Part shown: positions 1-64,000 of the stretch, one piece after another
Layout of the letters: each line of letters starts with the position of its first letter
Numbering within the stretch: position 1 is the stretch's first letter
Assembly: GCF_037975245.1 (NCBI RefSeq)
Contig: NC_092581.1
Span: forward strand, 17,661,303 to 17,725,302
DNA: 64,000 nt
Reading direction: 5' to 3'
From: Apostichopus japonicus
Taxonomy: Eukaryota; Echinodermata; Holothuroidea; Aspidochirotida; Stichopodidae
Position numbers and translations under genes: made by a program
Notes under the pieces: model-generated
The model's database searches: none
What the model was told of the DNA's origin: nothing
Seen by the model: only the letters and a program-made list of their open reading frames with translations

Positions 1-1845
1 GTGCCACTTGAGTGTAGCCAGGGACCTCTAGACATTTTCTTAGAACCATCCTTTCTACTCATTTTGATATACAGAACTATCATTCAGCAGCTAAGTAGTT
101 ACATTTGATATGATCGAATAAAGCCGTTTAATATTGTTTTGAAAAAGAAACCAAAATTGGTGGTGCACTGGTATATCGACTGGCCGCTTTTAAGCATTAC
201 AAAAGTGGTTCCTGGTGGTGGTATTGTAATGCAGTTGCGTGTCTAAATCAATTGCATAAATTTTATGTTATAATGTATCTAGCCTTTTTCATCAATCATA
301 GAAATTGAATGTTTTTACAACTATTGAATAATATCGGGCTGAATGCATCTTAGGTACATTATTCTATACTTTAGGTGTCTTACTATAGAAACAGTGAGTA
401 CTGAAGCAATGGTGTACAATACTAATACTCTGCCTCTATATATCCAGTATACAGTACATTCATATTATCACAGTTTTGTTTATCTTTTTGTAAAATAAAT
501 TTTAATTGCTCTTTTATTTTACCGTGATGATGATACCAGCGGCAGGTTAGTATTAATCACCCCCGAGGGATGTGTATGACAGTGTTTTAAACACCGATTA
601 TTTGAACATGCTTTCGCGAGTCTGCAGCATTTTTAGAGACTATTTGAGGAAGAACGATTAAAAACCTGACAAGTGTGATTAATATTTGATAGAGCTCTCA
701 GACTTGTGATAGCAGATGGTAGAAAGATGAATTTTCAGTGTTTACTAATTGATTGCACTAAACTTGACTTTCTCCATCTTGTAACCATGCATAAAGTTAT
801 AATGAAAAGTTATAATGAGTTTTAAGTTTCAGTTGTATGAACTTGTACAGAATTAAAGAAATATGACTTTCTTGTAAAAAGGTGCTTTCACTGAATATAT
901 CTAGAAGTTTGCAATTTTAACTGCTTGCTAAGAAATGCCAGTGCATAGAAAATCTACTGGCATAGAGATATTCCCATTTTCACTATCCTGGAATTAAGAC
1001 AAAAGCAACATTTATGTTGCACTACCAGTGGCAAGTAGGGAAATCAACTGGCATTTAGTCCCTAGATAGTAGACCAAATTTCCAAGCCTGATGAAATAGT
1101 TCTGAGCAGTATATATTTTATTCCATGGCTGATTTGAACTAGTAAACAACCTTCCATCAAGGTATAAAAAGGAGAGTTTTGTTCCTTATCTTTCCAGTGC
1201 ATTGTATCAAGATTCCACCTTGTTGTGTACAAGAACCCTGTTGGTCTTGTGTGGGGGCCAAAGGTCATTTGAGGTCATTAAGGTCAAAGGCTAAAATAAA
1301 AAACCAATATATTATTAAAACATAGTAGCAAGCAACTTTGTACTTGGTATGCAGATCCACCAAGTTATTGCTTCTGTGTAGGTCAAAGGTCGTTTTAGGT
1401 CAATGGAGGTCAAAGTGTAAAATCCCTGTCAACATCAAACTAGTCTACAGGTAGGTCAACATGAATGCAAGTATCTCTTTGGTAAACAAAATTAGTCAAA
1501 CCTGGAATATCTTGTTCGTAATCTACAGTACAGAGTAAATAATGTTGTCATTTTAAGTGTGTCAAGTAATCACACAGCCTTTTGGCTTCCTCATTTCTCA
1601 GAGTTTGTGATACATCTTGGAAGTATGTAAATAAATTGCTATTTTCTGAATCATACAAAATCGTCCAGTTCATTCTAGTACATGATGGTACCATTGTACA
1701 GTGTTACCCATCTGGCTACTGTATGTGACTGTCACTACTTATGGTTTATTTTATAAATGTGGTGAAAGTGAACATTTCTGTGTGAAAATTTGTATTCCCT
1801 CAACTTGTGCACATTACGATCATTTTCCTTCTTTCCTCTTCGTAG
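1..1845 (+). other. Upstream CLIC intron (partial), no exon seen
   Basis: No coding exon is recognisable before the acceptor at 1844-1845. The stretch is AT-rich and contains a decayed minisatellite-like pair of units around 1246-1425, annotated separately. The most likely status is intron of the CLIC gene that begins left of the window. Confidence 0.6.
1246..1425 (+). repeat. Two units of a TCAAAGGTCA-rich repeat
   Basis: Two units start near 1246 and 1379 (about 130 bp apart). Each carries CAAAGGTC, then TGAGGTCA or TTAGGTCA, then AGGTCAAAG, followed by TAAAAT. The reverse complement resembles the core units at 58480-58900, where TGACCTTTGA and TTTGACCCC recur. It is therefore a dispersed family rather than a local duplication. 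Confidence 0.55.
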
Positions 1846-4800
1846 GGTGGTGTTAATCACACAGTAGGAGACTGTCCTCTGTGCCAACGAGTCTACATGG
1901 TTCTCAAGTTAAAAGACCTCAACTTCAGGGTGATGGCTATTAACACAAAGGCTCCACCTCAAGAATATAAAGCAATAGCAGGTACAGTATTTATAGTTCT
2001 CTCGAACTCCGACACTTTTATGCCTTCTATCTCTCTAGGGTATACCCATTGACCAACCCCGTTCCCCCTCCTCTCTACCATTTCCTCCTCAATTTCATTC
2101 AGATCACTGTTTAGTGTTAACTATCTCATTACTTGACAGTCTGTTCAGCCTTAAGGGTAGAAAAAGCAAATAATTTTACTTCAGTCCCGTCATGATTACC
2201 TCATCTCTAGACATGCATTCCATTCTTGCTCCCCCCCCCCCCCCCCAAAGAAAAGACTGTACCCTCGATGATCCACTTCCAGTTCACCACCGGCTTCTCA
2301 TTTCTTCCGTATCTATCATTTGGTGTTAGCAGATCTAGCAATGTACAAGAAATGATATGCAATCTTGATATGCAATCTATGTTTTTATAGTGACTTAATT
2401 GGTTGGTGTCTACAAGCTGCAAGCTATAAATAGCACTACAATGGTCAGTGAAACTGCAACTCTCCGATGTGACGTTTCGGACTCAGTTTTGGACATAAAT
2501 GATTAACTCATTTACTTTCTTTCTAATTAAGGTAACGGGGTAAAAACCCTTTCAGGAAGAGAATCACAAAACCTTTGGTGTTTCTTTTCTTCTCTCTCTC
2601 CATTCTTTGTATTTACTGTAACGGTCGTCGTCAATTTGAGAGGGAGTTTATGACCAGAGATCTCATACTTTCAGTACAGCTTTGATAATATGTAACTTGA
2701 TAAGACTACTGTTTGTGTAGGTGTACTCCATATAAATACGTATACAGTGTATTTGCCATAGGAGTTTCTTTAATATAGCTCATATACTGTAAGTCTGCAC
2801 TTTGAACTCTATTATCAATGTCTATTCAGAGAGTCTTAAAATGATGAAATTTCTGTACCTTGGTTTTGTGAATCCCTTCACATGGTACTGTAGGCTTATA
2901 GTACTGTACATGATGTCATGAAGTATACTGTAGATGTCAGTTTAATGGCTGTGTGTGTACAGCACATTATGTCATTTGCACATTCCATAGAGATCAGAAT
3001 GTGATTTTCAAATTGTGTAACAGTTGTGTACATACTTAAATGCCTTAGGGAACATATATGATGTATTAGCACCCTGCACACTATTCCACTCTAAAGAACT
3101 TTATTTAGTCAGGTGTGGCCATTAAAATTGCTACATAGTACTGTAGATGCCAGTTTGGAGTTAAGCTGCCTGGAAGGAGTTTGCTATAATAATAAAATCC
3201 CTCTTTGCCATTGAAACATTTAAATTTATGACTGGCCATGACTCTTCAGTTTGTATCACAGCATCATTGTACCGGGAAGAATGTTGTTGATAATTCATTG
3301 AATTTTATCCCCACCATTCTTGAGTCAAGAGTCGGTGTACGAGTTATGCTTCGTGAGCACTATTCTTTGGGGTCGAAACAGGGAACCCAAGGCTTGGCTT
3401 GGAAGAGTAACAGGAATTTTACTTCCCAGTCCTTCTTTTCACTTGGGGTCAGGATATGCAAGTATCTTTCACTCTGTGCACTACAGATCTCCCAAAGTAT
3501 GTATCAGCTGTTCTCTCTAGCATCCCCGACTTGCTAAATAATAAGCCACAAATATCAATACTATCAAACCTGATTGAAGAACACAATGAAATTGAGTTGT
3601 ATAAACTGCATAATTTCACGACTTTCCTCCCTTTTGTCTTTCTCCCGGCCCAACCCCCTTCCACTCCTCTACCGATCTGTGTAAATATTTTTTGTAATCC
3701 AGATATCATTTATCACTACATTGTACAGAAGGATGGAGCCTATACAGTAGGATAGAGCCTACTGTAGTACAGTAAGCCTATCGGGTAATAGACCCTTCAA
3801 ACCCTGTTTACTGTCTGCCCGATCAACATTAACACATACAGCTAAATTCTGTGTGCACTGTGCAATTGATTCAGACAGGATGCTCAACTTCAGGTTTATA
3901 TACTTAATTACTTGCTGTAAAAATTTGAGCCGAAAAAATGATGAATGAGTCGTTTCAGTTACTAAGTGGACGGAGTGTAGTTCTGCATGAAATATGATGA
4001 CGGATTGCCCGACAGTTTATTAGGAGAGGGAGATGGAGGACTCTTCAGATACCATATCTTGTTAGCTCAGCTTTGCTGGATGCAAGCCATTAATTATAAA
4101 GTCATTTAAAAATTGTGACAAATCTATTGTTTAAACATTGTCTTTGGTATAGTTTAATGTTCACCTGACTAAGAAAAACAACAATGGTGTAGACATTGTG
4201 TGTACGTAAGAGCAAACATGATTGGTTTAGTGAAAGTAGCAACTTCTGTGAGATTAGGACTTTTTTTGAAATCCAACCTGTTTTATGTTCAAGTTTGTTC
4301 TTGCATATAGTCTACTGTAGTACTGCCAGTGGCATACTGTACTACTGTATGTACTATTTATAAAACATGCTATACTGTAGCTCAACTAGAGAGTTGAATG
4401 TATACTACAGTATTAATGCATTTATGAAGTCAAGAGATTTGAAACGTTCAGTTAACTAACAGATCCAATTATTGAATATAAGGTCACTGGCCTCCAGTTA
4501 TAGGATGAATTAGACAAACAATTACTTTTAACCAGTAAGTGTTGGAATATATATGTTGCGGTCCTTTAGAAAGAACTGCCATCAGTCCAGGTTCATATAT
4601 TCTTCTACAACTTTTAATCTTTGAGATATGGCCCATGAAACTGCTGAGGCTCACTAATTAAAGTGGTGCGACTAATGTACATCATTAAAAGTGTTATGGT
4701 CCAGTGGTTAAGGCAGTGAACTTGTGATCTAAGGCTTGTGTGTAGTTGAGTCCTTGGGCAAGGCACTTTATCTCCATTGCCTCTCTTCATCCAGGTCACC

Positions 4801-7800
4801 AGGTGTATGAATGGGGACCTGTGAGACAAACTGTCAGTTAGGCGCTGTTTAGCTAATGCCATGTGGAGGGAATGTCTATGCTTGACAGGTTATTGTTGAC
4901 CTGGGTAATATTGTTATGCGTCTTGAGCACTGTTATCGTTGGATATGCCTGCGCTTTATAAATCCTCAATATTAATATGATTATTTTTAAACTATGTTTA
5001 TAGTTCTAGGAATGGCAGTTGCTACTTCTTGAGCTCCCTTTTAACCAAACCCACAGATGAAGAAAATTTAGAATTTTTTGAAAGAAATTTAAGAATCATG
5101 CTTGAAAATTACTGCAGTAAAACATGATGTGAAGTAATAAGTGTCTATAAATTAAAACACAGTGATATTTAAAAATGTGACTGTATTATAATGTTCAAGC
5201 TCATAGTGTTTGTCTGCCTGACTATCAGGAGCCAGTGGAACTATTAGACTAATTGTGTAGGTCTGTAGCCTACCATGTACAGTATAGCATGTACACTGGT
5301 ACATTATTATTACTGGACCAGCATAGGCAGGGAATAATTTATCCAGTCCTGATCATAAATATCACAAAATGCTATACCAAATGGTCAAGTTGCTATACAA
5401 GTGTAAAGATGTATAGCAGTGTGCTACATAGGAAACTATACAGTAGTATTCAATGACAGGAAAAAATTCAGAGCTTTTTCAAAAAAAGCCACGTACAAAA
5501 ACTTGAACTCTAAACATATTCCCTGAGTTATTTTGCAACCCAATAAAATAAGCCCTACATAATTCACCAAAAATGCTACAATACTTGTGCACGGTGTGTC
5601 ATATACTGTGCTTAATATGGTACTGTATAATGAGGATGGCATACCTCACTGTACTTGAACTGTAAGTATTAATAGAAGGAAGTAATACTATGGTTTATTC
5701 AGTAGTAGTATTGACTCAGATTCATTCAACCCTGAACAAAGAGGGGTCCTGCCAGGTTTTACTGTTTGTGCTTTATTGTAAATATGTGATATGTTTGAGA
5801 GTTACCTTCTGGTAAGATCAGTATATATTTACAGTAGAACCCTTACTTACAAAGAACTCATCAATTTACGCACAAACTACTGAAATTGTAAACATTCCCA
5901 ACATTCCCGCGTCTAAAGCTAAAGTGATATAAACAATTAAACATATCTTTGTTTTGGTCATCAGGGTGTTGAAAACAGTGCCTCATAAAAGGTCAGGATG
6001 TGAAATAATCATAGTTCATGCTCAAACCGTAACAAGTTTGTCATGCTCAAACTGTAACAAATTTGTCATTTTCCTGTTTAGCACTTTTGAACTTTTACTG
6101 ACACATATGTATAAACTAATCAATACTCTTGAATGTCTGAGAGGCAATTGAAGTGTCAGAATTTAAGCACTGTACATGACCAGACCCTCCCTGTCAATGA
6201 TCTTTGTTCTCCTTCTACTGCCTAAAGTGCTTAGAAAATGTTTGTTTGTTTATTTTCTCTTGTCTCTGAATTTATCTGTTTGTAACTTACAGGCCCATTT
6301 GTAATTGAGACTTCTTTCAGTCGCAACTGATCTGGTAACTGTTTCTGTGGTGTAGATTGTACTATAAGGATTTTATTTGTTCTACCATGAAGCTATCTGT
6401 TTATAGCTCCATGGTTCTACCCAAACAACTTAAACATCATAATTCAATCAATTGTAGCCTTATTTAAATTAATCTAGTGAATAAGTGACTAGATCTGTAT
6501 TTCTGTGTTGTAGATTGGCCAGTGCCACCCATCATCCATTGTTCTCAGTACAGTACAGTATAAGTGGTTTTCTTTTGTTACATTGCATTATTTGCACATC
6601 AATTGTGTTCATCCAATGGTGATCATGTGCTATTCTCAATGCCCAACAAAGGTGGTCTGTTAAAACAGAAACTATTAAAATGGCAATACTGTATGTATGG
6701 CTTATTGTTAGGTGTGACTTCTTAGTTTCAATTTCCTATTATGTACAGCATGCAATATCTGGTTCATTCCACAACAACTGTGTTGATGTATGGACAACAA
6801 TCCGGTGTCCTACTGTGAGGTTACTTTCTGGGGTCAAAGGTCCCTATCATGTTAGTGTGTTCACTGTTGTTAAGCCTAGGCTGTTGTCCTGGTGACCTGC
6901 TCAGCAGGGGCAGGAAGATGAGTAGAGAGATATGACATCATCAGTAGATTCTAGTTATATTAGTAATAGAAAATAGAATTGAGTCATTGCGTCTGATGCA
7001 ACATCACTATCTGCAGAACAACGTACAGGACAAAGTTTGAACAAGGGTTGGGCAAAAAAACACAAAGTTACATTGCTGTGCCTTATAATGGGTAGAAAAT
7101 GTTTAGAAAAGACAGCAGAAGTTAATTTGCTTGAATGATTTCTGTGAGATACTGCGTAAAAGGGAAAAGTTACTGTACAGTAGGAGACCCAAGGCACTGT
7201 ACTGTATGTGCAAGGTCTGTCCTTGCATGGTTTATTTGTGAAACATGATGGGGAAGGCAGGAAAAGGATGGCAGCAAGTATTTTTGTGGGAGGCAGGTCC
7301 CGTTCTTAGTATGCCCACTGACTGTCTGAATAGTACATACATGGCATTTGAATAATTTCAGAAGTGGTTTTAAAGGGTAAGTGGTTACAGTATATGGTAA
7401 ATACCGTACCATGCTTCTGTTCCATGCTCCATGTAAGTCACTAGTATTTGCTTCATTGTGCTACAATAACCTGCCACCCGAGAAAATTCTCAGACATGAA
7501 ATAATGACCTGCTATGTCTCTGTCAATGGTTGGGCAGCATTACTAGACATTTCTTAAACCAAACTTTACATTATAAGACATTCCTGCATGCATGCATCCA
7601 TGAAACAGGTGTTCAAGATATGAGAAAATCAATGGTTTGTGGAGGCTTGATTTTTTGTTTAATAGCAAAGGGATTGTTAAACAGAATATTTACTTAGCTC
7701 CTCTCTGACCTGTATGTATTGCAAGTGAAATTCATCTGAATTGACATCATATTTAAAATGATGACACTGTGTCCCTTTCAGCATTTACCCAGAAGGTGAA

Positions 7801-10624
7801 CAACACACAAGAGGATTCACAGATTGATATGGCCACCTACAGATAACATGAGAATTATTTATTCTATTTTTTTTCTTTTTTTTTGTCCTGCAGGACCCAA
7901 GAAACCACCAATTTTAGTAGATGGAGAGGCTGTGTATTTCGATCTGGCTGAGATGGTGGATTATTTGGATGCATCCTACCAGAAATCTCTCCAACCCAAG
8001 GACAAAGAAACACATAATGTTGGAATTGAGGTTTTTATTGCCTTGTCAAAGTGAGTCTATTAACTTCTTGATTCCTTTCAAACATCAGTAAGAATATGTT
8101 TGGTTATGATAGCATATCCCCTCCTCCCGCCCCCCCCCCCTCCCACAACACCCTGTCCTTTGCAATCCATGCAGATAATTTCTACACGTCAGTGTGTTTC
8201 CATGGTAATTGTGTAACAGTCCCTTAGTTCATTATGTGTACAATGTAACTTAAATTGAAAAGTGGGTAACACACCAGAAAACAGAAAACTACAACAGTAA
8301 ATATGCTAGAACGCTACATACCGAAACAATCAAGGTTATGTTAATGTCTAGATCTAGTGACTTCCTTAGCGAAAGAAAAGATGATTGAGGTGTCTAAAGA
8401 AATTACAAAACTATTTACATAGGTCTAAATTAATGTTATAGTTAGCCTACAGTACTGTAGACTAGACTGAACATTAGAATAGACTATATATTAACATGAA
8501 ATGTTTTGACTCCATCATTTAAAATCCATCAATTAATCAACGGTCAATCATCAAAGGTCACAGAGCCATCGTCAAAGACGTCCACATCAGTTTGTTTATT
8601 TAGCGAGAGACCTGATCAACAAAATGGAGTACCGAGGATTTGATCATTTGTGTTACAGAAATGGTGTGTACTTTGCAGCAATGCATACATATGTATATGG
8701 TCATACTTTATCTAGTAGGTTTTCCTATACCTGTATCGTGGATATTGTGTTAGCAAAACTCAGAAATCCAACCTAAAATTTTATCTATGTATGACTTTAT
8801 TATCACAGATACTTAAAAAACAAAGACGACACTAAGAATGAAAAGCTAAAAACCAACTTGATGAAGAAACTCCTCACCATCAATGACGCCCTGGAGATAA
8901 ACGGAGGTCCATTCCTCGACGGAGAGGTCATGACCCTTCCCGACTGCAACCTCCTGCCAAAACTGTATCATGTCGAAGTCTGTGGTAGAAGAATTTCTGA
9001 GAAGGTAAACTTGGGATGCTCTCTCCAGTAGGGAGTTATGAAATTATGTGTATTCTAGTACAGAAAAGTTTGTGTCCGATAAATTCAACGTTTTGCCTAA
9101 CATCGTTTTTCCTTAAATCAATTTTGTCGGGACTAGTCTTCAGGTACCTCAAGTTTCCTTTGATGGCGGGTTATGGCACCAACAGTTTTGTAGCAAAATC
9201 AATCCAAATGTAGCTTTGAAGTCAGTGCTACATATGGTGTCTCGTTAACCTGCAGAGAGATACATTACCCAAATGTTACTAAGTAACATTTTAAATCATT
9301 CCATCCTAAACATCCAATATATTTATACTTTTAATAATAAAATAATAAATGATAATAATACTTTTAATTATGGATGAGTTGATGTATATTATTGGCAAAT
9401 ACTAAAAACCAAAAAAAAACACATGAACCCTGTTGTAATCTTTAAATTGCCTGGAAATAGGGCTGTGCAGTTTACATGTGTAAACGTTTTAAACGAACTA
9501 AACTCTGTTTAAAGGTTGAGAATTATCTTCTAATCGTTTAAACATTTGAGTACCGAATTGATCAACACTGGCGATATACTTAAATAGAGTAATTACCGAT
9601 GAGTTAAATCTTATTTTTACAACCTGAAAATCACGCCATATACAAACACAAGAAAGCCACATACTTAATCCCATGTTGAGGATAACTTACGATCGTGATC
9701 GCAACATGAAAGTGATTTGCTTTCAAGCCGACCTAACGCCCGCTTTTGCCAATTGGTCATGATCGGGTTTACACTCGTCCTTACTCTCCAAAAAATCCCA
9801 GCTTAATCATGAAGGGCAGTACCTGAGCTCCTTAGCCAAGAAAATAAAACCGGTTCAGAGCGCATCTGTTTTCGCACACCTGTGATTCTGTAATCTTTTT
9901 TTTCACCCAGCTACACTGTATACCTACATCACTCTGGAATAACAATTGGCTGAATAGCGTGGATTGGGGGTAAAGCAATGGATCGTATTTTCTCGGGAGG
10001 GGGGTATTACAATAACATCTACGTTTCAAGCAGATTCTCCATCTGGCGCAAAAAGTTTTTTTTTGTGTTAACATACGAATGCTATGCTGGGGGTATGACC
10101 ATGTATTACGGTGGGAAGTAATTATATAGCATAAAATGAAGGAGCAAATTAACCACATGATATGAAGCAGTGAAAATACTTTCATTTTCTGCATTTTCTA
10201 CTTCGATCCGGGTAAAATTGGATTGTTGACCCTCATATTTCGGGTAGCTCGATTTTGACGAAAGTCCAGGTCAAAATGTTACTGTTAAACGAATGAAAAT
10301 TCAGCCATTTAAACGAACGAATATTCAGCCATTTAATCGTTTAGATCATTAAACGTAAATGCACAGCCCTGCCGGGATATATAATATTTTTTCTCCATCT
10401 TTTTTTTTTTGGGGGGGGGTAAACTGTGGGGTGGAGTTTCATGCTCATCTGAATCTCATGTTTCTCTCTCATCTTATCTACTTTTTTAGGGATACGTAAT
10501 TCCAGAAGCAATGACTAACATCCATCGATATTTGGACGCCTTTAAAAATTCAGAGGTCTTCGAAGAGACCAAAGTGGAAGAATCGGAAATTGAATACGGC
10601 TGGAGACAGCATAGGATGCTGTAG
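1846..10624 (+). CDS. CLIC (chloride intracellular channel) family protein, 3' part
   Basis: Four exons join in frame: 1846-1981, 7894-8050, 8809-9004 and 10490-10624 (stop TAG), all with AG acceptors and GT donors and matching phases (1, 2, 0). They encode about 207 residues. The first visible exon holds GDCPLCQR, the glutaredoxin-like active-site motif of CLICs, here with both cysteines (CPLC). The second holds PKKPPILVDGE, matching the CLIC thioredoxin-fold segment; the third and fourth give the all-helical C-terminal half (GGPFLDGEVMTLPDCNLLPKL; PEAMTNIHRYLDAF). CLICs are GST-fold proteins of about 240 residues that exist as soluble oxidoreductase-like forms and associate with membranes. 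Roughly 30 N-terminal residues are missing, so the first exon lies left of the window. Intron 1 is 5.9 kb and carries a SINE; the last intron carries a hAT-like element. Which CLIC paralogue this is cannot be decided here. Confidence 0.9.
4691..4990 (+). mobile_element. tRNA-headed SINE with Deu-type core
   Basis: The 5' part reads like a degenerate tRNA head: an A-box-like TGGTCCAGTGGTTAAGG near 4696 and a degenerate B box near 4744. It is followed by CTTGGGCAAGGCAC near 4752, typical of the Deu domain shared by deuterostome SINEs. The tail GCGCTTTATAAATC with AT-rich repeats begins near 4952. No clear target-site duplication was found. It lies in CLIC intron 1, in the gene's sense orientation. 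The SINE class is inferred from motif recognition, not alignment. Confidence 0.7.
6016..6068 (+). repeat. 27-bp unit repeated twice
   Basis: Two adjacent near-identical units begin CATGCTCAAAC and end ACAA(G/A)TTTGT, in CLIC intron 1. This is a short local duplication. Confidence 0.6.
9458..10371. mobile_element. Non-autonomous hAT-like element (MITE) in the CLIC intron
   Basis: The left end TAGGGCTGTGCA and right end TGCACAGCCCTG form terminal inverted repeats, extending loosely into AAACGTTTTAAACG-like sequence on both sides. The flanks CCTGGAAA (9450-9457) and CCGGGATA (10372-10379) agree at 6 of 8 positions and could be a decayed 8-bp target-site duplication, the length made by hAT transposases. 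Near the right end a roughly 27-bp subterminal motif ending ATTCAGCCATTTAA is repeated (about 10300-10340). No transposase ORF is present. The insert is 914 bp. Confidence 0.75.
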
Positions 10625-13600
10625 ATTTATCAGGACGGATCAGAAGAAACGTAGAAAAGTGCCAAGAGCAGGGGGCACCCAAACAACATCTGTCCCAAGC
10701 TTCTCTCTCTCCCAAGAAAAACGACAAAAAAACATGCACTACGTTTTTTTACTTTCCTTTCAAATTATAATAATAACATTATTTTACATGTTCCCAGTTT
10801 CGGAAAGTTACTCTGCCAAGTACCGACTTGCTTACCATCTGATGCAGATGTGTATCGGCCGAGTAGTAGCACACAGGCATCTCATTGGCTGATTGAAGCA
10901 TAATGCTACAGTATACGCAGGCAACAGTGTGAGATTGGAAGTCTTGCAAAGTTATCAGCAAATTTCTGTAAAATTATGAGGAGATAACAAACATGAAACA
11001 ATTACCAAGTTGATGTGTACAGCTGTATTTGACTAATATGTGTGCGGAAAGAAGATAAGGATTCAAATTTCTCAATGTGAAGTTTTGACGTTGTAAATTC
11101 TTTGAAAAAAGCTGTTGAAAATATAAGTTAAACTAATGCCCCTTGTTGCCATACTTCTAATCGAGGGTCCTTAAAAATACAGTTAATCCTATGTGCTTCC
11201 AATACTGATGAATATGTGCTAAACAAAGAACTAATCCTGGTTGGGTTGTTGTAGTAGTAGTAGTAGTATAAAGGGGTGTATCAGGTCCCGCCAACCGAAA
11301 ACAACGTAAATAAGAAGTAACATATATATTGGAAATTATTTGTAGCTAACAAGTTTTGGTAGTTTTATTTGCCTCTTGGTGACTAACAAAAACTTGAGGC
11401 AATGTATTATTATATACAACCATAACATGCATATCGAGGTTAGGTATGAATAGAATGTGGGTGTCAATGTTCCTCCTCTCTGCTGGTAATATGAAGTAGT
11501 CACCAGCAGATATATCGTCCAGAGAATTGCAGAGAAGTTGGCTGTGTTTGACTGGGGGATGTTAATAGAACAGCAAAGTTTTCATTATTTTGATCTACAG
11601 CAAGAGATGTTCTAATCTTTCCTTCATTTTCATTAGTTTTGAGAGCTTTGTAAGTTCTCAAAGTATTGTTTAAAGGGGGAAAACAAAAACAAAGGATGAA
11701 TAAGATGGGTGGGTGTGATGTAGAACTGGCATCCAAAGGCTGGTATATGTGACGTGATGGGGATAAGAAAGTATCCTATTCAACCCCCAATTCTTCCTTG
11801 GATAACAATGGCTGATTCAGCAACCCTAACCTCAAATTGCTAACCCTAACTCCAAACAGTCTCTGCATTCATGGTTTTATGCTCATACACCCGCCACCTT
11901 CTAACTGTACAGGTAATTAAGAGCATTGTTAACGAGTTGGCTCTCTTGGGATTTTTGTTTTACTGTTTGTCTTTTGTTTATTGTTAGCAATTAGATGCAT
12001 TAACGAATGTCGGGAGTGACGACTTTGTATTTTTGGGAACATCTCATTTCTTATCTTCATTCTTTTTTTGTTGTAAATTTGATTGAATCTTAAGTGGAAT
12101 TCGCTGCATAAGAATGTGACAAACGGTGTGCTTGGAGAAAACGTAATAAAATCACAGCAATTGCCATTGACATCATGCAATTATCTGATTAGTTGGGAAG
12201 TAAACTGATAATGATTGTAGACAATATTTGCTTATTGTCAATGTAAAAAGCAGTGTTTTGCCTGTCCTTATATGGTATAAAGTCAAGCTTCGTTGTCGAC
12301 CACATCATGTACAAAACAATATTTGCCATGATTGTAAGAAGTTTCAAAAAAATACATTTTATGTTGCAGCTTAATACAAGATGTATAACATTGTCGTAGA
12401 ATGCCTGCCTCAAATATTTAAAAGTATTCAGTAACGCAAATCCTGACGGATATCAGCTTTAAAAAGCTGTCATGCGTATTGCTATGTTGGAGAACATACA
12501 GATACTCGTTTTTATCGTAAGGTATGCAAAGGAAGGTATGTATAACAGTGTTCTGCTGTCAGTTAGTGTGTATCAACAGTTAGTCACACTGAAATCCCCT
12601 GTAACAGATAACCCGTATGAGATCTCACTCTTGCCCTTGTTATAATAGGCAATGGCTTGTTTTAGCATCATCTCTCACAGCGGAATCCTGGTGAAGCTCT
12701 CTCAGGGACGCCAGGGGTAAAGGGAACACTGCATGAGCAAACACATAGTTACGTTGCCTTGAAGTTGGACGGTTTCCTTAAAAAATTGTCACATGGGTTT
12801 AGGTTGTCTACCTTTATCGACCCATTTCAAGCTAGGAATTGTGTTCCAAGCAAAAGGTGCATGTCTCGCCCATTCTTTGTAGTCTACCTTAAAGAAATTT
12901 ATCCTTGAATTAGAAGTCTGTAGTTCATGGTAGGATTGATGAAAGAGAGCATCAAAAAAAGTTATGGGTAAAATGAGAGCAAATTTTTTCAGAAAAAAAG
13001 AATGAAAAATCAGTCTTTAATTTGTGTAATCATGCAATCATTCACTGATTTTGAGTTCTTTAACAACTGTAAAGGGAACAAAAAAAACTGAATTTGAAAT
13101 AGTTAATAAGTATTCAAGTAGTAATAAGTACTGATTTATTTAAGGTTTATTCCTAGTTCAATATGATTATTTGTTTTTAATTTGTACATTCACTATTTTA
13201 TCTCATATATGTTTTCAAAATTACACTGTTTTTCCTTCCATTTTCTTCCCTGCATAAAAATCAGTTGAAATATGATCTTAGCATTACTTGCACTTCTAGA
13301 GATAGCTACATTTAGTAAGATGGATGGATAGGTACAGCCAACCAAAAATTGACATGCCCCCCCCCCCCAAAAAAAATATTGTTGATGCACAATGCCAGTT
13401 GGAATGATTCATGGGGTTGGCCAGAAATTCAATATGGTTTCTGATCTTCGACTGACAGTTGTATGATCTTGAGGTAACAAGTAAAACACTGATTTCGAAC
13501 AATTTTCTGGCGATAGGTAATCACTAGGAATGTCAGGGTCGTTTGGATAACGCAGAACCAAAGCAAACACAGAACATGCCACATTATGTTACATATGTTG

Positions 13601-15600
13601 CACTCTTTATGTGTCTGTTGTTATCTCTGCAGTGGCCTTTTGTATTATTATTATTTCCAGAACTGTAAAAATGCCTTCGAAAGATTGGTTTCACAATTGG
13701 CCCAACTTTACTCTTGTACCCATGCAATAGTTTGAGGTGCTATGATCATATTCAGTATCTGTTTTGTTTCAAGTGGACTTGTTGTGATACTTTTTTGATA
13801 CAGTCTTGAGTTAGGGGATGTGGGTTGGGAGAGGGAGTGGATCAAGATGGTTTAATGCCCAGGCTCTGTACCTTTGGTGACTTTTCTTGAAACGACTACA
13901 AACACTGTTAAGTAGTAATGAATGAGCCTTTTGTTTAATGTTTTCTCTGAAGGAACTTTTTGTCTTCATGGAAGCTTTTGTAACCAAAAAAAGAAAAGAA
14001 AATATTATGCAAATGGATATTCCAAAGCTGACAAAATTAAAACCACATGCTTCAAAGTATGTTGTCAAAGTTTTGATACATTGTGACCATTTTGGTTTTT
14101 TTTATGCCACTAGAAAGTCCCTATAAATTAAAGAGGTATGGCAAACATGGTTTATGGACAGCCGAAGTTAGTAGTTGGTTAGATCAGCTAAAAAAATGGA
14201 TGAAATGACCCAAGCTGATTCTTCAGCATGGGGGGGGGGGGATCCTTTAATAGTGAGGTGTTTGTATCTGAGGGTTTAGGTTAAAGCCCTGTTTAATGTT
14301 TGTCCTTACTTGGCCAGTTTGATTTTGTTGGTTGGTCTTTTTTCTTGTATGTTTGAAGCCAGAAAGTTCACAGTAGTGATGAGAGTCATAAATATGTGAA
14401 GATGTTTACCAATAGAAGTGATAGCTGGAGTGAGCGACCTTCTGTTATGACAAGAGGTGGATAGTTCTAAAGTTAGCAGTGTTTATTTACAGGGATAAAT
14501 TCATTCAGTATTCCATTGATGGGGTTTAGGGTTCTTATTAACAAGTGGTTGGTATTTAGTTAAGCAACGTTAATGCTGGAATGTTCTCTGTCCTCCAACA
14601 TTCATTCATTAAATCTTAAAATTCCATTCGGTATATATGCTTTGAAAACAGCTTGGTCTTTAAGGTTCAGTTCAAGAATGGTTAGCAGTTAAACACACAT
14701 GTCTATTCATTCATTCCATCTGTAATTCTCTTATCAAGCCCTCTCTAAAGCTTTGAATACAATAACTGATTGCTAATATATTTATTATTCGTCTAAATGG
14801 TAAAAAATTGACAGGTTTTAGATCCAGTTTTTTCTAATGATAGTCTTTTTTCACTTCTCATAATTGTTTTTCTTCTTAATTTTTTTGCTCTCTGTGATGT
14901 ACAGCATATCTTTCTTTTTCTCTTTTTTTTTTGTTAGCTTTTCAGTCCTCATTAATACTGTATAATCTGTCCAACCAATGTATACAGCTTGTTATACAAT
15001 ATATGTTTGTGTAACCTTTGCAATGTTTTCAATTACTTATTCAATTACTTTTTCAATTACTTACAGATTTTAGTCTTGTATACCAATAACATAACCCACA
15101 CATTTACAATCTGTTGATGATAACACATTAATGTGTACCATGAAAATGCTATAGGAATGCAAATTTCACAAGAATGTTTTGAATGGTCCTCTTTCATCTG
15201 TCAATAATATATTCACACCTCTTCTAAGTGTTCTTTTAAAGATATATGAAGCAGTGGCTAGAACACTACAAAACAAATAAACCTATCACAAACCTGGTAA
15301 CAGCACAAACTTGAATCGCCTGGTACGTCCAGGCCAGTTATCAAGTTCCATGAACTTCCAATCAAAAGTCACTTTTAGTCCACCGCAGTAATAAGAAAAC
15401 GTCGAATGGGGACAATTTTTACATGGTTAGAAAGAGAACAAGAAAACCAAGAGGTTTTGAGATTCCTTGGCATCTACAGTAAATATTACTGTAGGTTCAT
15501 TGTGTACACTTGGTTCCGACCTTTTATGAATATTAATGTAGCATCAACACAAATGTTGTTCCTTGCTATCAGCTCATATTCATATTAATATATTAATATA
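10625..15600. other. 3' flank of CLIC and intergenic DNA
   Basis: No gene was recognised. The stretch holds short repeats such as (TAG)n near 11250, and poly-C and poly-G runs near 13360 and 14231. An AATAAA at 12145-12150 is one possible CLIC polyadenylation signal, about 1.5 kb after the stop; its use is unproven. Confidence 0.5.
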
Positions 15601-16490
15601 TATTAATATATATTAATATTCATGATATTAGCACCAAAATAAATAGGGATCGTCTACTCATGATGGGTAACCTATGTACCAAGAATGAGATCAATCCACC
15701 TTGGGATTGCTGAGAAAACCTAATTTCAAGCTTTTTTGCGAAAAACAACACTTAGCCCCGCCCCTCATGAATAATAATGAGATTGGACAAACTGTCACCA
15801 TATTCATATAGAGGACTTTCCTCTTGTACCACCAAACCAAGTTCCATGAAAATTTAACTTACGGTTGCGAAGATATTGACATTTGTTGAAAATCACTCTA
15901 AGCCCCGCCCACTCATTAATATTCATGATATTAGCACCAAAATAAATAGGGATCGTCTACTCATGATGGGTAACCTATGTACCAAGAATGAGATCAATCC
16001 ACCTTGGGATTGCTGAGAAAACCTAATTTTTTGCGAACCTAATTTTTTGCGAAAAACCTAATTTTTTGCGAAAAACAACACTTAGCCCCGCCCCTCATGA
16101 ATAATAATGAGATTGGACAAACTGTCACCATATTCATATAGAGGACTTTCCTCTTGTACCACCAAACCAAGTTCCATGAAAATTTAACTTACGGTTGCGA
16201 AGATATTGACATTTGTTGAAAATCACTCTAAGCCCCGCCCACTCATTAATATTCATGATATTAGCACCAAAATAAATAGGGATCGTCTACTCATGATGGG
16301 CAACCTATGTACCAAGAATGAGATCAATCTACCTTGGGATTGCTGAGAAAACCTAATTTCAAGCTTGGCGTCACACACACACAGACACAAACACACACAT
16401 ACGCACACACACACACACATACACACATACACACGCAGTCATGACCGCATAGATTCCTACGGCTACCACCAAGGAATCAAAAACAATAAC
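15590..16490 (+). repeat. Three-unit tandem repeat ending in a (CA)n tract
   Basis: A unit starting CATGATATTAGCACCAAAAT occurs at 15621, 15924 and 16254, giving periods of 303 and 330 bp; the last copy is partial. The 330-bp unit is longer because AACCTAATTTTTTGCG is locally reiterated near 16021-16065. The array is preceded by a (TATTAATA)n tract (15590-15618). It runs into GGCGTCAC, a CA-rich microsatellite (16372-16437) and a tail around CATGACCGCATAG that ends A-rich. The tail resembles that at 58903-58985. Confidence 0.8.
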
Positions 16491-19429
16491 TACAAGGACA
16501 ATGTATCAAAATCTTCCACCAGACAATTCCTTTAATAGAGTATCAGGATTAGAAATGATGTTCATCTTGATCATAAAGTTACATGTGTGAAGGACACATA
16601 ACCTAAAGATACTTCCATATGTGTGTTTAGCTGTCAGTGATTATAGTTAATTAACAGAATCATGTTTAACATGTGCAATTGTTTCAAGTCAACTTGAAGA
16701 AGAATAGAAGACCTCGTCGACGGCGTATTTAAAATGTTACAATCAGCACTTGTATCAGATTGTCAAATAAATGGTCACTCAGGCACAAACCCCAACAACT
16801 GTTGTACTCTCACCCTCTGGTGACATATTATGCCATTTGCCAAATCTTTTCCTAACCTTTTCCTAAGACATTCAATTGGCTATAATTTAACACTGTTGAA
16901 AGTCCGGTACATTTATGTCAATGAAGAAGTCGACAGAAAAATATGGAGGTATTTTAACACTCTAAAATCTGGGACCAATACAGATGACCTTTTATGGTAG
17001 TCTACAAACATTAAGAGACAATTGGACACAATAAGCATTGTTCCTCATCACCATGGATACTTTAATAACATCAGTGACTTTGGTTACACATATTTGAAAA
17101 GAACACCATTGGCATCTTCAGTCTAGTCCAGTTCTTATTATGTTGGGAAAATCCCTTTTCATAAAATTACTGTACAAATTACTAAAGTTACACCAAGACC
17201 AAGTCCTCACCAGATTCACTCCAAAAACCAGTACATTGTTCCATAACTGGACAATGAAATACATTCCTTCCTCCAAATGTATAGCCATTACCCCTTGTAT
17301 TCAAAGTGGGGGTCACAACTCTTTAGGGTCCTCAAAAAAATTTGGAGGGTGGCCACAAAATTTGGAAGAAAGAGGATGTCGATATTTGTAGTAAAATGTT
17401 GAAAATTTGTAGTAAAATGCTACTTAAAAGTAACAAAATATAACACTAAGAACACTTAATCATGTAGCAACAAAAAAAACCTCTGAAATAGGAGGGGGTT
17501 CCTCACCCCCCTCGCCCTCCTTAGACACCCCTTCCCCAAGGCCACATCATCCGCTACTGGAGGTTCACTATGATGGAAAAGGTGAACACAATTTACCCTC
17601 GCTGGCCTTGTCAAGTTCTTGAATATTGTTAACTGGTCAAAGCAGCAATTATTTGTCATGGAAGTTTATGACTAGTCAATTTCCCACCAGATTTACCAAA
17701 GTATTAAACTAGTTTGTTGTTGTTACATAGCAAGACAGTGAGGTATATTTCTTTCTCCCTCAAAACATGCAAAGAATCTGAAAATAAGCTCTACCAGCTG
17801 ATAACAACAAGTGCAGCCCAGTCCTGATTCTTGTGATGTACTTGCTACGGAAGTTGTGTAGGCCTTGGCAGTAAACTCTTCATCTTTCTTCATCACATTG
17901 CCTCAACTGTTTTAAGCTATGCGCCTCAGAGTGTATTTTTCTTTAAATCTCTTGCATATTTAGGCAACGTATTGATTTGCTTTGCCAAAAATAATTGACT
18001 TTCTGGAGGCATAGATCTTTGCTGGTAATAATATAACAAACTAGCCATAAACCTGTGATCGTTTATTACTTGGTGGTGTGTGATGGATGATATGATCCAA
18101 ACTCAACCATTTGTACTTTGTTATATTGTACAAGAGTTTCACGTAAGGTCAGATCCAAGCAGCTTATACATAACTTTGACTGGTTTCGATTTGAATGTAT
18201 CTGTAATTAAATGTTCAACCATAGATGAATCATACATAGCTCATGGAACAACGAAAGAGAAACATAATTGGACGAGGATAAGATACGGCCAGGAGGTAGA
18301 ATAAAAAATTTATGGTGATTTAAAACCTGAGACATTATCAATGGTTAGTGGCACAGTTGCTTGTGGCTAGAATCAATGATAAAACACCTGGGACTTGATA
18401 TTACAACTTGTTTTAAAACGACGGTTCGATAATTCAAGATATTGAAAAATGAATAATCAACAGACTTGTGTTTGCTGTCTTTATGTCAGTGGTGAATAGA
18501 TGACAGTTTAAAACCAATAAAAAGGTCGCTGTGGCATGAACAAAACATCATACAAAACATTTATTGCAGTGTGTTTTAATGTACGATTAATTCTGAAGGT
18601 CACCTCTAATATTTTGTAATTATTTAGTATATAAGAGAAAGCATTCCAGCGAATTTTCTAGCAAAAGTTCAAACATTAAAGTTTGGGTTGATATCTGTGA
18701 TTTCTTTACAGAGTACAAGGAGGACTGCAATGTGTGCTTCTTTTATCCAGGAAAAATAAATGCAGTAACCTGACAAAATTATTAACAGGATGACTGACAT
18801 AATAGATTCATTTGATATTATTGACTGTGAAATGATGATAAATAATAATTTTATAACTCAAGTTTAGTGTTCAATTCCTATTAAATCTTTGTTAAATTGT
18901 GCTCCAACAGCAACTTAATTGATCCTCTAAATCCTCAAAAGGCACAACTTTTCTTTCTCTGTTTAGCTCCATGTTCATCTACTAGCCATGTATTTACCTT
19001 TAGTGAGGTATTAATTCACTGCGAGTACCATTACTGTCATAGATGATCGCCATTTCAGTGAGTTGATCTGGGTAATATGACTAACACTGGTTATGGGTTA
19101 GAGAATACTTCGCTCTTCACCTACAGTAACCTTCAACCTGGGTTCTCTCTGGTACCCCCGGCACACTGCTTGCTTTAGGAGAGACGTGCCACAAAACTGC
19201 AGCATAGTTAGTCGACGAACCACGGATCAACATTTGGACATCACGGCCACCAAGTTGGATCCTGTCCTGAGCATAAAATACTTCAACCAACATGGTTCAC
19301 CTTGAACTACCTCATATCACCTCCACGCTATAAATGAAAGTTACTGCAGCAACATCCATATAGACGGTTCATCATCTGAACAAAATCAAGGGCATCCATT
19401 ATCACTCAACATCTTCTGAAGCACTGGTC
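16490..19429. other. Intergenic DNA and 3' flank of PFN4
   Basis: No gene was recognised. An AATAAA on the minus strand at 18560-18565, about 0.87 kb past the PFN4 stop, is a candidate polyadenylation signal. Confidence 0.45.
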
Positions 19430-22400
19430 TCATTTATCTTTCTCCTTGAAGTAGGAAGCTGCAAGATATAAGGTTAATACTTTATCAACACTGCATGATG
19501 TAAGAAAGCAAAGTCACACACCATTGATTTTACTTGACATGTATCTCTAGTCTATGTGCAATGATTTCAGCAACATAGGTGCTCTTTTCTCTTCTAGTAT
19601 AGAGGTCACAACCATTTACGTCAGAATATGCTAGAGAGATCAAAACTTTGGTCACCGATGATCAAAGTATTTGGCTTCTTTGAATTTAATGTTGCTGTTC
19701 ACACATTTTCTTCACTGAGATATTGCATAGTATCATTAAACCGTCAGTCCTTAAAATATTTGGGAAATAAGTAAGATCATTAGAAACCGAAAACAAAACA
19801 TTCTAAGAAAATTTTAGATAATAAGAACTGATGTTTCCTTGTTTTTTAAAATCTGGTAGTTCTATTTAGAAGTGGAAAACCAAATGTAACAGCAACCATC
19901 AACAAAATTTGGTGGGTACTTTAAGTTGCAGTATGTTATTAAAGAAAAAAAGACAGGCAGAAAGTCTGGATAGAGTAATACTTATAACTTTCTTCAGATC
20001 TCAACAACATGGTAAACTGACAAGCACAAAACGTACACATTTATGTTCTATGTGGAATATTTATGAAGGAAGGGGGGAGGGAGGAGAGGAGCTTTAACCT
20101 GAAAATTCACTATTAAAGATTTGATAAGAAAATGTTGGCAAGTAATCATTACCATCTCTTCTCCTGTCGATGAATTAAGAACCTCATTTTCTTCAACTTT
20201 AGTAAACACAATGATAATTGTATGAAATTTGTATGTAATTGCACACAAACAGATACTATTCTGACAGCTTCAAGTTAACCTTGAAGACATATATAACTTG
20301 ATTGAGGCCTGCGGGAAGGCTGCTGGTTAGTTCCTATGTACAATAGATCGAGCGCCAGAGCATATATCAGTACATATTGAAGTGACATAAGTTCTCTGAG
20401 ATATAACTTACCAAGCTTCTCCACAGCTTCTATGCAAACACTTGGATACATGTTGTCATTATATGTGCCCACCACAATAAGACTTCCAGTTTTGACAAGA
20501 ACCACGCCAATTTTATCCTGTAAGCATAACAACAAAAAAAGGATTAAAAATATATTTAATATAAGTAACTCTGCTAAGGGCTGAATTTTCATATTGTTTG
20601 TTGGTCATCCCTCAGACCAGTTTAACTGTCACTGAGGTCGTCAAGTGTCAAAGATTAATATAAAACAAAAGTAAAAAGAAAAACAACTAAGTAACTTTGT
20701 TATGTCTTGGTGCCACTAGGATTTAAAACCCTTTTAAACTCCTCTTTGTTTTGCTCTTTACATTTTCATAGCCGAATGCAAACAGAGACCTGAAAACAAT
20801 GCCGGTATTAAGGTCGTACTTAAAACTTCACTGGTTTAGAACCTTCATTAGCAGAACCCGTATCAATCAAAGGGAATAAATAGTTAGACAGTAATAAATG
20901 AAGGAATAAAGAGAGGCTGCATGTAAAATCAAGAAATTGCTTTAAAGATGTCATTTTAATAGACAAATCTGTCATATTGTCATTAACATAAATGACATGT
21001 TCCGAATGGAGTGATTGATTCTGCTTTGAGGTGATTGTTCACTGCATGTGTCTATTGTATAAACTAATGAATAAAGAAAAGGTATGACTGATTACTCATA
21101 CTGTTCAAAGAAATTGAAGTTAATCTGGATACATGATTGGGAATGTTTTGTCATTTCAGACCCACGAGACAACCGTTAAACTTCAGTAAGCTCCAAGCTG
21201 AGCTGTAGGTAACATGTTTGGAACCATTTAGCAGTATTGATCAATTAACGTTGTCAAAAATTTGGGTGGTTAAAAATAATTTACTTGGTAATGCATGTAC
21301 CCAAAATGATGCTACTGTTTGGCAACATACTTGTAAAACAAATGAACCATTCATAATTAATAACATGGGACAGAAAAATCTCCATAATGCAACATAGTCT
21401 AAATTATTACAGGATATATCATTTTAAACATTTCCAATGTGTAAGCGAAGTTTACTGGACGGTACCGATGCCACGAGTATCTCAAACTTATAAATATTCA
21501 TCCCTGCTGGAAAACACTATGCACAAGCTTTCCTTACAATTTGCCAAAACACTTTTACAACTTTGATATTTTCGCGACCTGCGTTGTGTGCTCTTACCCT
21601 ACTGTAGCCATGGTAACTATACTCACACATTTTGCATAAATGGAGCTTGTGTCAGCCCTTACACATTTATATTTTCTTTCATTGAAGAAAAGCCCTTCCT
21701 CTCTGGTGCGCGGTGGATCTCGAAAGGCTGCTACGAAACGTTCCATTTGGTCATTGGATAACTGAAAGAACGAAAGATATGGAATGTCATCATGAAGATC
21801 TTTACGAAGGATTAGCTTCAAGAGTCACGCAGAGAAGAAAATGTAAACATGATCAAACCATTGCTTCATAGCTCCTGGTCCGATGGGAGTTAGGGTACAA
21901 GGCAACACACATCATTGTCATGGTCATTATTACTATTTTAATTTTGGTGTGATGGAGGATGGACGTTGGGAGGAGTTTTGGGCAACTTACGCAAAATGTT
22001 ATAGTTCAATAGACTGACTGCACTATTTCTTGAGCGATTTTTTGGCCAATTGCTCAATACGGAAATTCCTCAGAATTAATAGCAAATTATATCAATGAGT
22101 TCCTTAACACTGATACTCACAGAGAAACCTGCTGAGCTGGCTCGTAACGAGACATCCTTTCTGCGAATGATGGCGCCGTTCTCTACGTGGCGGGTGTCAA
22201 TCAACGCCTCATGGAGGAGGTTCTGCATCTGGTTCATCTTTAGTTTATCCTTAAAATTGAAACAAGAAGAGATGTAGTCATTAGTTAGGATACTTTGCTC
22301 AGTGAAGATGTGGATGGTCCAACTGTGGATAGGCCTCAGTTTGTGAAATGATCCATTTGGGGCCTCATTGATGGTGTTGAGGGTTTATGGCTAATTTAAT

Positions 22401-25292
22401 AGATTATGGGGTGCTTAGATAGTAACTATGTGTTCTGTGATAACATCCTGGATGTATCCCAACTGACTGCCTTCTGGGCATGATCTGATCCAATTCCCAA
22501 ATTTGTGGGAAACTACTAAAAAAAATTCAAACAATTCATTCAAGAAAGGGCAAGCAAAATTCTGACAATATATTTAAAGGTCATCAGTATAGACCCAGAT
22601 ATGCTAGAGGTCAATGAAGTAAGGGTCACTCAGGCTCAGCAATCAACAATCTTTTAACGCCCTTCTAGTCCACTAAGACATTTCATCGTTAATTTAACCC
22701 TCCAAAATATATATGAAAAATTTGGAAGCTTAGAAGCTCCACCAAAATTACATTTAAACATGTGTCAGCAAAATACAAGCACATTAAAATTTTGTACCAA
22801 TACTGGTAACTCTTAACGCAAACTTGATACAATATATAAATAAGCACATTTTCACCCATCACAAATTTGCATTTTTTACCACAGAAGAATGACCAGTTCA
22901 CCTGTACAGCACCATATCAAATATGGATCTATGCATATGGTAGGTGTGTCAAAGGTACATTAAGTACATAGCTTAATGCATCTACTAACATGAGCTGGAC
23001 AATGGATAACATATCGGTCAATTTGATGACCGATTGATGGTATAACTAATTTGAAAAACACATTGAATACATCATCAATACATAATTACAAGACTATCGT
23101 AATTACTAATACCTGAGCTGGAGGTTGGTTAACCTCCGGGTTGCTGTGATTACTGAGTATATATTTAATCTGATTAACACACTACATTACATCATCAATG
23201 TTTAGTTACACGGCTAACGTCATTATACTTACCTGAGACGGACGATGGGTAACCTCTGGGTCAATGTGATTAATAATCAGCTTGACCAACTCCTCAATCC
23301 TATCAACCCTGTCCACATCGGTCACAGTAATTGCTCCACTCATGGACACAACAAATATACTTCCCAACTAGCAGGCCAACAAATGTATTTTACAGCCTTA
23401 ATTACTAGGCTCTTTACAATTAACTGTTTACTATGTAAGGACAGGCTTATCCCTACACAGTAATATCTGCCACTCATTTATAACCAGACCACAGAGCTTT
23501 AGGTAATACAGACGCAAATAAACCGTTAACAATACAATACACTGCGAACATTCCTCATACCACTGTCAATGACATCTTACTGCTTACAAAAGACCCATGG
23601 GGGAAGCAAAGCTTGGCTGGTTGCTATGGGAACTGTAGCTGGTGGGGGGGAGGTTCAAAGTGCATCTATAGATAAGTGTAGTAGTGCAACAGGAATGTAA
23701 ACAGCTTACTGAAGGAGACAAGTGTCCAGGAATAGAGAGAATCAATACACTGATTGGTAGGAGGGGTTAGTGGAGTCGAAAGAATAAAGTTCAGATGGAT
23801 AAGGGGGTTATAGATAACTTGGAAAAGGGAAGGAAAATAAGTTAAAAGGTATATTGTAGAGTTATAACAAATATAGAATATCAGAATCTGTGCTTTATTT
23901 CCAGAATCATGGACTAAATTAAGCCAAGAGAATATATTCCTGAAAATTTCAGACAAACTTATGAAAGTAGAAAAAGAAATATATTTTAGAGGTTATTACA
24001 AGAAAAAAGTTTCAAGCAAATTTATAAGCAGCATCAGTGACCATTTAAAGCATGATTAGTTACAAGTGGTGTGTATGTAGAAGACCTTTAACTTTTAGAG
24101 ATACTTTTTTAAGAAAAGTCACCCAAGAAAGAACCTGGACATGTCAAACCAAAGAACCGAACATTAGAGATAAAAAAAAAATTATCAAGTCTATTTTATT
24201 GTACTTATGTTTATTATTTGTTTAATGTTATTTTTCATCTGAAACCATTAACACTAAATTGACAATATACTTTCAATAAGCTGAAAACAAATTGCAAATG
24301 GACCAAATAAAGTTGCAAGGTTTGAAAGCAAAATAATAATAATAATAATAAATGAGACTTATATAGCGCCAAATAAGTAAACAAAAGTCACTGAGTAAGT
24401 GACTTTTAGTCACTATAAATAAGTATAGTACTACAAATAAGTAGTACAAATACTGTAAATATTGTTAATGTTTACACACTATCTAAATTGTTTGTGACAT
24501 TCAAAGTCTATTAAAAACTCATTTAAAAGTTGCTTTATATAGTAAGGCTTGATCAATCAGAAACTATGGAAGCAATATACACTTGGAGGCTTTTGCCACA
24601 GACAAAATGAAGCCAACTCTATCCAAAATTCAATGTTGTAAACTAAAAACAATTTTTTTGAAATTTTTTGCCAAGAATTTAAATAAGAAATCCTAAAATT
24701 TATTCAAAATAACAGAAAGTCAGTTCAATGAATGAAAAAAAAAGATCTAACATTGCAAAGTTTACCTCTGAATGGAATCTAAATTTTTTCAGTCTTCAAG
24801 ACCAAAAACCTAAACATACATGTATTAAAAGTTTAAAAAGGCATCAACTGGTAAACAGAAAAATACATGAACACATGCACGTGCAGTACAACTTTGCAAT
24901 TTGTTTACACATTATGGGCATCCATCACTTTTTATTATGGGAATTAAAGCATACAGAGGGAGCTATGTACATACTAATTAATGCAACTTGTAGTCTTTTC
25001 ACACAGTATGGTACAGTCAAAACACAACATGTGTGGCAATACTTCAAAGTATATCAAATTCATGCTGTGACTTGACTAAGAATTATAGCCTGTAATTACA
25101 GGGAGAGCACTGATGATGGAGGGGGAGTGGGGTATATGGGTGGGTTACATTGCATATCATTATACTTACAGGAAGAGTTGATTCCAGAATGCCTTTCAGC
25201 TTCTTAGACCTCCATAAGATATCCTTACTAGAAACAGATCCTGATACTGACTGTTCAGCAGAACTATCAGAGTGTTTGCAAGAGTTTGCCAT
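19430..25292 (-). CDS. PFN4: Profilin-4 with an N-terminal extension
   Basis: Six coding exons on the minus strand join in phase: 25292-25170, 23367-23233, 22249-22121, 21761-21627, 20517-20412 and 19458-19430 (stop TGA). Every junction has AG/GT sites. The product is 218 residues. Residues 89-218 (from MNQMQNLLHEAL) match profilin-4 in length (about 129 residues) and motifs: REEGLFFNERKYKCVRAD, YAKC, VVLVKTGSLIVVGTY, NMYPSVCIEAVEKL, ending SYFKEKDK. Profilin-4 is a testis-associated profilin, reported to bind phosphoinositides rather than actin as classical profilins do. Residues 1-88, encoded by the first two exons plus four codons, are not part of the usual protein and I do not recognise them. 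A shorter product could start at the internal ATG at 22237. A non-coding exon with a donor at 27943 may lie further upstream. Confidence 0.88.
21604..21617 (+). promoter_or_regulatory. X-box-like RFX site in PFN4 intron
   Basis: GTAGCCATGGTAAC fits the RFX consensus GTNRCC-N(0-3)-RGYAAC. It lies 10 bp past the donor of the exon that ends at 21627. Chance occurrence is possible. Confidence 0.4.
22988..23280 (-). repeat. Three-copy ~120-bp tandem array overlapping a PFN4 exon end
   Basis: Homologous units start at 22988 (ACATGAGCTGG), 23111 (ACCTGAGCTGG) and 23231 (ACCTGAGACGG), with spacings of 123 and 120 bp. They share GGTAACCTC/GTTAACCTC and ACATCATCAAT segments. The 23231 copy contains the last ~45 bp of the PFN4 exon 23367-23233 and its donor. 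The 23111 copy keeps an open frame ending PEVNQPPAQ and a GT at the donor position; the 22988 copy is more degraded. Confidence 0.75.
23620..23633 (+). promoter_or_regulatory. Weak X-box-like site
   Basis: GTTGCTATGGGAAC differs at two positions from the RFX half-site consensus and lies 253 bp upstream of the PFN4 exon starting at 23367. Confidence 0.3.
24104..24163 (-). mobile_element. 5'-truncated copy of the U2-headed SINE
   Basis: The minus strand carries TGTTCGG, then CCAGGTTCTTTC, then GACTTTTCTTAAAAAAG. This matches the 3' third of the element at 35231-35412 and stops at the same 3' end. It is bounded on the plus strand by the direct repeat TTAGAGATA at 24095-24103 and 24164-24172, a 9-bp target-site duplication. 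5' truncation with a shared 3' end is typical of LINE-mediated retroposition. It sits in the long PFN4 intron. Confidence 0.75.
24330..24380 (-). mobile_element. SINE 3'-tail fragment
   Basis: On the minus strand GGCGCTATATAAGTCTC is followed by (ATT)n. It resembles the tail of the Deu-type SINE at 4691-4990 (GCGCTTTATAAATC plus AT-rich repeats). Only the tail is recognisable. Confidence 0.5.
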
Positions 25293-25655
25293 TTCTTATA
25301 CGAATAACTAAAGAATGACAAATTTTACTACTTTAATGTTTGTACAACAAGAGATGGTTTGTTCTAGATGAGAAGTAATCAGATTCTCAATGAATGAAGG
25401 TTCTATACATTGCAGTAGTACCTCATTGAGAGATATTCAGGACAACATATAGTACCTGTTCTGTATATGTCCATATGTGTGATCAGCTCAAATGTCTTTC
25501 TCCTATAACCAGTACATGCTTACAGTCTAACACTACTTTGCCATTTGTTTCCAGGAAGGGATAAATACCTTCATTCTGCTCCCAGACATGGCAATTCCCA
25601 ATTCCTTTAGTTACTTGAACTTTGAATAAAGAAAATAAAAGAAAAGCTTAGTGAT

Positions 25656-25669
25656 GTTGCCATGGCAAC
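25656..25669. promoter_or_regulatory. Perfect palindromic X-box (RFX site)
   Basis: GTTGCCATGGCAAC is a perfect 14-bp palindrome and an ideal RFX-family site (GTNRCC-N(0-3)-RGYAAC). It lies 364 bp upstream of the first PFN4 coding ATG (25292) in the transcribed direction, so it could serve a PFN4 promoter. RFX factors drive ciliary and spermatogenic genes. Confidence 0.65.
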
Positions 25670-25999
25670 TATACACTAAGCCCTCTTGGGACATTCCACA
25701 GTAGCAGTGTCCAATTTCAAGAAGAGGTGAAGAAGCAAACGTGAAGTGGGGACCATAGGGCAAACTGTATTCATAAGAAGGAATAAATATGAACAAACAA
25801 ACAAACCAAAGCAGCTGTAATAATGTCACCAATGAATATATACACATATATATGTGTATATTTATGGACTTGTAATAAATATCATATCAATTATTTGGGT
25901 AGATATGTTCCAAAGGGTGGGTTTAAGGGGGAAGTCACAGGTGGCTGTATTTACGAAAAATGGATAAATCTTAAGGTGATGAGCAAATTCTTAAAGCGT

Positions 26000-26050
26000 C
26001 ATCTTTTCAATAATAATAATGGCAGCAACAACAACAACAATAATAATAAA
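26000..26050 (+). repeat. (AAT)n/(AAC)n microsatellite
   Basis: AATAATAATAATGG is followed by AACAACAACAACAA and AATAATAATAA. Simple repeat in the region upstream of the PFN4 coding exons. Confidence 0.8.
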
Positions 26051-27942
26051 ACTAATGAAGCACTTTACATCAAAGAATATCTCACAGCAATTTACATTCA
26101 TGACTATAGCAAAATCTTAAGAAGTACAAATATAAGATACATAAAGAGTTATACAAGGAACAAAGTAGTCAAAGCAAAATCAGAAAAGAAATAAAGCAAT
26201 CAATCAAATTAATAAATTTAATTAATGAAACTAATATACACAAGGTTAAGATAAATATAAACATGATCAGTCATTAAATTACATGATAAAAAGATGAGTT
26301 TTAATTCCACATTGTTTCCACTAGCCAGAGCTCATGTTGTATGACACCTGCTACTGGCTAAAGTTATAAAGTCATATTGATCACAAGATTACTTAAAATT
26401 TAATACATCCCGTACTGGGGACTATCTTTTTAAGTTTATGCATCACCAGGGATTATTATTGCCAATGTGCAAGGAATTACATTATTTTTAAGTATTATAA
26501 GCATCATTAGGGAATAATTCATCTGGTATCAAATAGTGCTGAAAAATAAAAGAGCAGATTGGTATGGAACATAGATCTTGCCTTGGAGGTTGATTGATTG
26601 TTTATAGCCTATGAAGCCTGTAAATTACAGATTGGAGCAAAAAGTTCCAAATGATTTCTACTGACATATTCTCTCCTTTTCTCACATTAATATATTGAAC
26701 CATGCAGGACTATTGTTACATATAATGTTATTTAAAAACTAGTGGTTGTTCAAAATACACATACTCTTCAAAAACATTACTTTTAATTAACAAATTGCTC
26801 CAAAAAGCTGTTCCCTTGTGAAGGCAAAAATTTCTAGAGAAGCTCCATCTATGCATTTAACTGTCCAGACTGAACACCTCCCTCTATAATCTCATTGTTT
26901 TGGAAGGGATCAATTAGTAGGCCTCTGTCAGTCAGTGTTGACTACATGGGTCAAATGCACTCTGAGTCAAATGTGTTTTGTATCAGTTCTCCTTTCCTCA
27001 GTAGATGTTGGATTACAGACAGCCACCATTTATAGTCCATTCTGAGTTGCTGTGCAGATCACTTGCTAATTAGTATCCTAATACTCAAAGCACAGCTGGG
27101 GCCGTCCAACGCCCCTCTTGCCAGTTTGAAGTTGTCCATGATGATATCTTTGGGGAATCTGCGGTCCTCCATACTGCATAGAAGACCGAGCCATCACAAT
27201 CTATGTTGCCTGATCAGTGTGTTAACTGTCCAATTGTTAACAGTTAAAGAGAGTTCACAGTGTTTGGAATCTTCTCTCTCCAAGTAATGCCCAGGATACA
27301 TCACAGGTAGAAAAGTTAGTGGCTGTCCAGCTTGTGCTCTTGTTTGACATATGTTGTTGTCCTGTCCAGGGTGTACTTAGCCAGTGTAGGGTAAATGAGG
27401 AGGACCAGCTGGTGCTGAGGTAGCAGATCCCCCCTCCCCCCCCCCTCCATGCTGAAGATGGGTCCAAAGGAGCAACCGCAAATTGATACAATTTAAAGGG
27501 CATATAAAATACAATTTCTTAACTTGTTCTTTATAACTATGCAATAGAGAACTAAAATCTTCCAGGGATGCCTTTAAAACCTGGAGACTATCTTTGATGT
27601 AGGTAATTGAATTAATTAAAGGGACCTTAAAGAGCTTACAGGATAAATTAAATATATTTCATACTATTGCATGACACTAGTTAGGACTAGGCTTAAACCT
27701 AACTTAGGCTCCTAAGTTTCTAGCATGTTTACCAGCCTTTGTTTGGGTTTTCGTATACTAACGTTTACACTGTACTGTTCGCTTATGATGTTAATATTGG
27801 CCCATAGCTAATTAATATAATTAGCCAAGGCCTAGTACTGTACTAGTAGTATAGGAATTCGTCCACTCAATCTGAATCAAATTACAGTTAGGTCGAGGTT
27901 AATAAACTACAACCATTTACAAACATAAAGGTAAATTCTTAC

Positions 27943-28556
27943 CGTGGAGAGCTTGCCTTGCTGTTTTGAAACGATGTATCAGGCTGAACTACTGTATGAC
28001 TAAGTACAATTTTACAACTTACTGTTCCACACTCAGGCAAGAACTTCAGAATTAGAACAGCCAGAGACGGTTGGTCAAAGGTTAAAAACTTTTGGACCAT
28101 AACATATTCTTGGGTATATTTAAGAATCAGCAACACAAATGAAAACTTTCAACTTTCTTAATCTGTGATATAAGTTGATAAAGTTATTCAAAATATTAAT
28201 TTATATCAATATTAATATCTAGAAACTGTCAGAATGATCATTATTGATCATTAGGTTAAGACATAGTAGAAGGTTATTTACGTGTTGGTCGATACCAACT
28301 TTGATGAACATTGACAGTTACTATGGAAAACATCTTCCTGGGGCGTCTAGTAAACAAGCAAGCGTATCGTATTCACGCACAGCGGCTGCAAGCAATCTGA
28401 AAAAGGCACTGATTTAGTGTGTAATCGTAAAGTCAAGTAGTTGCTTAGTACTCGAAAGTTAGTAAATAATTGGTCTTTCATACTTATGAAAACTCAAAAA
28501 GAATTATGGAGATAATCCCATGCTGTTGAACATTTTATTGTGATCATCCAAAATAA
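27943..28556. promoter_or_regulatory. Shared head-to-head promoter region, PFN4 and FAM228
   Basis: A minus-strand donor (CTCCACG then GTAAGA) at 27943 suggests a non-coding first PFN4 exon. The FAM228 ATG is at 28556 on the plus strand. The ~0.6-kb interval between is the natural place for a bidirectional promoter. It contains GTTACTATGGAAAAC at 28317-28331, one substitution and one insertion away from a classical X-box. No TATA box was assigned. Confidence 0.45.
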
Positions 28557-31500
28557 TGTCTTTGAAGGAAACAATAAAGAAAGATTCCGTCAGGATTCAC
28601 TCACCTGCTGTGCGAGATGACATCGTCAACCAAGCTGTTGAGCACCGAACCCTCTTGCCACCAAGACCGGTATGTAACTCGTTTGAAGGAATCTAACATT
28701 AGGCTATGGCTTTACCCAGAGCCGTATAGCTAAATATACGGCTCTGGCATTACCTAACTTACTGTAGCGTACATGACTTCTCAGGCTCAAGTTTGTGTGT
28801 ATTCCAAACGTGGAATACGGATGACTCAGTGGATTTGCATATAAAGCAGAATATAAGAACCTATGTATGATTTGTATACATAGGTATAGGCCTAGTACCT
28901 ACCCAAGGTACACACTTCTTCAACCTTTTGACACAAAGGGTATTTTTCAACTGCAACTATGACTATGAGCAAGATATTTTCCCCTGAAGATGATGTGTGG
29001 ATCATTAGGTGCGGGTACACTTACAAGTTACAGGTTTCTGCACACTAAAGCCTAGTAACTTAGCCTATTACAGTAAGGTAGTAATGGTCCTACAAGAAAA
29101 CATGTATAACTAGAGGAAAACTTAAGAGTAATTTTAGCAGAAGGCTTTGGAAGAGGGGAAATGTACTTAGCCTAGTACCAGTGTCGTAAAACCATCATTG
29201 TTTTCCTGCCCTACGTAAAGATCTAGCAGAACTTCATTTTCATTGTTTTTACAGCAATCCAGAAAGTATGAACAACGCAAACTAAGAATTCGAGAGGAAC
29301 AAAACACTGGAACAAGGCCATGGTCTACTCCACCAAACTTGCAGTCACATGCGAGGTTATCAGCCGGTAGCAGTAGATCTTCCCTTGACCAGACATCCAA
29401 GATTCAAAACTGGTTGAGCCAAAAAGCAGTTAGAAATGTGCAGGTAAATATCATACATTTAAAGGAGACATAAACGCAGCCATCATCTTTAGCTCATAAC
29501 AGAGATCTCTATGTAATTTTCTTTAATTTCTTACATTTTCCATCCTAACAGATTAACTCCCCTCATTTGAAAACCAAACCTTTGGTCATTTCTTTCAGAT
29601 ATCATCTTTAAGTGTACTTCAAAACTTTATATCAAATGTAACCAATTTTCTTTCTTCCCTTGGGGGTATGAGTGGAGAGGGGCTGGGTTATTGTTTTCAC
29701 TGTCTCCCTACTGTATTGTCTACTTTCTTTGTCTTGCTCTGGGAGTGACACTCTCTATGAAGAAATGTCTTGCCAAGTTAACACCTTTACACCAATGTAA
29801 ACAAAAGAATCCATCTATTGTTGAGTTTTAGGTTTGCAATAAAGGGTAAGGTGTGTTCAAATAAAACTTCCCATTAACATCTTGGTGTTACCTCTTTATG
29901 AAGTCTCCTTCTAATGGGTGGTGTTATTGTTTGAAACCAGAATTACTTCAAACACCGGTTATTTACTTTGTTAGTTTCTAAGTTTGTTAAGGTAGTTTGA
30001 GTATCAATACAAGTTATTCAACTTTTAAAAGTATATCAGACCCACCCAAGATAACAAAAGAAGTACAGAACAATTAATAACAGCTGTAGTAACAAAGAAT
30101 AATTAAGAAGATAGAAGTGTTCAAAGCAACAAGGATAAGCCTGTAGCCAACAGAGCGCTTCACATGTAACAAGAGGCATGATTAATGGCATCACCCAACT
30201 GAGGATTGGGAGAAGAAAGCATGTGGAACTTTGCCTTTAAAAATGTTTTAAAGTTTCAATGTCCTCTCTCAGCTCTCAATGTCACTTTACAAACAAAACA
30301 CCATGAAGTAACCCAATGTTTTACAATGATGTGATGAATGTAACACATTTGGTAATCTCTTTAACAGGAGCGGGCCGATCCAGAATCCAAGGCCACCAAA
30401 AAGATGTACATGTCGGTGCTGGATACAGAAAATACCTTTGTGAGGGTAAGACGACTTGTTCTACATTAATGTTACAATGATGATCAATAAAATTAGTAAA
30501 ATTCTGGTGAAAGTAAATAATAACATTAAATTGAAAAAAAAACAAAGCAACTGCAGCATTAGCAGAGACCATGAAGTTGCTGTTGATAGTTTTTTAAACA
30601 TTTGTATGCTGGTTTGACCAGATTTACGGAGTATTACTGCATATAAAACTGTCATTGATCATCAAACTAACACACTTTTACTAGATTTTTCACAAAGAAA
30701 CAAGGTTTAATAATGGATACTTGAATACAACTTGATTCTGAATGTTTCCTCAACCAAACACTTTCCATTTTTCATGGTGTTAAACTTGGTAGTACATCCA
30801 CTTTTCGTGATGTACCTCAAAACTTGTAGCAATGTTTTTTAATGGCATCTCTTATTAAAAGTAGTTCTTTTCAATGATTCTGTTCTATTTAAAATGTAGA
30901 TGACATTTTCCTGTTCCTTTGGCATTTGAAATGTTGTCCATGCTATACAGCCCCATGTTGTTTCAACAATTTTCCAGATTTTCTGTAATACAAGTTTTGT
31001 CCAAATTTCTTCAGGATGTTGATAACTGTCTACTACAAAAGGCCTTCCTTGATCTCAGGAAGAAAGAGATGTTGCATAAGAAATGGAGTGAGCGAATAGC
31101 TGAACCGGTGGAGGCAAAGATTTATGAAGAGATGGAGAAGAACTACCCTCAAGTAGATAACCAGAAGAGAAAACTGTACCAGGAATATCTACAGCATGGA
31201 AATAGAAAGGTGGGTTTACAAATATTACATGATTTTAGTCATAACTCTTATGGATGGTAGTGGTACATAATGGTTCATGTAATCTTTAATAGTTGACCGC
31301 ATTTGTCCATGAAAGCAGAAGTGAATTGATAATTGATAACTTTTAGGTTGCAAATTTAACTCAAGAAATATTTGTAAATCTAGAGCAAGCAAAAATGATT
31401 GTGCTTCATCTCATCTTAAGGTTTTTCCTTGTGATATTACGAGACACAGTCTTCGCACATACAAATAGACTCAAACAAATGTTCTGAGGACTAGCAAATT

Positions 31501-33564
31501 TGACTGGCTAATCAGGGCTGAGCCAATACTAACTACAGGGATACCCAAGCAAATTTTCACTTTAGTCCAAGAAAATTTAGAAGTTCTGTCTTTCATTTTT
31601 TGTTGTTGTTGAGAATTTTCTAATTTTCCTGACCTACTAAGAGGGTATATAACCTGCGGAAAAAAAAGCAGTGAAATGCCTGGTAGGTTACGTCTCACCG
31701 TCATAACTTACCTGGAATTTATTTGACAGTTGATTTCTTCAAAACTAAACTAAATTCTACCTCCTAGTTTGACACAGGTTGGGGTAAGCCCTTATTGAGC
31801 GTAAATTTACATTTCTTACTTATCGTTTGCTGCCATTTCATATTTTACATATTTCAATAAAGGTAACATTTTCTTCCTTTTTTTCATCTTCAGGGATTTG
31901 TCTTTCTGGATACCTTTGACAGATCAGAGTACAACCCCCTTCAACTCGTAACACCTCGACCAGCCCCCATCAAAATACGGGTGAGGACAAAGTCAGATCC
32001 GCTACTTATGCAACAGAGGGTCCGTGACGACGAAGACCAAACAGTTATAGGCTGTGATACAGGTAATATTTCTGAGTAATTAGAAAAACTTATTTATTTT
32101 ATGAAATAGGGAAAGTCCAGGCTAAATTGTTCTTTGACTGATGAAAGAGGGAACATTCTACAATCATCTGTTGAAATTTGAAATCAATTCCTTCTTACAG
32201 TTTGCTTCAAGTTCACTTTTGGTGCAAAAGGTTTCAAATTTAAATATCTCAAAAATGGTACATAGGAATGTAATGCCAAAAACAAGTTGCTCCTGAATGA
32301 TCCTATGAAAACATGGAAAAAGGATGAAAGAAATTTAAAAAAATTAAGTGTTATGATGAGAAATAATAAAATATTCCAGATATATTTTTGTTTATGTTAT
32401 TCCTTGTGGTATATGCTGCTACAAACAAATAATAAGATTAGAGTTAGCAGAATAGCCACCTCCCTCCAACTTTCCCTAATAATGTGCATATCACATTTCC
32501 TACGCTAAATCTTCCACTATTTACCATGATTATAACCAATATGCTTTCCATAGAGAGTACCTTGCTCCACCCTCCCCACCCCTGCTCCCTCCCCACCCCT
32601 GCTCCCTCCCCACCCCTGCTCCCTCCTCACCCCTGCTCTCTGTACACCTGTCTATAGATATTTTGCTTATGCAGTAGCAACTTTGGATTTACATTGATAA
32701 CTAAGGAATCTGTTTTTACATTATTTTCACAGGGGAGACACTGCACAGCAAAGACTTAGAGAGCCATCGCTTGCCACCCTTGCCATTGGTGCCATTAGGT
32801 CGTCATGGCACCGAGTGTAACACATGGCTTGCTATGCCGCTACATGATATCGAGAGTCCATCTAGATTAATGAGCAGGTAAGGTGCAAAATTTTGTTATC
32901 TGTTGTCATCTTGGCCAAGTATTTTATGACTTAGTGTTGTATTTTCTAAGTTATGAATAAATCTGAATAGCATTGATTGCTTGTGAGTTTTTTTTTTCTT
33001 CAAAATTGAAGATTTAAAGCTTATTTGAGTCTTTTTCATTGGCAACATTTGCAATTCAACAATGCACTTCTTTATGTTTCTGAGCAGCACTGAAATTGAA
33101 TATCTTATTTCCCTGAGAGTTTTAACTGGTTTTTATTAGCCTTACCTATTTTATGGCATCCCACATGCTTACAACTTACCCTCACCCTGTTAAAAGTTTT
33201 TAGAATGCTCGGCCATTTTTTCAAGAGTTCTTGTAAAGGTCTTGCACTATTGCAACTGTGACAAATTGACTATGGAGGTACTTTGAATTAGTCAGTGTTG
33301 CTTTTCTCATCGTCAAATTGTATCAAGTTTTATTCAAGGGTAACATTTCTCTTTTTCAGACGTAGGATGCACGGTGCTTTCAACAACACAGAGTATAACT
33401 TTACTGACATGTCGGCCATTCCTCGGGACCAAGCAATCGTGGAGAAAGAAATGAATATTCAAAAGAGAAAGCATTTCAACACACCCACATTCCAGTCGCA
33501 AACTTTGGTGGTCGGCCTCTCCCCGACCAGCTCACAACAGAACGTTACTACAGTGGCCTCTTGA
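28556..33564 (+). CDS. FAM228 family protein
   Basis: Seven exons join in frame: 28556-28669, 29255-29443, 30368-30445, 31015-31209, 31894-32062, 32733-32877 and 33360-33564 (stop TGA), giving about 364 residues. All splice sites are GT/AG with consistent phases. The diagnostic block is in exon 4: DVDNCLLQKAFLDLRKKEML followed by HKKWSERIAEP, which I recognise from mammalian FAM228A/B. The rest is hydrophilic and poorly conserved: a basic N-terminus, a Ser-rich segment in exon 2, and a C-terminal tail. No signal peptide or membrane segment is seen. The function of the family is essentially unknown; expression in testis and ciliated tissue is the usual observation. It is head-to-head with PFN4. 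Whether it matches FAM228A or FAM228B cannot be said, since those are probably vertebrate duplicates. Confidence 0.82.
32561..32640 (+). repeat. 17-bp C-rich minisatellite
   Basis: GCTCCCTCCCCACCCCT recurs with GCTCC at 32584, 32601 and 32618, and a diverged unit on each side. It lies in a FAM228 intron. The G-rich complementary strand could form a quadruplex. Confidence 0.8.
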
Positions 33565-33862
33565 AGTCTTCCTGCATGTGGCTTTTATTACCTTCTTGTG
33601 ACCGTGTGTTATTTTGTCAAACGATGGATTTCATGTCACCCCACACTGCAATATTTTGTGTACAAGTTATTAATAGGGAGATAATATACAACCACCATGA
33701 ATGTCTTAATATTTTCTTTTCAATCTATCCTACATCCAGTGTCAAAACAATTTAAGAGTGGGACAGTTTCCACTTTCTCCCAAAGTCTTAGACATAGCAG
33801 TGTATTCCATGTTAAGCCTGTCATGAGAGGACATTCCAGCAGAGGTGTTTAATGGTCAGTGG

Positions 33863-34334
33863 CATAGGCGTAGGAGCCTAATTTGATTTGGGGGGGCTAT
33901 AACGACTTGCCCGAAAAATATGACCAAAATTTTTCGCCCGCTCTGCGCGCGTTCAGCATGTTAATGTGCATATCATATAGGCATTCATCACATTACATGG
34001 CAATTACATTCATTACATCACATGCCAATAACATACAATCATTTTTCGTGTTATAACCCTTCTATATTGGTTATAATTATTGGGCAAGTCGTTACAACAA
34101 TAATGATAATAATATCAGTTTAACCATTGAAGAAACACATTGCAAATTATTCTTCTTTCAGTAAGTGCAGGAAATTTCTCAGCATATTGCCCGAATTTTA
34201 ACCACAAAATTTGAAAAACACATTGCAAATGCTTCTTTCAGTAGGTGCCCGAAAAATTATCAGCATATTGCCCAAATTTTCACCAAAAAATTTGGTTGGG
34301 GGGGCTGCAGCCCCCCCAGCCTCCTACGCCTATG
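33863..34334. mobile_element. 472-bp hAT-like MITE
   Basis: The ends CATAGGCGTAGGAGCC and CCTCCTACGCCTATG are inverted repeats. The insert is flanked by an exact 8-bp direct repeat GTCAGTGG at 33855-33862 and 34335-34342, the hAT signature. There is no transposase ORF. It lies just after the FAM228 stop and before the first AATAAA (34561), so it may be part of the FAM228 3' UTR. A fragment of a related left end occurs inside the element at 52494-52993. Confidence 0.9.
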
Positions 34335-34560
34335 GTCAGTGGTTGTCCAATCTTTTATTTATGTTGTATGACCTCTGACCTCATTAATGTATTGTGTCAT
34401 GGAACCTTTGCTTTGTGGTTTTAATCAAAACTTGATTTCTTCATGAATGATTAAATTGGGCTTCCCAGTGTAAGAGTTAAGTTTTAAAGACTTTTAGTAA
34501 TATTTTGAGGTAAACATATCCTTAAAATTCCTTTGTATTATCACTCAAACGTTAGCCTAA

Positions 34561-34566
34561 AATAAA
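34561..34566 (+). terminator. Candidate polyadenylation signal for FAM228
   Basis: This is the first AATAAA found after the FAM228 stop, about 1 kb downstream and beyond the inserted MITE. Use is not proven. Confidence 0.4.
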
Positions 34567-35230
34567 GTTTACAAGTCATTACATACGTTCTTTCTTCCTT
34601 AGAAGCTGGTTCCCTTTGCAATTTCCATTATTGAAAAGTTTCTGTAACCAAATGAAAATATGAAACTCCTTTCTTGTAACATATTACTACGGAATGACAT
34701 AATTTTCATAAATAATGTATGTTTCTAATCTCAGTGACTAAATTAATTGGTGGTTATTAATTCTTGATAATTTTAAACATTTACAAAGTGAAAACTTGTA
34801 TAGGTCTTAAATAACGACAAGTCTGTTTATAAGATATTTTGAATGAACGAAAAAGAATTTGTTGAAATATTTTTTGCTTCTTGATCATTATTAAATTTCC
34901 ATTGATAAACTTTCACAAGGGATGTGAATTTTCTAGGATATTTTATTGATTCATTTTTTTTTTAAATTATAGTATCTTCCACAGCTTTTATGCAAATTTC
35001 TTTTAATTTTGTTTTTTATTCAGTAATTATAAAACATAAGTCAGCAATATGATGCTATTTACATCCACCTACTTAAATTGTATATAGAAGACAGTAAGTT
35101 TGTGAGAATTTGTTTGCAAGAATAAAATATTGGAAACAGTGCAAAATATATCTTTTTTCGTCTTATATTTCGAAGTACAATATCCCACACCCAGCACAAA
35201 GTCAATTCTTCAAGACACCATAAAGTACTA

Positions 35231-35412
35231 CTTTTTAAGAAAAAGTCGGCCAGGAAAGAACCTGGGCACGAAAACCGAACGATTGATCCGCTCTCAACCC
35301 CAGTCCCATTGCATCGGGACTGTGACTGTGTGTTCATCGTCGGGTGTTCATCACCATTCCCCTCGAAAGGGAACAGATAACTACACATGATCTTAGCCAA
35401 AAGGCAGAGAAG
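35231..35412 (-). mobile_element. U2-snRNA-headed SINE-like retroposon, full copy
   Basis: Read on the minus strand, the element begins CTTCTCTGCCTTTTGGCTAA and continues GATCATGTGTAGTTATCTG. This matches the first ~42 nt of U2 snRNA with two substitutions and one inserted T, the insertion falling in the branch-point recognition segment GUAGUA. After this the sequence is unrelated to U2. It includes the hairpin CAGTCCCGATGCAATGGGACTG region near 35301-35322 and a second stem around CCAGGTTCTTTCCTGG, and ends TTTTTCTTAAAAAG. The insert is bounded by the exact 13-bp direct repeat CCATAAAGTACTA at 35218-35230 and 35413-35425. It is therefore a retroposed, snRNA-headed element and not a working U2 gene. 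Confidence 0.85.
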
Positions 35413-35539
35413 CCATAAAGTACTAGTTAGTGGCTCATAGACAATGACACTGGTTGGAGTGGCAGGGGGAAGGAGTGGTTTTAATTGTTCAGTAGTGTTG
35501 AAATGAATGTTTGTGATGCAAGGGGGGGGGGTAGGCATG

Positions 35540-38414
35540 ACCCCAGAGTCATGGACGTGGTGCTTGTTTAAGCCATCTCAATCAGTGGTTGGAATACGCC
35601 CTCACCACCTCTGGCCTGGAAATGAAGTTTTTGCAGAAACCCCAGCTGAGCAATTATTGCATGAGACCCATAAATTCAAAAATGTCTTGACCAAACTAGA
35701 AAAGCTAAAGATGTTAATCATTCAAATAATCTTCACTTCTTCATCACTTGGTGGGGAGGGGGGAGGTGGGGAGGATGTTTGCCCACTGTCACCCGCCTCC
35801 TTTACCTGCTAGATAGCTGCTGAAAAATGACACAAAATGCTTCAGAGATTGTTTGACAGTCAAACATTATTATTAGTGAACCGAATGGTATATGCTCTAG
35901 TTATTTCATCCTACATATTCACTATGTGCCTTACATAAAATTATAGTTCAAAATAAATAAAAGCTTTTATTTGATGGATATCGATTTCAACCATTTCAGC
36001 AGAAAAGACACAAATAACTTCAACAACAAGGATTCCTACCCATGGCTGAATAATGGAAAGGAAACTCAATTCACCACCTAATATCTGTCCTTTTATTTAC
36101 CACTGAGTTAAGTCATCCTTCCCCCATGGTAAATATTTGTAAATTTTTGCACATGTTTCCTTACTTCAGAGAACAAGTCAATTGTTATTTCTTAAATGAT
36201 GCTTTCATGTAGTAACAGACTTTCCTGAGGAAGTGTTGAAAGTGGCTTTTATAGTAACACACAAGCCAACATTAATATTTACATTCCCCCAGGCTAACAC
36301 TTTATCCCTGCCCATGTCTTACATCCCCTTTAACTTATAAACTTACTTGTCGTTTGTTTTATAGCAAAATGGCTTGTATTAGAATGAATAAAGGAATGCA
36401 GAACAAATTAGAAAGTTACAAGGAATGGCCTGGAGGAGGTTCAGGTTCACATGTGTATTCACATCAAAGGATGAAGGACGGACTAATGAAATTGTTTTGC
36501 AATAAATATCAAGGTGCTCTTTAACGGTAAGATACAACACATACTACTATTCTGGCAAGAATCAGATTTTCAATCCGTTCATAAACTTCTGTTTGTTTGT
36601 GCTGAATAGTTTATAATTTGCATAAGTACAAAGCATCTAGAGTAGTTTTGAGTGAATTTCATATAAATGTTCTATGCTTGTCTCTGGAAAAATGACAAAA
36701 TATACATATACTGAAATACCCCCAAAATTCCACATATCAGCCAACAAACTTCAAGGTATGGCAGCAAGGACGGAAAAGTGAGAAATGAGATACGTAATGA
36801 AAGCTCTGTTTTAAGGCAGATTAATTATATGAAAACCTAATAAAGCATAATAATTAATTAATTGAAAGTAGCATCGTCATCAACATCTGTGACTTACCTA
36901 AGGGATGCAATCGGCTCTGTAGAAGCTTTTAACTCAAACTTGATATTTAGTCTCCCAAACCTGACATGTGTAAATGACTATATGGTTGGGTAGCTGAATG
37001 AATACACAAATACATGCTACCTAGCATGATGTCTAGCCATCCATGCTATATAGTCCCACGATAATTAAACAATACAGAATACACGAATACATGCTACGTA
37101 GCAAGCCCCACCACACCCCTCCCCCTGCCCCTCCCTTCATCCACCAAAAAACACATAGCTAGATACACATGACATATAAAGGGTGATTTCAGAGGGTTGC
37201 ATCCAACACATATTTAATGGTATGTGTATATTGCTAGCAGAAATTATACAATACACAGAGTGACGTGTGCAAATCACAGCTCTAGGCTTAGATGACATTA
37301 ATTAATCGTATGAAACAACATTACAAAATACATTCACTGTAGCATTTACCTTAATACCTCAAAAGAGTGTTAATTCACTGCTTAAAATAGAATGATGTTC
37401 TTAAAGAGACATTACATTACATTTCCAACACTTTATTATCACAGATAGGCATAATTGTAAGGACCTACATCCTATCCAAGGTGCATCTCTATGAACAAAA
37501 GAACACTTCCTACGCTCATTATCCTTCAGTGACAAACACGTTTCCTATACATATTTCCAAACATGGGTGTGGATAATTGGGTGATAATAAGGATGCTGGT
37601 CATGAATATCCAAGAAATAAGTGACATCGAGAGTAGTGTGGTTGTTTTACAAATTACACCATTCGGTTTTGATTAGTGACTGAAGTGAGTACATCTCTAG
37701 TGAGCAATACCTAATGTAACTAGCATAATGCCTCATACAGTGTGCCTTTCTTGAGTAACACAAGATTTTCAAATATATTTACATAGATTCCATGTCAGAC
37801 AGCAAAAAATGTTTGCTTAATTAGCTGCAACACATCATAAAGTTTCTGCCTAACATTTTTGATAACATATATATGTTACAGCATGCTAAACCATTATCAC
37901 ATGCAGTAGAAATTCTCTTTTCATGCTAAGCGACGTATCAAATAAAAGCCAGGCAGTAGTGTAACAATTTAGCTTTGCAGGAAAAAGGTGTAACTGGGAC
38001 TTAGGTAGTTTATAAACATGCATATTACATACAACTCCTGAGGTGACTGAAAGCCTAATATAAATACAATATTTCAACAACTGTACAACTGGAATGCCTG
38101 CAAAATCCTTAAAATATTTAAAGCAGTTCTATTTATTAATTTTTGTTTATTAACTGCTAATTCTATATCAATCTAATTCAATTCAATCTAACCGATCTAA
38201 TTACTTGTAAAACTCGGCTGCTTCGGTTTTTTTAATTACTCGTAGGCACACCGATATACTGCATGTCTCATGAGTAAACTTTATGGAGGAATCACTCTTA
38301 AAAAGAGAAAAAATAATAATACGTAGCTTAAATTATAATCCATTGACATAGTTGTCGAGGATAATGTAGCCTAAATTAATATTGCACACACAGCTGAATC
38401 TGTCTTCCTTGGTA
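35540..38414. other. Intergenic DNA and 3' flank of CEP126
   Basis: I see no gene. AATAAA-type signals on the minus strand near 38131-38150 could serve CEP126, whose stop is at 38415. Confidence 0.45.
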
Positions 38415-41400
38415 TCACCTGTAATTCCAGATCCTGGAATTTTCACGGTCGGCCGACGAAGATCTAACTCGGAGTCCAGGTCTTCCAGGGCTGTTGGTGC
38501 CGTAAGTTTTTGTGTTCACTGGACGGTGACCTCTGAACCCTGCTCCCTGTGAAAACATAAAGTGAATTAGAATAATTAACCAAAAGGGTTCAAAGGGTTG
38601 CATACATCCTCTGACAGTTACATGAACACTTTCCTTAATAAGCATTTAATTCCTGATGATAAGAACCTCTTTTCAAAATTTGAACAACTTGAACAAACAG
38701 ACACGTAAAGATGTTTTACAGGAGTACGGAAGCTTAAAAGTGCCATCAACATGAGAAAAACTTTGCCCCATAAGTTGACATATTCCATACAGGAGAGTAC
38801 CCTAACTAACAATATTATACAGATATTTGTTTTTATTTGTGAATCCTTAACGCACGTTTAAAAGTACAACATGGTAAACAAGTACACAAGAAAACAAAGC
38901 AACGAACATCAATTCAGACAAGAGTTTCACATCAACTTATTTAAATAACCAACAACAAACTGATAAAGTCTATATTTTGTTCTATCGAATATCACCAAAT
39001 AGACGATACAACAAAAATGGAAAGCTCTTCCTTTTCTTTTTTTCTAGAAGAAACACTGACAATACACAAAAAAATGAATGACATGCTCCATCACCAAATT
39101 TGGCAAAGTGACAAGAGAGACTAAGATATGAATATTCAATGATACAATATAGTTGAACCAGCCAGTTGGGACAATTTCCTAATGCTAATACCTCTCTAAA
39201 ATGTACTACAATATCATGCTTCAAAGCACTGGTATTGACAGAACAAACAGTTCCTAACGTTGATCTGATAGAAACATGATATTCATACTGCTCGGGACAT
39301 GACACTACAGTATAGAAAACATTGTCCCAACTGGGTGAGTTGAACTGTAGACATGACAAGCGTCGGATAGGGCAAGACATAGAAACTCAAGGTATTCTTT
39401 CACAATAGGAATGCAAATGACTTTCACAGTTGATACAGAAATAGTGATTTAAGAAGGTTTTAGTTCATCACACAAATTCTATCAAACAACATAGTCTGGA
39501 AAAGGAAAAGCATATACATTAAAGTGAAACAGATAAAACAATTTCTTTTCAGAGATTGCGAAAGGTTTGAGGTTGAAACATATCATTCTGATATGACTGA
39601 AAACTAATCCAAAACACAGAGCTTGAAAGCCATGCCAGAGAGACTACAAACGAACAAACGCAGACGGGCTTGAAAGCAGCTTAAGACATACATAGTAATA
39701 TCATGATTTACCAGCGTTACGATCTTAGTGCTTGTTCTGGGAAGTGATCTTATGAAATGATAAAAAAAATCAAAATGGTTGCATTTGAAAGATTTTTGTA
39801 AATAAGAGAGGATATTCAGAAACTAATACAAATGAAAATAACACTTTATCAAATAATCACGATCCAACCCCCCACCCCCCCCCCCCAATCTTGCTTGTTA
39901 AACATGAGTGACCACTTTTCACATATTAGCATATCTCAGGAAATGCTGATAAGTTTTAATGAACTAGCTGTCCTTGGGAAAAATTCAATACGTAGCTTTG
40001 GTTATTCAACACAACAAAATGAAGCCTACCATTGAGTAACAATGATGTGCAGACAGAGTAACAAGAAACCTTAAAGATTACAAGGTTTCATCAGATTTGT
40101 AGGTAAACCACATTTTCTTCAAGTGAGTTAATTAATAGAGAAAATAATGCCCTAAAGGAAACTAATCAACTTGCTTTTGTTCTTTCTTGAATGAAACAGC
40201 AGAGATGGAAACCAAACAATGCAGTTAAGGAACTTGTGAATACAATGCTATTCAATGTTTGGACGAAGTGAAAGAGGAAACCTGCAAAGTTCTAAAACCA
40301 TTGATGTATTTTGTTGAAGACGAACTGGCCCGCTACTCCTGTGTCACTAATTGTACAAGCTTAAAGCGATGTAATCGTTATTTGCAGCTGCTTACCCTTG
40401 CAAGTGCAAGGTTCCAGTGTAATCATACTGATATTGAGGAATGGTAGACAACCTTATATTTGTGACAAGGAATTCTTGGTTAGAGAAAAACTAAACATGA
40501 GCAAATTTGGTCAAAATGTTCATTGTCAAACAACTTGGATTACTTGGACAACTTGGACAACTGACTTGGATTTAAGATATAAGAGATAAGAATTTTTATT
40601 GGCCATAAAAGGAATTGGAGTTCACTCCATCTCAGTATAACATACATAAAACAGTCATAAATACATCAAAACATAAGATTTATGTTATATACATTTCTTA
40701 AGACAATAAAAATCCATGTACTGGCATATAGAAAAAAAAAACCTATTTATTGAGTTTATTTAGCTATTTACAATGTTTCATAAAGAGATTGGCAAAACAC
40801 ACTAAAAAATTACGTACATGTTATACTGCTTAAAATGAAGCCAAACGCCTCAGTCTAGGGAATACGCAGAGGAACTGTAAGGATTAACTTCATTAACTTA
40901 CACAATGTGGAAATTCAATTCGAAAAGGAATCTTTTTCAAAGTAATAAAGTTATAACCTTAATTTGACCACAAGATGGAAAAGCAAGTTTTTACTTAAGA
41001 AGAAATATGTTCAGTGTACAGTTTACATGGTTAAGTAACATAATATACTTTGTACTTAGAGATAAACAAAAAGACATGACAGAAAATAATTTTTTAATCA
41101 AAATTTAGGAAGAGGAATTTAGGAACTAGTGAGATTAATATACCATTGATTTTTACAGTGAACAGTTAATCAGCAGGTTGAATAACAATGCATAGTAGCA
41201 AAAAACTGTATTTTAATTATCAATTAGGAACAATTCACTTTGTAAAAAACATTTTCGCACGAAGGAAGTTTTTGATGAGTTATTCATTCTACTTGCATTC
41301 AAAGACGAGAGAATAGAAAGCACTTCTCACGCAGCCATTTAAAGATGAATAATTTGTCACAACAACTGTCAAATTTTGAACAATTTTAAACAATAACCAA

Positions 41401-43377
41401 CATACTGTTACTAATTTCTTATATAAATTCGAAAGAAGCTTTCTGCTTTCAAAATCCTGGAAATGACACAATTTTTCTTAAAAGTACAAAAAACTGAGGC
41501 ATTTCTTCAAAGAAGACTAATAGTGAACAGCCTCAGATCTGTGAACCACATCACTAACACCTTGCAAACATATTTAAAATAATCAATCATTAATTAGTGT
41601 AGGCAAACCTAAAACAATAGATATGATAAATGACAAGTTGTGTGATTTACTCACATAAGCTGGCGGTCTTGGCGTCATGGCTGAATAGTTGGTAGATATA
41701 TCAGATGTTACTGCAACACGACAAACATCAAGGACAAGGTTAACATTATCATTGACACGACACAGGGAACTGTATGCAAAACTCATGAGTTAACTCAAGT
41801 GACTTATGTGTAAAAAGGAATCTAGTCCAGTCCCATTATGCATAAAACAAAAGTAAATTAGGGATAATACATTTAGTGAGTAGCAGTCCCGTTACCATTC
41901 GTTATCATCATAAAACAAAAGTAAATTAGGGATCATACATATAGTGAATAGTAGTCCTGTTACCGTTCGTTCATCCGACCTTGGTGAAACAAAAATAACT
42001 TTCAAGATAAATGAAACAGTCATAATGATGTAGTAAGCCATTTACTCATCACATAAAACCATGTTGCAAAAAAAATTAACAGAACGATCAAACGAATACC
42101 CATCAGATGTCTGGCGCCAGAATCTATTCCGGCAGTTTCACTTACTTCTCAATTTTTCGTTGAGCCTGTCCAAAGATTCCAGTATCCTTTGTTCCTCAAG
42201 AGACAGAGCACTTGGAACTGAAAGATTTAATTCATGGATACAACACAGTTTAAACGAACAACAATATGTGACATATTAACATCAACCTCTACTTATTGTA
42301 AAACTGATACATTTAACTTGACATTATTTTAACAGTGGTTGTGAGCAGCAACTGTAGTAATTGAAGAAACAAAAAGAGTGTAAAAATAGGAAACGCTCTA
42401 GACATTAGATGTAATCAGTTTTTTCAGTGGACCCACAAAGGATTTGGCTGGGGGGGGGGGGTTAGGTCTCTGTGAACTGAAGAATGGTACAATGTAAGCT
42501 GATGAAATGGGTTCAAAATTGCACATATAGTAACAAGTCCCTTGTGAATCCCAGTTCAAGAAGGCCAACTATTCCCTTACTAACCCTTGGCTATGCTATC
42601 TTTGTGTGCATGGTGTGTGCGTGGGGGGGGGGGGGGAGTGGATGGTATCAATAGGTATAGCGTTATTTTACTGACAGAACATCATTCATTTCTGCATCTT
42701 TCCAGATCGCAGGGCATAATAACTTGGGCAGAGACAAATTGCTTCCACATTTCCACCACCTCCTTCCTCCCTCATCTCTATGATAGGCCTAAGCTTTGTA
42801 AGTCCAACAATAACTGTTAACAATATTGATACAGCAGCAAAGAAACACAAGGGCATTATTAACTATCATATGGGTACTACTCATATGCCCATTGGGTAGG
42901 CATTGAAAGGTTTTTTTTTTATTAGAAGGGTTACCGTTATTCTCATGAAGAGGATGATCAGATACTCGGTGTTCTAGAGCGGCTTCTATTTCTGACTCGG
43001 AGAGGTTCTGCTGGGCTAGAAGCTCTGCTTGTTGGAAGGCCATCAGACTATTGTCAACTAAACATTTAGAGACACAATGACGAGTGATGAAGAACCAATA
43101 TACCGATAATAAAGGATTAAACAATTTACGGATCTGACAATTTACTTAATTAACTTACGAGCATATCTAAATTACGGACACTAGTGTATGGCAGCATTAG
43201 ACGGGGGAAGTATGAGGCAACTCTTAGAAGTGATCAATATGGAAATGGTTACAGCTGTTCTCGTAGATGACCGGCTCCTATGGTATCACAACATTCAACA
43301 ACAATTACAAAAAATAATATATCCATAAATATATATTTGTATATATATATATATATTATATGTATTATATATATATC

Positions 43378-43408
<31 letters not shown>

Positions 43409-46400
43409 GAATTTCCACCTGTACTCCAAAACTAAGTATTATGAGACAAAAGCAGAGAAATAAGCTATGACTCATAATTGAAGAATAGGAAGAACGTTCA
43501 TCCTATTCTTTGCTCCTTAATCCGCATCCGGTATAGACATTGTTTTTTGGTGCTGATTCCATCAGTGCTACGCACACTTATCTAGCATTCATTTTTACAT
43601 TTTGTACTTTTCATTTCACTGCCAAAGTCATGCTGACAAAGGTCCCAGGGGAACAAATATGCCAATATAGTTTCTAAAACAGTACTCCCTATTTGCCAAT
43701 TATGAGCCATACCTTATTTCTTTGCTTTTGTCTAATACTATATATAAATATATATATATATATATTTGTGTATATGTTGTGTGTGTGCATGTGCAAAGGA
43801 AACAGATTTCTCACCTTCGTACTGATGGTGAGACCCAGCTGATCGATTTGGACCACCGTGACTGGTAATGGGTGCTTGGAGATTAGAGCTAGTCCTCTTC
43901 CTACTGTCGGCACAGGAGGTCCTCTTACTATGTTGATCTTGTTGACGTTGCAACATGGCAGCCCGTTTACTGATATTTGTCCCAGAGTCACTACTAGTCC
44001 TCCATCTAGGAACTGTATGGTACTTTTTCAGTTTATTTTGTTCTGGTCCTGTGTCCCTGTTGGGGGGTACTATCCTGAAATTAGCAGTGAGTCTCGGATT
44101 TGATTCCGCCAGACTCTGATCAGATGCAGCCCTTCTCATCACCCCTCTCCCTCGAGGTTCAGGACTAGCTTCCCTTGAGTGCAAACAAGTCCTGACTTTG
44201 TTCCACAATTGATTAATCTCTTCGTCCGTAGGGGTCTTGTTCAAGGTGAAACCGTTCATCCTTTTAGGGGTGAACTTGGCCAACTCACTCTTACCTGAGG
44301 GTGGCTTACCCATTGGGGGAGTTGAATGATTTCTACTATTCACAACAGACTTGGCTTCATTTTTAGATTGCACATGAGAGGCTGACTTGCCATTCTGGTT
44401 ACCAAATTTAGACCTGAATGTATTTCGAGAAACTGATGCAGTACCATTGCTGTTGGTCTGTTCCATGTCATTCGAGGCTGCTAGTTTTTGCTGAACAATC
44501 CTCGCATTAGTCGCGGGGGTTTTCTGTGTCTCTGTCGCGCTTTTGGCTTCGAGGCCGACGGTTTTACCGCTCTGGACATCTTTATGAGAACCACCTGAAT
44601 AATCAGAGTGAGCCAAATCCGTCCAGCGGACAGATTTCTTGGAGGGAGTCCTTTTGATTTGAGTTGCACTGGCTATATCCATGCTGTCTCGTAATTCGTT
44701 CTTTCCCCAATGTGTGCTCGGAGTATCCTCCTGATGCTGATTGATATTGACAGAATACTTTGAAGTCTTCTTCAAGATGCTTTTCGGTGAAGTCATGTCT
44801 AAGTCACTATTACTACTACCTTCTTCACAATTCCTTTGTAAAGGCTTGCCTCCTTGTTTTGTAACAGCCTTATTCAGTGGCTGTCCTCTGTCGTTGTCCA
44901 TCCTCTTTGTCAATTTTTGGTTCGCTGTGACAGAAACAAGCGGAGTTGCTGACGTCTTAGTAGAGAAACCTCTCGTTTTATTATCGCCATGGTATCTCTG
45001 GGAAGTTTGAGAGTCTGCGGTGGCCTGCGGGGAGCTTCTTTTCGATGAAGCAGTATTTTCTGCTTTAGCCGTGCTATGATCCCACACGTGGGATTGAATG
45101 TTAAGACGGTTGCTTTCTTGAGCGGTCAATGTTGCTACATGAGAAGAATGACTCTCCGATTGGAAATGACTAGTCTGAGAGTCACTCTCATTTTCAGTGG
45201 GCTGAGTAGATGAATATTGACTGTAATGGAGAGAGTTCTGTCCATAGTCCTGATTCTGATAAGGATGACCTTCTGAAGTAGGGTGACTTAATGAAAACGG
45301 TCCATTAACGACGTTACCTGTGAGGGACGTGTTTCTTTCAACTGGTTGATGCTGCTCACTCTGGTGGTAATTCATATTTTCTTGCAAATGTCCAGATCGT
45401 ACTCCATTAGTTGTACTCTGGAAAGTACGGCCACCGATCTGACCGACTTCATTTACACCGTCTAAACTGTCTTGGTCATCAAAAGTCAATTTTCTAGAGG
45501 TGGGTTTCTTCCCCTCCTCTAAGCTGTCCAGACTCGACACACTACTGCAATCGAGCTCCACGTTCTTGCTGGCCGATCCCTGTCGCAGTGCCTGATTGAA
45601 TTCCATGAGGGACTTCTTTTGTTGTTCAATAAATAATCTCTGTTGATTTACTAGTTCCTGTTGGATATCCCTGGGATGGTGCTGCTGTTGTACCACTGGT
45701 GATGCTGGAGTATCGTGGGTAGTCGTTGCATGTGTCGTATACCCATGGTATTTCTGGTGATACGTTTGATCAGGGCCTCGTTTGATTGCGTTCCCATTCC
45801 TGTCCAGACTGGACACTTCCCTACTCAGCTGCTCCCCTCTGAAACCAGAATGATTGTCAGAGGTGATTGGGGGCTGAGTGTAACCAGAAGAGGGTGGGTT
45901 TTCCTGGTGTCCTACCATTCTGAGAACATCCTCCATGGCTGGGCTAGGCTTGCCTGAAATGTTAAAACATGTCATTATTACAAGTTCTATCCCTTGTCAA
46001 GAATGCAGAATGAGGTAGAGAAAAACTCAGCAGAACAATTTTCTTATGAAAAACTTGATGTTACATGTTATGAAAATGGCTGTTTACCAATTAAAACATA
46101 TGTGTTTTACATTTCACATTAGTTCTTGCAATAATGATCATCTTTTAAGATTACGATAGTAAATAGTCTGCTGAAATGATAGGAATACAAATTATATGGA
46201 AGGTTTATATACACACCTGATGTATCATTGAATTTGTAACCTTTAGCCATCTGTACCCCTTCCTGGAGTCTAGGACCAGAGTACACTGCATCTTTAAGAA
46301 AATAAAGGTCTAGGAATTAAAAGACTTGAGAAAGAACTGTTTGCTACTATGAACATTTTAGGTATTTGTGAAGTTGCTAAATATGTTTCTTAACATGTTT

Positions 46401-47036
46401 AAAATAAACAACTGCAAGAGTTCACAAAACAATAAGGGTCGCTCATTATGTTTGTGTATTATCCCAGTCTGAAGATCATTCTATAAAATTCAACAGTAAT
46501 ACAGCAACTTCTGAAATGAGGTTTGTATGCACATGTATTCCACAAAAATATCACAGATAATGTGTACCATCTATTAAGTTGAGGCCTTACACATTCGTTG
46601 GATGACTGGTGGACTACACAATGTACCAGTACATGTTACAATAAATCATTACTCAGCAGTCTTACCTTGTCTGCTCGGTGTTTTCTTCGGAGATGCTCTA
46701 CTTAAGCGTTGATATCTTTGGGTCGCTTCCTGCTGTCGTTTTCTCCTTTCCTCCAAAACTTCGCTTCTCCTCTTGGCTTCCTTCTGAGCTTCTAGTTTCT
46801 TCTTCTGTTCGAGAGCCCTACGAATACAATTCATTGATCATGAAGTGTTATTGCCTAATGAGTTGACACCTCAACCGAAACTGTCTGAGATTGTCAAATG
46901 TATCCTGCGGGGAAAAATGCAGACACTTCAAACTTTAAAATAGTTACCTTCTCCTCCGGTTGGTTTCTGCAGAGAGTTTCCTGACACGATCTCTAGTAGC
47001 TTGCTGGTTAATATAGTCTACAGACATATCTTCCAT
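38415..47036 (-). CDS. CEP126: CEP126 orthologue (centrosome and cilium-base protein)
   Basis: Minus-strand exons join in phase: 47036-46948 (from an internal ATG), 46817-46666, 46291-46217, 45953-43815, 43057-42935, 42217-42146, 41710-41655 and 38546-38415 (stop TGA), giving about 945 residues. Landmarks match vertebrate CEP126 in order: an N-terminal basic coiled coil (TNRRRR, ALEQKKKLEAQ, LEERRKRQQEATQRYQR), SSLDSLEE, KSILKKTSKYS, and near the C-terminus AELLAQQNLSESEIEAALE and LSLEEQRILESLDRLNEKL. The 713-codon exon is low-complexity and rich in Ser, Gln and Asn. CEP126 localises to the centrosome and cilium base and supports microtubule organisation and ciliogenesis in mammals. The true start is uncertain: exon 47070-46948 is open upstream of the ATG at 47036, and a first exon near 49,000 could contribute a few residues. 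Confidence 0.85.
41841..41978 (+). repeat. 68-bp unit duplicated in tandem
   Basis: CATAAAACAAAAGTAAATTA occurs at 41841 and 41909, followed by matching GGGAT(A/C)ATACAT and GTTACC(A/G)TTCGTT segments. It is in a CEP126 intron. Confidence 0.75.
43330..43404 (+). repeat. (TA)n microsatellite
   Basis: Long alternating TA tract in a CEP126 intron, immediately left of the inverted-repeat element at 43434-43740. A second TA tract follows that element (43740-43767). Confidence 0.9.
43434..43740. mobile_element. MITE-like element between TA tracts
   Basis: Left arm 43434-43480 (AAGTATTATGAGACAAAAGC onward, ending CTCATAATTG) is the inverse of right arm 43697-43740 (CAATTATGAGCC to TCTAATACTA) with few mismatches over about 45 bp. 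No ORF is present. The flanks are TA-rich, so a target-site duplication cannot be read. Superfamily unassigned. Confidence 0.7.
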
Positions 47037-48579
47037 CTCATCTTTCTTGTCTTGATGCTGGTACCGATTACTGATTAGAGGATATTGTTGTTAAGACAAA
47101 TTGCTAATTCACAATGAAGAGATTTACCCCAGATAAGACCCCAGTTATGCCATCACCCATTACATTGTTTATACCAAGTTAAAATTGTTTGCATAATCAA
47201 GGTTTACTTGCACTGCAAGAATAAATGCATTTACTTTAATACACCCCAACATTCTTAACAAAAGTGTGAATCCAAATTTACAAAGCCACATTTACTGAGA
47301 AGTCTGTAGTGTTATATGTTGCAATTGCACAGAACATAGCTCTGACCTATTTGTTTTGCACCATGAATACATGGAATTCAGGACTGGTCTAGATATATAC
47401 CAGAAAATACCAAATGGGGAAAGAAATTTGGCATGAAGAAAGTAGCATAGTGAGTAAAACTCAAAACAGTAATTCATTATTTATTCAAAGCAGTTTGGAT
47501 TTTATTAAGCAAATAGCAAAAGATATGTGAAAAACAACTATCAAACGGTAATGAAAGTACATGAATTACAATCGAGAAATAAACAGCGTACATTTTGAGT
47601 TAAAAAATGAATTTGAAAATACTGTGTATAAAAAATTATATTAAAGAAATGAGCTTTCAATGAAACATAAACTAGGTTCAGTCTCAGGATGGATTAAGAC
47701 TTCAACTGAACCACACCAATGGGTACATCAGCACTTGCGTCATCCACTTTTGCAAACAATTAAAGCTGCATAAACCGTAACTTAGGCCATAGGAATGCAC
47801 TTGCATGTTACAAAGACTCCTGCTGAACATTTTCAGCAGTAAGGGTGTATTTTACCCACTTATCACATAGCCTACTACCCACATGCAGTAAGCCTAGGTT
47901 AGTTGCCAAGACTGATCTGCGTCAGTGGTATGGCTTCACCTCAATGCTGTTTCCAGTCTGCCACAAGTTGACAACCAATAAAGAATGTAAACAGTCTCAG
48001 GCAATTGAAAATTGTTCAGATGCAAATCTACAACTTTCATTTACAATGGCCTAATGTATGCAGGATATAATTTAGTGTTCAAATCTTGTGCAGGATTTTC
48101 AAAGGCTCGGATAATTTCACTCATTGACTACTATAGTTTCTATGTAGAAACTTTTATATACATCTTGACACTAAGTTGTGTAGCAACTTGATCATTTCGT
48201 GATGCTATACTAGATTAATTATTCCCTATTAGGCCTTTCCTCATCTTTTACTTTGAAACTGCTTCATTAACAAATAGTATTTTAAGTTTAACTTTATTCT
48301 ACAAGGATACCAGTGACAATAAAAAGGAATATTTACCCTATACTAAGATTATTTGGTAAGGCTAATCTAACATTAGCTAATTTTACAGCAGGCAAGGAGC
48401 ACTACAACTAAGTTTACAACATACTGTCCAGGGCTAAATGTGAATTACCTTACCTGATGTTTGAACTAACTCAGGCTAACGTTAAGCTATATGCAGCAAA
48501 CTGTGAGCAGGTCAAGACATTGAATAATTTGAAGGTCAATGTGAATGTAGCGTAATTAGGCTAAAGCCTAGTAATAATA

Positions 48580-49080
48580 GTCCTAAAATCAAACAGTACA
48601 CTAACTAGGCTAGGCTAAGTCTAGACTTTCTTAAATGTAAATTTGATAGCCTTGCTTATTCCCAAACCGATGGCTACCTACAAATTTTAACATTGTTACT
48701 GTAATAACGTTAACAATTATGTCAGTAAGTAACGATTCACTTAGGGAAAGACTAGTTCATAGCTCAAGTAACACTACAGTAGGCACAGCACCTAGCTTAG
48801 TTAGACCAAGGCTAGGTTCGGCCATACTATTACTAGGCCAACACTACTACTAGGCCTAGTAACTGTTTAACGTTACGCTAGCCTAGGCTAACTCGAACAA
48901 GTAACACTGGAAAATCGTTGTATATGGAAAAGGATACGAATACGTTCGTATAACCGGCATTTCTGAAGCAATAGTGATGCTTCATCGGTGCTCCAAATTG
49001 TTCAATTTCCTTGAACTGTCTTCACATCATGGCAGTGTGAAAGATAGCGCACTTGATGACACCAAACTTTGGCCTAATTA
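48580..49080. other. Probable CEP126 5' region, rich in TAGGC motifs
   Basis: The sequence holds several AGGCTAGG, GCCTAG and CCTAGGC motifs. A minus-strand ATG near 48990 opens a short frame (MKHHYCFRNAGYTN) but has no donor in the phase needed to join the exon at 47070. The first exon is therefore unresolved. Confidence 0.35.
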
Positions 49081-49574
49081 CAGTACTTGGTTGCTATTCG
49101 TTCTTGTTTCTACAACTATGTTATGCAAATTAGCTCAGATGTCGTATCCATAAGTGTTATGAACTTATTTGAAACGAGCGCCATCTATTATTTCCTTTTC
49201 TTTGCTTTTTCTTTTGTTTTCTGTTTTGCTTATGTTTCTATAGAAAATTTGAGACAGTTGTCCTTATAAAGCCCAAAACTCATTGTAAATATGGTGGAAA
49301 TATAAAGGTTTGAACTTCCTAGATCTTGTGATTTTAACCCGCCTGACATATAATTAAACCTGCTTGACGACAACATAATGATCTGTCTCCACAGCCCTCG
49401 AGGGTACACAGTATCAATTTAAATTTGTTGGGACTTTGTCTCCCAGACTTCAATCTGAGAAGTCCATGTTTATGGGCCATTCCTGGCGTTGCACTTTCAC
49501 TGTTGCAGCATGCTTCAGCATACAAACTCTACCTTTATAATAAAAAGTGGGGAAGAAGAGCCGCAGTTTTGTAG

Positions 49575-49580
49575 TTTATT
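49575..49580 (-). terminator. Candidate polyadenylation signal, alpha-tubulin B
   Basis: AATAAA on the minus strand, about 130 bp past the stop codon (49711-49713) of the downstream alpha-tubulin gene, a usual distance. Confidence 0.6.
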
Positions 49581-49710
49581 ATTTTTTGAGAATAACTCCA
49601 CGATAGTTACAACCATAACATATAATTGTAATTCTTGTGAGAGGTTCATACATATAGAAAGTATTATATTCTTTCATTTTGTTCTTAAGTTAATTAGGAA
49701 AATCTATCTA

Positions 49711-52700
49711 TTAGTATTCATCATCAGAGCTCTGCTCTGCGGCATCAGCTGAATCAATTCCAACCTCTTCATAATCCTTCTCCAGAGCAGCCATGTCCTC
49801 CCTGGCCTCTGCGAACTCCCCTTCCTCCATACCCTCACCCACATACCAATGAACAAACGCCCGCTTAGCGTACATCAGGTCAAATTTATAATCGAGACGA
49901 GCCCAGGCCTCAGCAATGGCGGTGGTGTTACTCAACATACAGACTGCACGCTGGACCTTGGCGAGGTCGCCACCTGGTACCACGGTTGGTGGTTGGTAGT
50001 TGATGCCGACCTTGAAACCAGTTGGACACCAGTCAACAAACTGGATGTTACGCCTCGTCTTTATAGACGCCACTGCTTCGTTGACATTCTTAGGGACGAC
50101 GTCACCACGATACAAAAGACAGCAAGACATGTACTTGCCATGACGGGGATCACATTTCACCATCTGATTGGCGGGTTCGAAACATGCTGTTGTTATCTCA
50201 GCTACAGTAAGCTGTTCATGGTAGGCCTTCTCTGCAGAAATAACAGGGGCGTAGGTAGCCAGGGGGAAATGAATACGAGGGTATGGTACCAGGTTAGTCT
50301 GGAACTCAGTGAGATCTACATTGAGAGCGCCGTCGAATCGCAGGGAAGCGGTAATGGAGGAAACGACCTGAGCAATGAGCCTATTGAGGTTTTCATAACT
50401 TGGGCGTTCAATGTCCAGGTTTCTTCTACAGAGATCATAAATGGCCTCGTTGTCGACCATGAATGAGCAATCGGTGTGTTCCAGTGTGGTGTGGGTAGTC
50501 AAGATGGCATTATATGGTTCCACGACGGCTGTAGAGACCTGAGGGGCCGGGTAGATCGAGAACTCCAACTTGGACTTTTTGCCATAGTCAACAGAGAGGC
50601 GTTCCATCAGAAGGGCGTTAAAGCCGGAACCTGTTCCTCCCCCAAAACTGTGAAAGATGAGAAACCCTTGAAGACCAACACATTGATCTGACTGAAATGA
50701 AACAGAAACGGGAAAACACGTTGAGATCATTAAAGGTAGGTCCAACGGAAATGTAGTTATATAACACTTTTCCATTAGCAAATCTTATCGATCGCAAATA
50801 TCTTTGCCTCTTTGAAGGGGGGGGGGGCTTAAGTTGCTCCAAACTTTCAGTCCTTAATCATCTACAACCATCGCTCATTAAGGTTGGTCAAGGACATATA
50901 ATTCGGTTCACATATTATGTAAACTGGACTCAGACTTATGCATGACACTGAGTTGTCTGGGCCATATAGGTCACCAAAGAATAGCCGAAAACCCATGTAG
51001 AATGTACACGGCGAAAGATGTCTACGTGCTTTTAAAGAATACCATATATACGGGCATACCGTATTGAAAAGTTTCTGTGATAGGCATACGTTATGAAGTT
51101 GGGCATGAAAATTTAAACGATTTACATGTCCTTTTTCATTTCCCACTGTTACATTTACAGGAGATGATGTTGAGAGGGTCCAGGGGGTGGGCTCATTTAT
51201 GGCCCTGGTCATATTCTTGTGCTGATGATTCCTTGCTAAGTAGTACCGTTGTTTGGTTTCAGTGTAACCTTTTATTGATTACTCACCAATTTCCTTATTC
51301 GATCCAGCACTTGATCGATGATCTCTCTTCCTACGGTGTAATGTCCTCTGGCGTAGTTATTGGCGGCGTCCTCTTTCCCTGTGATCATTTGTTCAGGGTG
51401 GAATAGTTGTTTGTATCTGCCCATTCGGATTACATCTGAAACAGATAAAGGTCAGCTTTGGGTCAAGTTCACGAACTATCTATGCTCCTATAGATAGAAC
51501 AAGTACGAAATAGTTTTAATAAGGAAAAGAAATGTCTATATTGACAGCGGAAATGTATCACAAGTCGATTTAATTAGTTGTAGTACCCAAAAGCCAACAA
51601 TTAGCCCCATCAATTTGCCACAGTTACATGTTGTTGGATTCGATGCCAAAAAACAACTAAAAAAACAAGTGAAATGTGCAATAATACAAAGCACAGTCCC
51701 ATGATATGTAACACCCAAATTTCCCATACAGTTACCGGTCATTATCCACTTTAGTGGCAGAATATGCTTTACAGTGTATAGAAGTATATATCTTTCCGCA
51801 CAACTACAATGATCTAACACATGATATCTGCACCCATACACCCACCCACCTTCCCAGATTGAACACTCTAGTCCCCCCGTGGTTGCGTATTTGGGTGCAA
51901 GCTCTGCATTAAAAACAATAACATGTATTAATAGGATTAGCATTAACATACATACATAGGCCTTCATACATGCATACAGACATACTCATACATACATACA
52001 TACATCCATAACAAAAGTCTAACATTTAAGAAATTATCGGCCTTTTTGTTAATGTCATTGTTCTAACCTACAACTGTTGGCTCTAAATCCACGAATATAG
52101 CCCGTGGAACGTGTTTCCCCGTGCTCGTCTCGCTGAAGAAAGTATTGTAGGCGTTACATTCCTTTCCAGGAGTATTGTCCCCTAACATGGTACCGTTTGG
52201 CTGGATATCATGCTCCTGACAGTAGAGTTCCCAGCACGAATGACCCATCTGAACTCCGGCCTGGCCGACGTGGATCGAGATACACTCACGCTGTTGATTA
52301 GAACAACACACAATTCATTTGACGTATTTATTTGACGAAACTTTACAGAATACAACATATTATGTTATCATGGCTATACTAACCCCGAATTACATATATC
52401 TAGACATGTTTCCTTATGTGCCACTTTCGAAAAACCACATAACAGAAAGTGCGGCAATTCCATTATATACCACTTTTTAGAGATATTCTAGTGCAGTGGC
52501 GAAGCTAGGGGGTCAAGGGAGGGCACGTGCCCGGGCGCCGGGTTTAGGGGGCACTGAAATGGGAGAATGAGCTGAGTAAAAAAAAATAAGCACCTTTTAG
52601 AAAAACATGACGAAATTGATGTATGTCGTCAGGCATGAATATTTTCCAGTTACTAATAAGAATCTGAACTGAATGTAGTTGTTTTTATTAGCACTATCGA

Positions 52701-53516
52701 CCGTTTTCTCTCTTTTTTTGTATTCTGTTCTGTATTCTGCAATGACTACATGTCATGGAAATTTCGGATATTTCAGTACACAGTTTCAAGGCAGTAGATT
52801 TCGAAAGGTGGAAATATCGTAGGCGTAGGAGCACAATTTGATTAGGAGGGGGGGGGGGGGGTGGCTGTAACGAATTGCCCGAAAAATATAACCAAAAAAC
52901 TTTGGGCGCATTTTTCTTTCTTTCAGTAGTCGGGGGGGGGGCGCAATTTTCTACTCTTGCACCCGCGCGCCAAAACCTCTACCTACGCCACTATTCTAGT
53001 GTGGCCGGTTTCTAATGCGGCTCAGACAATTCCATCATATAATCAAAGATATTACAAAAGCAAAGCAAAACAAATAGTTTTAGTTTTAATTGGGCAAACG
53101 ATGGGGTGGGAAATAACACTGTATAGGAGATGTAGGGGTGCATGGGTGGGAAATAAAATACTGTAGGAGATGAAGGGGTTGGTGGGATATAAAGACTAGG
53201 ATTTACAGGAAGATGTCAAAATGATTAAAACTTGAAGATTGTAGTTTCTGTCAATAAAAACAATCCCAGAAAAACCAGAAGAAACAGTTTTCTTACATTT
53301 TAGATTTATATACGCTGAAGGAGCTTAAATATCCAGATATTCCTTTTTGTTTCTGATGGGCTGTATAATGGCACACAGCGTGTGTGATTGAATTTGCATT
53401 ACTTACATTTATCGTTTATTTTGAAAATGAAATTGCTAAATAGGATACGAGGAATAGAACACGGAAAAACATGGGGCAAATGTCATAAAATAAGATATAA
53501 ATTTGTGACTTACCAT
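49711..53516 (-). CDS. Alpha-tubulin, divergent paralogue (B), lacks Lys40
   Basis: Minus-strand exons: 53516-53514 (ATG only, donor GTAAGT), 52290-52068, 51435-51287 and 50691-49711 (stop TAA), giving 451 residues, the family length. Visible landmarks are [15 protein letters not shown], the nucleotide-loop [23 protein letters not shown] (which holds the catalytic Glu254 that triggers beta-tubulin GTP hydrolysis), and a C-terminal tyrosine. It differs from the neighbour at 56948-61217 in several ways. The loop around residue 40 reads LGDNTPGKE, so residue 40 is Asn and cannot carry luminal acetylation. Residues 18-19 are HS, and the tail ends EQSSDDEY with few glutamates. It has one extra intron after residue 125. 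The ORF is intact, so I treat it as functional. The ATG exon is assigned by analogy with the neighbour and its donor site. Confidence 0.88.
51945..52010 (+). repeat. (CATA)n microsatellite
   Basis: Repeated CATACATA and CATGCATA units in the intron between the first two large exons of alpha-tubulin B. Confidence 0.75.
52494..52993. mobile_element. 500-bp hAT-like composite MITE
   Basis: The left end CAGTGGCGAAGCTAGGGG and right end CCTCTACCTACGCCACTA are imperfect inverted repeats. They are flanked by an exact 8-bp duplication TTCTAGTG (52486-52493 and 52994-53001). Inside, from about 52820, AGGCGTAGGAGC, AATTTGATT and TTGCCCGAAAAATAT match the left part of the element at 33863-34334. It therefore looks like a nested or recombined copy. 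It contains poly-G tracts and no transposase, and sits in intron 1 of alpha-tubulin B. Confidence 0.85.
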
Positions 53517-53784
53517 CTTGGATCACAGACATATATCAAAAGCACCGAGGAACGAATTATGAACGTGTTCTTTAACCTTAACGAGGACAGGCCAAGAATA
53601 CTTGCCAGCAAGTAATACAATATGTATACTACCTGACTTACTATAGACAAAGCCAGCTCGGAGTTGAAATTAAGAAGTTCCGTTCAAATAAACAGAAATG
53701 TGACTAATCAGAACAGGAAATTAACTGGATAAGTCTCTTGCATACTGGTTCTTTCCTGTCATGATAGGTTAGGGTACGCCCAGC

Positions 53785-53839
53785 ATTGCACCAGGGAGTT
53801 GTTATGTTCCATAACACCATAACAACTCCCTGATTGCAC
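53785..53839. mobile_element. Tiny fold-back insertion
   Basis: A perfect 15-bp inverted repeat (CAGGGAGTTGTTATG and CATAACAACTCCCTG) with an 11-bp loop spans 53792-53832. It is flanked by the 7-bp direct repeat ATTGCAC at 53785-53791 and 53833-53839. The CAGGG ends suggest a minimal hAT-type remnant. It lies 0.27 kb upstream of the alpha-tubulin B ATG exon. Confidence 0.6.
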
Positions 53840-56800
53840 ACATGTCACAACGTGTGAAAGAAGACATCAAACCACCCAGCACATGAAGTCCAGTTAAAAC
53901 GGACCCTTGACAAATGGGTCTTTCAAAATAATTATGCCGTCGGTGGGATGTTTCTGCAAGGCGAGGGGACTCGGGAAGGCTGAGAGGAAGCAAGTTTTCT
54001 GTTAACGATTGCAATAGTGCACCGACATCCGAGACTGACAGGAACAGTGGCGTGGGCAAAGGAGAGGGTCTTGCGTGTATACCTAGTAATAAAGGCATTG
54101 AAGACTCGCCCAAACCGCGCTCTTGCGTTGCTTGCAAGTGGAGTTTTCTGCTTGTCGCTACAAAATGCAGACAGATAAGCCTACCTTGTTATCTTTAGCT
54201 GGACCTGATATGTCCATCGCTGTATCGTTTGTACACTGTGCTGTGGGTATTGACCGCAGCTGTATGTACTGACTGTACCCTAGTGTCTAATTACCGAAGG
54301 TAGCAAGCTGTGTGCGGATTTTCTGGGATCGATGGTGGTGTGTAACACTTCTGTTACAACTCATTCGAAACTAGGTCAGATTACCGGCATTAGACGTTTT
54401 TTTTTTGCGCGAGTCTTTATACCCTTTAAACCTTACACATGCCTCAGAATGCATGTCTTAAATTTGTTTATCTTGGGGTGTATCCCCAGACGATCCCAGT
54501 GCCACACCCCATCTCTTTTTAATACTCTCCATTCTATCCTGGAGCCCCTCTTCACCCTCCCCCACCATATGCACACCTGGTCATTTACAGCACGGCTATA
54601 TTTCATACTTGACACGAGCTTCGATTCTCAAAGCCTGTACTGTTGACATGTTTTACACCGACTGTGTCGGCGATGAGGTGGGGGGGGGGGCAGCTGTAAC
54701 TAAAACAAACAGCAATAAAAGCAGAACAATAAACGTCAATGAAGACAGAACAGTTGAAAAGTTCTATTTCTTTGTTCTTTAATAGAAATTCTGGTTAATA
54801 ACTTCATAATCGTTTCAGTTCGCAGCATATTATGATTTTATTATAGTTTGGTATATGAAAGTGTAAGCACACTCGTTCGATTGTCTCTGATAAACGTCCA
54901 AGACAATACTCTTCTCTATCAATAACATTTTTTGGGGGATTTCATCCACCTCATGTTTATAGTTTTGGTCTCAAGGAAAATACTAAATGCATCACAAGCA
55001 AAGAGACTGGTCACAAGTAGCAAATGGTATTAACCGACTCTGCATAAAGAATAATAAACAACTACAACATCTGTCTAAAGCTTTGCTTTGGACACAGAAC
55101 TGACAACAGGTAACTAGTTTCACAACAGCTAAGACCATGGTGAATTATAGCACCAACAAGACAAGGTAAATTCATTGTTCACTGGAGAACAGGTCATAAT
55201 AAATTAAAATAAACATTGTTCTCAAACTTGCCCATCCCCTAACCTTTAAAACAATATACTGATAGGCTTAGACACTAACTTTATGTAGTACTGTGGGAAT
55301 AACCACCCCCCAACCCACCACAACCCCACCTCACCACCTGCCCTACTCATTTTCTCCTCCAGATAAAGTGATAGCAAAGTATCTGTGTTGAATTACCCTA
55401 ATCATGATCGGACTCAATACATAATCCTCTTTGCTATACCTTCTGAGTAACTGGCTTGAGTTGTATGCTCTTAGATTTACTGATGGCACTGAGGCCTTTA
55501 CCTTACATGATTAACTAGCATCCTTTGTCACCATTTTATACAAAAATAGTTCATATATATTTCAAACCTCTTGAAGCAATGGCAGAACATTGCATTGATA
55601 ACAACTTTCCTTAAGCGTTCCCTAACTTTACCCTATGTAATAGTAAATAGTATTACAATGATTTATTTCAGAGGAGTGTGAAGGCAATAAAACTGTATAT
55701 CTCAAACTTGAAACACAATATTGTATCTAAAATAAAAAGGAATACCCCCCCCCAAGTCATGTGAGCCATTTCATGTTATAAATGTCAATGAAGAATGGAG
55801 AGAAAAATTACCATTGTTTATAAAAGAAGAAGAAAAACCAAACTGGTAGTTACAATTCCCATTAATGTCCAAAACCAGTTCTTTACGCAGGCAAGATTTA
55901 AATCCGACATAATCTTATTAATCAGGGAATGAACCCAGCTGTAAGGCACAAATTCAGAAGGCCCAGAAAAAGAATTGAAGACTGGTTTCTGAGTCGCTGT
56001 GTTCTTGAGCAAAAGTGTAGGCTTGCTATGAAACCAACGACTCAACAAGAATTTGTAACACTATTGGGTCCAATTCAATATGGCTAAACTTTGTGCCATC
56101 AATCAACCAGTTGGCAAGTTGCTACTAACAAATTTTAAGGTACATGACTCCACTTTACTTCAATTGACCTTGTATGGATTTTGAAGAATGTATAAAGAAC
56201 TTGACAATTCAAGGAAATTTAACAAAACAGCGATGGATTATTGCACATACATAAGGTTGTTTACACATAAACAGAGGTGAGATTGTTGCCATTTGTTTGA
56301 CCTTGTTTCATCTAAGCTCTGCTAGGCTTCAATACTACATCTTTCACTTGCTGCTTGCATGGAATGAATGCTAGCATAACAAGAACTATGCAAACTGGAC
56401 TGTTCTCCTGCACCTCTCTCTTCTTCTTCCACCTCCTCCTCAATTAAACAATTGGTTTGTTTTTAAACCTTGGTTCAAATCTGAGGAGGCGATGACATAA
56501 CGCTTCTGTCTATTCACTATTAATAAGCTTAGCTATTTAATACTTTTCCCTCTACCAACACTCTGAGATGTTTGATTTGCCTTTATAAAATGAGGGAATA
56601 AAGTTGATTTGGTTTAGGACTTTTGATTAAACATAAAATTGCACTCAATGGCAGAAAATGTGTAACAAGCACACAAAAATAAGCCAATATAACAAACAGA
56701 TGGGTGCTAAAAGACATAAAACTATCTGCTATGATGTGAAAAAAAAGTTAATGAGATACAAAATGAGTGAGGATAAGTGATTACCAAGCAGTTTCACTGA

Positions 56801-56947
56801 TTCTTAGTCTATTAATGCACTGTAACTGTATCGAGTTGTGAATGAGAGTTGAGAATATGAATCAAGCCTAAGGCATGTTTGGTAATGACTGCTGTGAGAG
56901 GAGAAGAGACAGAAATTCTATTCAAGAACAAAGGAGAAGATGGCCAT
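53840..56947. other. Intergenic DNA between the alpha-tubulin genes
   Basis: No gene was recognised. It should hold the promoter of alpha-tubulin B at its left end and the 3' UTR of alpha-tubulin A at its right end. Poly-G near 54679 and poly-C near 55746 are the only notable tracts. Confidence 0.5.
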
Positions 56948-61217
<4,270 letters not shown>

Positions 61218-61500
61218 TTTGATTCTTGATGAATTTCTTAGTTGGTTTTATGAAAAACGAATGTAGCGGTGACGCTGTTTCTTCAATATTTGGAAGAATT
61301 TGTGGATGGCTTTGTCGGAAGCTTATGATGGAGCTTCGATGGCGCAAAAATTTGATTGACTTCCGGTTGACAGCACACGAGTAAAAGGACCTGCATGCGC
61401 TATGTGTGAATCACACATGTTGCGGCGGGAGAGCAGGATTGCTATTGGTTGTTTAATTCAAATCCAGAATTTTTCAAACATTTCAACCAATTGCACAGGG
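61218..61500 (-). promoter_or_regulatory. Alpha-tubulin A promoter region
   Basis: Upstream of the ATG exon are a minus-strand CCAAT box at 61444-61448 and a plus-strand CCAAT at 61487-61491. There is also a 17-bp palindrome ATGTGTGA-A-TCACACAT at 61402-61418 and a GC-rich patch (TTGCGGCGGGAG) next to it. Two CCAAT boxes within 50 bp fit a housekeeping promoter. The transcription start is inferred to lie between these and 61217. Confidence 0.5.
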
Positions 61501-62442
61501 CGTCTTACGTACGTACAGCCGCTTGCTAATGAATGCATGCGTTTGTACTAGCATCTCTCAGAAACTCACATAATTTACCGCTTGATATATCGATTTATTG
61601 ATTAGCTTAATGATTTCACAAACAATTTACATATTTCACAAGCAAATTGTTATATTTTCATACACACATTGAATATTTTGCAGCAGTTGCTGTATTTTAA
61701 TATTCAAACCGTATAAGGCCTAATAGAACGCAAACTTTTAACAATGGCGATTTATCTTCTTTGCCATGGGCTAAAATCGTAAATGATTTTAAGGGAACAG
61801 AGAAGTAGACACCTTTGTTTATGACGAGTCTCTTTGTCCAAGTATCAGCTTCCAACTTTGCCTGTAGACCTAAAAGGATATACCGAGTACTAAGTAGTGA
61901 CTAATTTGATGATAAAGGAACTATGGGTAAGGGGTAGTGTTTTGACCAACAGCTACATGGAGTGCACCTCCACCTAGCTCATTATTAGGCCTTCTATATT
62001 ACCCCAAAAGAAAAACGTACCTCGTACTGTCATTCTGTAAGAAAGAGAGGTTTGTGTAAGGCGGATTGAGGTTACAGATATTTTACGGTTGTGCCTCAAG
62101 TGAGTTCATCAGCGGAATAGAAACAGTGAAAAAAATGTGAGGACTTTTGCTTCTTTTTTTGGCGGGGGGGGGGGGGGGCAGGGGCAGCGCAAGTTTATTA
62201 AAGATTGTAATTGCCAATCGCGGAAACATAGATCGACTAGGGGCTATTTTGGGTCCAGGAGACCCCTTCTAAATAGTTTCATTAATGCCTGAAATGAAGC
62301 CAGTGGTCGGAACCTGGCTCCTCTCAGTGGCTTGCGCATGAATTCAAATGTTTTGCGGGGAAGGTGAGGGAGGGGGGAGGGCAAATTCGAAATTTCCCGC
62401 GACTGATTTTGTTAGTGCCCTTAACATTTATGAAAGGACTAG

Positions 62443-62940
62443 AGGCGAATGAAGGAATTTATAAAGTAGTGGATGCTACCCTGTGTAATTGAAACCGACT
62501 CCCATGTAGAGGAGGGGTCTTGGGCCCTACTCCAGGAAAAAATGGGAAAAAAAACTAGACGTCACTTTTAGTACATTCTGAGACATATTGAGATTATTAG
62601 TTAGATCTACATAAGTAGTTCTAAACACAAGTTGTGGTAATAAATAATAATACATTCACAATTATCAGACATGATATTATGTAGGGGCCCGGTGAATCTG
62701 CATGAAATGACAAAAGGCGAATGAGGGATTTTTTAAAGTAGTCGGGGCTCCCCTTTGGGTCATTGAAGCCAACTCCCATACAGAGGGTATGGGGTCTACC
62801 CCCCCCCCAACACACCCCAGAAATAAAAAAATATATAACGCCATATTATGTAATGTGAGGCATATTTAGACCATAAATTATTACTATATCAATAGCTCTA
62901 AACGTCAGGATGTGGTTATAAATGATTTGTGTGATAATGA
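62443..62940 (+). repeat. ~272-bp degenerate tandem duplication
   Basis: AGGCGAATGA begins at 62443 and 62715. Both copies follow with AAAGTAGT, then a CAACTCCCAT or CGACTCCCAT segment, a poly-C or CCC-rich part, and AGTTCTAAAC or AGCTCTAAAC. Divergence is considerable, so the duplication is old. Confidence 0.6.
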
Positions 62941-64000
62941 AAAAAAAGGGTGAAGTAAAGAGAGATAATATGGGAATGGGGCGGGGAGGGACCTGAATGT
63001 ATTGGAATCAGTGATCCGCGCGTGAGCGGACAACGGAGAGACATGATCTTTACGCTGCATGCGGTAACGATGTTAATACAGTATATGTCTACATCACCTG
63101 CACCACCCCCCCCCCCCCCCTTCAACCCATCCCCCTCTTTCGGCTCACTTTCGTGTGGACTGGCTATACACGCATATCGTATAACTGCCGTGTCATTATG
63201 TTCACAGGGGTAATTGGGCAAAAATGTAAATTTGTGACTCATATAGTGAAAGAGCCCGCTCCTCCTTTCGGCGCCCTCCCCCTGCCCCTCCTCCTCCCCT
63301 CCCTCACACACCTTTTTCCTTTCTTTTCCGTCTTTCAAGCAGGCGAAAGTAAATGCAGTTTTTGTTACCTTCATTGTATTATTTCGATCGAATTTGATTA
63401 CGTATTTCTCTGATAAACAAAAGAAAGGAATGAAAGGGCAAGGTATACGGGGAATTAGAAGCCTATAGTCTACCATTAGGTTTGACCTCAGTTCGTGTAT
63501 TTGTGGTCCATAACTGCTCGATAACTTTGCACCTTATTACGAACCATCTTTAAATAATTTGAACACACATGCTATAGACAATTATAGTTTCTTCTTTAAG
63601 GTATTCTCGTCTTAGGTCAAAGTTGTCCGGTAGATTGATTGAGCTGTATAAATGCCTAAGAAACCAAACTAGTTGGCGTAAAACAAGCAATATTTGTATA
63701 AAGGTCAAACTCTACAGGATGTCAGTCATTTTGCAGTTATGTTTATTAATGAGTCAAACGTAGAGGATTTGACAAACAGCCTCAGATAAAAACAGAATAA
63801 TTCCAGCTCTCTGTAGTCTATTACGTAGCAACATATAACATTGATAAGCCTATATGTAATAATTGTGTAAGTACTATAATGATGGAAATGTTCCACAATA
63901 AAGGTGGATTTAGTTCATTGGTATGCATAAGAATGTTACGTCCGACAAAAATTTCGTAAAAAAATATAAAACTGCAACGCAATAATGGAACAAAAATTTG
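62941..64000. other. Non-coding right end of the window
   Basis: I see no gene here. A long C-run at 63107-63120 and a CT-rich tract at 63260-63330 are the only distinct features. Apparent open frames across them are low-complexity. Confidence 0.5.

Follow-up and report, generated by a model that had tools for sequence, protein, structure and literature searches.

A U2-headed retroposon of the sea cucumber Apostichopus japonicus, SINE-like in form, that also resides in U2 snRNA genes

Introduction

A family of short retroposons in the sea cucumber Apostichopus japonicus begins with the 5' end of U2 snRNA, is dispersed over the genome and occurs in addition inside U2 genes, where it uses the target of the Keno-like LINEs that live in these genes. 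The element is a SINE in form and dispersal only, since a simple scan for an internal Pol III promoter gave no box match better than shuffles. Judging from sequence comparisons, this non-autonomous retroposon is likely to have its source copies inside U2 genes; the promoter of these genes would drive their transcription, and a Keno-like LINE would mobilise the product.

In general, the heads of SINEs are accounted for by the internal Pol III promoter that comes with them. The U2 gene is transcribed by Pol II from an external promoter, so that dispersed copies should gain no drive from a U2 head, and snRNA-headed SINEs are a puzzle for this reason. In the assembly studied here a likely source is visible in the form of interrupted U2 genes, LINEs at the same site and identical dispersed copies, and the origin of snRNA-headed SINEs becomes testable via RNA ends.

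The copy in the window

The window, which is the whole analysed stretch of 64,000 nucleotides, contains one copy of the element (Table 1). According to the original prediction, made from the letters alone, it should be a SINE-like retroposon with U2 nt ~5-45 at the head of the minus strand, two hairpins, a fixed 3' end and a perfect 13-bp target-site duplication, and the analysis bears this out. Both copies of the duplication are present and frame the element, the head follows U2 nt 5-45 apart from a G-to-T substitution and one inserted T, both hairpins recur in the fold of the family consensus, and one 3' end is common to the copies. The motif TTGAGAG places the copy in class A, one of three large classes of the family, and its 8-bp-shorter body is shared with a minority of family copies. 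Because the join in U2 genes reads CTTAAAAAGTATCTG, the last AG of the terminal hairpin may correspond to U2 nt 35-36.

Table 1. Features of the U2-headed element in the window (window positions)
Feature	Position	Strand	Remark
Left 13-bp target-site duplication, CCATAAAGTACTA	35218..35230	.	exact match to 35413-35425
U2-headed SINE, 182 bp, class A, body variant 8 bp shorter, without first 4 U2 bases	35231..35412	-	
Head, U2 nt 5-45 with one substitution and one extra T	35371..35412	-	
Body, ending in two hairpins and TTCTTAAAAAG	35231..35370	-	
Terminal hairpin, CTTTTTCTTAAAAAG	35231..35245	-	
Right 13-bp target-site duplication, CCATAAAGTACTA	35413..35425	.	direct reading

The extra T had been taken as the reason why the copy is not a working U2. 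It is indeed non-working, as only nt 5-45 are present, but the T itself does not belong to the family, the consensus being without it; among the copies read it occurs in the window copy and two others (L003, L086), and is thus a property of single copies. No similarity of the body to U2 or to U2-resident LINEs was found, and neither Rfam at gathering scores, which gave no U2, nor ARAGORN listed anything in the window. A fuller copy elsewhere (L111) scores 60.2 bits as U2 in Rfam against a cut-off of 46, and at an E value of 0.01 U2 alone was listed for L132, L144 and L111. Since such a copy passes the cut-off, SINE copies may be counted as snRNA genes, of which the assembly paper lists 1,088 (PMC10344927).

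The minus strand of the window also carries two tubulin genes (49711-50781 and 56948-57844; Pfam Tubulin, Tubulin_C), and a 745-aa frame at 43738-45975 of the window has no Pfam match.

Size and structure of the family

In the genome searched (671,581,487 bp in 35 contigs), a similarity search with the element gave at least 45 matches on 20 contigs, with the best 40 of 2,103 first-look candidates scored. Exact-word counts gave 240 occurrences for a 26-mer from the tail and 755 for a 27-mer from the body, while the reversed-pattern controls gave 0 in both cases. A Lincoln-Petersen estimate over contigs C1-C3 (33 tails, 97 cores, 18 with both) puts the copy number at ~1,384 genome-wide, a very rough figure that the shared age of the two words makes an underestimate and tandem arrays inflate. 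At up to 190 bp each, this number of copies would exceed the 159,644 bp annotated as SINE in the assembly paper, so that most copies probably lie outside that annotation (PMC10344927). The element is ~190 bp long (182-193 bp) and non-coding; this leaves no room for reverse transcriptase and endonuclease, and the element is therefore at most a passenger.

For the consensus, 45 aligned copies that lie closest to the window copy were used; it is identical to the host's U2 over nt 1-45 (45/45) and then diverges. It folds into a CCCAGG..CCTGGG hairpin and a terminal CTTTTT-CTT-AAAAAG hairpin. Altogether, 124 copies in 96 fetched loci were examined, and 34 of the 124 were scored as 5'-truncated by their late start in the query. 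A duplication accompanies 66 of the 116 copies with an intact 3' end (56 loci), as compared with 25 of 1,145 pairings (2%) when flanks were swapped; nine of these 66 rows stem from one palindromic repeat and several are tandem copies at one site, and the remaining 50 copies show no duplication by the criterion used. The genome search that had been proposed thus returned many dispersed copies sharing body and 3' end, with duplications of their own. The two outcomes named in advance as contrary to a SINE, namely a single copy or a confinement of all copies to tandem snRNA arrays without duplications, are both untrue. Some copies do lie in a tandem snRNA array, and it is these that tell most about the element.

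Several loci display secondary multiplication. An inverted-arm repeat is present at L049, L050, L130 and L131 (C2:13.10, C3:25.41, C3:5.85 and C19:10.65 Mb), and there are more inverted pairs elsewhere; its arms are at least 1.5-1.7 kb long and 99.6-99.7% alike. Each arm carries one SINE with the same duplication, which indicates that the SINE was multiplied by another element. At L021, L048, L102, L002 and L108, SINE copies stand head to tail with an identical duplication between them, as if a regenerated site had been reused, and at L021 (~795-825) a palindrome, AAACTTTTTCTTAAAAAGTTT, is part of the target itself and includes the last 15 bases of the SINE.

Target preference

From the 124 copies, 76 independent 3' flanks were kept. 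Those set aside were 14 paralogous flanks, 4 second copies in a locus, 8 copies lacking a 3' end, 9 lacking the tail motif and 13 whose flank contained SINE or U2 sequence. At +1 to +5 the flanks kept favour TATCT (T.97, A.96, T.70, C.51, T.49), although for 18 loci (L074-L091) the search pattern itself had dictated the bases at +1 and +2. Host U2 from nt 36 reads TATCTGTTC, with which this preference agrees; position +6 departs from U2 (T.45, G.08). Over +3 to +10 the flanks match U2 at 223 of 608 positions, as compared with 193.3 (sd 9.3) in same-base shuffles, a value that was reached in 5 of 5,000 shuffles, and the control count at +21 to +28 was 152.

The tail is joined exactly to TATCTGTTC at 19 places genome-wide. 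Seven of them lie in the U2 array of contig C16, on the U2 strand, and eight have another SINE copy downstream (L073, L136-L139, L141-L143). One is situated in a decayed U2 copy on C20 (L144), and three are found elsewhere (L140, L145, L146), L145 and L146 being alike.

Copies inside U2 genes

The C16 array repeats with a spacing of 645 bp. By exact-word counts, 76 of 80 U2 3' halves and 56 of 60 U2 genes unbroken across the site are on C16, and hence 20 of the 76 units there are broken or altered at the site. In six of these 20 units (6/76 C16 units) the SINE body stands directly before U2 nt 35/36, three of the units being in L132 and one each in L133, L134 and L135. The unit in L134 holds two SINE copies in tandem, while that in L135 has its SINE behind the 3' end of a Keno-like LINE, where a second U2 35-53 leads into the truncated SINE body. 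The 5' junctions in the array are diverse: U2 runs to nt 45 and continues with CCTTAGGG or with CCCTCGGG, or runs to nt 53 and continues with a truncated body, and of two further junctions one reads CTGATCCCTTAGGG and the other has GTATC before a truncated body. Since they differ, the six units are not one insertion multiplied.

None of the six SINE-bearing array units has the head twice. Leaving aside the unit with the LINE, the remaining five show 0 mismatches to an intact unit in the 95 bp that precede U2. The C20 copy in L144 carries two heads; the idea that it had been retrocopied from the transcript of an interrupted U2 gene was given up, as its downstream flank resembles that of U2 genes on C15. 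Likewise, a descent of L141 from the array copy that is truncated in L134 was considered and set aside because the seams differ.

Body variants sort 123 aligned copies into class A (52), class B (25), class C (29) and others (17), with mean pairwise divergences of 6.4% for A, 3.0% for B and 2.4% for C. All six typable array bodies belong to class C, the least diverged of the three large classes; the body in L135 is too short for typing. A reading of class A as young was abandoned, given that the consensus had come from copies nearest the window copy and A is the most diverged large class. Three of the four comparable array bodies match seven dispersed copies, found on five contigs, without a difference over 136 bp, four of these seven being at loci fetched because they hold the U2 target, and the fourth array body differs by one base over the comparison. 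Moreover, the odd seam CCTTAGGG is present in two array copies as well as in five dispersed copies at three loci.

LINEs at the U2 site

In all six of its copies (6/6), a Keno-like LINE that resides in U2 genes is preceded by U2 1-50 and followed by U2 from nt 35 onward; its ORF1 contains a zinc knuckle, and its ORF2 comprises the domains Exo_endo_phos, RVT_1 and zf-RVT. Three further LINE families in array U2 genes are followed by U2 from nt 35 (two families) or nt 38 (one), and their 5' junctions are at nt 25, at nt 32, and at nt 30 or 45. Exo_endo_phos and RVT_1 occur in all three, in L148 over two frames. By site and endonuclease type, the U2-resident LINEs resemble Keno as it has been described (PMC4640811, PMC6136364).

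The U2 array at C16:30.999-31.170 Mb (L044, L147-L151) is shared by four LINE families. Another LINE lies at the start of a U2 gene in L045 (C16:31.041-31.046 Mb), where it encodes a 925-aa ORF2 with Exo_endo_phos_2 and RVT_1 and is flanked on either side by a repeat of ~22 bp from about -19 to +3. Upstream of the SINE copy in L051 (C7:5114900-5121500) there is an unrelated reverse-transcriptase-like reading frame, which by eye we take to resemble a Penelope-like element.

Comparison of 3' ends had been suggested as a route to the partner LINE, yet it yielded none. The U2-resident LINEs (L044, L045 and others) do not share the SINE body and do not visibly share its tail, and the tail had no match in 20 LINE 3' regions picked from 150 RVT_1 hits; in local alignments, two of these regions scored above the highest of 20 shuffles, by a single point. 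When the exact hairpin tail was sought with one base ruled out at every one of the seven positions ahead of it, one place came up, a duplicated SINE tail whose flank is shared with a nearby copy. A short tail lacking two of the SINE bases ahead of it was found at two places, both of them SINE copies.

Head and seams

An exact start at U2 nt 1 or 2 (ATCGC or TCGC) is seen in 22 of 44 tallied copies with a duplication, a tally that leaves out seven rows of one palindromic repeat; with these rows included, the figure had stood at an inflated 28 of 51. Seven more tallied copies have the full U2 start behind a few extra bases. Copies with a seam between TTTTC and GGG match U2 exactly up to nt 50. 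Among dispersed copies the commonest seams are CCTTTCGAGGGG (49), TTTTCGGG (19, including many copies of the palindromic repeat) and CCTTCGGG (8), none of which is present in the array copies read.

Variants shared at a level of at least 5% affect 1 of the 41 head columns (nt 5-45) and 11 of the 133 body columns, which is a weak difference. Rare variants per site are about equal in head (.0148) and body (.0121).

Proposed origin and its alternatives

The preferred reading, in which U2-resident copies are the source, would operate as follows. The body would insert at about U2 nt 35-53 by means of the LINE machinery of that site, and would then lie behind the unchanged upstream region and U2 nt 1-45/50 of a Pol II gene. 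The U2 promoter would yield an RNA that starts at U2 +1 and carries U2 1-45/50 into the body, and a LINE of the U2 site could reverse-transcribe this RNA at U2 or U2-like sites. Where the target is a U2 gene or an older head, the end of the cDNA may pair with the like target and leave one head, with L144 as the exception among the cases read. Elsewhere, at sites that resemble the U2 target weakly, the 5' end of U2 would travel with the body and look like the head of a SINE. The anatomy, the family, the duplications, the common target, the residence in U2 genes and the identity of resident with dispersed copies are observed, while the direction of transfer, the use of the promoter, the RNA ends and the partner LINE are inferred. 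As the commonest dispersed seams are missing from the array copies read, this sequence of events must invoke their loss by array turnover. Further points that weigh against it are the lack of the SINE tail in the LINEs compared, the weak difference between head and body in shared variants, the head change at nt 40 taken up below, the two heads of L144 and the 50 copies that gave no duplication. If it holds, a resident copy with a clean seam of U2 1-50 to GGGAATGG is to be expected in the U2 array, as are relics of resident class A and class B copies.

By a wider proposal, to which we give even chances, the element has neither promoter nor head of its own: each U2-resident source would borrow the promoter, the start and the first 45-50 bases anew, and snRNA-headed SINEs generally could be escaped inserts of snRNA genes.

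The most serious competitor is an ordinary SINE lineage that gained its U2 head once or a few times, when the reverse transcriptase of a LINE jumped from its template onto U2 snRNA, and that has since inherited this head from dispersed masters, U2 genes being mere landing sites of a U2-specific partner LINE. A head change at nt 40 is common to ten copies, which implies that heads can be passed on, and the lack of the commonest seams in the array copies read fits inheritance as well. Template jumps are on record, to U12 at R2 5' ends (PMC3414825) and to U6 and other RNAs with LINE-1 (PMC13174262). However, the dispersed copies would then be without an evident promoter, the 50-nt head ends just at the 5' junction of one Keno-like LINE (6/6 copies), and the array copies belong to the least diverged large class and retain an unchanged U2 upstream region. 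On balance, we regard such a lineage as rather unlikely, if still worth serious attention.

Far less probable is a Pol III SINE in which the head acts as the internal promoter. The head does contain an A-box-like stretch, TGGCTAAGATCA, that fits at 6 of 8 positions, but 73% of 500 shuffles reach this score and 99% of 500 reach the best B-box score of 6/10, so that a scan for simple matches revealed no box pair in the consensus better than shuffles. T runs tend to stop Pol III, and the consensus has three internal ones of 4-5 (nt 15, 150 and 180), which would count against such transcription, although SINE heads are usually Pol III promoters (PMC7245038). That the copies are plain U2 pseudogenes or an artefact of assembly, as the likeness of the head to U2 might suggest, is scarcely credible in view of a non-U2 body, one 3' end and individual duplications in copies on 20 contigs. 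We accordingly retain the reading of U2-resident source copies as the likely one.

Comparison with known systems

No published report of a SINE resident in U2 genes was found in the open-access literature. In outward form, the nearest known system is SINEU, reportedly described by Kojima in 2015 as SINEs with U1 or U2 snRNA heads in crocodilians; its heads are said to have been added recurrently, its movement is reportedly due to a LINE of the Tx1 group, and a Mariner element is said to be its preferred target. SINEU shares with the present element the U2-derived head, the lack of autonomy and the dispersal. It belongs to another animal group, whereas the sea cucumber element occurs also in U2 genes at a fixed site, and the two are likened by their heads and not by their bodies.

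In terms of the target, Keno and Utopia use the same U2 site (nt 35-39), but they encode their own machinery, which the SINE does not, and the SINE shares no sequence found with the U2-resident LINEs of this genome (PMC4640811, PMC6136364). R2, which is co-transcribed with 28S (PMC2718515), has short non-autonomous derivatives, SIDEs and R2/R1 hybrid SIDEs (PMC3414825). Like the present element, R2 SIDEs are short and non-autonomous, occupy within an RNA gene the position that a particular LINE targets, and depend on co-transcription. In contrast, they are internally deleted LINEs in 28S, while the SINE body matches no U2 LINE read among those still present in the array, and the SINE is dispersed in great number outside the gene. 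A 5' self-cleaving ribozyme is a further mark of R2 SIDEs; the Rfam listing at an E value of 0.01 for L132, L144 and L111 named U2 alone.

A further parallel is offered by melanogaster-type R1 elements outside 28S, which carry 7-28 bp of the 28S upstream flank into targets that often hold bases of the gene site; precise R1 junctions in 28S are ascribed there to pairing of the 28S flank with the target (PMC2718515). Here as there, a flank of the host gene would be carried to outside sites that resemble the gene site. In R1 this is a trait of the LINE itself, whereas the piece carried in the sea cucumber extends to the transcription start of the gene and forms the head of ~1,400 copies. By analogy, the element would work like an RNA-gene passenger of the R2/R1 type while it looks like SINEU.
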